From assembly GCA_036925085.1 (NCBI GenBank), contig JAUPFP010000133.1, positions 1 through 64,000 of the forward strand: a DNA stretch of 64,000 nt, in the 5' to 3' direction. The notes beneath the pieces were generated by a model. That model saw only the letters and a program-made list of their open reading frames with translations. It did not search any database and was not told the DNA's origin. Shown here piece by piece: positions 1 through 64,000 of the stretch; within the stretch, counting starts at the first letter, position 1, and each line of letters begins with the position of its first letter. The translations under genes and the position numbers were made by a program. The stretch is from Brachycybe producta. Lineage: Eukaryota > Arthropoda > Diplopoda > Playtdesmida > Andrognathidae.

Positions 1-361
1 TCATAGATACATTAGAACATCTTAAAATAGAATAAAAAATACAATATTGGCCACATACGGCCGTTCTCGAATGTTGGAGTCTACGTGCATTGTAAGTCCA
101 GGAGAGACTGTTTCTCGTAATGAACTGATTTATCTCGTCCGTCATTGGCTTCATTCCGTAACTGTCAAAATATTCAGCCATTCCATTATTGAAATAAATA
201 GTGATCCAGTGAGATCCAGGCTCCGACCGCGCGTCCAGATTAACGATATAAAGTTTACGATTCACTCTAAAAGGAAGTTGGTCCCGTGCGAATACACCAG
301 CAAACACAAAATGCGTGGCTGGATGATGAAATAATAAATATTCCAGTTGACTAGAATCCAT
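1..361 (-). CDS. Adenain-type cysteine protease (5' part, cut by window edge)
   Basis: The minus-strand frame opens with an ATG at 361 and stays open for 120 codons to the window edge, so the C-terminus is missing. The triad of adenovirus-type (C5, Ulp1-like) proteases is visible: His51 in GSHW, Asp66 in YFDSYG, and GQYC with Gln105 as oxyanion residue and Cys107 as nucleophile. In adenoviruses and Polintons this enzyme matures capsid and core precursors inside the particle; candidate substrates with matching sites are encoded upstream (1691-2167, 5188-5547). The stop of the capsid gene lies one base before this start. The position directly after the putative hexon is the adenovirus arrangement. 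The frame shows no damage. Family assignment is confident; substrate identity is inferred. Confidence 0.9.
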   Translation of the reverse strand, partial: MDSSQLEYLLFHHPATHFVFAGVFARDQLPFRVNRKLYIVNLDARSEPGSHWITIYFNNGMAEYFDSYGMKPMTDEINQFITRNSLSWTYNARRLQHSRTAVCGQYCIFYSILRCSNVSM

Positions 362-362
362 T

Positions 363-1688
363 TTAATAATCTATGATAACATTGCGATGATGATCCACTT
401 CGATAATGGACTGGTAGATGGAATAAACGATGACATTCACCGTTGTGTTCAATGGATTTTTAAATTTCATATTGAGCCGTAAAGATCCGTTTTTACTCAA
501 GTTGAAATGGGATCCTGATAGAGCACTTTGATCATTGGTGAGATCGAAGGCATAAAGAGAATAGCCGTTTTTAAATTCCTCGAACGTCACATCTACACCG
601 TCTGTGCCATAATACTTGCGGCACGCAGAAAATAGCTGCTGATAAAGATGACCGTATTCTTTCGTACTGAAATTTGGACTGAACTGTATCCCCGGAAACT
701 GGGTACCATCTACCTGTAGCTCGAGAAAACTAAGGTCCTTGTAATGAAAATGAAAAGGATTCTTTTTTAAATTTCCAGCTCGTGCATCACTATCAACGAG
801 TCCAATCATAACGAAACTCGGTAATATGCCATTACAAATGTTGATGTTAATATCGTGGCCGCCGCTAGGTTCACTGAAAGAAGTGCATTTGATTCGGTTG
901 ATGGGATAAATAAAATTAGACTTCAACGACTGCTCAATATGCGTTTTAACGATAGATGGATTTGGTATCACTTTTCGTACATAGAGGGTAGCAGATCTAA
1001 TATCCACTTTGTAATCATTTTTGTCACTATCTGGTTTCAGTAAACAAAAGGCATCTTTTTGACGAATTAATTTAATGGAGAGATCGAGCATATTAGGTAA
1101 GAGCCGCCCCTGATGAAATATATCTCCGTGAAGACGTCCGCACATATCCATAATAGCACTCGCTTTTGATCTTTCGAAGCGTTGCGCTAATCCATCTGCC
1201 GGATCGGCGGTGGATGGTTTACGATCTTTAAAGGCAGCGATGGTGTCTTTGTAGAACATCTCCAGAGATAAATAAGGTTTATTCCCGGTGTTTTCGCTGC
1301 CTAGAAGGGTCGTTAAATAAGCTTTATATCCATAATCGTGATCAGTGGAACTAATAATCGTATGCCCGAGAGTAACCGTAATTTCACTAAAAAGTGAGTG
1401 AAAAAACCCATTTATAGGTGTGACTTCGCAAGTAGCGTCCAATGGTTTTCCGTCCGCTTTTAAGATTCTTGCCTTCACATTCAGGTAAATATCAGAAGGA
1501 TCTATGTATTCATCGGCATTTCCCATGATATTGAACTCTATCGTATTTTGGTCTTCGATACTGTTCACGGGATGGTATTCCTTAATGCAGTCATCCCGAT
1601 TACTCGTTTGCGTCGCGGGCACGGTAAAAATATCCAATTCACAACTCATCCCGGGCCCCGAGTCATGATGTACGAGAAAGCCGCTCAT
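363..1688 (-). CDS. Putative major capsid protein (hexon-like)
   Basis: 441 residues without signal peptide or membrane segment, rich in short alternating hydrophobic stretches as expected for a beta-sandwich capsid protein. It resembles animal proteins annotated as F54H12.2-like, which occur beside F54H12.3-like integrases; I make that match from memory, not from a search. It would form the double-jelly-roll capsomer. Main support is order: it lies between the basic core precursor and the adenain gene, where adenoviruses carry hexon. Its ATG follows the core stop by 2 nt and its TAA precedes the protease ATG by 1 nt. It is shorter than adenovirus hexon, as usual for small Polinton-like viruses. 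A structure prediction should show two jelly rolls. Less likely it is another structural protein. Confidence 0.7.
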   Translation of the reverse strand: MSGFLVHHDSGPGMSCELDIFTVPATQTSNRDDCIKEYHPVNSIEDQNTIEFNIMGNADEYIDPSDIYLNVKARILKADGKPLDATCEVTPINGFFHSLFSEITVTLGHTIISSTDHDYGYKAYLTTLLGSENTGNKPYLSLEMFYKDTIAAFKDRKPSTADPADGLAQRFERSKASAIMDMCGRLHGDIFHQGRLLPNMLDLSIKLIRQKDAFCLLKPDSDKNDYKVDIRSATLYVRKVIPNPSIVKTHIEQSLKSNFIYPINRIKCTSFSEPSGGHDININICNGILPSFVMIGLVDSDARAGNLKKNPFHFHYKDLSFLELQVDGTQFPGIQFSPNFSTKEYGHLYQQLFSACRKYYGTDGVDVTFEEFKNGYSLYAFDLTNDQSALSGSHFNLSKNGSLRLNMKFKNPLNTTVNVIVYSIYQSIIEVDHHRNVIIDY

Positions 1689-1690
1689 GT

Positions 1691-2167
1691 TTATAGGAGA
1701 TTCACGAAATTGCTAGTTTTTCTTTTTTTACCCGAAGCTTTCTTTGCTGCGGTTTTCCTTTTCTTAGCGACTTTCTTCTTCGATGCTTTCCTTTTCACTG
1801 TACGCTTCGTACTGGCCACGGTTCTTCTATTTCCAGATGTTTTAGTCGTTTTCCGGCGCTTAGCTCCACCTGTCATTGTCTTCAAAAATTCATGCCCGGC
1901 TTCCGTTCCACGCCTTTTTAAGGCACTTTTGAAAGATTCCCCCGCTTCAATATCGGATACGACGTTAGTTCCAGACTTTAACAACTGCTTACTTGCTGAG
2001 AGGGCTCCTTTTTTCAAAAAAGGGATCACGAAACGATATAACGAAGAGAAAAATCCGTGTCCCCGCTGATATTGAGATCCCACGAAGACGGGTAAAGAGG
2101 ATCCAATTTGTTTATGATAATTATAACACGGATCAGACGCTGATCCACAATAGTAAGGCACCCTCAT
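1691..2167 (-). CDS. Basic core / pVI-like precursor protein
   Basis: 158 residues if translation starts at the ATG inside the ATGA overlap with the upstream stop; an in-frame ATG at 2185 would add six residues. There are three parts. Residues 1-37 form a short N-terminal piece. Residues 38-101 begin GFFSSLYRFVIPFLKKG and look like a membrane-active amphipathic helix region. Residues 102-158 are Lys/Arg-rich and suit DNA packing. The parts are separated by sequences matching adenain sites: QRGH before Gly38 (relaxed consensus) and MTGG before Ala102 (good consensus). It therefore looks like a fusion of pVI-like lytic and VII/mu-like core functions, matured by the protease encoded two genes downstream. 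The position between penton-like and hexon-like genes agrees. The role is inferred. Confidence 0.75.
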   Translation of the reverse strand: MRVPYYCGSASDPCYNYHKQIGSSLPVFVGSQYQRGHGFFSSLYRFVIPFLKKGALSASKQLLKSGTNVVSDIEAGESFKSALKRRGTEAGHEFLKTMTGGAKRRKTTKTSGNRRTVASTKRTVKRKASKKKVAKKRKTAAKKASGKKRKTSNFVNLL

Positions 2168-3531
2168 TTGTGAAAAATGGAACACGGACGAAAATGAACT
2201 GTGGCTATCACTACGTCTCCACTGGTAAATAAAATTTTACGTCCAAAGACATCGCTTATACGCACTTCGATACTATGTATACTATCACGTGATACTCTTT
2301 TGTACTGTAGTTGATTGTAGATTTTGGTAACTCTCATTCCATCAGAATCCTGAAGATGAACGGGCCTCAATAAAGGTGAAAGTATATCCCCCACCGGCTG
2401 GTACTCGATGCAGTCGATATACACGAATAAGGAATGAATATCACGCTGAATATCCGAAAGAAAGTCGGCCACCTTAATAATGGGAAGTTCCGACGTATTG
2501 CTAAGATAGTCCTCTTGAAACCCGAGCATTCTTTGTATTTTTTCAGAGAATTGAATGCTTGAATTGGGCTGAACGGTAACTTCTACACGTGACGTTGTAT
2601 TCCGATATTTGAACCAAGGATTCTTTTCACTATTTAATCTCGGATTAGCGATATTGTCCATTCGTGTTTTGCTTTCTAACAATTGCTGATGATAATCTTT
2701 CATATTTTGTAGATCTTGTTTTGACTTGGCTAAATTTTCTTTTTTTTCATCATACGAGGACTTTAAAATATTGTAATTAAATTCATTCGCTTCTTTTTGT
2801 AAACGAACCGGATTGATGAGTTTATCTTTGGTATCTTTATCGTCAGTCTTCTTTTTTTGTTCGTCTTGTATTTTTTGTTGTAAGACATTAACGAGACGCT
2901 GAATGGCTTCATCCCGTTTTCCATCGGGTCCAGGTATGAGGCCTTTTTGATGTTGTAATTGATTTTCGAGCTCGTTTATTTTGTTTTGATATTCCATTTG
3001 ACTGGTATTCTTATCCTTAACGAGATTCTGATAGTTGGTGCGTGATTCCTCGCACGTTTTGAACATGACATTCACATTGTCCGCAGTTGTTTGCACCCTG
3101 GCTTCTTCTATTACCATATTTTCTTCCTCTTTGTCTATATTAGCTGTAGATTTGTCTATTTTTTTAATCAATTCATTTTTGCTCGATTGAATCGAGGGAT
3201 GCCTCAAATGAAGGGGCCCGAAATATTCATCGATATGAGAGTTGATGGCATTCACGAGAAATCCGGGAGAATGATACGCCCCGCTAGGAACGCTAATATT
3301 GATGCTTAGGCTCCGCTCCAGATCTCTGATAATAATTTCACCTTCCTTTTCATCTGCAATCTTTAACCAGGTACGTGAAAAATGAATCTCAGCCAAGGCA
3401 ACTTCGTAATCTCCAGTAATTTCGATGGGTTTTGGGAGTTTCACGGTGTAATTCGTTAAAGTGTTGTCCGGATAATATTTCATACTGCTATTACTCGGCA
3501 GTGTCACGTAAAAGTCTTGAGACTCGGTCAT
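2164..3531 (-). CDS. Penton-like minor capsid protein with inserted coiled coil
   Basis: 455 residues. Residues 1-110 (starting near FYVTLPSNSSMKYYPDNT) and 300-455 (with FVYIDCIEYQPVGD and PLLRPV) resemble the two ends of a protein common in invertebrate Polinton-like elements, which I take to be the single-jelly-roll vertex protein. Between them, about residues 115-295 are charged, Gln/Lys/Glu-rich and heptad-like, which predicts a long coiled coil, broken by GLIPGPDGKRD near 197-207. The insert could form a vertex spike. The start overlaps the integrase stop as ATGA (3528-3531) and the stop overlaps the core start likewise (2164-2167). The order penton, core, hexon, protease supports the name. 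The alternative is a receptor-binding or tail-like minor protein. Confidence 0.65.
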   Translation of the reverse strand: MTESQDFYVTLPSNSSMKYYPDNTLTNYTVKLPKPIEITGDYEVALAEIHFSRTWLKIADEKEGEIIIRDLERSLSINISVPSGAYHSPGFLVNAINSHIDEYFGPLHLRHPSIQSSKNELIKKIDKSTANIDKEEENMVIEEARVQTTADNVNVMFKTCEESRTNYQNLVKDKNTSQMEYQNKINELENQLQHQKGLIPGPDGKRDEAIQRLVNVLQQKIQDEQKKKTDDKDTKDKLINPVRLQKEANEFNYNILKSSYDEKKENLAKSKQDLQNMKDYHQQLLESKTRMDNIANPRLNSEKNPWFKYRNTTSRVEVTVQPNSSIQFSEKIQRMLGFQEDYLSNTSELPIIKVADFLSDIQRDIHSLFVYIDCIEYQPVGDILSPLLRPVHLQDSDGMRVTKIYNQLQYKRVSRDSIHSIEVRISDVFGRKILFTSGDVVIATVHFRPCSIFHK

Positions 3532-4592
3532 TTTTGTAGTTGTTTCAAATCTCCCGCTTTAATCCAACTGTTGTGTTTATCAGCGTATCCTTTCCACTTC
3601 ACCAAAAGTTGCCGGTGCTGTCCTTTTCCTTTTTCAGCTACAACTTTTTCTACCCTCCAAAAATCGCTGTCTTTCTTGTCAATTTTTTGAAGTTCTTCCT
3701 CGTAAAACGTACCTTCTAATAGTTCTCCATCAATATCCACGAGACGGTATACCGAAGGTATTCGGTCGATACGCGCAGAGATGGTGAAAACTTCGTCCGA
3801 CCAATTGGGTAAGTAACCTTTTTCGAAAGTTAGCTTCGTCTTGGAAATACGAACACGGTCACCTACTTTGAACTTGGGCAATCTACTATTGGCTGATGGA
3901 AACAATCGTTTAAATACATCTTTTTCATTGGTAGATGAGACTTTCTCCGGAGCCATGCCAATGCTTCTATGATACGATGCATTGTATCCTTTCACCAGAT
4001 GACTCAACTTATCAATGTACTGATAATTCCCTTTCGCTGTAAAATACCTCCACATGCGTGATTTCAAAGTTCTATTAAAACGTTCGACAACGGCAGCTTT
4101 GACTTCGTTAAAAGTGGTATAAAATCCAATACCATTTTCTTTGAGAAAGGTCTGAAAGTTCTTATTCAGGAATTCTTTACCCCTATCCGATTGAATTTTT
4201 CTCGGCTTCCTTCCATCTCGCAGAATAATTTTTGAAGCAGCGATCATTTCCTTTCCAGTTTTTTGTTTTAATGGTTGAACCCAAGCATGTTTTGAAAAAA
4301 CATCGATACAAGTTAAAAGATAGTTGTAACCCTTATTCTCTTTTTTGTAAGACTGCATATCCACGAGATCCATCTGCCATACATCGTCTATTTTACTGAC
4401 CAATGTTCTATTTCTCGTAAATGTTCTTCTCACTGGTTTATGTAAAGTGTAGACATCTTGCGTTCGTAACCAGGCTTCAATTTCACCCCGAGTAAATTTC
4501 TTTCCAGTTGCCGCATGAAGGCGGTCCACACCTCCGAAAGACCCGCTGGAGGATGGATCATAATAAATTTTTTTGAGTTCTTTGTTTTTCAT
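3528..4592 (-). CDS. DDE integrase with C-terminal chromodomain (retrovirus/Polinton type)
   Basis: 354 residues from the ATG that overlaps the upstream stop as ATGA; an ATG at 4604 adds four. The rve core shows the DDE triad: Asp75 in WQMDLVDM, Asp136 in IQSDRGKEF and Glu170 in VVERFNRTL. An SH3-like segment (about 239-300, KFKVGDRVRISK) follows, then a chromodomain (about 311-349) with the aromatic/WKGY signature LLVKWKGYADKHNSW. The N-terminal zinc-binding HHCC motif is absent or very reduced. The enzyme would join viral ends to host DNA, and the chromodomain may steer insertion to marked chromatin. The type matches F54H12.3-like transposon proteins and Polinton integrases. The frame and triad are intact, suggesting recent activity. 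Confidence 0.95.
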   Translation of the reverse strand: MKNKELKKIYYDPSSSGSFGGVDRLHAATGKKFTRGEIEAWLRTQDVYTLHKPVRRTFTRNRTLVSKIDDVWQMDLVDMQSYKKENKGYNYLLTCIDVFSKHAWVQPLKQKTGKEMIAASKIILRDGRKPRKIQSDRGKEFLNKNFQTFLKENGIGFYTTFNEVKAAVVERFNRTLKSRMWRYFTAKGNYQYIDKLSHLVKGYNASYHRSIGMAPEKVSSTNEKDVFKRLFPSANSRLPKFKVGDRVRISKTKLTFEKGYLPNWSDEVFTISARIDRIPSVYRLVDIDGELLEGTFYEEELQKIDKKDSDFWRVEKVVAEKGKGQHRQLLVKWKGYADKHNSWIKAGDLKQLQK

Positions 4593-5191
4593 GATTCTTC
4601 CCATACGGGACGGTTAGATTCTTTGGTTTCTGGATGATAATCCCATCGCTTGTCGTTAGCTATGAGAGATCGAGGTACATTCATTTTTTTCAGCTCCGTG
4701 ATAAATGGCTCCCATCCTGGGGGCTCGTATCTAGTTTTACTGATAACGAGATCTCTAGTAAGGTCCATAATATTGGTATTCGGCACGACTTGACCATTTA
4801 TCAGAAGCTGATGCGATGAATTCCAACTTAATGGCCCTCTACCATCTTTTATCAAATTGAGAAGACGACCGGCCTTCTTCTGTTGTGTCTTCGGCAGTTG
4901 GTTAACTATATCGCTGATACCTGATGATTGTTTTTCTTCAATGGGACTCGAAAAACCAGGGTCCTCTAATGTCACTTTCGTTACCTCTTTGGGTCTGTTC
5001 TCATAAATGGATTTATACCGGTGTTGTAATTGTCCTAGAAGTAAAACCTTATTGTAGTTATCCAAGTTTTCTTCTTCTAAAATACGTTGAATGGCCTTTT
5101 CAATGTCTCTTAGAGTACGTTGAACGGGCGTTTTATTTTCTTGTCTTTCTCGATATTGAGCTTCCCAAGATTCAGCGGGGATGAGGATCAT
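4589..5191 (-). CDS. Conserved Polinton-associated protein of unknown function
   Basis: I favour the ATG at 5191 (200 residues, start MILIPAESW) because it overlaps the preceding stop as ATGA like the neighbouring junctions; the frame is open to an ATG at 5260, which would give 223 residues and a 73-nt overlap. The N-terminal half is helical and charged. The C-terminal half (about 118-185) has a compact region with LPKTQQKKAGRLLNLIK, then LSWNSSHQLLINGQVV and WEPFITELKKMNVPRSLI. From memory similar proteins sit near integrase and ATPase genes in invertebrate Polinton-like elements. No catalytic motif or membrane segment is visible. Placement inside the structural block suggests a virion or assembly protein. 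The function is unknown. Confidence 0.7.
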   Translation of the reverse strand: MILIPAESWEAQYRERQENKTPVQRTLRDIEKAIQRILEEENLDNYNKVLLLGQLQHRYKSIYENRPKEVTKVTLEDPGFSSPIEEKQSSGISDIVNQLPKTQQKKAGRLLNLIKDGRGPLSWNSSHQLLINGQVVPNTNIMDLTRDLVISKTRYEPPGWEPFITELKKMNVPRSLIANDKRWDYHPETKESNRPVWEES

Positions 5192-5547
5192 TTTCTCGGC
5201 CATGATGTTATTAAACCCGTTAACATCGACAATACGGGAGAAATTAACAGCGGAAGCCAACCCCCTTTTTGTTTGACGAGAAAGTTTTTCTTCGACTTTG
5301 GAGATGCTTTCGTAGTCACTAATTTATTCAGTACATGGCTATAGGGTCGTAACTTTCTTTTTTCACGTTCACTCAGTACAATGTTAGAGTTCCCAATATT
5401 ATGCGCGCAATCACACAAACACTGAATAAAATCCAAGTTGGAGTTCTTTAGAAGTTCTTTTTGAAGTCGCGGATTACTTTCCACAGCTACGTGTAATCTG
5501 TGAATGTTACGATCGAGACGTGAAGGAATTTTTTGACTTACTTTCAT
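5188..5547 (-). CDS. Small virion-type protein with cleavable hydrophobic C-terminus
   Basis: 119 residues. Residues 10-85 are polar and helical with a Cys cluster (QCLCDCAH near 42-49) and basic stretches. After QKGG (93-96) comes a hydrophobic tail beginning WLPLLISPVLSMLTGLI (97-113). The QKGG/W junction fits the relaxed adenain pattern, so the tail could be released as a membrane-active peptide or act as a membrane anchor. Similar short proteins with a GG-hydrophobic tail occur in invertebrate Polinton-like elements (memory, not searched). Both ends overlap neighbours as ATGA: start with the ATPase stop (5544-5547), stop with the next start (5188-5191). The exact role is unknown. Confidence 0.7.
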   Translation of the reverse strand: MKVSQKIPSRLDRNIHRLHVAVESNPRLQKELLKNSNLDFIQCLCDCAHNIGNSNIVLSEREKRKLRPYSHVLNKLVTTKASPKSKKNFLVKQKGGWLPLLISPVLSMLTGLITSWPRK

Positions 5548-6380
5548 CGTTGTTTAGGTAAAAATACAGCGGTATACTCTCCCGGAAATATATTCGTTCT
5601 GAGCCTAGAATTGTCATCCGCATTCTGCGTGAGATCAATCATCAAGTAACTGTACGGATCACGAGTACTCTGGTTAAAGGCATCGATCATAAACTTGGTG
5701 TTACCAGGATACATCTGATGAGACAAATGAGCAATTTGAGATTTGTCACGAGGGTTTTTAAAAAGAACCAGATAAGAGGCATTCAAAGAAATGGTGCGCT
5801 GATACGGGTTCTTGTCAAAAATATTTTGAGTAATAAATATAACACTTATATTTCTATGATGCGAATCACACGTAAAGAGCTGAGAAACACCCCTATCCAC
5901 ATCTTGAAACAGATCGTCGAGTACAATAAGCTGGTTTCTATCGCATCTTAGAGTCTTCATGTCAGGCATTCCTTTTAGAAATGTCGCTCGAGTCCCATAA
6001 AGTGAATACCAGTCTTGATATTGAGAATAGTACCACGTTACTCTTTCCGGTGGGGGTTTAATCATTCCCCTGGCATGATCCAAAATTTTCTTAACGAAGG
6101 TTGTTTTCCCGCAATTGCTGGGACCGGCAATAATCATCCTAAACGGTGCCTTCAATGGAATGAAGGAACCCTCTTTTTCCATGATCGATACGGAATGTTG
6201 CGGTAGTTGTATATTGGCAGGTGCTTCCGTTTTAGTAGAAATAGCGATGTTCGTTGTTTCGAGGATAAGCATAAGAGCCCCTATGCAGCCCATAACGATG
6301 TATTTTATACTCGGTTTCCTTTTTTGCGACATCACCGTTTCCTCTATCGTTAAGCGCGATATTTCATCTTGCTCTACCAT
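5544..6380 (-). CDS. FtsK/HerA-type genome-packaging ATPase (A32-like)
   Basis: 278 residues. Walker A is GPSNCGKT at 86-93, Walker B LIVLDD at 151-156, followed by an SVIFITQN strand (179-186) typical of the viral A32-like packaging clade. The motor would translocate genome into the capsid. Unusually, residues 1-66 precede the core and contain a hydrophobic stretch YIVMGCIGALMLIL (27-40) that could be a membrane segment; the ATPase core starts near 68 (MEKEGSFIPL). That leader may be a genuine anchor or may reflect a later start at Met67. The stop overlaps the next start as ATGA; 44 nt separate it from the upstream gene. Confidence 0.92.
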   Translation of the reverse strand: MVEQDEISRLTIEETVMSQKRKPSIKYIVMGCIGALMLILETTNIAISTKTEAPANIQLPQHSVSIMEKEGSFIPLKAPFRMIIAGPSNCGKTTFVKKILDHARGMIKPPPERVTWYYSQYQDWYSLYGTRATFLKGMPDMKTLRCDRNQLIVLDDLFQDVDRGVSQLFTCDSHHRNISVIFITQNIFDKNPYQRTISLNASYLVLFKNPRDKSQIAHLSHQMYPGNTKFMIDAFNQSTRDPYSYLMIDLTQNADDNSRLRTNIFPGEYTAVFLPKQR

Positions 6381-6424
6381 TTTAGCTTCAAGAATGTAAC
6401 GAGAATGAGTACATAGCGTGATAT

Positions 6425-6793
6425 TTATTCAGTATTAGTACAAGCTTTGAAAATTTCACATCGCCACTCATATTCTAACCAATGGTCGATCAGATACAAA
6501 ATTCCTTGAATGATGACGCTTCTAATCGGTTTGGCATATTCGATCCAGCGGTTTAACACAAATAAGACATTCACACTCTCGAATAAATCATTTATTTTTT
6601 TCCTTTCGTATTCCTCGGGATACATCGTACAAAAATGTGTCGGAACTTGACTTCCATCACCCGCTTTTAGGAGTTCGTCTTGATGAACACAGTCAGCACA
6701 CGCTTTATTCCAACCTGGTAATTTTATCATGGTTTTTATCGCATCACGAGCTTGCGCGCGAATACCAGGAAAATCCGTTGGCGTATACAACAT
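6425..6793 (-). CDS. Orphan small protein (122 aa)
   Basis: I do not recognise this protein. It is open from 6793, shares the strand of the virus block, and sits 29 nt after the exonuclease-like gene and 44 nt before the ATPase gene, so it is probably expressed with them. It has a Cys pair and further Cys/His residues (ACADCVHQD near 31-39, PTHFC near 51-55) that might bind metal, and an amphipathic or weakly hydrophobic C-terminal half (SVIIQGILYLIDHWLEYEW, about 92-110). No signal peptide is visible. The function is unknown. Confidence 0.55.
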   Translation of the reverse strand: MLYTPTDFPGIRAQARDAIKTMIKLPGWNKACADCVHQDELLKAGDGSQVPTHFCTMYPEEYERKKINDLFESVNVLFVLNRWIEYAKPIRSVIIQGILYLIDHWLEYEWRCEIFKACTNTE

Positions 6794-6822
6794 TCTGAGT
6801 AAAATAAATTGTACATATTAGC

Positions 6823-7383
6823 TTATTTCTGTTTTTGTACCCATAATCCAAAAATATAAGCCTCATTTTTTGCACAATGTGCTATTCCATTTCTCCGTTT
6901 TTTATGACGACTACACGTATAGTCAACTTCTTGAGGGCCAAAGATTGTCAGTAAATTCTCATATTTCATACAAAGGCCTAGTTTCTCGAGGTTTATGCTA
7001 GGAATATTTAATTTCATTAATACATTTTTTTCCACAGTGCCCCCCTTATAAGCAAATAAGGCATTTGAATTTTTCTCAGAGGCATGCGTATACAAGCTAC
7101 GTAAAACATTCAGAAATGTTGAAAATGTGATATCATCAATATCATTTCTATAAGAAAGACCATGAATATGTGCCGTCACGAATTGCATTGTTCTGACATC
7201 CTTTTCAGTAAACAGTCTATTTTGAGGAAGTCGAATAAACATATTATGCGGGTGTGGATCACCGATAGTATAGTATCCCAATTCCTTAATGTAAAAATCA
7301 CTTCCAATTTGAAATCCATCACAATCAATAACGGTGGATATATTGCCGAAAATAGGCATTCTGGAAATTAATTTTTCATTCAT
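6823..7383 (-). CDS. Conserved protein, possibly RNase H-fold/DEDD exonuclease-like
   Basis: 186 residues. It resembles a family seen repeatedly in invertebrate genomes, usually uncharacterised. A strand-like start with acidic pair (STVIDCDGF, 16-24), a middle FAYKGGTVEKNVL, then NLEKLGLC and a C-terminal block with Cys/His pattern ending HCAKNEAYIFGLW recall, in order, the three Exo motifs of DEDDh nucleases (TREX/RNase T-like). Residues are not fully canonical, so nuclease activity is a guess; the end pattern could instead bind zinc. It is the first gene of the leftward block and starts 320 nt from the divergent RING gene, so both may share one control region. The start ATG at 7383 is the first in frame. 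Confidence 0.6.
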   Translation of the reverse strand: MNEKLISRMPIFGNISTVIDCDGFQIGSDFYIKELGYYTIGDPHPHNMFIRLPQNRLFTEKDVRTMQFVTAHIHGLSYRNDIDDITFSTFLNVLRSLYTHASEKNSNALFAYKGGTVEKNVLMKLNIPSINLEKLGLCMKYENLLTIFGPQEVDYTCSRHKKRRNGIAHCAKNEAYIFGLWVQKQK

Positions 7384-7703
7384 AAGGCTGAATCAAACCG
7401 AGAAAAGAAAAAACATACCTAATGCCGTGAAATCCGAGGCTTCGGGTAATGAGTAGATCTTGCCATAGCGTATACGTTTCTCCAAGTACTTATACCCCTT
7501 AGCTTATTCCATTCTTGTTTCCAAGGGGTGTAAATAAATCTCAGCCTTGACAAAACAAGAATAAACGTGTTCAGACATGTTTAGGCTTGTTCAAACACGC
7601 CTTGATGTGGTCCAAAGGGTGTGTCTAAATCATGAACTTATGAACACATGTATAGGCATGATGACTCATCTGTCTAATCTGTCCTACTGAAATACTCCTG
7701 AGG
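7384..7703. promoter_or_regulatory. Divergent control region between leftward virus block and rightward RING gene
   Basis: About 320 bp without a substantial frame. It separates the 5' ends of two oppositely directed genes, so it should hold both promoters. No clear TATA box was found for either side. Its most distinctive content is a run of 10-bp repeats at 7563-7602 (separate entry), preceded by weaker in-register decamers from 7543. Confidence 0.5.
7563..7602. promoter_or_regulatory. Four abutting p53-family half-site decamers
   Basis: Against RRRCWWGYYY, the four consecutive decamers are AAACGTGTTC (7563-7572, 9/10), AGACATGTTT (7573-7582, 10/10), AGGCTTGTTC (7583-7592, 10/10) and AAACACGCCT (7593-7602, 9/10), with no spacer. 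The central pair is a perfect full p53/p63/p73 response element. The decamer before (7553-7562) scores 8/10. The site lies 111 bp upstream of the RING ATG and 189 bp from the leftward gene. Binding is inferred. Confidence 0.6.
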
Positions 7704-8319
7704 ATGTACCATGTCTGGTCCCCGTTAACACTATTTCTCATACCTAATGTTAATTTTTCGGAGCATGATAATTCCCGAGCCTATTGTCAAACCTTGGTTG
7801 GGCATGATGCAATTATGTCTTCTTATAATTCATGTATTCCATTTGTAGACATTGCATCTGATTCTGAAACGGAGCCTGAAACTGTCTCGAATGCCTCTAC
7901 TAGAAGTGCTGCAGTTAATAGACATCCAATTGTCTATCTCGATGACTCCAGTAAGTAATTAGATTGGATGTAAAAAAATTTAAAAAAAAAATAATGAAAT
8001 TGCAACTGCAGATGACACGACCGATAGTGAAATTCTCCTCCAGCTGATGGGAAATCCACCTGTAAGCCGAAAAGAAGAACTTCTGGAGAAACTACTACCC
8101 TACGATGATGAAGAAACGGCCACTATCAAATATTGTACTATTTGTTTAGTGAAGGGTGCACGGGTTGTATTTGACCCTTGTAAGCATCAAGCTGCCTGTA
8201 AGGCATGTACAACAACGTTATTAGAAATGGAAAGTTTTTTATGCCCAGTGTGTAGAAACCCCATTTCAAATGTAATTGATGTTTACCAGCCCTTAACAGA
8301 CTTATTGCCAATTCAATGA
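7704..8319 (+). CDS. RING-finger protein (IAP-type RING), two exons
   Basis: Exon 1 is 7704-7950 and exon 2 is 8012-8319, with a 61-nt intron (GTAAGT at 7951, CTGCAG ending at 8011). The phase-1 junction joins the two open frames, while the unspliced read stops at once. The pyrimidine tract is weak. The start may be a later Met in exon 1 (codon 38). The C-terminal RING in exon 2 has CTIC, C-x-H, CKAC and CPVC ligand pairs and ends CPVCRNPISNVIDVY, as in IAP-class E3 ligases, but no BIR domain is present. The acidic N-terminal part has two hydrophobic-acidic stretches (FVDIASDSETE; PIVYLDD) resembling SUMO-interaction motifs, so a SUMO-targeted ligase is possible. AATAAA follows at 8331. The gene lies beside virus genes and converges on the Bcl-2-like gene; viral ownership is likely but not proven. 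Confidence 0.75.
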
Positions 8320-8330
8320 ATATCATCTAA

Positions 8331-8336
8331 AATAAA
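8331..8336 (+). terminator. Poly(A) signal of RING gene
   Basis: AATAAA lies 12 nt after the RING stop codon, on the same strand. Confidence 0.6.
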
Positions 8337-8360
8337 ACCTGAAGTTCTTTTATATATTGA

Positions 8361-8446
8361 ACACTTCTGCAACAGACCTCTGCCTGCCTTGGGATACCAA
8401 GTTTGCTATCCCTAAGCAGGCAGAGGTCTGTGGAATGCAGAAGTGT
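8361..8446. ncRNA. 35-bp stem-loop, primary-microRNA-like hairpin
   Basis: Arms 8361-8396 and 8407-8446 pair over about 35 bp with a 10-nt loop, two single-base bulges and one 4-nt bulge (8432-8435). Length, small bulges and loop size match animal pri-miRNA hairpins. It sits between two convergent genes, beyond both poly(A) signals, in AT-rich flanks. Alternatives are a bidirectional terminator or a cruciform. The strand of any transcript is unknown. Confidence 0.6.
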
Positions 8447-8502
8447 CATGAGTTATTATAAAGAAATGAAACAATACTGCAAAAAATTTCAGCATGTAAC
8501 AT

Positions 8503-8508
8503 TTTATT
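8503..8508 (-). terminator. Poly(A) signal of Bcl-2-like gene
   Basis: Minus-strand AATAAA overlaps the TAA stop of the Bcl-2-like gene. Confidence 0.5.
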
Positions 8509-9013
8509 GCATTCGTATTAATAAATATAACAAAGTGCTAATCATCAGTAATTGCGGAACCACATGAATAACGTTACTCGGAGTGTTGTTAGGTGTTGCG
8601 TAGACATCCTGCATCGCAGCCCATGATCCATTATCTCGAAGCCACGATGCCGATGACTTGAACACGTATTCACCAATATGCACTGCCGTTGCTTCCTCGA
8701 ATCCGGATCTTGCCAGTTGGAGGACGAGTGCGTAAGTCACTATAATTTTACCGAATGATGGTAATCCTCGATAAATTTCGTCCAACAAGAAGGTTAATTC
8801 TTGGTTCAAATGTGACACAGTTTTTAAAGTTGTTGCTATGGATTCGAAAGCTTGAATATCCTTATTTCGAGCTTGTTCGGCGAGTTTGTAAATTGTTCGT
8901 GAAAAGTTGGAATTCACGGTTTCGTGCGATTGCTTGGCTATATGATACACATCAATGGCAATTTTAGTAGATTCCTGCATGTTGAACACCTTATTTGTAA
9001 AAGCTAAGCACAA
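8504..9013 (-). CDS. Bcl-2 family apoptosis regulator (virus-borne)
   Basis: 169 residues. BH1 is recognisable as LPSFGKIIVTYALVLQLA (84-101; SFGK replaces canonical NWGR) and BH2 as SWLRDNGSWAAMQDVY (123-138), in the right order and spacing, followed by a hydrophobic tail VPQLLMISTLLYLLI (152-166) for outer mitochondrial or ER membrane anchoring. A BH3-like helix may be near 57-73 but is weak. Fold and tail fit a pro-survival member that sequesters BH3 proteins or Bax/Bak; direction of effect is inferred. There is no intron in BH2, where animal Bcl-2 genes usually have one, favouring a viral or retroposed copy. A second Met at 12 (MQESTKIAIDVY) could be the true start. The gene is convergent with the RING gene. 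Confidence 0.85.
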   Translation of the reverse strand: MCLAFTNKVFNMQESTKIAIDVYHIAKQSHETVNSNFSRTIYKLAEQARNKDIQAFESIATTLKTVSHLNQELTFLLDEIYRGLPSFGKIIVTYALVLQLARSGFEEATAVHIGEYVFKSSASWLRDNGSWAAMQDVYATPNNTPSNVIHVVPQLLMISTLLYLLIRMQ

Positions 9014-9990
9014 CTAACATTAAAAAGTATAAAAGTGGTAGGCCTTCATATATATATATATGCATAGTATGAATTAAAGCTTCTCACCTTCTATATACAA
9101 AACAACAAAGTCGTGAAAACAAGTTTCTTTATCATCACAGTAGGTGGTATCTAGAAGTTTTAAACTTCTTTCTCTGAGAAGCAAAAAAACTGGGTCAAAG
9201 TTTTTTTTTCTTATGATGAAGCATTATAACATAGCTATGTCTCTATAGCTTATAAACTGGTTGGCCTTGTGGTGCAGAAATGACTCAATGAGAGTCTATG
9301 GGAGATTGGAATGTGGAGCTCGAAATGAGGTCACCATAGTAGTCTATGGAGAAAAGTGGTGCAGAAATGACTTTTCCTATACTACTTACGCCCCCCAGAA
9401 TGTAAAAAAGTGTAGGTCACTGAGTGACCTACAGTTGTTCTCCAAATAGCTATCTGAAAATGTAGGTCACCTAGTGACCTACGATTTAGTCTGTCCCATG
9501 GTTCCTTTTTATTTTAATTCTCCTTTTTTTTATAAATTCCAAAATATGTTTGATGCTTTTTCTGGTGTAATGCGTGGAAGCCCTTGAATTCAAATGATAA
9601 AAGAAATGAAGTGGAAAACGTTTTTCTGATTTTTTTACGAACATATTTAACTATTTTCTGCTTTTTTCACGAATCTGGAACTCAGGCCTAAGTCGGTTTG
9701 ACTGTTAGCATGATACTAATTAAGTTGATTAATAAAGTGAATTGAGTTTCTTTTTTTATTCTATAATGATTTTAATGTTATGTTGTAATCAAGTATGTTT
9801 TTATCTGGTTTTGTTTGTTTTGTTTGCATTTCAATCTCGACGTTTTTGGGAGGGTCGCGTTGTGTGTGTGTTTTGTTTCTGGGCGTATTTTGTATCAATG
9901 TGTACGTGTTCGGGAGGGGGTGGGGTTCCGTTGCTACTATTGTCTACTAGCCGTAGGTAAAATTGAAGCAGTATCTAGATCTTAAGAGAC
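9014..9990. other. Probable virus/host boundary zone, no gene seen
   Basis: Composition becomes AT-rich after 9.05 kb, with a short TA run at 9047-9061. A degenerate tandem repeat of about 43 bp lies at 9269-9372 (GTGGTGCAGAAATGACT recurs at 9269 and 9356). Two 21-bp near-palindromes follow at 9412 and 9462. The viral terminal repeat should be in or near this stretch but cannot be identified without the other end. Confidence 0.4.
9412..9482. repeat. Pair of 21-bp near-perfect palindromes
   Basis: GTAGGTCACTGAGTGACCTA (+C) at 9412-9432 and GTAGGTCACCTAGTGACCTA (+C) at 9462-9482 share arms and differ only in the centre. Each arm contains AGGTCA, the nuclear-receptor half-site, as an inverted repeat with 5-bp spacing. 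Confidence 0.7.
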
Positions 9991-10109
9991 GTATTCTTCA
10001 TGGTTTTTAAGTCAAAGTTAGCGCTAAGTTCGTCAACTTTTACATGAAACATCCTATTAAAAGTTCGCGAGTTTAGCTCTACCTTTGACTTTGCAATCAT
10101 TAAGAATAC
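9991..10109. repeat. Palindromic MITE, family C copy 1
   Basis: Terminal arms GTATTCTTCATGGTTTTTAA and its imperfect complement (ending TCATTAAGAATAC) enclose about 119 bp. The inner arm TCAAAGTTAG is shared with a second copy at 31969-32090. Confidence 0.65.
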
Positions 10110-11424
10110 GACCATTAGAAACGCGCAGCAAAACGACAGAGCAAAAAACAAGAGTTGTTAACTTTGAGGATGATTTAGTTGAGTGTTAAAGATGAACACA
10201 TTTTTCTGCTGAAGATGAAACGCTGCGTCATCTTAGCTTGTCACCCTTCAGCCAGTGGACTTATTTAAGAAATGCAGGTAAAATGTTTTGGTTGAAACTG
10301 AAAGTTCCAAATGAATGTTTGTGAGCTTTAATATATGACTGTATTTCAGCTCCTGGTAGCTAAAAAAAAACTAGTGACGTAGCCATCATATGCATTGTTT
10401 TCTTGTAGTGTTTAAAATATAAGATAATGCCAGATCAACGGGAAATGCTCGAATTGAACGCAATAATCTTTTGCCTAATAGGTATCAGTTTTTTGCGAGC
10501 AAAAGCAACATGATTGCTTGCAGACAAACTTGATGCTTGTAACATAGTATCGGCGCTGAATGCAGCAGTTTCTGCTTGTTGCATTCAGCATGCCGACTAT
10601 TAAAATCAGGCCTGAAAAAACTTCTGCAGCTTGATTTTAATTCTTGAGTACGTATGTTCAGTTCCTGAGTACTTTTGAGACAGTTTAAAAGAGTTTCCTG
10701 TATGTAAGTCGTCTTTCATGTCAAAATAAAAATTTATGAATAGGTCCCTACTTAAAAGTTTTTGCTTTGTTATTGACTTTTTGACATGAATGGCACCTCA
10801 TATATATAGCAAGCTTCTTGAACCACTTCAAAGAGCTTAGGAACTGAACAAATAATGTTTTTGTTAATGTCTGACAAGAAAAACCTTTTTAAAAAAATCT
10901 TTACAGCTTTATAAAGAAATTAATTAAAAAAACTTAATCATAATTAAAATTTCTTAATGTATTTTTTGTAAATGTAGCATAAAAGCTTAAATAATTTATT
11001 AAGTTTTACATGCATATTAATCATATGTTTTGTCTCTCATTTCTGATTTTTATTTTACTTTCTTTGAACATTTAGCTTTATTTCTCATAGATTTTAGTGT
11101 TAGATGTTAAAACTCTTTATTTTTTTTTGAAGACTTTCAACAGTTTGTGAAACTTTAAAGCTTTTGTGGTACTGGTAATAATAAAAAAAAATAGTAACAA
11201 CACTCGTGTTCAGAATTTGCTTTTTAAGAAAAATGGTCTCTTAGATCTTTTTTTGTTTGTTGTTTTTTCTTTGTGGCAAATTTGACCAAGCATAACGTTG
11301 TATTTTTTTTTTGTTTGACCGACTTTTTATGTCTTATTATATACTTGTTTATATTTTAGTACACCGACTCGTAACGCGCATGTAGTAAAAACTAAAAGAA
11401 AACGTTGGCCACATTCCTATATAT
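10110..11424. other. AT-rich host DNA, no gene seen
   Basis: No coding frame, RNA gene or complete repeat could be supported. Short shared words such as GTTCAGTTCCTGAGTACTTT (10657) recur near 13350 and suggest decayed elements. Confidence 0.5.
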
Positions 11425-11880
11425 TAGTGGTTCTCAAACTTTTTGATTGCTCGCAGCACAGTCTTTTTTACCTAGAGAAGTTACAGCTCATCTAGCAAAA
11501 CTCAGGCACATTAGTGAGCCACAGAACATTTTTTTTTGTAATGTGGTTTAGTGCTTTACGTGTAAATAGGAAAGATTTACAGTAAGTCTTCAGCTAGAGG
11601 GTTTCACGTTAACAGGCTACATCGCAAAATTACTTTGAAAAATCTCCACAAAGAGCGCTAGCATCGTTTTTCTATTGAACCCATAGACCCAGTGTTAAAG
11701 AAAAAACGTTGATTTTTGAAATACACAGTCGCAACAGTATGTTTATTTTTCATATTTAAAGTTGTCCAATTTTGATGGTTCTAAATGCAATGTGCACCTT
11801 AAATATATGCTCGTCTAGTGATGTAATGACAAAAAATTGGTAAGTCTATTTCTATTTTTTAAAAAAATTATTTCAAAATT

Positions 11881-12117
11881 GTGAATTTCTAACTCTTTAT
11901 GTTAAACTCCATTGAGTACGTGCTCGTAAGCAAAAAAACATCCATTAAAATGCTCGTAAAAATACCTAAAAATAATTTTTAAAAACCAGAAAAATTTCAG
12001 CACGTTGGCTTCATATTTTTAGGTATATTATGAGCTAAAATGCACATAAAATATAATATAAATTTGTGCTTACAAGCGCGTACTCAATGGAGTTTAACAT
12101 AAGAGTTAAAAATTCGC
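11881..12117. repeat. Palindromic MITE with ~50-bp arms
   Basis: The left arm (11881-11931) containing TTAAACTCCATTGAGTACG is the near-complement of the right arm (12067-12117) containing CGTACTCAATGGAGTTTAA. Confidence 0.75.
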
Positions 12118-12375
12118 GATTCCTTTGACGCAGACACAATGGTAACAGGGTCTTTCTGCCTAGTTTCTTTGTGCTTATTGTAGTTGTTTTGTTAATGTGT
12201 TTACGTATTGTAAAATTCATGTTGATCCATGACTGATGATACTAGAATCTGGCGTGCGGACGCGGCTATAGACGCACAAGTCTATAGACACAGCCGCAGA
12301 CGCTCCGGAAGAATCCTAGGGGTGGCAAAACTTACAGGTTTTGCGTCTCGCGACCGAGGCAAGGGAGAGTCTGTG
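12118..12375. repeat. Fragment related to the 21.6-22.3 kb foldback element
   Basis: It shares, in one orientation, GACGCAGAC followed by a TTCTTTGTGCTT-like segment, GACTGATGATACTAG, CCGGAAGAATCC and GGTGGCAAAAC...GGTTTTGCGTCT with the 684-bp foldback element. It is diverged and lacks the full arms. Confidence 0.6.
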
Positions 12376-12492
12376 CTCGTAGGTACTGAGTTTATTGTGC
12401 CTATTGGATAAAAAACGGCCTGATTTTCAGTAAAACATCCAAAAATTCGTGGCACAGCTAGCAAAACTCACGGCACACCCTTTGGGAATTAC

Positions 12493-15385
12493 AACTATAG
12501 GCCCTATACTGTGTTTCTGGTCAACACCCGATTCCTTCTTACGAGAACGGAGTTTTTTTTTTGTTCTTTCTTCAGTAGCAGTTTACATTTACTGCACTTA
12601 TAATAGAAAATTGTTACCGTGGAGGAAAAAAAACAAAAGTACTTTTTTTTACGAATGGTCGACTCGATCTTTTTATTTTAAATCCAACTTTGAACTTGTT
12701 TGGTGAAAGGAAAATGATGTACATATAAAATATACAAATGGTTTGTGAAAAAGTAAGACGATTTTCTGGGCTATTGTGCTTTTTTTACTTTTATTTTGAA
12801 TTTTCAGCAATAGGGGTGGATTTTTCTTTTATGTTTTTTGCAGTCAATAGGGTTAGGAGCCTACATAGAGGTTAAAACAATTGGATTGGGGACATTTTGG
12901 GTTATTGGACTTTTTTTTTACTCAAATAAGAAAGTTGCTGCTGCTTTTCTACGATGACATTTTTTTCTCTCCATACATTGTGAGATTTAAATCAATATAA
13001 ACTAATACGAAACTATACCTTTACTTTGTTACTATTTCTAATTATTATCTATTATACAGTATTATTTTTCTAATTATTATTTTCTATTGTATTTATTATC
13101 ATATGTAATTAACAAGGCTAAAACGTATACTGACAATTTGAACCCACTTAGAATACGCTATTATACCATATTAAGTGGCATTTGTACAATAATAATCATA
13201 AACTGATTATTTTTGTACAAATGACACTTAATTGCATAAAACGTACAAATTGCATACTTAAAAAAAACAAATTTGCATAAAGTTCCATTATTCCATCTTA
13301 TTTTTTCGCAAACATCTGAATACGAATTTTAAGACACTATTGCATGCGTTCAGTTCCTAAGCACTTTTGAAAGTTGAAACTGCTCGAGGAAGTTTGATGT
13401 GCTTAGGATATGAGTGACAAATAAAAAAAAACCGCTCGATGCGCTAGTCGAGCATATCGTGTGTTAAATGTCGTCGCTCGATGAAGAGCGCTCGAACGAG
13501 CAGAAAATAGGTAAATAAGGCACCTTTTTTTCGATAACAAAAATGGAGAAAACAAGCCTCCATCTCAAAAACTATTTGAGATAAAGCGAAAAACGGATTT
13601 CAGTTTCTGAAAGCGTCCACTTAATATTACCAATAAACAAAAAACGCAAAAAAAAACCCAGCTTCTTCATCATTTTGAATATAAAAGGTTTTCTATTTTA
13701 GGCATTAGATGGCGCCAACTGAAATGCAAGCTATGCATTCAGTTAATTTTTGAGCAGTTATCGCAAGTGGGTTCAAACAAAGCAATGAGTGCAAAATAAA
13801 ATAGATGCTTAGGAACTTAACGGGCACCCGATAATATTCAGCTACTACTTGAACACAATCATTAAATCTTGCTTTGAGCTCTTTGAAGTAAATCCAACTT
13901 AAAAATAAAATATGGCCAAACACTCAACATTTCTTTTTTTTTTTGTTCACCAAATGTCACATTTTTTTATTTAAGGAGTTTGTTCAAAATATCTAAAAAT
14001 AAAAAAAGTCGGGCCCTTTTGTTGATGTCACTAAATGGATGGTCTTCCTTCAGATGGACTTTAACACATGGGAGATGGATTAGTTGTAAATTGAATGAAC
14101 TTCTATTTAAAAAGTGAGACATGTCTGAGAAAAACTGTATGGATTGCTTTGCTTTTAAGTAAACGACACACTTTTTTATATTTAGCTTTCTAACATTGTC
14201 TATTTTCTAGACAAGCATTTATCTCTTCTTTTTTTTTCTATTCTGTTGATTGGACCAAGACGTTTTTCTTTCTCTGTGTGTGTCTTTGCCGTGCAGGCAT
14301 GATGTGTATGTAGTTGTCCACAGTTAGTAAAAAATGCTATGTCAGCTACCAATGTATGCAATAGAGTGAAAAAGTAAAACATGGGGTTTCTAAGTTTCAG
14401 GCTCTTTTTTTTTGGGGGGGGATTGTTTCTATTTTCATTGATAAATTGAGTCTCGAGATCTCATCCATCCCCTTCTTTTTTTTTTCTTTTATTCCACTTG
14501 AAGATCTTTAGTGGATCTATGCAAATACGAGCTCTTTAAATCGAAATTAAGGTGTGAAGATGAAGTGAACAAGAAGGTAGTGGTTTGCCTGTAATGGATT
14601 GAAAGAAGAAGAAGAAAGATTTCAAAGATGCAACCATGCGTTACTTATACATGTATTTTAAAAGAACTGAGAAATAAACCAAAAAAAAAAAATGTTGCTG
14701 AGATAGCGGATTTTTTTTTTGTCTCGCGCTACAATTTTTTTTACTGAGGTTTTACTTTTTTTTTTTCTTCTTTCAAACTTTATATAAATAATGGAGAGAT
14801 TTTTTTTAAGATTTTTTTTTGTTGAAACTATAGACCGAACTGGTTAGAAAATTGATTTCATTATCAACTTTATTCATCATTTATATTGGGCTCGAAATAT
14901 AAGATACAGGGTTTTTTATTATAGAACTTTCTGATAAAGATCTTTTAAAAGTATATATATATTTTTTAGAAAATGGGGGGGGGGGTGAAGTTTTTTTTTT
15001 TTAGCTAACTGTAGCCTACGTCAGCAGACTAATAAACATTAAATAAAAGAATGAAATTACTTAATGGATAAAAAGAAATACTGTTATTATTAAATTAGAT
15101 TTGTGCGTTGGTGTTCAAATCCACTGATAGGTTGTCGGTCCTATGTGGATACGTTTTACAACAGTTTGAAAGGTTTGTGCTGCCCCTGAAAGATATTAAA
15201 TTGGGCAATCACTGTTGACACACTCATCTTTTTGTTCGTAATGATAATAATGAACAAACCTAAAACAAAATTTTATGTCAAACAATAAAATTGTGAGTTT
15301 TTTTAAGTAGTTAATGGAAAAATTCATCTTTATTAACATCATCACATAAGTCACAGAAAAAGTACAAATTCAAAAAGCTGACTTA
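12493..15385. other. AT-rich host DNA, no gene seen
   Basis: Many T-tracts, a run of CGCTCGA-type words at 13432-13495, a short poly-G tract at 14978 and inverted GTTCCTAAGCAC words near 13350. No supported gene. Confidence 0.5.
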
Positions 15386-15525
15386 GCACTTGAACTTTAA
15401 CCTGAATCCTCCGAGCAGTGTTTCAATATTGGCGAACCTTTTTTCAATTGTACTCAATAAAAAACAGGATTTTTTTCTAACTTGGGTTTCAATTATCAAA
15501 GGGTTCAAGTTAAAGTTCAAGTGCA
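15386..15525. repeat. Palindromic MITE, family B copy
   Basis: Ends GCACTTGAACTTTAAC and GTTAAAGTTCAAGTGC are exact inverted repeats. Related pieces occur at about 30571, 31186-31240, 37205-37370 and 45680-45800. Confidence 0.7.
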
Positions 15526-16450
15526 ACGTTTTCATTTTGAATTCAGGTCAAAGTCACAAATTTTTTGTTGTTGTAACTGTTGCTTTAAATTTGATGTTAG
15601 TTAGGGATTTTAAGTGGGGACATAATTAATGTCTGTGCTAGAAATGAAAAGGTTCTGTAAATAAACCCGCCTATGAAATCAAACGAAAATGCGTTGATGT
15701 TTTTCGACGCAAAAACGTCACCATTTTAGAAATAACCTTATATGAAGAAATTCAAATTGTTTTCATAACTAGAAAGGTAGAAGATTATGCTAAAAGTTTT
15801 CATGACAATATCTTAAAAAAAAATAACATTTTATAGCAGTTTGGCATTTAATGAAAAACTTTGTAAATGTTTGCATGAACTTTGTTAGCCAATTTTTACT
15901 GATGATGATATTTATTTATTGTTTGTGTAATATTTAATGTCGCTTATACTATTATGGATGATCTTTGCTTGTTAATTAATTCTCCGTTTAAAATTGCATT
16001 TTGTTTGTTTAACTAGCAAAGGACAGAGGGAGAGAGAGAAAAGGGGAGAGAGAGAGAGAGTGGGAGAGAGGGTCCTTTCTATCTTTGATTTCCTTTCTTG
16101 TTTGCTTGTCGTTTGCAATCATGCTAGACGATTACAAGGTGATTCATAAAGAACAAAACTCATATATTCGGCGGTAAACCATAATATGATAGTAGGCGCA
16201 TCTGCAAACTAAAATCTAGTTTAGTATTTTTTTATACTGTCAAGATCCTAGAAAGGTTATACTTTCAACTCCTAGAGGGAGAAGACCATCGTCCAAGGCG
16301 AGAAGATGCCATGGTTCTCGGACACGTTTTTTTTTACAAACGTCCTCGTGTTGTTTCCGAAAGAGACTTTTCTGTTTTCTTTACAGATATTTTTTTGTTG
16401 TTTCCGATTGCGCCTCTGGAAGTTACACCATCTTGCTCTGCCAGACTGCT
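15526..16450. other. Host DNA with GA-rich tract and MITE fragment
   Basis: A family A fragment (ACTAGAAAGGTAG) is at 15768-15780 and a GA-rich microsatellite at 16027-16072. No supported gene; short frames around 16272-16556 do not look coding. Confidence 0.5.
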
Positions 16451-16652
16451 CACAGGCAATTAGAAATCGAACAGAAGTTGGATCCACCCTTTTTATGACA
16501 GCCGGCAACTTCTTATTGGTTTGTTGTGTGGTTCGAATTTGAAAAGGGAGGAGCATGTGACGTCAGACTATATAATCAACCAATTAGAAGTAGCGTTCGT
16601 CATAAAAAGGGCGGCGCCAACTTCTGTTTGTGCCGATTTCTAATTGCCTGTG
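16451..16652. repeat. Foldback MITE with CACAGGCAATT ends
   Basis: Arms 16451-16499 and 16599-16652 are complementary (CACAGGCAATTAGAAATCG against CGATTTCTAATTGCCTGTG, with more pairing inward to CCCTTTTTATGAC). The same arm type occurs inside the Helitron-like copies at 35.7 and 56.8 kb. Confidence 0.75.
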
Positions 16653-18420
16653 ACTGCTATGCTTGCACATCACTGCTTCTTTACTATTGAGCATATATTG
16701 TGGTGGTTATGCTTGCTCCATTCATGTACTGTAAATTTTGACTGCATTTGCAATGCGTTCCATTGCATTAAATCCTGCTGCAATATGTTTTGATAGTTGA
16801 TATCACTCACACCTTCCAAAAAGTCGAGTAGCGGCTGTTATGTAATTTTTTTTTTTTTACATTTGGTACATTATCACTTGTTGGCAGCAGTCGTGTCTTT
16901 TTTAGCATTTTGTGTGCATTTCTTTGTTTTTGTGTAGTATGTGTATGCATTATTCGCATGCAGTCAAAGTCGCATGCAATTTTGTTGCGCCATAGCCATC
17001 AGCTGTTGCTAGCAGCGGTTTGAGAAAACTGCTACCTCATTTGCAATTGACCTAATATTTCGAGATTTTGTTATCGGCACTCATTGACGCACCGTTTTTT
17101 ACATAATGGTGCAAAACCTGAAATGAAAGACAGGACTTGAAGACGTGCAACTGTGAATGCGCTTTTATGCTCTGATCAAGTATACGCGGGACAACCCCTC
17201 ACGCCTTACTGCATATGGATTAGAACATCATGTATTGTTGTGGCAACACAATCATATCAATAGGTCTACATTGTGCCGTCTAGCTGCGTATGCTTGACCA
17301 GAGCATAACAGCCAAATATTTGGACTTTTTTCTTCTTCTACATGAATCACCCTGTAGAATTTGGCTTTTCCATCTTTCTTTCTTTCTTTCTTTCTTTCTG
17401 TACTTTTGTGGTCCCTGAGTTTTATTCTGTACAATTACGCCTCTTCCTATGTGCGAACACAAAAGGGATATTCCATTGAAGCGTAAATTAATCAGGGGTT
17501 TTTAGATTGAGTTTTTCTTATTTTTCTCTGCTTTCTCTTTCTTCTTTGCTTTCAGATTCGAAACTTTCTCTCTCTCATTCTCTTTCTTGTCTTCACTTTT
17601 ATACTAATCTCCTTAATTTGGTGTAGATTTTCATTACTGTCTTTGTGCAGTGACAAACGTTTGTATTTGGATTATTTCTTCTTCTGCTCTTCTTCTTGAT
17701 AGATCTATTCCTTTTGCTTATTTGCTTGCAATCGAGTCAAATACAGAAAGTGAGATATAGAGAAAAGGAGAGAGAAAGAGAGATAGAACAATCTTTTATT
17801 TGTAGTTTGGGCAAAGAAAGAGAGAGAGAGAGAGAAAAAAAGTAATGAATGACTGCTTTATCATCATTTTCATTCTTCCTTTTTTTTTCTTTCTAAGCTT
17901 AATCTTTTCTGTCTACTTCACCTGTGACCACTGGCCAGTAATAATGATAACTGAGGATCTTTGTCACTCGTTGATGCGATTAACAGCAACTATTTTGCTT
18001 ATTTTTGAGGGTGGATCTCACATGCGTGAAAAAAGCAGAAAATAAAACTAAATACAAGTCAGAAAAAAAAAAAGTTTTCTTTACATTTCTGCTTGCCTTA
18101 TTGTTCAACTTTTACAAGGGTTTTCACATATCACAGGAGCAAGTTGTTAGTTCATATTGAGTATAAGATGGGGAAATATTAGGATTAGGAGCCATACATA
18201 ATGATGTGTCTGACGGACATTTTCCTATTATATCATAACATGTAATTCCATTCTGCCAAAGAAATAAAATTATTTAAGAAAGCCTCAAATGAAAGCCTCA
18301 AAGACGGGTGTGATAGTCTCACGTAATGTAGTATCTCAGATTGAAAACATTTCGCGTAAATACTTTGCTTGATCCTAGTATAAGCCTGCCTTACATTGAA
18401 AAATTAATACGAGAAACTCC
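16653..18420. other. Host DNA, microsatellites only
   Basis: A (TTTC)n tract lies at 17376-17399 and GA-rich tracts at 17753-17838. A dispersed repeat at about 18030-18105 (with TACATTTCTGCTT) recurs at 58930-59000. No gene seen. Confidence 0.5.
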
Positions 18421-18492
18421 AACCAGGACTTGAACCAAGGACCTCTCACTTCTCTGCCAAAGACATAACCCATTTTTGCTACCAATGTAAAT
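18421..18492 (-). repeat. tRNA-derived SINE head (A and B boxes)
   Basis: The minus strand reads TTGGTAGCAAAAATGGGTTA (A-box-like) and about 35 nt later GGTTCAAGTCC (B box), in the order and spacing of a tRNA. Stems are too decayed for a functional tRNA, so this is a SINE promoter region. Confidence 0.6.
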
Positions 18493-19617
18493 TGTGAGAT
18501 CAAAGGTGACCTTTACCATAACCCACGTGGGTTAATTTATTCTTTGAAAAAACGTGATGCAATAAAGCAAGGTTTCCTGGCTTTATATGTTCAGGGGTTC
18601 TGGTGAAATTTGATGATTTTTCACAAAAATGATGTAAACAGAGGAAAATTGAAAATCCTAATGTAGCCTATGAAGAAGCCCATCTAAAATGTATATACTG
18701 GTTGATTTTCACGATTCTAGAGAGTGTATGTAGTTTCCAAGAACATTCTGGCACAAAGGGAGAGAGAGATAGAGAGTCAGCTCTTAGCAAATTATGATAT
18801 TAGATAAACAAATTTTATTTTCAGTTGACTTTTTTTGTTATGTGTTGGGAGAGTTTCCATGTTGATATATATTTTAAACATAAAACTTTTTATATCAATT
18901 TCATATTCTCCATTTTTTTCCATACTTAAATTTGGACCAAAATTTGAATAAAGGAATTGTCCGATATCTCAATTCAATTCATCTCAGTGCACCTACTTCC
19001 TGAGAGCCATGATAAAAAAAAATTCACGAACAATTGTTGTGATTTTGTTTTATCATTATATATGTATATGTAAATAAAAATTGAACTATATTCTTGATTT
19101 TAGCTTAAATTTGCTTTTTTTTTTTCGAGAAAGTGGCTTCCACATTTTTTCTGTTCTCTTTTTTTTTTCCTTCTTCAGTTTATTCTTTATGTAATTTGCA
19201 TATGTTAGTAAAGTCGTTGCCAAAGAATGTTATATGAGAAGTTTCATGCGCACCAACTTTTTTTGCTTTGATTTTTTGTTGTTTTTATGGACGCAATCAG
19301 GTGTTTCCACACTCTCTGGAGCTTTTCTTTTTTTTTATAGAAATTCACATTAGCTACAAAATTGTGTGCATCTGTGGAACTGTTGTTGTGTTGTGTGTCA
19401 GTTTTTGTTAAAGCTTTTTTTGTCGAAATAACCAATTTTGCGCAACATTTCTACAAACTTTAAAGCGAAAGAAACGCAATGTTATTTTTTTTTTTACAAA
19501 ATTCAATCATGTTTTTCTTTTAATAAACAACCTTTTTTATTTTTTGTAATATATAATATTAAATCTCGTTTAGAGTCTGGACAAAAAAATGTGATCCAAC
19601 TATCGGAAACATTGTTA
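18493..19617. other. AT-rich host DNA, no gene seen
   Basis: T-tracts and decayed repeats only. Confidence 0.45.
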
Positions 19618-19793
19618 CAGTCATACCTCGCACAACGTGACCTCTGAGAACGATACCATTATTATAACGTAGTTGACCTTATACATATAGCTTTATAGGG
19701 AAGTGCCTCTACATGTGCTTTGATTCCAACAATGAATTGGTTAACGGTGTGATTTTCAGGAACGCACGTCTATCGTTAAGCGAGATATGACTA
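19618..19793. mobile_element. pogo/Tigger-like MITE
   Basis: The left end CAGTCATACCTCGCACAAC and right end GTTAAGCGAGATATGACT form inverted repeats of the pogo type, preceded by TA. The element is about 176 bp without coding capacity. Confidence 0.6.
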
Positions 19794-20807
19794 TTAAACG
19801 TTTAAGTAGATATTCATTATTTCTTGGGCCCCCTTCCCCCCCCCCCCCCAAGTGTGAGAGTGTTAGAAACTAGAACGGTAAATGAATTAGTTAATGGTAT
19901 TTTCATGTTGGTATATATATTTCATAATAATTTTCTATAGAGAAAAATTTAAAAAATATGTTTTGTTTAAAATTGGGCCAAATTTCAAACGGACATAAAA
20001 AGCATATTTTTTTTTAAAAAAAGGGTAGCAGCAGTAATAATACAGTAGTAAAAGTATGAATTAAGAATATTAGTGGACCTAGTGGTATTAGGAACATCTT
20101 TCAAATTTAACATTATTTAACTTTGTATTTTAATTAAATTTTCGTACAATTAAATTTTGACATGAATCACATGATGCTAAGAATTGAACAACTATGCATA
20201 AAATTTCAAATGTCTAACTTTTTTACATAAAGTTTCCGAGATATTCATTTTTTTTTTATTAAACAAAGTGCGTTTTATCTGCGCCATATTGTATTCTGAG
20301 CATCCTACAACTTTTGTTTTTTATTTAAAGTTTTTGTTATCAATACATTTCATGAATAATTAATGTCTTGCCACCTTCTTACTTACTAGAAAACAGAGTT
20401 TTCTTTTATCTATTATTTTATGCTCTCTTCTTTTCTTCTTCTTCTTCTTCTCTTAGAAGCTATTATTTTAATTGGCAAGCACTTAACGTTAGCAATCGAT
20501 TAATTACAATATTTATCATTTCCGTTTGCATTGAAATTTTTTTTTCTTTTGTTGTTCATTCGTGGTAAAATGCAAATGAGGTTTGTGTTGTGTATTATGC
20601 CACTAAGTGTAATTTATAGAAGTGAGTTTTTTTAATTGATATAATGTATGGTAATGAGAATTGTGTGTGTGTGGGGTAAGAGAATCTATCTGTCTTATTT
20701 GACAAATTTATCTTTCTGAAATTATGTGGAAATATTTTGACAACATATTTTATGCATGTATTTTTTATTATTATTGTTCATAAGTAGGCCTACTTGATGA
20801 TGTTTTT
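19794..20807. other. AT-rich host DNA, no gene seen
   Basis: Contains a C-run near 19837-19849 and a family A MITE half (TTAGAAACTAGAACGGTA) at 19863-19880. Confidence 0.45.
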
Positions 20808-20813
20808 ATATAC

Positions 20814-20851
<38 letters not shown>

Positions 20852-20852
20852 T

Positions 20853-20940
<88 letters not shown>

Positions 20941-21025
20941 TATATACAGTATATTTGACATCTCAAAAAGAGATTGATCTCTTAAAGACCATAATTTTTA
21001 TTTGCCTGTCATCAGATAATTACCA

Positions 21026-21056
<31 letters not shown>
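20808..21056. repeat. (TA)n microsatellites
   Basis: TA dinucleotides run over about 20808-20949 and again at 21028-21056, separated by unique sequence. Confidence 0.95.
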
Positions 21057-21061
<5 letters not shown>

Positions 21062-21604
21062 TTAAATTACACAATAGCTTTATTAGCAAACTTAATACGA
21101 ATTGTGATGATGTGTTTGAAAAAGAAAAAGTGAAATTTTTCAGAAATAATGCAGCTGTGTTCCGAACAGAAATATCCAGATGGGTATCTCCCCCCCCCCA
21201 CCTCCCCATTTTCTTTTTAAAGATTAATTTCCATTTATTTTAGAATAGATCTAATTACCATATTCGCACGTCTGTGTTTATAATTGTTTTTCCCACAAGT
21301 GTTTTTGAATGTGATATTCATTGTTACGAATTTTAAATGAATGCGACAATAAATGTATGATTAATATAATATACAGGTATTATACGGGGTGATAAGAAAT
21401 CAAAGACGTTGTAGGATTGAAAAAAAAAAACATTATTTAAAAAACAATTGAAAAAAATCCGCCTTATTGGATTTTAATTGTTGGAATTACAAATCACATT
21501 CTAATTGTTAGCCAACGGTCCGCAACGTTAGCAATGCTGAGTTTTCGCTTTATTTTAGCTAATAAAAGCAACAGGGCCGAAACTATAGTGGGTTTAAAGG
21601 TGTA
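21057..21604. other. AT-rich host DNA, no gene seen
   Basis: No supported feature apart from a C-run near 21191. Confidence 0.45.
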
Positions 21605-22288
21605 ATTCTTCCAACGCGTCTGCGTCCTGGCGGCCTGCAGCCGGACTGCTTTCAATAGTTCTTGATGTGAGCAGTTCCTCTAGTGCGCATGCGCCTGGCA
21701 ACCAGTGTGCGGTCGGCGTCTATACTGTTCAGAGAGCAGTACGGACGCAGACGCAATGGAAAAAGGTTCTTTTTGCCGAGTTTCTTCGTGCTTGTTGTAG
21801 AACTCTGTTTTATTGGTGTGTCTACGTGTCTGAAAATGCAAGTTGCTAATTGACTGATGATACTAGCATTAGCAAACTCTCCTTTTCCTTGGCTGCCAGA
21901 CGCAAAACGTGTAGGTTTTGCCACCCCTGGGATTCTTCCGGCTGAAGTCTTTTGCATCCATTGCGTCGCCCACCTGATTCCTCTATTGCATCTCGCAGCT
22001 AATGAAAAGGAGCGTCTCCTGATGCTAGTATCATCAGTCTATTGTCAACTTGCATTTTCAGACAAATAGGCACACCAATAAAACAACAAGAACAAGCACG
22101 AAGAAACTCGGCAAAAAGAACCTTTTTCCACTGCGTCTGCGTCTGTGCTGCTCTCCAGCAGTATAGACGCGGGCCGCATATTCTGGTTGCCAGACGCAGA
22201 CGCACCAGAGGAACTGCTCACATAAAGAACTATTGAAAGCAGTCCGGCTGCAGGACGTAAACGCTGTCTGGAGACGCGCCGGAAGAAT
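21605..22288. mobile_element. 684-bp foldback (long inverted repeat) element
   Basis: Ends ATTCTTCCAACGCGTCT and AGACGCGCCGGAAGAAT are inverted. Pairing continues inward through GGACTGCTTTCAATAGTTC, GAGCAGTTCCTCT, repeated GACGCAGACGC words, the AAAGGTTCTTTTTGCCGAG segment and GATGATACTAGCAT, so each arm is about 260 bp around a roughly 150-bp centre. No transposase. A relative lies at 12118-12375. Confidence 0.85.
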
Positions 22289-24334
22289 CGCATCTTTACT
22301 TTGTCCTCCAGATCACAATGCCTTAATAAATACAGAATAATTAATACAGAAAAATATTTAACAATTTTATAGTTTAAAATTTTTTGTAAAATCTATTGTA
22401 ACATTTAAAATTGATTTTTTAAACCGTTTTCGTATTATATAATTTTTTAATCATTAAAATTAAAAAAAAATTCAAATGTATACATAATGTATTACAAAAC
22501 GGCTGAGGAGGCTCTGTCAAACAGTTTAACTAAAAGCATTGTGTGGCCTTTTTATGGCCCTAAAAAGCAAGCTTGGTCTTTTTTGCAAACTGTTGGATAG
22601 CGAGTGAAATTTATGAATATGGCCATTGTAGTCATTTTAAAATGATCATAGATCTGTGTGGTTGCGTTGTTTACTTAAGATTAAAGGTCAGATGCAAAAT
22701 TAAGAAAAACATGAAAAGTGTTTTAGAAATTAGACGGGTTGCTCAATCACTTAAGAATATTTTCATGTTCATTTTTTTTTAAATAAGATTTTTTGTGAGA
22801 TTGAAAATGGAACAACTTTAAGTAGACGTTTTTTTTTTTAACTGTTTGCCTATGGTCTAGTCTACAATTTGAACTTTATTAAACCAGTCTAATGCTGCGT
22901 TTATAGTTGATATTTCATGCTGGCTTCTTCTCCAAGTTGTATTCAAGTCCAGAGAGGAATCGAGCGCGATATACCAACCATAAATGCGGCATAAGAGTTA
23001 AAGAATAAAGCATTGAACAACACCAACATTAATATTTCAATCTGTTTTACCAGAAATCTTTCAATAGTAAAACTATCGTTCAGTGTTTCTATGGATACAT
23101 TAGAACTTTAATGACATATATACAAGTTTTTTTTGTGTGTGTGTAAATAGTTTCTTGAGAAATTAACTGTCAAAATATAGCGACAATAAATATCTAAAAA
23201 AAAACACAAAGGTAAGAAAAGGGATGTTGGCTTCACAAGAGTGGCACATAAGTTGTAATCATCATAGTAATATAAACTTCTGTAATAATCTTTTATCATC
23301 ATAGATTTTTTTTTCTGAGTGAAAGTGAATTACATGTATACGACAGTACTATGATGTCTAATAGAGAAGAAAAAAAATTGTATATGGTGTCTCATAAGTC
23401 TTCCACCATAGAATAAAGTACTTAAATGATTTATTATTCGTAATAATAGAGTGGACACATTGAACAATTTCAAATGAATACAAGCCATTTTTCGTCATTA
23501 TGCTATTGTATTGAGCTCTTGGATTATTGTATTTTGTTCTTGGCTTGTATTGACAAAATATTTTCAATGTGTTTGTTCATCGTTATGTATTACTTCAGTT
23601 TATGATTGAAGACTTTTGAAACATCTTGTATATTCCTCTTCATCATTTCAACTCTAGTTTTTTTTTCTTCCTTTCTTTTGTGTCTGCGTCAAAGTTTATA
23701 TACTGTGACGTGTATATCAAATTGCTAATAATAATAATAATATACCGAACCTTCATTGTGGTTTATGAAGTTTATGTACATTGTATATATATATACAGTA
23801 TGTCTCAAAAGTAAGGACATATTTGAGTGAAACAGACTATTGCTTAAAATGAAATATTTCTAAAATATAGATGAAAGATAAAAGATATAGATAAAATATG
23901 GATGGTAAAGACATTTTAAAATGTAATTATGCAACAAGCAAAAAAATGAAAACAATAGATACAGAATTTTAAAATAAATTATTGCATGCATACAATAAAT
24001 TGTGCTTTAAAAATCGTTTCCGTCAGAAAAAAAAGTTACAATTTTTTTTTTCAATACTTTTTTTTAAATTTCAACAAATTTTTAATCATTTAGTTTTTTT
24101 TAAAAAAAAAAAATTGTTAATAGTCACGTTTGATATGGCAACATTTATGTTTTATATATATATTTAATTTTAAACAATTTATCTAAGCCAATTTTTGTAT
24201 TTTGGTAATAGATTGGGAATATTGGTTCTAGGACATACTGTATATATATTTTTTTTTTGCGTTCTATTTTCTCTGGTTCTTATATTTTAGTCGCGTTTAT
24301 TATGGCTATCCAGACAATATATTGTCATTGTTTC
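22289..24334. other. AT-rich host DNA with small palindromic elements
   Basis: A short palindrome at about 22889-22993 has ends AATGCTGCGTTTATAGTTG and CAACCATAAATGCGGCAT, and a family A half sits at 22717-22738. No gene seen. Confidence 0.45.
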
Positions 24335-24341
24335 TATATAG

Positions 24342-24434
<93 letters not shown>

Positions 24435-24442
24435 TATATATA
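24335..24442. repeat. (TA)n microsatellite
   Basis: Nearly pure TA over about 100 bp. Confidence 0.95.
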
Positions 24443-26999
24443 CTTACACTTAGACTCCTACGTTAATTGACAGTGGCAGGTTCCTCCATAACATCTAATT
24501 GGATTTATTGCACATATGATTAAGAAGAGTGAGAGAAAAGGGGGGAAAAGAAATTGCTAGTGATGCCAATATTTATATATACAATATTGTGCATGGTACC
24601 TTACAGTATTAGTATACCTGTATGTTTATTATTATGTATCTATCTAGGAGCAATTTCTAATTATTACAAAGAAAAACCTTATTTCATATTTTTTTTTTGT
24701 TTCGCCATATGTCATGTATTTTTTTATATACTTAAACACATGATTCAGCTGTTTGTATTTTTTGCCAATATTATTTATTTTGTCTATTAAATGTTGTAAC
24801 AATTCGTGATTACAATAAGTTTTGCCATCCATTTTAGAAGTGCCAAAAATATTGAAATGTGTTAAAGAAAATGATTGGGTTTGTTTGCCAATTTAAGTTG
24901 AATACTTTCTGTTGTTGATTTTGCTTTCTTTTGTAGTTATTTGATCAGTCATTGAATTGTTTGCATTTAATAACTACATTAGTAATAATGATTCTGAGTA
25001 AATAAATCATTACGTTTATTATTATTGAATAGGGACGTACATAATCTGACACATGAGGCGAAATGTTAAGATTTTGACACATGAACGTCAAAATATCAAT
25101 ACTACTCTTTGATTATTCTACATTTTAAAAAAAATACTTTAAACACATTTTAAATTAATTTAGAAACTAGAAGAGTCGCTGAATTAAGTAAAGATGTTAT
25201 CATATTGATATCTTTAAAAAGCAACTTTTTTATGGCAGTTTGGAAATAACACAAATTTCTGTTTATTTTTGTTTAGAGTTTGCATTTTGTTCCAGTTTTA
25301 ATTGAAAAACAAAAATTCTGAATTTGAGATTGTGATAATATGATAAACAAGCTCATTTTAAATCACTTTAAGCTATTCCTTTATATATAGTTTATAAAAC
25401 ACTTTCAATTTATTTTTAATATTGTTTATGAAACTTAGAATAATGGCATTGTATGTGATTATTGAAAAAAAATTTTTTTCATAAAATAAACAAAATGCAT
25501 AATCACATTTTCAACCCCTTTGGGGTAGTTTGGGGTACATTCTAATATGTTGCAATAATAATTAATCAGTTAAACCAAAAATAAAATTCATAAAATGCAC
25601 AAATTGTATATTTTTTGGAAATTTCCATAAAGTCGCATAATTTAATTTTTTTGAAAGTCTTTTTGTATCAGAAACAACTTTACAAAAAGATTTTCCTAAA
25701 AACTGCTTTATGACTTTTCTGTTATTGCTTCTGATGAATGTAACTATTAATTGCTTCAGAAATTAAATTAATAATTATAATTAGCTATATAATAAACATT
25801 TTTATTTGAGTAAAACAATATTCACCCGTGTTTTGCATTTTTTAGTTTTATTTTATAATTGTATAAAACGCACAATTTCATAAAAAATGGATCTTTTTTA
25901 TAATTTGATATGCATAAAATTTTTTATATTAATGATTATAAACCATCTTTATTTTTCTAATAAGCTTTTAATGTAAAAATATTGATATTTGTATAATGCT
26001 CATATTATATTTTTTTATAGGATTTTAAGCTAATTAGTACTGTAACGCAATGGTAGAGTAAAGTTTAGTAAAGTTTTTTTTCTTAAGAGTTTGCAAAAAA
26101 AGTTGTAGCAACTATCTTGTTATGTTAGCTTGCATTTTGTGTAAGGTCTTATTAACTTAATGAACAAATGATCCTTCATATTAGCTTTTTTTCTGCTTTT
26201 TTCTTAACTTCATGTTTCATAACAGTAGGTGTTCTTAATGTGTTTGGAGATTTTTTTTTCTGCTGCAAGATGATTTTTTTATTCTTAGTTACAAAAATGG
26301 CAGAAAGAACAACAATAAAAAAATCGCTTGATGAAAATAAATTGTTCAAAGAGTTAGTTGCTTTAAGCCTTAATGGAAGTTTGTGTGAGTTTGACGGTTC
26401 TGGGTCAACGAACGTCGTGTTTGTGTGTGTGTGTATTTTATATGGGGGAGGGGAGTGAATGGGAAAACTCTTGAGTCTTAAGTCGTCTCTTGAGGGGAAA
26501 AGAAGGGGCGGAAACTTTATTAGAAGATTAGAAGTTTAAGCTTGGGAATTAAATGGGATTTGCAATTCTTAAAAGGTTTTGTTTCCTTGTGTTGGTTCTT
26601 TTTTGTTGTTGTTTTCAGTATTAACACGTATTTTTTTTTGCCTTTTACTTGTATCTTAAGTCCATAAAAAAGCTTCAAATTGTTTCAAGTTAATTTGTGT
26701 TAAGAGGTTAAGTAAAATTTATTCGATCATTTTTTGTGTGTGTCTGTTGAAAAACGTTCACACAATAGTAATTATATTGATTCTTTTGCATTGGATACTT
26801 TTGTAAAAAAAAAAATCTGTGCATGTATGCAGTGATTGCCTTTATACAGGATGAATTTCAGTTTTCGATTTATTATTTTTTTTTTTAAAAAATCTTAGTT
26901 TTCAAAAAGTTTTTATTTTTTTTTGTTTTAAACTAAAGTAAAAGTCACTTTAGATGCACAGTAATATATTTTTTAGAGTTTTCTGGATTTAATTTGGAT
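24443..26999. other. AT-rich host DNA, no gene seen
   Basis: A family A MITE half is at 25159-25176. The short frames near 24554-24790 and 26168-26458 lack coding character. Confidence 0.45.
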
Positions 27000-27375
27000 T
27001 AATTTCGACCTTGCGTGCCTGTTTTGTTACTTTGGCCCTTGGGAGGGGCCACCTGTGACCAGGGGTCGCCCATAGGTCATATTGACCAATGTCGATCTCT
27101 GGTCCCAAAATATTTCCTTTTTTTGGAACTCATTTCTCCGAAATATGTTTACAAATGATTTCGGAGAAATTATCTGGACTTATCCAGTGTCACTGGACAT
27201 GAAGAAAAGCAATTTCCTCTTTTTTTAATTGCTTCCATGTGTGCCGGCGAAAACCCTTTCGTTTTAGGGACACCTGTTTTAGGGCCATCTGGGCGTCGAA
27301 AAAGGGGTGGTCAAACTTGAGGAGACATGGTAAGTGATATCCCCTACACGCGTGTGTGCCGACACATGTGCAGGG
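27000..27375. other. GC-richer island with hairpins in AT-rich DNA
   Basis: This stretch is visibly less AT-rich. It contains a perfect 13-bp stem (ATTTCTCCGAAAT, 27132-27144, with its complement ending at 27170), other short palindromes such as CACACGCGTGTG, and GGTCGCC/TGACC words. It is probably a decayed transposon; no frame. Confidence 0.4.
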
Positions 27376-28107
27376 GGTGTCACAATTGGCTCAAAAAGGA
27401 ACATGTAACTTTATTCACTTAACTAAACTTTTGAGTCAAATATCTCTAGCACATTTTAACTGTCTAGTTTCTGAAAATACATACACCTAGAAATGAAAGT
27501 GTGAATTTTACATTTTGCAATTCAAACAGTACATTTTTTATAGTCTCTGTTCTAAAGTTAAATGCAGAAAAGGAAGTTACTTTAAAAGATAGCAATAAAA
27601 GAAGAAGCATACTTTTTGTTTTAGTGTGTATGAATGTGGCAGTAGTTGTGGCAGTTTTAACTCTATTGACGTCCAATATAAGCGTTCACTTAATAAAAGA
27701 AACCGTCGATTGTTGCAATTTCGGTGGTACCCGGATCACCAATGGATCACCTTGTGGCGACCCTGAGTGCCACACTGTGTTTTTATTATTAATAATTTAA
27801 TATTTAATATTTCAGTTATTTGCATCTTCTTAATGAATAATATAGGATCCTTATATGAAGGATTCGAGAGATTCGAGAAAATTTAGGATTCGTCCCACCT
27901 CTAGTTTTTTCTTATTAAAACAATAGGTATTTCTTTAGTTTTCGGATACAGCCAATATCAAACCATTAACGACTTAAAGATTAACTAACTCATTTCTTAA
28001 CTGTAATTTCCACAATAAAAGAATGAATGCATTTTTTTTAAAAAAAAGCTGTTTATCTTCTTGCAAGTTTAAATATAGCTTGAGTATGAATTTTCATTTC
28101 GCAATAA
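27376..28107. other. Host DNA, no gene seen
   Basis: A short frame at 27501-27800 does not look coding. Confidence 0.4.
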
Positions 28108-28568
<461 letters not shown>

Positions 28569-29130
28569 TTAAGCCCCGGCTGTATCTGTGACCTAACGCT
28601 GTACAAATAAGGACAAAAAACTTGAAGCATGTCGGAATTTATATAAATTTAAATGAATAAATGAACCGCTTTTTTTTCTCAAGGTAAACTATTTTTTGCA
28701 CTCTCCCAATCCAAGAACCCCATGATAGTAAATTGGAGAGAAAGAGAAAGAGAGAGAAAGATAGAGAGAAAGAGAGGGAGAGGGAGAGAGAGAGAGAAAA
28801 AAAGAGAGAGAGAGAGAGAAAAAAAGAGAGAGAGAGAGAGAAAAAAAGAGAGAGAGAGAGAGAAAAAAAGAGAGAGAGAGAAAGAGAGGGAGAGAGAGGG
28901 AAAAAAGAGAGAGAAAGAGAGAGAGAGAGAGACAGAGAAAGAGAGAGAAAAAGAGAGAGAAAGAGAAAAGAGAGAGAGAAAAAGAGAGAGAGAGAAACGT
29001 GGAGGGGGGAAAAGTGGGAGGGGGTGACTGAAATTGAAAGGAAAGGAGTAAAAAAAGGAAAAAAACGACGCGCATGCACACAATTGCCTGTAATTTTGCT
29101 CCCGTCATTTATGACGGGTTACCCCACTAG
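28569..29130 (+). mobile_element. Helitron-like nonautonomous element, copy 1 (GA-expanded)
   Basis: It begins TTAAGCCCCGG after a TA run and ends with a hairpin CCCGTCATTTATGACGGG followed by TTACCCCACTAG and a T, the hairpin-plus-CTAG end of Helitrons. Compared with the other two copies it carries a GA expansion of about 260 bp (28735-28995) and lacks the inner CACAGGCAATT palindrome. Confidence 0.75.
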
Positions 29131-31968
29131 TTAATAATAATAATAAAAAATGGAAATCGCCGCTGTTTTTATTTTCATTTTTGTTGATGTAATTGAGAAA
29201 CACGAAGATGATCATCTGATTCATGTTTGTTTTTTCTATTTATAATAGCAATTACTTTTTGATCGTGAAACATGACATAAGAGCCATTTGTGTTGCCACT
29301 TTTTGTTCGTTATGTTTTTTTCTTTTCTTCTTCGTCTTTATTTTTGTTTTCTATCACGCAAACGATTTTGAAACATTCATTTAATGGGAAATAAGGGAAT
29401 CAGTTTATGGTTATTTGATTGCAGTTTTTTGGTCTTAGGTATAATAAGCAAAGTATTGAAGGCTCTTTTTTTTTGGCAACAACGAACCATCTATAAAGTG
29501 ATTTAAAAGTTTTATTAGATGCATATTGGCAATAACTATGGTGAACTAAATGGTAACCTTGTAATGGGGTACGCACACGTCACACATACATGTACGTGGC
29601 CTCGCGCGCGCACACACAGCGCCATACGCATGTGGCACACATAAATATAAACGCCGCACACCCACAACATCACACACGCACATAAAATTCAGAAAGTTTT
29701 CTTTCTTTTTTTTTTTTGCTGAAGGTGGGATCACATTACTAAATAGTGTTAATATTGCTGCACAACCTGAAAATGTACAAACTACCAAAAAACTGGATGT
29801 TTTGTCATCAAACTCATCAGTTAATTTTATTTACAGTAGCCACAGCCCAAGAGTGTCGTTGTAGCCACAGTTTGTAGCCAGACTTTTAATATTCAATGTT
29901 GTATTTCTATTGGTTGCAACAATCTCTTGACATATGGGTTGCAAGTGATGCTTTCTATTATTGCAATTACACCTTATACAACAGTCTGTTGAGTAGTGTG
30001 AATCTGGCTTAACAAAAACTTTTCTTGAATTTTTTTTTCTAATAGGAGGTGTTTTATTTAGGTGAAAACTACTTTCTCGTAAGACTAGAATAGGCCTACT
30101 ATATATATATATATATATTTTTTTTTTTTCAATGTTCTTTAGTGCAGACTAGAGACCTTTCAGTAAATCAAATTATGAACTAGATTGTTGCAATGAGGAG
30201 GTATTTTTTATCCACGCACGTTTTTCCTTTTGTAACTATAGGTTTATTATATCAAAGACTTTTATAGAGACATTTAATACAAAGCTTTTAGCCTAGAGTG
30301 TCTATATTTTGTGTATATGTGTATATACATTATATAATGTATATACAGACTTACATATAATACAATGGATAAGTCGAGTTTGAAAATGATCTACATCCTG
30401 AATACAAGTCCATCGTCTTATAGCTCAATGATGTTATTTTTTTTTTCGCTTTTCGATTCAGTAAAAAAAACGTAAATATACAAAACTAGATTTTTATTTG
30501 ATATGAATTAATTCATAGTTTCATATATCAACAAATGTTTTATTTGTGCCCAAATTTCAGACGGAAACTTGGCACTTGAACTTAAACAGGGTTACAACGC
30601 CTCCTAAACTTTGATTATTTTGTCTTTTGGGTGCAAAATGAAGAGAAAGTGTTTTAAAAATATCATATGTTTACAAATAAACTTTTCATGAACCCCATTA
30701 TATGTTCAAAAGCTTAAAATTTGGTCATTTTCAATTAAAATCGCCATAAAAAGCTTACTTATTTAAAAATATCAAATGAAAATATCCTTAAGGTGATTTC
30801 GATGTGTAAACGCCTCTCGAACGCTGATTATTCTGTCTTTCAGGAGTAAAATTAAAAGAAACAAGAAAGTGTTTTAGAAACTAGAAAGGTAGTACTTGTC
30901 ATTTTTATGTTGATATCTTTCAAAATAAGCTTTTTATGTCAGTTTGAATCTGACCCAACTTTAAGCAGATGACGCTTAACAGACAATTTTGGTAATAAAA
31001 ATTATACATTAACAAAAAAATACCCTTAAGTGATTGAACCGCCCTTCTAATTTCTAAAACAATTTCTAGTTTCTCTTAATTTTGCTCATGAAAAATAGAA
31101 TTAGAGTTTGTAATAGTCAAACTGTTCATAAATCATTTTAATCAGCATCCTTTAGAGCCTAATAGAGTTTCTCTTTTTTTTTTTTTGCAACCCTGCTTTG
31201 AGGGTTCAAGCGGAGGTTCAAGTGCTGTGCTTGATTTTTTAAAGAAATTTGGACCTAATAATTTGGACCAAAGTAAGGTCAAGTTAAAAAATAGTTTTAT
31301 CACTGAAAGTCCACCATCATTGATCAATTAATTGATTAGATGGTTCATTAAAAAAAGTTTGGAGTTCTCCAAAAAAAAAAGTTGTTGCAACTTGAAATGA
31401 AAAGAGATCAAAAGAGATGGTTTCTGAATGAATGAATGAATGGCTTGCTTGCCAATAGATGTTTTCTAGGGGCTGTCTGTCTGTCTGTACAGATTTGTGT
31501 TTTGCCTTCCTGTCCTTATTATGAACATACCGACTTAATCTCTTTATTAAAAATATATATAGTAAAAGCCTCATTTCTTTTTTGGAATTTTTTCTCTTTT
31601 TTTGTGTGTTTCATCTTTGGCAAGGATCTTTTTGTTTAGCTCTTTTTCTAATTTTGTCATTATCATCATCATCTTCTTCCTCTAATGAATGATTGTAGGG
31701 TTGGTGGTGGTGGTGGTGGTGTTGTTGTAGTTAATTAAAAAGGAAGATGGGCATTCCCAGTCAAACAAAAGAGCTTTTTTTTGAAAGCCTTATTTGGACG
31801 TTGATTTCAGCTGTGTCTCATTGTTACAAAAACATAAGACACACAGATGAATACAATGGGAGAAATTTAGTTAATTTGTACAATAACTAGACAATGCACA
31901 GAACAACCAATTAATAACGTTCAGGCAATGTGCGGAGTTTCTAAAACAATAAGCAATCTACACTGTCA
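29131..31968. other. AT-rich host DNA with MITE fragments
   Basis: Family A halves lie at 30866-30892 and, inverted, near 31035-31070; family B pieces at 30571 and 31186-31240. A run rich in CACA lies near 29605-29690. No gene seen. Confidence 0.45.
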
Positions 31969-32090
31969 TATTTTTTAATGGTTTTTAAGTCAAAGCTAGG
32001 GCTAAACTCATCAACTTTTACTTGAAAATTGCTATCAAGTGCCATCATGAGTTTCGAAACTACCTTTGAATTAGCATTCATTAAGATTAC
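31969..32090. repeat. Palindromic MITE, family C copy 2
   Basis: It matches the copy at 9991-10109 through AATGGTTTTTAAGTCAAAGC, the central CATCAACTTTTACTTGAAA region, and CTACCTTTGAATT...CATTAAGATTAC. Confidence 0.65.
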
Positions 32091-33026
32091 AACCCTAAAG
32101 CCTCAGTGACATAATCAAAGAGTTGATATGTTGTTTTAGTCATTTTGTACATTGCCAAAGCACTCATTATTATGCAGGGTAGATTATTGATTCTGTGCAA
32201 TGGTTGGTTTTCAACTTTTGGTGCGAAGAAACAAACTGACATAATGATTACTACGCAATATCAAGCAAATGTTGCTCAATCTGTGGCTCAGGCGGTAATT
32301 GTGAAGTAACAATCCCGTTTCGATCAAACATGGTTGATAATCAACAATTTTTTTTTTGCAATCAAACACACTGGTTAGAGGCTAGAACTCTAGTTGACAA
32401 CTTATAGTAACCAGACATCTAGCCTCTAACAGGGCTTCTTGATTAGAATAAAAAGGCATAATTGCAACTGCTCTAGGGTCATAATTTGAGAAGCATCGCA
32501 TAAAAATCCGAGCCCTAGTGATTACAGATGATAGAACACGCACACAAATGCACAAACACAGTAGTAGATAAACACATACAAAACACTATGTTATACGACA
32601 AATGTTCAACTAGCTCATGGGACCTATATTTTATGCATAGAGCTTTATGGATTTGCTATTTTTTTAGGTGCAAAGGTGCTATGGTGATGTTATATCACTG
32701 TGATAATGTTCATTGTGTAGGGTTTTTTTTATCAATAAGTACTGCTCTATGGCTGATAAAACTGGAATTTTATTTGAAAGACCTTCCTTTGGTCACAAGT
32801 TGCATCTTTTTTGTATAAATTGTTAAGTTTGTTTGCAATGTTTTTATGTTTCTAACCTTTTCATGAGACTTAATCATTAATGTCAATGAAATCTTCCTTC
32901 ATTTTTTGTTTTCATAATAAAAGTGGTCTATTGAGGCCTATTGTCATATGTTTAGACACATTATTTTTATTCATTGTCTGTTTCTAACGAAAGAAATTAA
33001 ATAATCTTTCTCTCTGTCTTTTTCCT

Positions 33027-33033
<7 letters not shown>
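32091..33033. other. Host DNA, no gene seen
   Basis: No supported feature. Confidence 0.4.
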
Positions 33034-33102
<69 letters not shown>

Positions 33103-33137
33103 CGCTCGCTCTCTCTCTCTCTCGCTCGCTCTCTCTA
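33034..33137. repeat. (CT)n microsatellite with CTCG interruptions
   Basis: CT repeats over about 100 bp with several CTCGCTCG units near 33099-33129. Confidence 0.95.
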
Positions 33138-35270
33138 AAGTCAAAAATTTCATCTTATAATAATATAATGGTTAAAATTGGTCGCAATTGATTGAAATTG
33201 GGTTTTTAATATTTTATTTTCGTATTTATTTTCATAGTTTCAAAATAAGTTTTTTTTTTTTGGTAAATTTTTTTAATTACGTCGAACGTTATTCGTAACA
33301 TTGTTTTAAGCTGGGTTGGCGTTATTCAACAAATTATTAATATATATAGTTTCCTTGTTTGTATGTTTGTAACATAACGCTCAAACGTTGACGCTCAAAG
33401 GTTGAATCGCATAAAACTCGGCGATTACTATAAAAGTCCTGAGTTGTACATACTGTATGTACGTTGGGTCGAGGTATAAGTTATATTATTATTAAAAACA
33501 AATACAGTGTTCGGTAAGGAATAATATATAAAAAGTATTTTTTAATCACATAAATATATATTTTATATATTTTTTAAATTTTAAATTAAAGATAAAATGT
33601 CCTAGGATGGTCTCCACTGCTAGTTGTTGTGTAATGCTGCACAAATCTGTGGTGACCAACTTCAACGTGTTCATTTTCACAATAATGGCGGATTTACATG
33701 AATCAAGTATCAATGTATCAATTTTTAATTTAAATAATTCAATTAATACTGTTTACAGTGAACAATATTTTATTAGCATTTTAACATAATTTTTAGATTG
33801 AAACTTAATTAATATTTTGTAACATATTTTATGACATAGGTCTATCACATATTTAAAAATGTATTTAAAATTTATTTAAAATGTTACAATGTTACTTTTA
33901 ATTGTTGCGGATTTTTTTTTTAATTTTAACAATGCTTAATTTTAAATTGGTGTTCAATTTATTTATTTAGAAAACAGAAAATTAATATTTAAAAGGTAAT
34001 ATAATATCAGAAGGATCCAGTTGAATTTCGAATGTTAAGTTTTTTCTTCTTGAATTTGGACCTAAAGTGTGTAACTACTTAGGTAAAGATGAAGTTGGTG
34101 TACTACTTTCCCATTGATTTATTTCAGAAGAAAAAAATAACTTTTTCAGTAAACGTCACGCAGTTAACAATATGTGGAGTGATATGTAATTTACCTATTG
34201 TCGGCAACTTTTTTTTTCTGTTATATGGCTTATTATTATTATTTTTTTTAATTTTTTCTGATGCATTAATATTTTTTTTTTCTTCTCTTCTGTATGTAAG
34301 TGAGAAACACAAAGAAAAAAGCTTTTGTGTTATTTGTATTCTCGTATTTTCTTTTTTTATATATAATGTATGTGATACAAAGGTATTTTTTCTTCTGTAT
34401 GTATATATATATGCATGTGTGTGTGTGTTTTAAAGGATTTCATGTAAGTTGAGCTAAGTTTTGTTCACATTTTTCTTTTATGTATACTACTACTATTACT
34501 ATTACTACTACGTAGGCACACGAAACACTAAATCAATACTTCACTGTATATTTATTCTCCGTGTATGTGTATGAGAAAATCTGGGCTTTGACGGTAGAAA
34601 AGTGAAATCTTGTATTATACGAGCCCCTTATGCATGTAACGTTCCTATTTTTCATTTAATTCTGTCTGTGTCTCTGTGTGTAAGTGATTTTCATTCAAAG
34701 TGACCCAAATATTTACAGTGTAGCCGCAAAGTCTCTATGCATAATCATTAATATCATCTGTTTATTATTTGTAAAACCAAAAAAGTTTTCATAATCACGG
34801 TTCCAAACCCATTTTGGTTACACTTTGGATTAACGTACTAATTTGTTGACACCTATTTCATCGCTGGTAGCATAGCTTGTGGCAGTCCGTTGCTACATTT
34901 TTCAGACACTTCAATTACATTATTTTTTTGGCAGTCGGGAGTGTTGTATATTTTTTTTCAAAAAATTTCTGACATGCGGGGCTTCCTGTGGCAAAAAAAA
35001 AACTAAATTCTCAAAATATCCAAAATCCTGTTTTTCTATGTTTGACCAAAACTTGAAAGTGAAAAACAAAAATGCTCAATTTAAAATTGCTATAGTTTAT
35101 TTAAAAAAAAAATAAGTTATCAACATGACAATCGTCATAAGTGATTGATTTTTAACCCTCTTCTAGTTTCTAAAGTAATTTTTAATTCTTAAGCAATTCA
35201 GAATAACCAGTTCTTTCTATTCTCGTTTCATTTATATTTGCAATAGTTATATTATAAAATTATATATATA
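33138..35270. other. AT-rich host DNA, no gene seen
   Basis: An inverted family A half is at 35158-35175. Long T-tracts explain the short frame at 34089-34433. Confidence 0.45.
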
Positions 35271-35812
35271 TTAAGCCAGGTCTGTGTGTGTGTGTGTGTG
35301 ATTAACGCTGTACAAACAAGGACAAAAACCTTGAAGCACGTCGGAATTTATATAAATTTAAATGAATAAATGAACCGCTTTTTTTCTCAAGGTCAACTAT
35401 ATGTTGCACACTCCCCATCCAAGAACCCCATGATATTAAATTGGAGAGGGGAAAAGGTTGGAAAGTGTAGAAGGGAGAGAGAGAGAGAAACGTGGAGGGG
35501 GAAAAAGTGGGAGGGGCTGACTGAAATTAAAATGAAAGGAGTAAAAATGGAACAAACGACGCGCATGCGCACACCAGAGAAAATGAAAAACTCATTTTCT
35601 CTTTCAAATATAAAAAGGGGAGGGGATAATAGTAGCAAAATTAAACTAGAATTTATCACAGGTAACTGTGCCCTTTTATGAACGTCATCAATTTTTAATT
35701 GGTTTGTTACTTGGTCTAACGTCATAAAAGGGCGGAGGAAAAGAAATTCTAATGCTGGGCACAATTGCCTGTGAATTTTGCTCCCGTCATTTATGACGGG
35801 TTACCCCACTAG
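35271..35812 (+). mobile_element. Helitron-like nonautonomous element, copy 2
   Basis: Start TTAAGCCAGG after TATATATA, a (TG)n stretch, a conserved segment with AACGCTGTACAAAC and GAACCCCATGATATTAAATT, an inner palindrome with CATAAAAGGGCGG, then the terminal hairpin and CTAG at 35809-35812. It closely matches copy 3. Confidence 0.8.
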
Positions 35813-36580
35813 TATTTTAATATAACTTCTATTAAGTGGTGCACCTCATGATAATAATAAGCCAACGAGTAATCTTGAGATGACAAATAGTGTGCGTTTA
35901 AATTTCTACCGTGTTCTTCTTATCCATTTCATTTTCATGAGTTAAGCCCTACTGACCAAAAATGTTCACTTTTATTTAAACAGGTTCAAATAAAAAGGAG
36001 CTTTTGATGTTGTCATTTGTTCTGCAACTTTTTTTTTTTTAGTTTTGATGCATTATTAAAATTGTGAAAATAATAATAATACAGAAAATGGCGATTCTAA
36101 CAATGTGTATTATAATGGTGCCTTTTGTAAATTAGACACGGTCAAATTGCTTTTACGACCAACTCTTTCGACCCTTTTACGTGTACATAATTGTACTATA
36201 AGAGTCTGTTAAAATTGTTCAGTTTTAATAAAACTTCAAGTCAATTAAATGTGACTGCAGTTAGTTTCGGTTAATGAGCTGTTTTTCTTGTTTTAGAATG
36301 TATTATTATTTCTTCAGTGTTTTCTCTCGCTTTTTATTTAACGAATATAATGACAAATTTTGTCATATAAACTTTTTTTTAAAAAGAAACCATTTTAAGT
36401 TTTCTATGTTTTTTTTTTTTTGTTATATTTATTTATCTTTATGAACATGAAACAACTTTTTTTTGAGGACTTTTTATTTGATTTTGATGACACGACCTTT
36501 AAATGTGGCTGTGTTGACGCCCTTTTATGTTAAAAGCCAAACACACATAATGTGTATACGCACATATATATGTGATGGTG

Positions 36581-36619
<39 letters not shown>

Positions 36620-39600
36620 ACACACACACACACTCTGTTTCTGAATTGTGCTAAATTAAATTTTTCTCGAGTTATTTCTACTGAAAGGTTGAAATCTCAT
36701 TTTGGTGTCATGTGAAAAACAAAAAAAAAGTTTTTTTCTATTCGATATGTAAACAGCTGCTACAATCCTGTGTTTGTTTGTGTGCATATGTGTGTGTGTG
36801 TGTGTGTTTTGTGTGTGTATTTAGGCTATGTGTGTGTGTGTATTTTAGACTGTGGTGTTTTTTTTGGAACATCAGTTTCTTTTAGCTGTCAGGACAGTTT
36901 TCACATTTCCTTTCACTTTTTTTTCTTTCTTCTTCTGGAACGCTTAAGTTAGTTATCACTTGCAATATCGCCAACAAAATGTTACCAGACTCTCGATTTT
37001 GTTAGATCTTGAGTTCTCAAAAGAAGAAATATCTAAGTTTTTTATGAGTGTTTAGAGAAGAAGAAGAAGAAAAAATTGATTTGACCATCTTTTTCCCACA
37101 AAAAAAATTGTTTTTTTTTTTTTCATTTTGTTTCATTACGGAAAAAAAGAACCATTGTTTTTTTGTTATTAGTTTATTGATGCTGCTGACCATTTTGAGT
37201 TTTAAGCACAAATTTAGGAAGCAAAGTTGCCATTTGAACTTTGCCTTTTTTACTCTTTTGTGCAGAGTTTCAACATAAAAGCTCTTGTTTGACAGCACTC
37301 AATAAAATCAGTGTTTTTCAATGTTGTATTTCAGTTCAGAAAATTCAACTTTTAAGTTCAAGTGTCTATTTTTTTAATGCTTATCAAAATTAATTTTTAT
37401 CCCAATTATGTTTCTTCTATTTGTAGAAGTAAGTTGAAGAATAAATAATTTCAAAGTTTGTTATAAGCTAGAGTAATTGTTAAATGATTTCAAAGTATTT
37501 TCATAATGATACCTTTTAAGGACATTTTGAAAATAGACAAAAAATTTTAAATTTCACGTTGTTGTTTTTTGTCTGAAAAAATCCTTTGAAAATAAGAATT
37601 AATATTTTCAAGTTATCATAGTTTATTTTAAAATATATCATTATGTTTAAAAAAAATTAGAACAGCACATTTGAACACTACTGAATTCTAGAATTTTTTT
37701 TTTCAAACAAACTTTGAATATATATATATTTTTAAAATTTGTGTTTAATGCATAAAAACTGGAATGTCAAATATTTTTTTCTTGAATTGCGTTAACAAAT
37801 TTCCTGTTGAACCACCTTAATTGATTAAAGATATTTAATTTCCGATTTGTTTTCTCGTTTGTCAGCATTTAATTTATGTCCGGTTTGCAGAATTTTAGAA
37901 AAGTAATTTCTTATCCTGTAAAAAAAATATTACTAATAAAAGCTTGTGTTATGAGTGATTGCCCATCTTCAGGGACTCTTCCTGTTTTAGATAGATAAAT
38001 TTGTATGGCGATGATATTACCTATATACAGTATTTTATAAGTCTAAATATGTTTTTGCGTGTGTGATGGTCGGCCAACAGTAAAGTTTTGGCTAATGCTT
38101 GAGCAGACTTCCGGTTGAAAACAGATAAGAGAGATTATTGAACATGATAAATGGAAAACATTATCCGTCACTTAGGATATTTTTTATTAAGATGAATGTT
38201 CAGTGAATTGAATTCATAAATGAAACATTGGGAAATGACCTCTTGTGACCTCTCTCTCTCTCTTTATCATGTCAATGTCTGGTGGTCGTTTCTCTCTTAT
38301 GTTGTTTAGTCTGCATTTAGACTATTAATTAGCAGTTAATAAATTACACTCTTGTCACCAGAATAGAACTCAAAAATGAGGTTCTGATTTTCTCTAAATG
38401 GAAGGTAACAAAAGAGTGTTTAAAAAGATTTCTAGCTGTTGCTATCGACTTATTTTTTTCTACTATTTTCTGCGTTTTAAAAGCAACATGAAAGCATTTC
38501 ACAAACTAGAAATCATTTAAGGACACTTTCATGTTCATATTTTTCAAAATAATTTTTTATGTACTGGAAATTTTTTTTAAAAAAAATGGCTGCTACTGTA
38601 CAACTGTGCAAAAACTTAAAAGATTTTGTCATTTTTAGACGCTGCTATGAAATTCTATTTTTAAAATCATCGTGGACATTTAATAGTTTTTTATTTTCTG
38701 AGAGAAAAAAAAAATAATTTGATTTAAATCGAATTATTGAAAAAAAATTATTGAAAATTTTTTTTCAATTTTTAGAAAATTTTATTTTTATTATTTTAAA
38801 CAATATTAATTATGGTATATTATCAGTGATGACAAACGATTGGAAGTGAAATTCAGGAAAGTCTCTGTGACATTTTTGTGCATTTTATTTGATATTAAGA
38901 TGGTTTATGAACAGCTGACCGAAAGACCGAATAACCAAAAGTTCGAGAGACATTTACAGTTTAAAACTGCCTTAATTTCACCAAGAATGAGCACAGTCTT
39001 TTTAAAATAAACAACGTTAAGAAATCACTATAAAAAAGTCAGAGGGATTTAAATCACTGCCATTCTGCTTTTTAATAAAAATAATCTACTAGCTTAAGGT
39101 ATTTTTTCAAAGAAATTTTGAATTGAATTTTTCTTTAAAGTTGTGATCCAAACAGTCAAAATATTTCTGATGTTGCAAAAGTCAAACTTTTAATATGAAT
39201 AATATAAAACTGCTTTGACATTTCAGAATGATTGACAAAGTTGTCAAGGTTTTTTGTTGTTGTATATTATATTTCGATTTGGTTTTTATATATAATGTGG
39301 CATAAAGTTGATGCTGTTTATGAGTTAGCCAATATTGATCCTAACAATCTACTTCCTTTTATATTGATCGATAGTAGCAGCAGTTACATAAAAGGAATAG
39401 AACTCGAAGATGGAAGAAGAAGAAGAAGAAACTACAAGAGGTCATCATCTACATGGTGACATATATTACTTTAGAAAATGTTTTTTTTCCCATGGTGCCA
39501 TTTCATTTTTGACATTAGATAACACATAGAATGGTCTCTCATACCTATTATGGACTTTAGAATTGGATTTGTTTGTAAGATGGGTTCAATACAGTTAAAT

Positions 39601-40584
39601 GCCTAGGTCCATAAAGTAAACGTGTACTGTTTTTACTGTCGAAAAAGCGTCGACCGATCACGGTCGGTTAGGACCCGGCAGAGTGGTGGGCAACCCCGGG
39701 CCCACTTGTGACCTACCGTGGACAAAACTGACCGACCGTGGTCCAAAGTGACTACGGGTGCCATAGGTTGGGTAACGGTAAAAAGAGTTACGCCTCAGGG
39801 GAGTAACCCCCCCCCCCCCGACAAAATTATGACTTATATACGGTATACTGTATACAGTATATATTTGTAATTAACATTAAGAAATAAGTACTGACTGTTC
39901 CATGTCAAAAACGTCATTAAAACTTGATGTAATCTGCATTTAAAAAAAAACTTTGAAAAAAATAAATTAAAAAGGGCTTTATTTAGATTTTAGAAACTAG
40001 AAAATAACTGAATCACGCAAGATTAATTCCATTTTTTAAAATAGTTTTTTATGGTAATTTATAAATGTTTACCGTTTTTAAATTTTTGTATACATTAGCA
40101 GACGAATTGTTTTTCATTTTTAGCCCAATAAAAAGTTTATTTTTTTAAAGATGTAAACATGAAAATACCCTTGAGACCAGTTTCTATCAGTTGATGTTTG
40201 AACTCTGGTTAAACATGAAAAAATCATCTGGCTAAAATGTGGCCATTTTCAACCTCGCGTAAAAGCTTATTTTAAAAGAAATCGATCTGTAAATAGTATT
40301 AAGAGGTGAAGATACTGTTCTAGTTTGTAAAATAATTTCAAGGTTTTCTTATTTAAAGTAATCGAGTCCTACAGCAGAATCCTAGTCTTTTGCATTTATT
40401 TATGTTAAAATAGTGGTGCCCAACCCGAGTTCCGCACGAAATGATCACATTGTTTTGCAGGAATGTTTAGAGAAATGGTACTTTTTTAATTCTCATAAAA
40501 CGTTTCTTCAGGTTTTTTTTTACATTTTTTGTGTTGTTTCTTAATAAAAATTTAGATCCAATTTTTCTGTAGACTAGAAATGTA
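35813..40584. other. AT-rich host DNA with microsatellites and MITE fragments
   Basis: CT/CA tracts at 36583-36633, GT tracts at 36778-36841, a family B copy at 37205-37370, family A halves at about 38500 and 39990, a (AGA)n-like tract at 39413-39430, and a GC-richer patch at 39640-39820 with a C-run. An hAT-like left end (TAGTGGTGCCCAACCCGAG) lies at 40414. No gene seen. Confidence 0.45.
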
Positions 40585-40660
40585 AATAAAAACCATAGAT
40601 TTTGTTGGGTTTGTTAATATCATGAAATTATCAAACCCAACACAGCCTATGGTTTTTATT
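40585..40660. other. 76-nt stem-loop
   Basis: AATAAAAACCATAG (40585-40598) pairs perfectly with the segment ending at 40660, and TGTTGGGTTTG pairs with CAAACCCAACA inside it, giving about 29 bp in all. It could be a microRNA-like hairpin or a minimal palindromic element. Confidence 0.55.
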
Positions 40661-41684
40661 TGGGTCGTGGTCTTTGTGGGCCTTATGGGATCAGTGGTTA
40701 CAATCTTGGGGCTCTTTAGTTTATAGAGACTCTCGTTGTTTGACTGGAGTCTATCTAGTTTGAAATTCTTGTTTGCATATTTATTTAATTGCGAAATGTT
40801 AGAAAAAATACAACATTTGACGACTGTTTTCTGTTTTTAGTTTTATATTTTCTTGTCCATATCACAATATACAATATACTGTATATTATGAAATTAGGTT
40901 GTTACAACTTGATATTTTATGAAATATAAAATGATGTCTTCAATAAACTGAGCCATGAGTTGTTTTCTCAAATAAGGTTTATTGGATACAATGTTAACAA
41001 TAAAATAGGAAATGAAGGAATAAAAGGGTTAACAAGAAACTTAAGACAGTTGCCACTCAACAACCTTGTTTTGTTGTTCTTTTTCTCTTGGTTTTGTTTA
41101 TTACATCAATTCGTATGTATTTATGTGTGTTGTCAAGATATATAGTGAAGAATTAATAAGATCGATCTCCTTTCTCTTCATTCTTTCTTTGTTTCTTTTC
41201 TCTTATGTTCATGATATTCTTTCTTGTCTTGTTTTTATTTTCCAAAAACAACTTGAACCCATCTTTGACGTTTCAAATTAAAGTTTGGGAACTGAACAGA
41301 TCTCGAACTTTTCAGTGTTTTTTTTCTGTCTTTCTTGCTTTTTTTTTTTTCTTTTTCCTTTTCTCAAGCTTCGATCTAATGTTATTAGTTCTGTAGAATC
41401 TACTTTGTCACTTTAATCTCTTTGATGACGTCGTTCTTCTTTAGAAGAAGAAAAGGGTATATTTCTATATGTGTTTATTTGGGAGAGGTTTTTCTGAAGA
41501 GTTTCAGCTTTTTCATTTAATGTCACTCTTTAAGATGTGATTCACACTTCGCCGCGAATACGCCCATTTCGCCGCCAGCCATTCTGAACCGCGCATTTGC
41601 TGGTTGCTCGACAGCCTTACTAAGAGCCAAATGTTTTGCCTTTTTATTAGTAGTCTGCATTTCAGAAGAGCAACACTGAATAGA
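40661..41684. other. AT-rich host DNA, no gene seen
   Basis: Short frames at 40960-41396 are T-rich and not coding-like. Confidence 0.4.
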
Positions 41685-41792
41685 AATTGAAAGTGTGTTA
41701 GAAACTAGAATGGTAGCTGTTGCACTACATGTTCATATAATTCAAAGTTGGTCTACCCTTCTAGTTTTAAAAAAAAAAACACTTTCAATTTT
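41685..41792. repeat. Palindromic MITE, family A, complete copy
   Basis: ATTGAAAGTGTGTTAGAAAC plus TAGAATGGTAG on the left mirrors CTACCCTTCTAGTTTT and AAACACTTTCAAT on the right. Halves or diverged copies of this family occur at least a dozen times in 15-63 kb. Confidence 0.8.
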
Positions 41793-42112
41793 TCTTTCTT
41801 ATTGTTGCTTCTGAGAGACAGAATAATCAGTGTTTCAGCGAGCGTTTGCACTTTAAAAGTACCTTAAGGCAGATTTACTAGTGAGCTTATGCTTAGAATT
41901 GGATGAGCTCAAGCACCAATGTACTTTCAGTTTGCGGCTTGTCCTTTTTTGAATTTGATCTACTTCTAAATTGAACAAAAGCCAAGCTAAATAAACACCA
42001 ATTTGAAACAAACGCCAAACTAAATTTCTGGCGAAAATTTATAAGTCATTTTGTTTGCCATTTGTTCATAATATCTCTGTAGTAAGATGCAAGGTTTTTT
42101 TTGTACAGCTTA

Positions 42113-42167
42113 GGTAAAGTGAGCATGTTGGTTTGTCACGTAACAAACCGAACATCACCGCTTTACC
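42113..42167. other. 55-nt stem-loop
   Basis: GGTAAAG pairs with CTTTACC at the base and GGTTTGT with ACAAACC at the top, around a 6-nt loop, with an internal mismatch zone. Confidence 0.5.
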
Positions 42168-42390
42168 GAAGTGCTATGGTGTCCGTTGAAAGGTCTTGGC
42201 ATACACGTACTGGCTGCAAAATCCTAGATGCGAATTATATCCGAAATTGGCACTTAGCCTCCAAATAGTTTTTTTTAGTGTAGAGCGAAGAGAGCCACAG
42301 AAATCAGCAACATGTTTATGAATATAGCACACAACATGAAAACTCGTTTGCAATGAAAGTAGCCTGTTTACATTTCACAGTTACAAGAAG

Positions 42391-42600
42391 CTCTCGAGAA
42401 CTGCCCATTTTGAGACATTCTCCGGATTGCCGAGGACTTCACGGTGTCTATATGTTTAATGGGCTTCTTTGGTTTTATAGGCTTCAGGGGCTACATAGTT
42501 TTCATAGGCTCCGAGGGGTCCTCCAGTTTAGAGAGACTTCTGGGAATTTCGTAGTTTCGAGAACATGCCGGCACCATCCCAATTTTGAGAGGCTTTTGTC
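42391..42600. repeat. Degenerate 27-28-bp minisatellite
   Basis: About seven diverged units. The best are AGGCTTCAGGGGCTACATAG (27-bp unit near 42479), AGGCTCCGAGGGG..., AGACTTCTGGGAATTTCGTAG-type and AACATGCCGGCACCATCCC units, each ending in a GTTTT/ATTTTGAG-like block. Confidence 0.6.
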
Positions 42601-45600
42601 GGCTTGTTTATCCAATAACTTTATTAATTTTGAACTAATACATATCAAATTTTGTGTCAATTTTTATTACGAATGTTAACGACTAGCTTAAATTACGTAA
42701 GTGCAGGTGTTATAGTTTTCAAAATACGTATTCTTAAAACAAAATGCATGTTATGTGTACCATTCGGCAGTGTTTAAAAGTGATTGTTTGGCACACTTGC
42801 ACCCAGAATACCGGCACAGGCGGCATTTTCTGACTTGCTGCCCATTCCAGTATGTACCTGGCTCTTGGACGCAAGTTTGCTTGGATCTGCTATTGGTTCA
42901 GATTTTTGTGGTGGTAGCAAGTACTCTACTGTCACGTGATGAACGCGGCCGCTTTACCTAACCTTTAAAAAGAAAACCTTGCTGAGAAGAACTGTACTAT
43001 AAAGTGTAAGCCTATCGTTTACAGTGTTTGTGTTTTTGGTGAATTTTATCCGATTTCCTCCCTTTTTTTTTCATTTCGTTAACGACTGCTCCAACCAAAC
43101 CCTAGTTGTGTTCGCTTCTTGTTGTCGAATTCAAACCTCAAGAAAGAAAACTACAGAAGCAGTACTAGTCAGTCGGTGGAAGTGAGCGTAAAAATGGAAG
43201 TTGTTACTGAACGGAATGAGATTGAAAAAAAAAATCAAATGTGCCAAACTGTAGTACACTTGGTTGCGTTTGTCACAAATGGAGGACTATTTGCTTGTCT
43301 TTTATAGCCCACTAGACAAGAAGACTTCTTTCTATCCTCCTCCTACTTCTTTTTCTTCATTCGACATTTTCGATCTTTTTTCAATTGTAACTTATATAGG
43401 CCTATCTTATTGCTACATTTTATACTACATTTCCTCTTTTTCCTTTTCTTCTGATTTCATTTTGAAACTTTCAATCTTTATATCTTTCTCAGACTCCCTC
43501 TTTACACCTTACCCATTACCTATTACTTTCGAAGATCACAGACGGATAGTAGATACAGTAAAAGGATGTCCAACTCCATCCCTTTTAAGCTGGAGTCCAA
43601 ATGTAACCAGAGTTTTCCTTCCTTCGTTTTCAGCGCCATCTTGTAGAAGGTTCAAATTAGGCAATTTGTTTACATACTACATAGGCGAATTTAAAAACAG
43701 AGCATGCAAATGGCAGAATGCTTCTAATACACTATAAATAAATTTCAGAGAGCAATCCCCATCATCTGAACCTTCTTTCAGGGGACACTTTCTAGGTAAA
43801 GGTGGATTTTCATGCACGCTGTTTTTGCCTTCATGAGCTGTGTGCTTTAAGCGTCTGCTTTTTGCTGTGTCACAAGACCACGTGATCAACTGTTCCCACT
43901 ATTGGTGGGGCCTTTGCTCCCTTACGACGTAAGAAAAGGTTACCGGTGCTATACATAAGTACAAACACGCCTCACAACACACAGCAAAATGTCTGTCAAA
44001 GACAGATCGGAGCTGCGTGCCCGTTTACGCCACCGTTTTTTTTTAAACAGTTTGTTAGCTATGGTTTGTACGAATGCGCCAGCTCACATGGTTCTAAGTG
44101 GGTAAGCCGCAAATCGATATGCTCATTTATGCCAAATCGTTGCTGCCTTTCGATTTGCTGATCTGCTTAGGTGCATTTGACCCATTCTCATGAAGCCAAA
44201 ATATCTTCCCTTCCACACTAATAGCTTGAGAATGGGTTAGCTCAGAATTGGAGGCGAATTGGGATTCGGTAAATGAAACACATCTGAGATCCACACACAG
44301 CGGTTACTCTTCGAATTTAAAGGCTGCAAAGTGACATCGGTTTCGATGGAAATCGATGCCCGTCTTTTGTTATGAATTCATTCATTATGTTTTGTTTTCT
44401 GAATAGAAATAGGATTCAATTTTTTGACGAAAATTGTTACTTTCTAAAAGAGTTTTCTTGTCTTTAGCTCTCAACAACCAATCTTAAACCATGCGGTACA
44501 TTTTACATTTTTGATTTTTTTTTTGGTATAATTTCAAGATTCTTATGTAGAAAAGAGGCACAAGAATTTTTCATTGATTTTTAAAGGCATATGAAATTCT
44601 TGCCACCTTTTTTTTTTCATTTTTACATTGTGTCAAAATAGGCCTATAATTGTATCAATGTGTCAAAAATTTTTATGTATTCAACCACAAAATGCAAACA
44701 TAATTTTTTTTTTCTTCATATAGAATACAAAAATATATCTGCAGAAGCTTGCAGAAAAAAGTTTTTCTTCATGTTAATTAAATTTACATCTCTTAATGGT
44801 GATGGAATGTTAGTGTTGGATCAATACTGCATTAAAATTTGATTTCCTATTAACATTAGCTTATAAATCCATTAAGGAAAGGGGTTTTAAAGGGAATACG
44901 GGACTCCATAGACATAATAGAACGATTTGTACAGGGTGAGGATTCACACCTTTAGGTGTACATTTCTGAAGGTGGGAATCCCACGATTTTGAATGCCGCG
45001 GGTTCCACGCTGCCACCGCCAATGATTTTTGATTTTGCTGCCGCCGATTTCATTTTGCTGTCTGCTCATACAAGGCTTGTACAAAGTTTGTAAGGTAAAA
45101 ACATCTGACAAGTATATGTAGGCCTGCACCACTCTTGAAGTGTCGCCTTTAACCTGCAAACATTTGCCATTTTGCCGCACCTTGTACAGTAACTTATGGT
45201 GAAATATTGATATATTTTTGTTGTTATACTTTTACGTAAAACAATGTTTAGGAGCAATGTAAAAAAAACTTCAAAGTCAGTTACGGACTAGAAGAGTCAA
45301 GGACAAACATGAATGGATTTTTTTATCTCTTGAAAAATATGTTCATTCTTCTCAATGACACTTCTAGTTTGTAATTCACTTTAAAGGTATATATGTTTTT
45401 ATGAAGATATCTTTAAAATTAAAATTTTGACATTTTTTTAGTCTTTTTGAGCCAATTTTTTTTTTAAAAAAATTCAATATTTTAACATTATTTTAAATAG
45501 TTTTGATGGCAATCAATTGCCGATGAAAATATTTCGAGCACACTCACCTATTATTCTTGTTTGCATGCTTTAACCTTTTTTTTATAAATATAAACACTAT

Positions 45601-48600
45601 AAATATACACTGTAAATGTGAGGCTCACCTTGTTAGTAAAAAGAAAATTTTCTTATTTCTAAATTTATGAATAAAAATTTTGCATTTGAACTTTCTGAAT
45701 AAGGCTTCAACACAGAAAACCCCTGTTTTAATGAGTGCCTTTAAACAGTTTTTTTCATGTTAGAACTTTCTGCTCTGAGGGTTCAAGTTTGAACAATTTC
45801 CTTTCTTCTATTTGGGCCTTATTATATTTTGTTTTCTTTTACCTGTAATACTACGTGTTACATTCTACAATAATTTTTATACATAAGCTACTTATTTTTT
45901 TTTTTTCCGGAAGTTTTAGTTTGTCATACGAATACAGTTTTTTTTGTCACTGTTTATATCTGGTTTAAAAAAATGTAATTTTGTAGTAAATTTTTTTTTT
46001 CATAGTCTAAAATTCTAAACAATATCCTAAATGTAAATCTCATTTATTTGTTTTCTTTTTTCAAAAATCTTATTTTTAGTTGTTAGATCTTTCTGTAATC
46101 AGGTTTTATCTGATTTTCAAAGATCCCACAACACATGCATGAAAGTTGCGACTGAAAAAAGAATTTATATATTTAAAATGCAATGAAACGTCTATTTGTG
46201 GGAGACAACTAACCCATAACGGGCATTTTTAGGTCTTATTCATGGGAATATATTTTTTTTATTAGGGATTTCATAAATGCAGGAGACTTCAATATAATAA
46301 TGAACAGAAATTGTTGTTCCTTTGCAGTTGGCAGAAAGTAGGCAGAAAAAAGGATAAAATTGCTTGTTGCTGCTGCACCGGAAATAGATTTTATCAGTCA
46401 AAAGAAAAGCGTCATTCAGATGGCACATTCTTTATGTTGCTTCTTCTACTATATTTGTCATCCAATGAAAACGCGACGGAAAGCAGAAATGTATTTATTA
46501 TTTCTATTCTCTGATTTTTTTCACACATGTGGGATGTAGCCTCTTTTAGTTTAAAACAAATCTTGAAATTATTTAATATGAAGCTTCGAAAAACCTTCTG
46601 AATGTTTTCTTGCAATTAAATTGAACAAGTAATTAGACTATGGTATGTAATAATAAACTTAATAGCAATATGTGGTCAAACGTCATTCATATAATTTGAA
46701 GGACTTTTTTTTTGTAAAGAATGGTCAAATGTTTTTTTCAAGATTAAAAAAAATGTTCCTCTCAAAGAGAAAATAAATTACATATGCCTGTTTGTATGTA
46801 ATAATCTAGATTGGTTATTTTCTATAAAGCATCTTAAAATGTGCAGTATATAGGTTGTATGTAGGTATCTGTGTCTCAAAAGAGAATTACTTTTGATTCA
46901 TTTTCAGATCATAGTATACATTCATAATACAAGTTTGGTAGTTCACTTTTTTCTACTGATGGATAAGACTTTCTTTTCAGAATTTCAGATGATGAAAAAA
47001 GGGAGAAAAAAAAAGACTTTAGTTTGCTGTAGTTTTTTTCTTCTTCTTCTTCTACTTCTTTTATACACATACAAACACGAATTTGTCTAATAGTATTTAT
47101 GTATTGTACTGGAAATACATTTCTAAATCTGGTATTTACTACAGAAGCTTAATTGGCAAATAGTAAATACTTTGCACACCGAACAACCAACCAACCAACT
47201 CAATCAGTATGTTTTGTGTAGCATCTCTTGTAAGTTTTATTTGAATACTAATCGTATTTACAAGCGTATTCACTGACCCATATTTTCTAGTCTTTAAAGG
47301 GAGTACTGTAGGTTTTTTGTGAATTTTGCTTATAAATCAGTGCAAGAATTCAAGTATCTTTTAAAAGAAATTGAAAGTATACTTTAAACTATAATTGTAA
47401 AGAAATTGAATGGTGTCATCCTTGTGACGATATTTTTCAAAGTAAACTTTTATTTTTTGGCATTTTTGTCAAATGAGGATTGTTGTTTAATTTAAAAAAA
47501 AAACAAGAATGTACTTACGTATGTCCTATTTGAATTGTATTGGCAGATAAAGTTTCTAGTTATGGTCAAATTTGATTTATTTCTTTAAAGTAGTTTTGCA
47601 TTGCTGAATTATTTGGTGTTTTAGGGTCATGGCATACAGGCGACAAAATGAAGTCAAAGGTCGTTGGGATGTCGTAGCAATGTATTTTCTATGGAAGGAC
47701 GCCAACCTTTTTAGGTGATTTTTAATTTAAAGTCGCCTGTGTTCCAAGGTTGGCTCCGGGCCACAGTTACTAGCCAGGGGCGCTTGCCCCCTTTCATGGA
47801 TATTTTATAAGAAAATGTATTGCAAAGCTTCATCAAAATACTGTATTGCATAATTCCACTGAATTTATTTCCATCCTAGTCAACTCAATCAAAGATTAAT
47901 ATTTGGTCCGAACACTAACCGAGAACGGTTATTTTCTTAACTATGTAGTCATTTTCAAATGTCACTTGCCTCCTCTATGAGAAAAAAAAAACCCTGCAGG
48001 CGCCTCTGGGGCCACCAGTTTTAATTTTGTTTCACGCACAAAAAAGATACCTAGTTATGTCTCTGAACTTTTTTTTTATTTTTAATTGCATTAAGTTTTG
48101 TTTCACTAAACTTGTAATCAGTAATTAAAAAAGTTCTTTCTTGGCTTATATATTTTTCTGTAGAGACATTAAAAAAAATAAACTGAAATACAGGTCTCCA
48201 TACATTTGACACACTTTGTACTAAATATATAAAGACAATTTTAACTGAATCTGCGAAATACGCTAGTATGATGCGGATATTTTTGCTTTGCTCCAATTGA
48301 TGACAATGTGTATATTATGATAAAGTTAAAAAAAAAGACAATTGCAAACACAAGAGTGTGTTTGCATTGTTTTCGTTGACAGCATCTGCTACTTCTTGTT
48401 TTACTAAAATAAAAATCTTGTTTCTTATCTTTGTATTTGTATCAACGTTTGTTGATTCTTAAAAGATGTAAGAAAAAAGATGTTCATTAATTATGTCCAC
48501 AAATCTGAGCAAATTTTGACTTCCACCCATCTTAGATCAACAATCATCGTTTACATCTAACCCCCCTTTATTTCCTACTTGTAAACCTAGATCAACATTC

Positions 48601-49188
48601 CAAAAAAAAATATGCTCCATAGTTAGAAATCTGACATCTTCTTTGATGTGTTTCAGAAACATTCTTAAGAAGAAGAAAAAAATAAGTTTGAAAAGTAAAT
48701 TTGAATCACAAACGGGAACTTTCAATTTGACATTTTTTATAAACTTTATATTGTAAATATTTTATGTAAATTATCTTTGAAAAGTGCCAGCGGCTAGTAA
48801 TTAAAAAATACCTCATAGCATATTACAGTCATAAAATGTCTTGATATTCCTTAAAATATGCTGAAATTAATTTCTACGAGGGGTATTAAGTCTTTTTATA
48901 CCAAACAATTTACATTATATTTTCATCAAAAACCTCTTAAGAAAAATTTTAAATAGATTTTAATATTTATTTTAAATAAATATTTTACAACATCCTTTCG
49001 AAGGGCAAATACGCGATCATTTTTTTAAATTAAAATTAAACATTTTATTGGAATTCGAGAAACATTTTACAGAGTTATTTTTTCTTTTACCGGTCGATTT
49101 TAAAATTTACAATTAAAGTAAAATCTGTCATTTTCAAACGGTTGTATCCTGTTGGGACGATTCCGACTGGGACGATTGTAAGTACGCC
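42601..49188. other. AT-rich host DNA, no gene seen
   Basis: Scattered family A and B fragments (45280, 45365, 45680-45800) and a possible MITE at about 47630-47750 (ends GGCATACAGGCGAC and GTCGCCTGTGTTCC). The longest frame (43264-43737) is not convincing as a gene. Confidence 0.4.
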
Positions 49189-49367
49189 GACGTCAAGGGT
49201 TTGAGTTGGAGGCTAGCAGTGACGTGTGGCGGAAACGAATATGTTATAGAACCTGATTACCTGATTAACATACTCCACCAAAAGACACTACTAAACCATA
49301 TGAAAAGAGAAAAGAAATTCGCTACTCTCCACGTCACCGCTAGCCTCCACTTCCGACCCTTGACGTC
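49189..49367. repeat. Foldback MITE with GACGTCAAGGGT ends
   Basis: GACGTCAAGGGT at the left and ACCCTTGACGTC at the right are exact inverted ends, with inner arms GGAGGCTAGCAGTGACGTG and CACGTCACCGCTAGCCTCC. Confidence 0.8.
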
Positions 49368-50581
49368 TGGTAAGTCTTTGACAAGTTTTTAAGTTTATCT
49401 TTGTATAAGTTTCACTTTTGCTTTTAAAGTAACAATTTAGAATACAGCCGAAAATTTCTTAGTTCCTTCTAAAAATTATTATCCACTTTATAAAACTTTG
49501 TCTAAAATTCTTATTGTAGTTGTTAGTTGTATGGTTAGTTTATTTTGTACTTTGTTATGCTTTTCGGATACACCGGTATTTAAAACTGTACTATAAAAAC
49601 CCCTGATTTTTTTAATTTCAAAATAAAGTGATTGTTCATTGAAACTTTTTGTTTTAATATTTAAAACCATTTTAATTAGACTTTCAGTGGGTTATTATAA
49701 AACTTGGCACGTTGAATTTATGTTAAAAAAAAGGTGTGAAACTTATGAAATTAATTCAAGATTCAAAGAAAGAAATCTAAACTCAGGAAGAAGAAAAAAC
49801 CAGCATCCGTCTCCGTCATATTTATAAAGGAAATTGAGAAAATTCATTGCTGCTTTTGTAAGTTTTCCACAAGTTTTTTTCTTCAACCTAAAAAGATAAT
49901 GAATTATCGTCATGGCTGCAAAAACTTTTTTTTTCTCTATTGTATTGGACTTGACGGGTTCTTTTTCATTTTACCAAGCCGAACAAAAGTTTAATTAGGA
50001 TGACGGTTAAGAAATTCTGTTGATGATGGAATATATGTTGAATGAAAATGGATTTGGGGGTTGGTTAAGAGAGGAAGGAATGTAATGTTAGGAGCTCCAT
50101 TTTTTTGAAATGTGGAATTCCTCTTTTCTCTTCATCATTGTCATTATCTGAATCCAATAAATGATTTAATTCTTTATATTCAGGACAATTTTCTGTTTTA
50201 ATTTAAGCCATTTTAATTCTTTTTTGTTTTAGTTATTAATTTGCTTTATTTTCATTTCCTAATTTTCAACACATTCATGAGTCTCGTGATTCAAATGAGA
50301 ATGAAACACAGAAGCACGTGTGCACAATAGGTCGCACCGGGTTCCTGCATACACATTGCAAGGTATTCCAATTGAAGCACCGTATACATATATCCGACCA
50401 ATAACATGCCCAAGAATGAATCTTCCAGTTTTACAATGAAGCAACTAGCACTCACCTAACCCTCTAGTTGGGCTTGGAGCCATTATTTTAGACACATACT
50501 GGGTATTTGATTTGTGAATTCTGTTGGCCACATTTCCACTAGGTATTCTTGTTGGAGCCCTGGTTGAAGTCTGTTGTGGGT
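49368..50581. other. Host DNA, no gene supported
   Basis: Short minus-strand frames at 50259-50681 look slightly less random than elsewhere, with a possible donor GTGAGT (minus, near 50455), but no domain is recognisable. Confidence 0.35.
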
Positions 50582-51100
50582 CAGTGTCGTAGCTAGGTTT
50601 TTGGCGCCGGGAGCAAAAATCTTGATTGCTGCACCCCCTAAAAAAAGTATTCCAATGCGAGCGCAGTGGGCAAAAAAGCAATTTTCAAAAACAGTTATTA
50701 TAATTTCCAGGGAACAAAGCGAGCCATAAGAATGACAGCATTTCTAATATAAATATAATAGTACTTTAAACACTTTTTCTTTTTAAATTATAAAAACTAC
50801 ATTTTCAAATACGAAATTTGGCTTTTGAAAGGGGAGTGTGCGCGGCCAGCCTTCTTCCCCGTATCTGCGGGGATCCATGGCATAGCGTAGCCAGACTAGC
50901 ATGCCAATTTCAAACCAAGTTTTTTAACTAAATATTTTTCTGGTTGCCTTGCTGATTAATATAAAGTCAAATTATTATAATACAAAAAATATTAATTGGT
51001 AAACTTAAAAATAATTTATAAAATTAAAATTACATTTGAAGGCAGAGAGGAAAAGCCTGGACCAAACATGACTTCATTGCTCCCCGTAGCTACGCCACTG
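50582..51100. mobile_element. Nonautonomous DNA transposon with CAGTG...CACTG ends
   Basis: The left end CAGTGTCGTAGCTAGG and right end CCCCGTAGCTACGCCACTG are imperfect inverted repeats of a terminal type widespread in animal genomes. No transposase inside. Confidence 0.6.
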
Positions 51101-54100
51101 TAGTGGATGTCTATTGGAAAGTTTAGTTATGTGAGACATGCTGACTGCTGGGCCCATTGTTGGTAGTGACTTGTATGAATGAAACATCTGGTCAAATACT
51201 TTAATATTGTTTTCTTCCACGTAGGATCCTTGCACATGACCAGTTTAGCCTAAAAAATCTCTAGAATAGGTGTTGTCTGGACTGGCAATTCATCAGTGCC
51301 CTTCAGTGATGATCATGTGGTGGCACTTGCATACCTTTGTAAATAATGTGGTCTTTTATACTAAACCTACAGATGGTGGCAGTAATACTTTCACAGACAT
51401 ATGGAAGAACAGCGTCAGCAGTTACCTAGCATACATGATTAGTGGCTACCTACTAGTGTGCGAGGAATTTTTCATTGCTTTTGTAACATACTGATGTATG
51501 GTATGTCCTCGAGCATGAGTGCGGGCTGGCCATAGTTATTATGTGTACGTTTCTTGCTAATGACTTCTTTAAGCATATGTGCGGATGATCTGTAGTTATA
51601 TTTGCAACACACTTAACAAAACACAAGTGCACGGAGACAAATTGAAGAAATACAAACGCACACACAGCCTTTCCACCCCAACTTTCTTTTACTGCTCATT
51701 TTAATAGCATTCTAAATGTATGAATATGTATGATGTGAGAGAGGACTGCAATCATAAAATTCAACCCAAATTTTTTTTATATTTCTCTTTAGTTGTTTTT
51801 TTCTTCTCACTTTATAGTCGTCGTTTTTCCTATTTCTTATGGGTTTAAATTTAATAGCCAGTACTCAATATGTTTTTAGTATTGGAGTTTTGTTTTACTG
51901 AGAGCTTATATAGGAGAGTACATTCAATTTCAGAACATTTGGTTGACTGACAGATTATTTTTGTTAATACAGTTATGAATGCAAGTTTCATATTGATGAT
52001 AAGAGTATTTTCAAAGTTTTTTTTTCTCTCTTTTTTTGAGTAAGGAGAAAATATATGTCGAGTTTATATAATACAGTATACATGTACACGTATTTTGAGT
52101 TGTATAGTTATTTTTACTATGAAATTCAATAGTAAAGTCTATAAGCATAAATATGGTAATAATAACTTCTTAGAAACGATGAGATGCTAGAAAATTGGAA
52201 TTCTAGAAACTAAAATGTTCTTTTATATTTAAAGATTTTAAACAGAAGTTCAATCTTGTGGGTTTTTTATTGTTTCTGTTAGATTTTTTTTTTTTTCATT
52301 GTGATTTTTTTCTTTCTCCTTCTCTTTAGATATTGTGTTTTGTATTTGACATATGAATGACGTTTGATGTTTATTCTATGACATCAACATGTTCATTGTA
52401 CATGTATTTTTATATTACTTTTGTTTTCTTGACATTTCTTTTTTTATATTTGTGTCAGAAAAACATATTCGCAAAACTTTCATATACTCTTTATTAATTT
52501 CAGACATGTATTTGATCTGACAAATGCTTAAGAGTTATGAATTTTACTATAGGTTTACTAATCTACTGAAACTATAATGTGAGTTATGGATTAATTAATT
52601 CGCTATTTTTTACTCGACCTGTATCGGGTATGTAAGGGTAGAATCACACATGCTGAAAAAACAGCAGAAATTAGAAATAGAAATAAAAAGTCAGAATATT
52701 TTTATGGTTCTTTGAACGGAAAGATATATGTTGGCCTTGTTCAATAAGCCCAGGCCAACACTGTATAAGACAAAACGTTTAAAACGGTCTGAGTCAGGCA
52801 GCGAATTCAAATATAGCATTACGATAGGTGCAGGTAGTGCATGCTGGTGAGACAAGACGTCTTGTCTGACTGAGAAGTACATGTCGTGTCTGAAAGCCCA
52901 TCCCGGCTATTTGCCTGTCTCAGACGAGAATATCAAAATGTACGTTTCAACTCATTTTATCTTTATTTTATATTACAATATTAATAGATTAATTGTGACT
53001 AATCTTATTTAGTGTGGGTTGTAATCGGAACAGACATGCTTCACATATTTTGTCTGAAATGCTTCGGTCAATATGTCTTATTTAGTGTGCGCCTGGCCTA
53101 AGGGAAGAATCACACACAAGTGAGTAACACCTGGAGTCTTCTGTGCAGGGTTTTTGACGCCATCAACACAAGAATTGCCATACTCTTTGCAAAGCCGTGT
53201 GTTAGATGTAGCTCTTGTTTAATGGCGCCACCAACCCTACTGTATATGCTAGTATATTACACGGAATGGACTCACTATGACTTTGAAATGAGTCGGCATT
53301 ATCTTTGTAGGCCATGAAGCAACTATTGCACATATTGTCTGTATGCTGATTAACTTTTACCTTGTCTATAAATAATTCATGATTAACAAATAGTACAGAA
53401 GTTACAGGGTTGAAAAGAATCATGTATTTTTTTTTTTTTGAGAAAAATATAAAAAATATATGCATTGATCACCAAAAAGGATAAAACAATTGTGTCCATA
53501 CCAAATGACAATATGTCAAGGTTAAATGTAGTTTAATCCTGAACCTGCATATAACTTTTTTTTTACTTGTAGTTGAAGGTAGGTTGTTGTTTGTATTTTA
53601 TTGTTTATTTTCTTTGTGTGTACCTTTTTAGTATTCATTTCTTTGGGATTTGGGGAATAAAATACAAGTAGATATTTTTCTATTTTCTGTATTTTTTAGT
53701 AATTCATTTCAAAGTTTATGTTGCTTATAATTCTATTTGTTTTTCTTAAGAGAAAAAATATATTTGTTCACTTTTTGTTACACTTGGGCTTTCAGAAATG
53801 TGTTGCAGTTTTTTGTTTGTTACTGTTAAGTCCTATCTATTGTTATGCATTGTTCCATTTCATTGTAAGAAATGGAAGAAAACTTATAAATGGAACTTTC
53901 ATGAGTCAAACTTCAGTGGTTTATGAAAATTCTATTTTGTTGTTGTTGTTGTTGTTGCCAACGTTACTTTGCAATATTTGTGACTGTCAATGTGAGAAAA
54001 ATCTGTAATTTTGCAAGTTCACTAGTTAATGTACCAAACCACAAATTTGCTAGCACATTTGCACATTTATTAGCATTTTATGCAATTTCTTCAATGTCAA

Positions 54101-56381
54101 CAGCAATATGCGACTTTTTGAAGATTATTTTTTTTTTGTTTTAGGCATTTTGTGTATGTTGCTTAAAGTTCTAATAAATGTGTATATTTACAACGGAGTT
54201 AGCGGTTTTTCATATTGACTAGTGAATTTGCAAAATCACTAATTTTCCACTTTGGCGGGAAAACATAAATATTAGGTTGAAGTTCATGATGAAGCTGCAA
54301 AAGGAAAAAAAAAAAGGAAAGAAGATATTTGAGATTGTTATGTTTTATATTGTTTGGTTCCCACAGGAGAAAAACAAGGAAAAAGAATGAATATGGAGAA
54401 CTTTTTTTTCTGAAGAATATATTATATATTGTATGTATGAGTATATACTGTATATATGCTTGAAATTTTTGTTCTCGATTGGTTGAATTTCAAGTTCTCA
54501 CCGTGAAATATACGACAATCGGTCATAAATTGATCCGAAGTCAAATCAGTGGCTAGAAGAATATATTTTATATATGCTGAGTTGCATCGTTGCAGAAATG
54601 GAAACAAACAGTGAAATCGATGGAAATGTAATTTTTTTCTTCTTCTTCTTCTTCTTGCTTTAAGATCAAGGTGGATCTTCAAATAACGGCTCTTGAGTCA
54701 TATCAGGCTCTTAGACTATAAAGAGAATATTTATTTCGTCTTGTAATGTATATGAACGCCTTTTTCAAATTTAATAAATTCGCTAGTAGTTTGTCTTGCA
54801 AATGGCATAAAAAAACTTTGAACCGATTTTCAACTCCTCAATTCATTAAGAAAACGTGGCACTCAACACTCAACTCGGGCCCCTTTTAAGCATGGTTTCA
54901 GCATGATGTTTTTAAATTTTGTTTATCCAAAGTGAAAAATGAAAATTGAGAATTTGAAAGTGCTACAAATAGTTTGAACATTATTAAAGATATTAACATG
55001 AAAACACTTATGTGATTTATTTACTGTTCTAGTTTCTAAAACATTTTCGATTTTTCTTAATGGTGCTTCTGAAATACAGAATAATCAGAGTTTTGTTGCA
55101 TTGTTGTTTTTTTCTATTTGCGTATTTTGCAAATGGATGCTTATAAAAGTTGTATGTGTGGCCCATTTTATATAAATTCTTGGATATACCCTACGGATAA
55201 GAAAATCTACACAATAATCATGTAAATTTACACTTGACTTTTTGATGTTATGTATTTTTTTTTTCTTCTTGTTTATAAGTATTTTGAGAAAAATAACTAC
55301 GGAAAGTAAAACAAAATCAAAGGTTTTTTTTATTGTTTTCCAATTTCTTTAAACAACAAAAATTATAAATTGTATTGTTTGAAATTTCATTGTCTCAGTG
55401 GAAGGTGATACTGATTGATGTTGATTTTTCACCTAATCAGCTTTTATAACGTTGAAATTGATGATGAAAATGAGCCAATTTATAGGGTATATTTCACCTC
55501 CAACCAAAAAAAAAAACCATGCAAAAAAATTGTCATTTTCTTTCCATATTTTTGTTATGAATATATAATGTTATCTAAGGCGTTAAAAACCTATTCTATT
55601 TTCATTTCTTAGACGTTTATGTCATCATGATGGTTATTTTCCACTTTTACATCTACTGGCTCTTATTATTTTTTTTTCTTCAGATGGGAAGAGAAAGAGG
55701 TTCATTTTTCTACTCAAGATCGTGTTTTTTCGAACACCTACCCACCCACCCTTTTTTTTTTTGCATTATACACTAGATTTTTTTCTTGGGCAACTGCACA
55801 TCCATTCATTACTTTTGTCATGTTTCGCTTGAAACGCTTTTGCAAGATGCATACACACACATGTAGTTGTCTTCATCATCATCGCCTCTGAGACTTATTT
55901 TTCTGTCTTTTTTTTTCTCAATTTTGGTTTCTTTGATTTACTGTGTTTCTATGTCCCTGAACAGAAAGACGCCCATTCAGTTACATATATAATGTAAGAG
56001 ATGTGCAAGTTTACTTGTCTCGCTATAAAGGGATAGAATGATAAAAAAAAAAAACGATTATGAATGGAATTCATATGAAAGAAATAAGTAGACAGAGAAA
56101 AAGGCATTTATTTTTAAAAATTCTATAATTTTGTTGGTTATTTTTATTTTTGGGACCAATTTTTGTGTTTCATTGTTGTGGATTTCATCTCAGTCAATGA
56201 TGACTAGGGTTGCAGGTAAAGGCTAGCAAAGCTTCAGGTTAATTGGGGTTAGTGTACAACAAGCATGTCAAACTCAATGGTTAACACGGGCCAAATAAAC
56301 AATGTCTAAGTTTATGTGGGCTGCAAAAAAACAAAAACTTCAATTATCTATTTTTAATTTTAAAAAAATGAAAATTATATA
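51101..56381. other. AT-rich host DNA, no gene seen
   Basis: TAAGGGTAGAATCACACATG (52629) and TAAGGGAAGAATCACACACA (53099) may mark related element ends. A family A half (inverted) lies at 55026-55045. No gene. Confidence 0.4.
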
Positions 56382-56952
56382 TTAAGCCCAATCTGTGTTT
56401 ATTTGTTTATTTGTCTATAAGTAACACTGCACAAACAATTAAGGACAAAAACCTTGAACCACGTTGGAATTTATATAAATTTAAATGAATAAATGAACTG
56501 CTTTTTTTCTCAAGGTCAACTATATGGTGCACACTCCCCATCTAAGAACCCCATGATATTAAATTGGAGAGGGGAAAAGGTTGGAAAGTGTAGAGGGGGA
56601 GAGAAATGTGGAAGGGGAAAAAGTGGGAGGGGGTGACTGAAATTGAAATGAAAGGAGTAAAGGAACAAACGACGCGCATGCGCACACCAGAGAAAATGAA
56701 ACGCTCATTTTCTTTTTCAAATTTAAAAAGGGGAGGAAATAATAGTAGCAAAATTAAACTAGAATTTATCACAGGCAATTGTGCCCAGCATTAGAATTGC
56801 TTTTGCTCCGCCCTTTTATGAACGTAATCAATTTCTAATTGGGTTTGTTACTTGGTCTGAAGGCATAAAAGGGCGAGGAAAAGAAATTCTAATGCTGGGC
56901 ACAATTGGCTGTGAATTTTGCTCCCGTCATTTATGACGGGTTACCCCACTAG
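56382..56952 (+). mobile_element. Helitron-like nonautonomous element, copy 3
   Basis: Start TTAAGCCCAATCTG after ATTATATA, the same conserved body as copy 2, a complete inner palindrome (CACAGGCAATTGTGCCCAGC mirrored downstream) and the terminal hairpin plus CTAG at 56949-56952. Confidence 0.8.
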
Positions 56953-58062
56953 TTACATTATAACTGTTAACAGAAATATACATATTGAAAATTAAAAAGG
57001 TTACTTTTTAATCATTCTCATTTTTGTACATTAGACATTAAATATAGCACTCTTTTTCTAGTTTGTAGCAATTAACAAAAGCTAGAAAAATAGGCCAATT
57101 TCAAACAGTTTTATAAAATACATTATATTATACAAGCTCATATTTGAAATTTATAAACATGCTTTTACAGGTATTCAGAATATTTAATTCATATAACTTT
57201 ATTTTAGTTTTATGGGATAATATGATACTTTAAAAGTATAATCACTTAGCCTAACCTGTTGTAAATTTGCATTTTTTGCTTCTTCTTTACTTTCTCTTTC
57301 TTAATAAATTATAATTTTATATTTACACAGTAACATGTACGTGATATAAACAAATTTTAAATGTTTAAACAGATTGTCTACAGGTGACTTTGTAGTCTTC
57401 AAACAATTTTTTTTGATATATTTTAGAAGTAGCTTTTAGTTCAAAGAACAAACATTCTTAGCTTTTATTCAATTTAGTACTTTACTCAGCTTACCCTTTC
57501 GTTAAATTATATAGTAAACTCTTGTTAAGGAAAACAATTTTTATACTGCAGTTAAACTAAACTTACAGCTCTAATGATTTTTAACATTTATTACATCTCC
57601 AATTTTTGCCATATACATTCATATTAAAAGAACTAATCTTCATTACATTTTAAAACAATGGTTTCAGGTTGGAAAGGATGGGAAAGTTTCTTTATATATG
57701 TTATGTATAAATATTGTAAAGAGTGTTTTGTCCCGAGTAAAATTTGCATTGCATTGCATTACATTGCATGCTTTAGCAAAAATTGTTCATTCCGCTTTTG
57801 TTGAATGCTGTCATCCATGTCATTATCGTTATTTGAATGTTTTGTATGCCGGTTGAATTTTAATGAGTTTTATCGTTGTTGGCTCAAAAAATATTAGTAT
57901 GTTTTGCATCATCACTGACTGAAAAACTGAATTCATTCTTTTAGATTTTTGTTTTAAAGCTAAAGAGCTAAGAAATAAAAGAAATGAGGAAAAAAAATTA
58001 AGTTTCTATTTTCTATATCGCATTTTAATCTTTACAAATTAACGATTGGTTATTTTTAATCT
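56953..58062. other. AT-rich host DNA, no gene seen
   Basis: No supported feature. Confidence 0.4.
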
Positions 58063-58482
58063 AGGGGCGGACTGGCCTATCGGGCATTTTTCCTAAGGGC
58101 CGCTTAGGTTGAGGGCTGGTTTTTTTCTATTGAGTGCTGTTTGTATGATGAAACACGATTAAAGTTTTAAAAAATCGTAGAAGATTTAGAAAGGTTATGT
58201 TTTTTTAATAATACAAAATCCAAACAAAGTAAAATGACAAGCTTTTGTTAAAAAAATGGAAAACGTGATAAACTGATAATATTTTAAGAAAATTTTTGTG
58301 TTTCAAATACTTTTTTTCGCTACGCTTGCTCATAAAAAATTGACACGTTTGTTGCAGGCAAAAATTAAAATAGATCCAAATGAAATTGTCGGTAGAATTC
58401 TAGAAATTTTTGGAGTTCCTTACTTCTTAGGACTTGTAAATATTTTTTTCCAAGCCGTTTTTCCCCCTCCCAATCCGCTCCT
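58063..58482. mobile_element. Nonautonomous element with AGGGGCGGACTGG ends
   Basis: AGGGGCGGACTGGCC at the left is mirrored by CCCAATCCGCTCCT at the right. About 420 bp, no transposase. It lies about 100 bp upstream of the host exon, hence in its intron. Confidence 0.55.
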
Positions 58483-58586
58483 GCTTTTGTTTCTTTAATT
58501 AGTTTTTGTATCATTTTTAATTAATAGATAATTTGAATTTTAAATGAATGGTAGTTTTATTAGTTTCTTTTTCTTTTCTTTTGTAG

Positions 58587-58799
58587 AACCATGTGAGAAG
58601 ACATTCTGTGCATTTGGGTCTGTTTGTGTGGTAGATGATGTTACCAAAGATGCCTATTGTAAATGTCAGGAGACATGTGGTACTGTGTTTGCTCCTGTTT
58701 GTGGTACCGATGGTATCACTTATACAAGCGAGTGTCATCTAAGATTGGCAAGTTGCACCAAACAGAAAAGAATCGTTGTTCGACACACTGGATCATGTC
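58587..58799 (+). CDS. Internal exon encoding one follistatin/Kazal module (agrin-like host gene)
   Basis: A 213-nt exon between a pyrimidine-rich acceptor (TTCTTTTGTAG ending 58586) and a GTAAGT donor at 58800. Both junctions are phase 1, so the exon is symmetrical and can be added or skipped without frameshift. It encodes about 71 residues with ten cysteines: an EGF-like N-part (EPCEKTFCAFGSVC ... CKC) and a Kazal part with APVCGTDGITYTSEC and a final GSC. This is the follistatin module found in tandem in agrin and related extracellular matrix or signalling proteins; the Kazal part can inhibit serine proteases. No neighbouring exon was recognised in the window, so the adjoining introns are long and the gene identity beyond agrin-like is open. 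Confidence 0.85.
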
Positions 58800-61574
58800 G
58801 TAAGTTAAAACCTTTAACATTGTTTATATTTTTCGCATTATTTTAGGAAATGTCATCTTAAACCAAAGTATTCACAGTATACATTTCTAATTGAAAAGAT
58901 GCAAATGAAAGAAAAAACAAACAGTATAATGGAACTATGAAAATAGAAATAGAAATGTAAAGTCTGGAGAAAAAAAAAAGTTTCCTCTACATTTCTGCTT
59001 TCCTTCGCGTTTAACTGTTGATTGTCACAATTTTAAGACTTTTTCTGTAATGTACTAATGAGGCCCCTGATGTGTAACCTAAACCTGCGTCCTTATTAGC
59101 TCACCAATATGTTACTTAGCGTTCATTTACATGGGATTATCGATTTACAAAGGCATTGAACCCAATTGATGAAAAGATTTATATGCTTATATTTTTTTTT
59201 AAAAAATAGTCGTTTAATTATAATTTGAAAATATTCTACAGCATTTTATTTTGAAGTCGTTTAAAAACTTCAAATAACATGTTTGTTGACTACAAACATG
59301 TTAATATTCACATGAAAATAAATTTATATAATCTATTTACGCTTATAGCTTTATTCAAAATTGGTGAACGGGTAAAAAAGAGGTTTTTTTGGCTTATATA
59401 CTTTATACTCTATACTTTATACTTTTCTCAAATATTTTACAATATGTCTATTTTTGTGGGTGTTAAACGTGCTTGTAAATAGTAATTTTAGCGTATTAAT
59501 CAAGCAGGCACATACTGTATATCACAGCCGTCATCAGTGAGCTAAATCGGATATCAGCTGAGTATTTATTACCTTTATTTTTATGGCTTTAAAGCTAAGC
59601 TTTGCGTTGCTTTTTATAGCTTTCCATATTACTGCATATTTGCGGGTTTAATGCATCTTTGAAAAGCAAACAGCTCTGCTGCTTGCTTTCTAACATTTGC
59701 AGTTTCTATTTGGTTTGATTACTTGTAGCACATGATAGCATTAAAAACAAATTAACCAATCAGATTTGATGAAAAGTGAAAAGACAAGGTCGGCTGATTG
59801 AGCAAGCCTACAGGTTAGATTTTGACGTCAATATGCAGTACGAATTTCGTTGCTTTAAACTTTAAAAGTTTAAAGCAGAATCAAGCAGCAGGTTTAAGTC
59901 AAATAAAAATGAATATGCATGCAGTTTAATATTTACAATTTTTTTATACTGAAGACTCAATCAATGCTGAGGATTTGTGTATTATACGTTTACTTTATCC
60001 ATACATACTTTACTAAATTTAGCCTTTTTATTCATTGGTTAAATGAATAACATTTTCTGTTGATAATCTTCTTTCTATGTTTAAATAGCCGCAGAGAAAA
60101 AACAACATTTTTTGTTGTTGTTGTTGTTGACATAATTCAATTTTTAATCATTTTGATGCCACTTTTCAAGGTTCAGTAAAATAATCAATTATTGATTTTT
60201 GTTCTCTATTAATGACAAAAGTCGAAGACTTTACCATTACATAATCAAATAAGCAGACATTCAAAAAATTAAAAAATACTGAATGAAAATCTGCTTAGCA
60301 TATTAATTAACAAATATATTTCGTGAGGTGCTTTTTTATTGATTTGAAGTTAATGCTTCCTTTCTTGAATGCTAATTGAAATAAAAATTGGAAAATGTGA
60401 AGATTTGTGTGTGTGGGGAGGGGGGGGGGGGGGTAGTGTCTTGTACAACATAACTTTTTTTTAGAAAACTTGATCCATATTGTGTTCTTAGCTTAAGGTG
60501 GGGCACCAGGTGTTATTTTTTGAATCAATATATCAAACCTTATTTGGCTGACAATTTTCAGCTCTTGTCAGTGTTCTTAAAGGATGTTTAGCATATCTTA
60601 GCGTAGATGGAAGACTTTCTCCGTTTTTAACTGAAAAATTGTAATTATTTTGGAACTTCAAGGGTTTTCTAAGCATAGCTCTCATATGTAATTTCTTGGT
60701 GTCGGGCCCCAGGCCATATGTGTAACATATTGTTTATATTTGTTTTTTACTTCATGGTATTCGTTGATATTAGGAAGAAGCGTTGCTTGTTGAGGCTACT
60801 TCTTGCTAATAGCGCTCAACCATTTGGCAGATGCTAGTACAAAAATTAGGGAAATTGGTTAAATTAAAAAAACCCTCCAAGGGGAGTGCTCAGCACCTTA
60901 TGTAATGTTTCATTGGGTGTTTAAGCACTGGGGCATCTTAATTATATGGAAAATAAGGCAGTCTCGAAATGTATAAAACAATAACAAAACTTTCATCTAG
61001 TTTTAAATTGACTTGTTTCACTTTTTGAGACTATTTCACTTTCTCTACTATAAAAATAATTCAGTGCTTCGACTTTGGCTAAAATTAAAACAAATTGAAC
61101 ATTGCCTCGTTGATAGTCATCATTTCGCTAAGACGTCCTTCAGAATTTGTATGCAAAATCTGCACAGATTAGAAAGGATGTGATTACAAAATACCGAATT
61201 AACCCTTTGAAGCAAAGTTCCAACAAACAAAAAAAAAACACTTGTTTATGGAAATTATTCTTGAACAGAATTTCTCTATACAAATAACCCTGCTCAGAAC
61301 CTCACAGGCTTCAAGTTGAAATCTAGTGTCAAATTTTCTTCTTGTACTTGAGATTTATGTGACATAATTCCAGAACTTTTTCTTTTTCTATTATTTTGAC
61401 GTCATTTCCGGCTGATTTCGTTATATTTAACGAGACCAATTGGTGAAATTTTATTTATGACGTCAAAATAATGGATTTCGTAAATAAATTTATTTCGTAC
61501 GAAATTTCGCTAAGTCCCTATTAAAAGTAATAGTAAAAGTTAGTTAATATAATTTTTTTCGAAGGAAGGGGTGT
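58800..61574. other. Probable intron / host DNA, no further exon seen
   Basis: A dispersed repeat at 58930-59000 is shared with 18030-18105, and a G-run lies at 60415-60433. No second cysteine-rich exon was found. Confidence 0.45.
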
Positions 61575-61638
61575 GGTGTCGGTCAGTTAACCCGAGGAGT
61601 AGGTTGATCACAGGTCGGTTAATCGAGGTTCTACTGTA
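61575..61638. mobile_element. pogo/Tigger-like element end
   Basis: The right end reads GGTCGGTTAATCGAGGTTCT followed by ACTG and TA, the complement of a pogo-type CAGTAGAACCTCG terminus. The other end was not identified. Confidence 0.5.
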
Positions 61639-62409
61639 TTACAATGTTGGTTATTTCCATTAGATTATTGTTTAAATTTGAGTTCAACAGATGTCGTTAG
61701 CATTCGCATATCTAATTTGTTCGAAAACAAATTCATGATATAGCGTTCTTAAATATTACTTCTATTAATAATATTAATAATAATAATAATAACTGCTAAT
61801 GACATAAGTTTTTTTTTCTTGTTTGAGTCTTACTTGACAGTTTTCTTAATGTGTGATCCTACACTTAATTAAACACGTGTTCTTCTCATTTTTTTTTCTG
61901 TGGACTGGAATATGAAAACCTAATTTTCTGAATGTCTACAAAAGTGAATGAGAGAAAAAAAAATTGCTTTTTTATTATAAGCTAGAAAAGAAAATTAACG
62001 AAAATTGGTTCTCTAATTAATCCGTACAAATGTTGAGTCAGGAATTTTAATAAAAAAAAGTCAAGACGGCAAAAAAGAAATTTCATTTAGCTAAATGACA
62101 GTTATCTTGCTTGTCTTTATTCATTTGAATGATTTTTGAATTGTACGAAAGTCGGCTTGAGCATTAATAAACCTATTAACAGAATTCAGATTATGATTTA
62201 CAAAGTGGACGTCCCATTTTTTTTAGAAGCAATAATAAGAAGGAAAATACTTTTGATAAAAAACTAAAAACTTAAGTAAAAAGATAAACTGCCATAAAAA
62301 GTTGATTTTGGAGATATAATGATGAAAAAAAAAAAACTTTCAGAATTTTCGCCAACTATTCCAATTTCTATCATTTGAATATATTTTATGATTTTCTTCA
62401 AAAAAGGTT

Positions 62410-62691
62410 AGTGGTTCCCAACCACGGTTCCGCAAGCCCGTGTCCGGGGTTCCGCGAGAATTTGCAAAAACTTGCGAAAAATAGTTAATAGAAATAGGCA
62501 ATAAATACTCTTGTAATATTTTATTCAAAAATATGAGTTCATTATTATTTATTAACCCTACTGCTTTACACGTCTATTTAGTAATTTACTCCTGTCGGAC
62601 CTACAATGTGTCAGCCAGGTAGGTTTTCTCCAAGATTTTGACGAAATAATTCAAGGGTTCCTCCAAACTAAAAAAAGGTTGGGAATCACGG
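62410..62691. mobile_element. hAT-like MITE
   Basis: The left end TAGTGGTTCCCAACCACGG and right end AAAGGTTGGGAATCACGG are imperfect inverted repeats of hAT type enclosing 282 bp; inner GGTTCCGC and GGGTTCCTCC also mirror. Confidence 0.7.
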
Positions 62692-64000
62692 ATATACATT
62701 ATATAAATTTATTGTGAAGGTGGCTCATCAATCATTAGTAAATTTAATAACACAATTAGGACAAAAATTTATAAAGTGAATGTTTGAATTTACATTGTAG
62801 CTTGAAGTACTAGAATTATTAATATGTTGTTATGAAATACCTGTATTTCATGATGATATATTTTTAAAAAAATAAACTTTTTTTTTAAGTTTGAAGATTA
62901 TCCATTTTTTTGTATTATTGCATCAACATTTGTGGTAAATAAAACTACCTTAACTGCTGATAATGATTTTTAAAGATGACGCTATGAATAGTACATGTAT
63001 TAGAAGAATCAGCCCTTTAGTTATCTACTCCTAAACCTACTCCTAAATGGAGGCAATCACTGCAAGCAAAAGTATCTAGTAAAATGTTAAAACATCATGT
63101 GGAAAAAAAAATTCAACGTTTGTTTGAAACTAGAATAGTAGGTTTTTTTATTACGATTAATCAATTGGTCATTTTAAAAATGATCAAAATTGAAGGGTTT
63201 ATTTTGCAAATAATTTTTAAATTCTTACAAGAAGTTTTTTTTAACTATTCTGGTTTCTAACTAAATTTTTTTTTTTTCTTAATGACTAATATTTAAATCT
63301 TTGTCTGCATTTAGCACATATACTTTTGAACCACCAAAGATCCTATGATATCTTACAACTTATTATAACAAACATGACTTTTTCTGATCCGATTTTTAAT
63401 AACTCTTATTAATTGCTTTATATTACAAATATTTTGTTCCAAACTTATGTTGTGGCACCTAATTATTATTATCAGTGTTGCCACATGAGTAAGCTCCAGT
63501 GAGCTTTTCTTATTTGCCCTCCATCCCTCCTCCCTCCCTCCTTATGGCCTAAAATGGTCCCTTTTGCTGCTCCAAGTCTCCAATCACCCCTTTTTCTTCT
63601 ATGTTATTAATATAAAAAAATGTAATGCATAATCTTGGCATTATCAGTGGCAGCTTTGAAAGCACACACATATATAGTATATACAAACAGGCAGACAGAA
63701 AGTTACCTTTATGCACATGTCTTATGTTACCTCCAAAGTGGAAAATCAATTATTCTTCAAAATTACTAGACATTGTGAAAAACCACGAATTTTGTTGAAC
63801 GCGTCTAGTAAATCTGCACAATAAAAATAGGTTTACACACTGTGTAGAATGCCTAAAACAACAAGCCAGTCTCAGTAATATTGTTACAGCTTTATGTAGA
63901 TTGCTCTGTTCTTTAAGGCATTTTACACATTGAATAAAACACCAATAAAGTCGCTGGAAACTTAAGGCTCAATTTCACGAGAGAAAAAAAAAACCTGGAA
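62692..64000. other. AT-rich host DNA with one family A MITE
   Basis: A diverged family A copy spans about 63118-63270 (GAAACTAGAATAGTAG and CTATTCTGGTTTC). CCCTCC repeats occur at 63519-63541. No gene seen. Confidence 0.45.

Follow-up and report, generated by a model that had tools for sequence, protein, structure and literature searches.

The window analysed here is a 64,000-nt stretch of Brachycybe producta DNA that starts at base 1 of its contig (C133). It contains an element of the Polinton/adintovirus type, in which eight co-directional leftward ORFs without introns, from a packaging ATPase to a protease-like ORF, form a block with seven junctions (Table 1). The initial annotation had spoken of seven genes; there are eight ORFs, the protease-like one being cut by the window start, and protease frames are full-length in other copies.

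Table 1. Features of the block and its upstream neighbourhood in the window. A to D are subfamilies of the element in the same genome (A, window copy) and L001 is an outside relative.
Feature	Position	Strand	Remarks
Protease-like ORF (adenain-like)	2..361	−	1 nt after capsid stop; cut by window start
Major capsid protein, double jelly roll	363..1688	−	61 homologues at E ≤ 0.001
Lysine-rich core-like protein	1691..2167	−	start MRVPY recurs in relatives; no Pfam match
ATGA penton/core	2164..2167	−	offset: C, D −4; B +2; L001 +6
Penton-like protein, long helical insert	2164..3531	−	AlphaFold2 and Foldseek
ATGA integrase/penton	3528..3531	−	offset: B −8; C, D −14; L001 −17
rve integrase with C-terminal chromodomain	3528..4604	−	PF00665 2.1e-15, PF00385 6.3e-8, both over cut-off
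orf204, no assigned function	4589..5203	−	conserved start 5203; no Pfam match
orf119, no assigned function	5188..5547	−	homologue in L001; no Pfam match
ATGA ATPase/orf119	5544..5547	−	present in A–D and L001, and by position in L009–L011
Packaging ATPase (A32-like)	5544..6380	−	PF04665 25.9 bits, cut-off 22.8
Acceptor-like AG, 5 nt before ATPase ATG	6386..6387	−	90th percentile of scored AG sites; B 98th, C 77th
AATAAA at orf122 stop	6424..6429	−	same place in B and C
orf122, upstream gene	6425..6793	−	YAG/A abuts ATG (AG 6795–6796); 98th percentile; B 100th, C 84th
orf186, upstream gene	6823..7383	−	acceptor-like AG 7388–7389; 97th–99th percentile in 4/4 subfamilies
Donor-like GTATGT, orf186 leader	7413..7418	−	best donor score within 350 nt in 4/4 subfamilies
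TATAAG upstream of orf186 leader	7489..7494	−	TATA-like words in B and D too; none listed in C
Bcl-2-like gene, head of leftward cluster	8504..8980	−	PF00452 E 0.0012, below cut-off

Capsid matches in the arthropod's own genome numbered 108, 16 of them identical in protein. Among 29 capsid copies compared with that of the window, six were identical in DNA, nine differed by silent changes only (1–6 nt) and 14 carried replacements; in the divergent copies the changes were mostly silent (e.g. 58 nt, 9 aa). The element is a recently active, virus-like transposon of the Polinton/adintovirus type. Blocks were fetched for 18 of the 108 capsid matches, many with broken genes, and subfamilies B, C and D are represented by L053, L057 and L061, respectively. 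In L061 the ATPase frame is open over the last 210 codons only and orf204 is broken, the latter being open in L062, another copy of subfamily D. The junction counts given below cover 34 junctions, namely those of A, B, C and L001 plus six from L061, where the broken orf204/integrase junction was omitted; L012–L014, which are weak, degenerate or partial, were left out of the counts.

The capsid model obtained with AlphaFold2 had a mean pLDDT of 86, and its Foldseek matches include PBCV-1 (8h2i), Sputnik (3j26) and mavirus (6g44). For the penton-like protein the mean pLDDT was 84 and the pTM 0.43, and the two best Foldseek matches were the mavirus penton structures 6g41 and 6g42 (E 3.5e-6 and 6.2e-6; TM 0.26 by query). 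The protease-like ORF matched PF00770 at E 0.004 with 17.3 bits, below the cut-off of 21.3, and its B copy has no Pfam match. The "core" label of the lysine-rich protein comes from the initial annotation. At the head of the cluster, the Bcl-2-like assignment (PF00452) is over cut-off in C (9.5e-11) and below it in D (3.4e-6), with no match in B. PolB (PF03175) was found over cut-off in subfamily D, in a minus-strand ORF (L078:1222–1908) on the strand opposite to the block, and also in L002; none was seen in the window, whose first base already lies within the protease, and one downstream ORF each of B and C gave no match. IMG/VR scans found no relative, whether run with integrase or capsid, each as a single sequence and as an alignment, or with the aligned ATPase. 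Likewise, there was no match for the capsid among phage records, for orf204 in a protein search, or in an Rfam scan of window positions 1–9700 at gathering thresholds.

The five ATGA overlaps on which the initial annotation was built (5544–5547, 5188–5191, 4589–4592, 3528–3531 and 2164–2167) are present in the sequence, as are two short gaps, TAA-2 nt-ATG between core and capsid and TAA-1 nt-ATG between capsid and protease. The overlaps result from taking the ATG nearest to each upstream stop, a choice that is open to question for orf204 and the integrase. Both have an in-frame ATG 12 nt further upstream (5203 and 4604), from which the overlaps become 16 nt. In orf204 it is the earlier ATG that is conserved as the start (MAEKM in A, B and C, MAEKK in L062, MAQKM in L001); therefore, the ATGA at 5188–5191 is its internal Met5. 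For the integrase, A, C and L001 share a Met at the position of 4604, and A, B and C share one at 4592; the ATG at 4604 has a pyrimidine at −3. The start associated with the ATGA at the orf204 stop (4589–4592) appears ambiguous and may be either 4604 or 4592.

The initial annotation had suggested testing whether the ATGA overlaps are conserved and had named their loss in close relatives with intact proteins as a refutation. For the ATGA motif this loss was observed: exact overlaps changed while the capsid, penton and integrase frames stayed open. At the integrase/penton, penton/core and core/capsid junctions, the exact overlap differs among A, B and C of one genome and L001. The exact −4 arrangement occurs at 10 of the 34 block junctions, against a chance share for tight starts of 0.21–0.26 (P 0.16–0.41); the count becomes 12/34 if the integrases of A and C are also taken at the Met matching the third ATG of B. 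Under a tight-packing null for the window, the 5/7 ATGA junctions of the initial annotation had P 0.006–0.007 and the three first-ATG cases (3/7) P 0.17–0.19. Across all 69 co-directional junctions of the window and L001–L011, −4 was the commonest single offset (12/69). ATGA as a conserved signal was rejected except at ATPase/orf119, and the overlaps mostly go with tight packing. At ATPase/orf119, any shift of the ATG would cost orf119 its start.

Spacing itself is conserved. In A–D and L001 every one of the 34 block starts falls between −17 and +8 nt relative to the stop of the gene before it. For the B integrase this holds for the third ATG (−17), the counterpart of the second Met in A and C, the two earlier ATGs being at −41 and −38. 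The integrase offset is −29 in some C copies, and open gaps occur at some block junctions in L002, L003, L008, L009 and L010. A purine at −3 precedes 31 of the 34 internal starts. Plain compaction would explain such packing by genome-size pressure, with own promoters inside the upstream genes and ATGA as the commonest minimal overlap. The near-chance −4 share fits this explanation, as does the drift of the exact overlap, with the core/capsid offset being +3 in some and −4 in other copies even inside subfamily C. We nevertheless consider it rather unlikely. Silent-site conservation 24–75 nt upstream of the stop was not clearly raised in six of the seven genes, the exception being the penton (70/115 versus 593/1296), with slightly high values in the integrase (34/62) and in core codons 26–45 (18/31). 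TATAAA counts in the block were near expectation, and, unlike the block, the upstream genes of the same element retain gaps of 29–44 nt.

The single leftward mRNA that the initial annotation had proposed is backed in part by this spacing (34/34) and in part by the distribution of AATAAA, scored in the interval reaching from 25 nt upstream to 30 nt downstream of each stop. This word was found at 0/33 internal block gene ends in A–D and L001, versus 5/7 ends of orf186 and orf122 (orf122 3/3, orf186 2/4), a contrast that, because the subfamilies are related, is really about seven versus two junctions. In subfamily D an AATAAA stands shortly before the presumed ATPase start. The word reappears at or after the protease stop, its distance from that stop being +112 in A, +97 in B, +51 in C, −9 in D and −5 in L001; C also has one AATAAA within the protease ORF, where it precedes the stop by 54 nt. 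Against the proposal, the contrast is absent in L001–L011 together (gap 5/23, tight 5/38, P 0.48); one of the AATAAA-bearing tight junctions is an ATGA junction in L011. Selection against internal AATAAA was considered and rejected, since the depletion in the block ORFs seen against dinucleotide shuffles vanished once synonymous shuffles served as the reference (28 occurrences, expectation 31.8).

Also in favour of one mRNA, no acceptor-like site recurs at the seven internal block starts. This result bears on another explanation, an adenovirus-like unit in which splicing joins a shared leader near orf186 to acceptors in front of the individual late ORFs, giving mRNAs with a single 5′-proximal ORF; the adenovirus major late unit provides the comparison for such a leader donor with its acceptors. 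Donor-like and acceptor-like sites do occur upstream of orf186 in 4/4 subfamilies, with implied introns of 31, 64, 57 and 65 nt, and acceptor-like sites also precede orf122 and the ATPase. The best acceptor percentiles within 100 nt (A, B, C, D and L001, respectively) were 98, 96, 99, 80 and 95 for the core, whose start has a good acceptor neighbourhood score in four of five lineages, and 98, 97, 88, 96 and 66 for the protease. For orf119, orf204, integrase, penton and capsid, however, single lineages reached 91–97 with no recurring site, the capsid being at or below the 60th percentile in 5/5. An acceptor was thus not found ahead of each late ORF; it recurs only for orf186, orf122 and, roughly, the ATPase. 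The score matrices were set from general knowledge and the percentiles are relative to the scored sites, and the 31-nt implied intron in A is unusually short. We regard this arrangement as unlikely.

The initial annotation favoured a mechanism in which the stop/start overlaps do the work, through successive rounds of termination and reinitiation along a single mRNA. It agrees with the persistence of short spacing across lineages, with the good start context and with the retention of the ATPase/orf119 ATGA. The search for 18S complementarity upstream of the stops did not bear it out: TGGGA, corresponding to the UGGGA core of TURBS motif 1 that is the complement of 18S helix 26, occurred 7 times within 100 nt versus 6.8 expected, and six of these seven occurrences lie in orf204, the only gene where it recurs. 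Most stops are also without clear silent-site conservation upstream. In influenza B a reinitiation efficiency of ~10% is reported (PMC3035654), and seven successive events at ~10% each would leave hardly any ribosomes for capsid and protease, the last genes. With no TURBS excess, coupled reinitiation is a possibility that these sequences do not support, and in its serial form it seems quite unlikely. Leaky scanning was rejected because there is no general depletion of out-of-frame ATGs; in A and L001 the orf119 and core counts are low (1 vs 2.2, 1 vs 2.2, 1 vs 2.1, 2 vs 4.0), which is not the case in C. Spliced-leader trans-splicing was set aside because the host genome has an arthropod character (33 Chitin_bind_4 and 8 7tm_6 matches).

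The explanation we prefer, to which we give about an even chance, is that the block is a late cluster transcribed as one unit whose mRNAs share their 3′ end. Polyadenylation would take place beyond the protease, and the products may be polycistronic or nested 3′-coterminal mRNAs, by analogy with the clusters of white spot syndrome virus (WSSV). More tentatively, translation of the downstream ORFs might depend in part on ribosomes fresh from termination close by, a situation in which short spacing, and not the ATGA letters, would be favoured. The strongest version, in which all eight proteins come from one leftward mRNA, the starts are reached by ribosomes ending within ~17 nt and distance rather than letters is selected, we find very doubtful. 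If true, stop-start coupling would operate at seven junctions in succession in an animal host; eight ORFs on one mRNA would take coupled translation in animal cells far beyond the two-gene cases of RNA viruses. The block offers a concrete, testable layout, with an upstream boundary (AATAAA and acceptor), no recurring internal boundaries and a downstream boundary. RNA evidence is likely obtainable because many near-identical copies exist in one genome.

In the literature searched, no description of the expression mode of a Polinton/adintovirus late block was found. In gene content, the element shares with Polintons/Mavericks and adintoviruses (Eupolintoviridae) PolB (on the opposite strand, in D), the rve integrase with chromodomain, the A32-type ATPase, the double jelly-roll capsid and the penton-like and protease-like ORFs, and no feature falls outside this group. 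An OTU-like domain on PolB is given as a defining Polinton/adintovirus feature in PMC11071296 (section 16). Terminal inverted repeats and a target-site duplication are further characters of this group. With the TURBS systems of caliciviruses and influenza B the block shares stop/start closeness, seen at 34/34 junctions, AUGA being the form of FCV (PMC3035654); it differs in having no UGGGA core excess, in its seven junctions in a row and in being a DNA element. Operons of bacteria and archaea, in which overlaps of −4 and −1 are described (PMC10666635 and PMC6728339), likewise have −4 as the commonest offset, but here the host is an arthropod with eukaryotic initiation. The adenovirus major late unit has the same leader donor and acceptors at the cluster head, whereas most block ORFs are without a recurring acceptor. 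WSSV belongs to an unrelated family. The WSSV-type layout is found in A–D and L001, with small gaps, 0/33 internal AATAAA and one at the end; the AATAAA contrast fails in L001–L011 as a set. For WSSV, a DNA virus of arthropods, PMC4728583 ascribes translation to IRES elements and describes polycistronic mRNAs from structural-gene clusters that, like the block, consist of co-directional ORFs with small gaps and without an internal poly(A) signal.

The element of the window is of Polinton/adintovirus type, and the motif coordinates of the initial annotation proved correct. Its genome of origin, that of Brachycybe producta, contains at least 108 capsid matches, where a single copy can yield several; 16 matches, including the window, share the top capsid score at 100% identity, while others fall into identity groups of 93–99, 77–78, 70–72 and 68%. 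In nine of 29 compared copies every difference from the window is silent (up to 6 nt), and the sequences point to a recent burst of element copies in this genome. The comparison set consisted of 18 blocks plus 30 shorter capsid loci, the latter all of subfamily A, to which the window belongs; B, C and D are further subfamilies. A PolB match lies beyond the protease of subfamily D on the opposite strand. The ORFs called in B, C and D include none of the length of the RING-finger ORF (table) between the Bcl-2-like gene and orf186.

Outside this genome, a scan of GTDB contigs returned 14 loci (L001–L014); the Polinton-type contigs concerned, in representative MAGs of bacteria, are probably eukaryotic or viral contamination. 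No relatives were found in IMG/VR. L001 has the gene order of the window and an integrase identity of 60%.

The B. producta genome also yielded 33 Chitin_bind_4 and 8 odorant-receptor-type (7tm_6) matches, and its mitochondrial COX1 has no stops when translated with table 5, all of which marks the host as an arthropod. COX1 matches occur on the 15-kb contig C442 and also on large contigs (C1:12697416 and C17:4027703–4029047), where they are likely nuclear insertions of mitochondrial DNA.

Features of the element and its relatives, with the offset (nt) of each block ATG from the preceding stop (negative, overlap; −4, ATGA) in subfamilies A–D and L001
Feature	Location	A	B	C	D	L001	Remark
ORF 1, packaging ATPase	block						
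ORF 2, orf119	block	−4	−4	−4	−4	−4	
ORF 3, orf204	block	−16	+1	−1	+5	+4	
ORF 4, rve integrase with chromodomain	block	−16	−17	−16	broken	−16	B: third ATG
ORF 5, penton-like protein	block	−4	−8	−14	−14	−17	
ORF 6, core-like protein	block	−4	+2	−4	−4	+6	
ORF 7, double jelly-roll capsid protein	block	+2	−4	+3	+2	+1	
ORF 8, protease-like ORF	block	+1	+5	+2	−11	+8	cut by window edge
RING-finger ORF	window 7984–8319 (+)						strand opposite to block; PF13920, 7.9e-12
Hairpin, near-perfect	window 8372–8431						29-nt arms, 2-nt loop; adjoins RING-finger ORF
Bcl-2-like gene	window 8504–8980; L073:462–953; L075:560–1030						heads late cluster
Second penton-like ORF	L001:6444–7703						past protease; ahead of it, AATAAA at protease stop and 50-nt gap

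Offsets were taken by the first ATG, the integrase of B excepted. All 34 junctions of A–D and L001 fall between −17 and +8, and this closeness of genes is the conserved feature of the block. More remote contigs have open gaps at some junctions (L002, +37, +121 and +63; L008, +192; L010, +34), therefore closeness throughout is a trait of this branch and not of all Polintons.

Coupled reinitiation via the ATGA overlaps had been proposed, with conservation across relatives as a check; outside ATPase–orf119 such conservation was not observed: the offsets vary, and the −4 frequency is at chance level. The −4 offset occurs in 10 of the 34 junctions, five of these being ATPase–orf119. Under a null model of shuffled codons, locating the ATG within −20 to +10 of the stop, the share of −4 is 0.26 with observed stops and 0.21–0.22 with pooled or equal stop use (P 0.16–0.41 for 10/34; P 0.76–0.91 for the 5/29 left without ATPase–orf119). 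Given this match, −4 is the offset to be expected from tight packing. Judged by position, L009, L010 and L011 also have it at ATPase–orf119, and the junction is open in L002 (+37) and L003 (+57); its persistence needs no coupling because orf119 requires that ATG. Among the 30 subfamily A capsid loci, penton/core is ATGA in 29 (core start not found in the other), core/capsid +2 in 26 and capsid/protease +1 in all, a uniformity that shows little beyond recent copying. The core stop of subfamily C is TAA (+3) in copies L055–L057 and TGA (ATGA, −4) in L058, L059 and L064.

Raised silent-site conservation upstream of stops was not clear, except at the penton end. For the suggested 18S-complementary motifs, TGGGA counts were at expectation, almost all in orf204. 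Leaky scanning was not favoured by ATG counts, and AATAAA inside ORFs was just slightly below the synonymous-shuffle mean. Position −3 is a purine at 31 of the 34 starts, which says only that these are good starts.

Two genes, orf186 and orf122, precede the block in A, B and C with gaps of 29–44 nt; for orf122 of D, no ORF of 60 codons was called. AATAAA lies at or near five of their seven ends (absent at orf186 of A and D) versus none of 33 gene ends inside the block, the range searched being −25 to +30 nt from the stop. The Fisher value of 3e-5 for this contrast is overstated because the rows are related, and the contrast fails in L001–L011 taken together (open junctions 5/23, tight 5/38). 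AATAAA also marks the far side of the block: relative to the protease stop it is at +112 in A, +97 in B, +51 in C, −9 in D and −5 in L001, with an additional one in C at −54, inside the protease ORF. The ATG of the upstream genes is immediately preceded by a pyrimidine-rich tract with YAG; at orf186 of A, 4 nt separate the two. No acceptor score recurs at the seven starts inside the block, the lack being clearest at capsid and least clear at core and protease. In 4/4 subfamilies the best-scoring donor of the 350 nt ahead of orf186 is 31–65 nt before the acceptor of that gene, which makes a short leader intron there plausible.

On these sequence features, we consider the chances about even that the block forms a single late transcription unit, its mRNAs sharing one 3′ end. 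Downstream ORFs could then be read via reinitiation, internal entry or nested mRNAs, the three routes considered. Titles and abstracts, of mostly non-subscription literature, gave no description of polycistronic or reinitiation-type late expression in Polintons, and the available parts of PMC11071296, PMC8363768 and PMC12567637 contain no account of late transcripts; those of PMC11071296 use the wording "virion protein operons" and suspect frameshifting in penton ORFs. The nearest described case is WSSV, in which, according to PMC4728583, ORFs without poly(A) signals are usually in co-directional clusters with small gaps and can yield polycistronic mRNAs.
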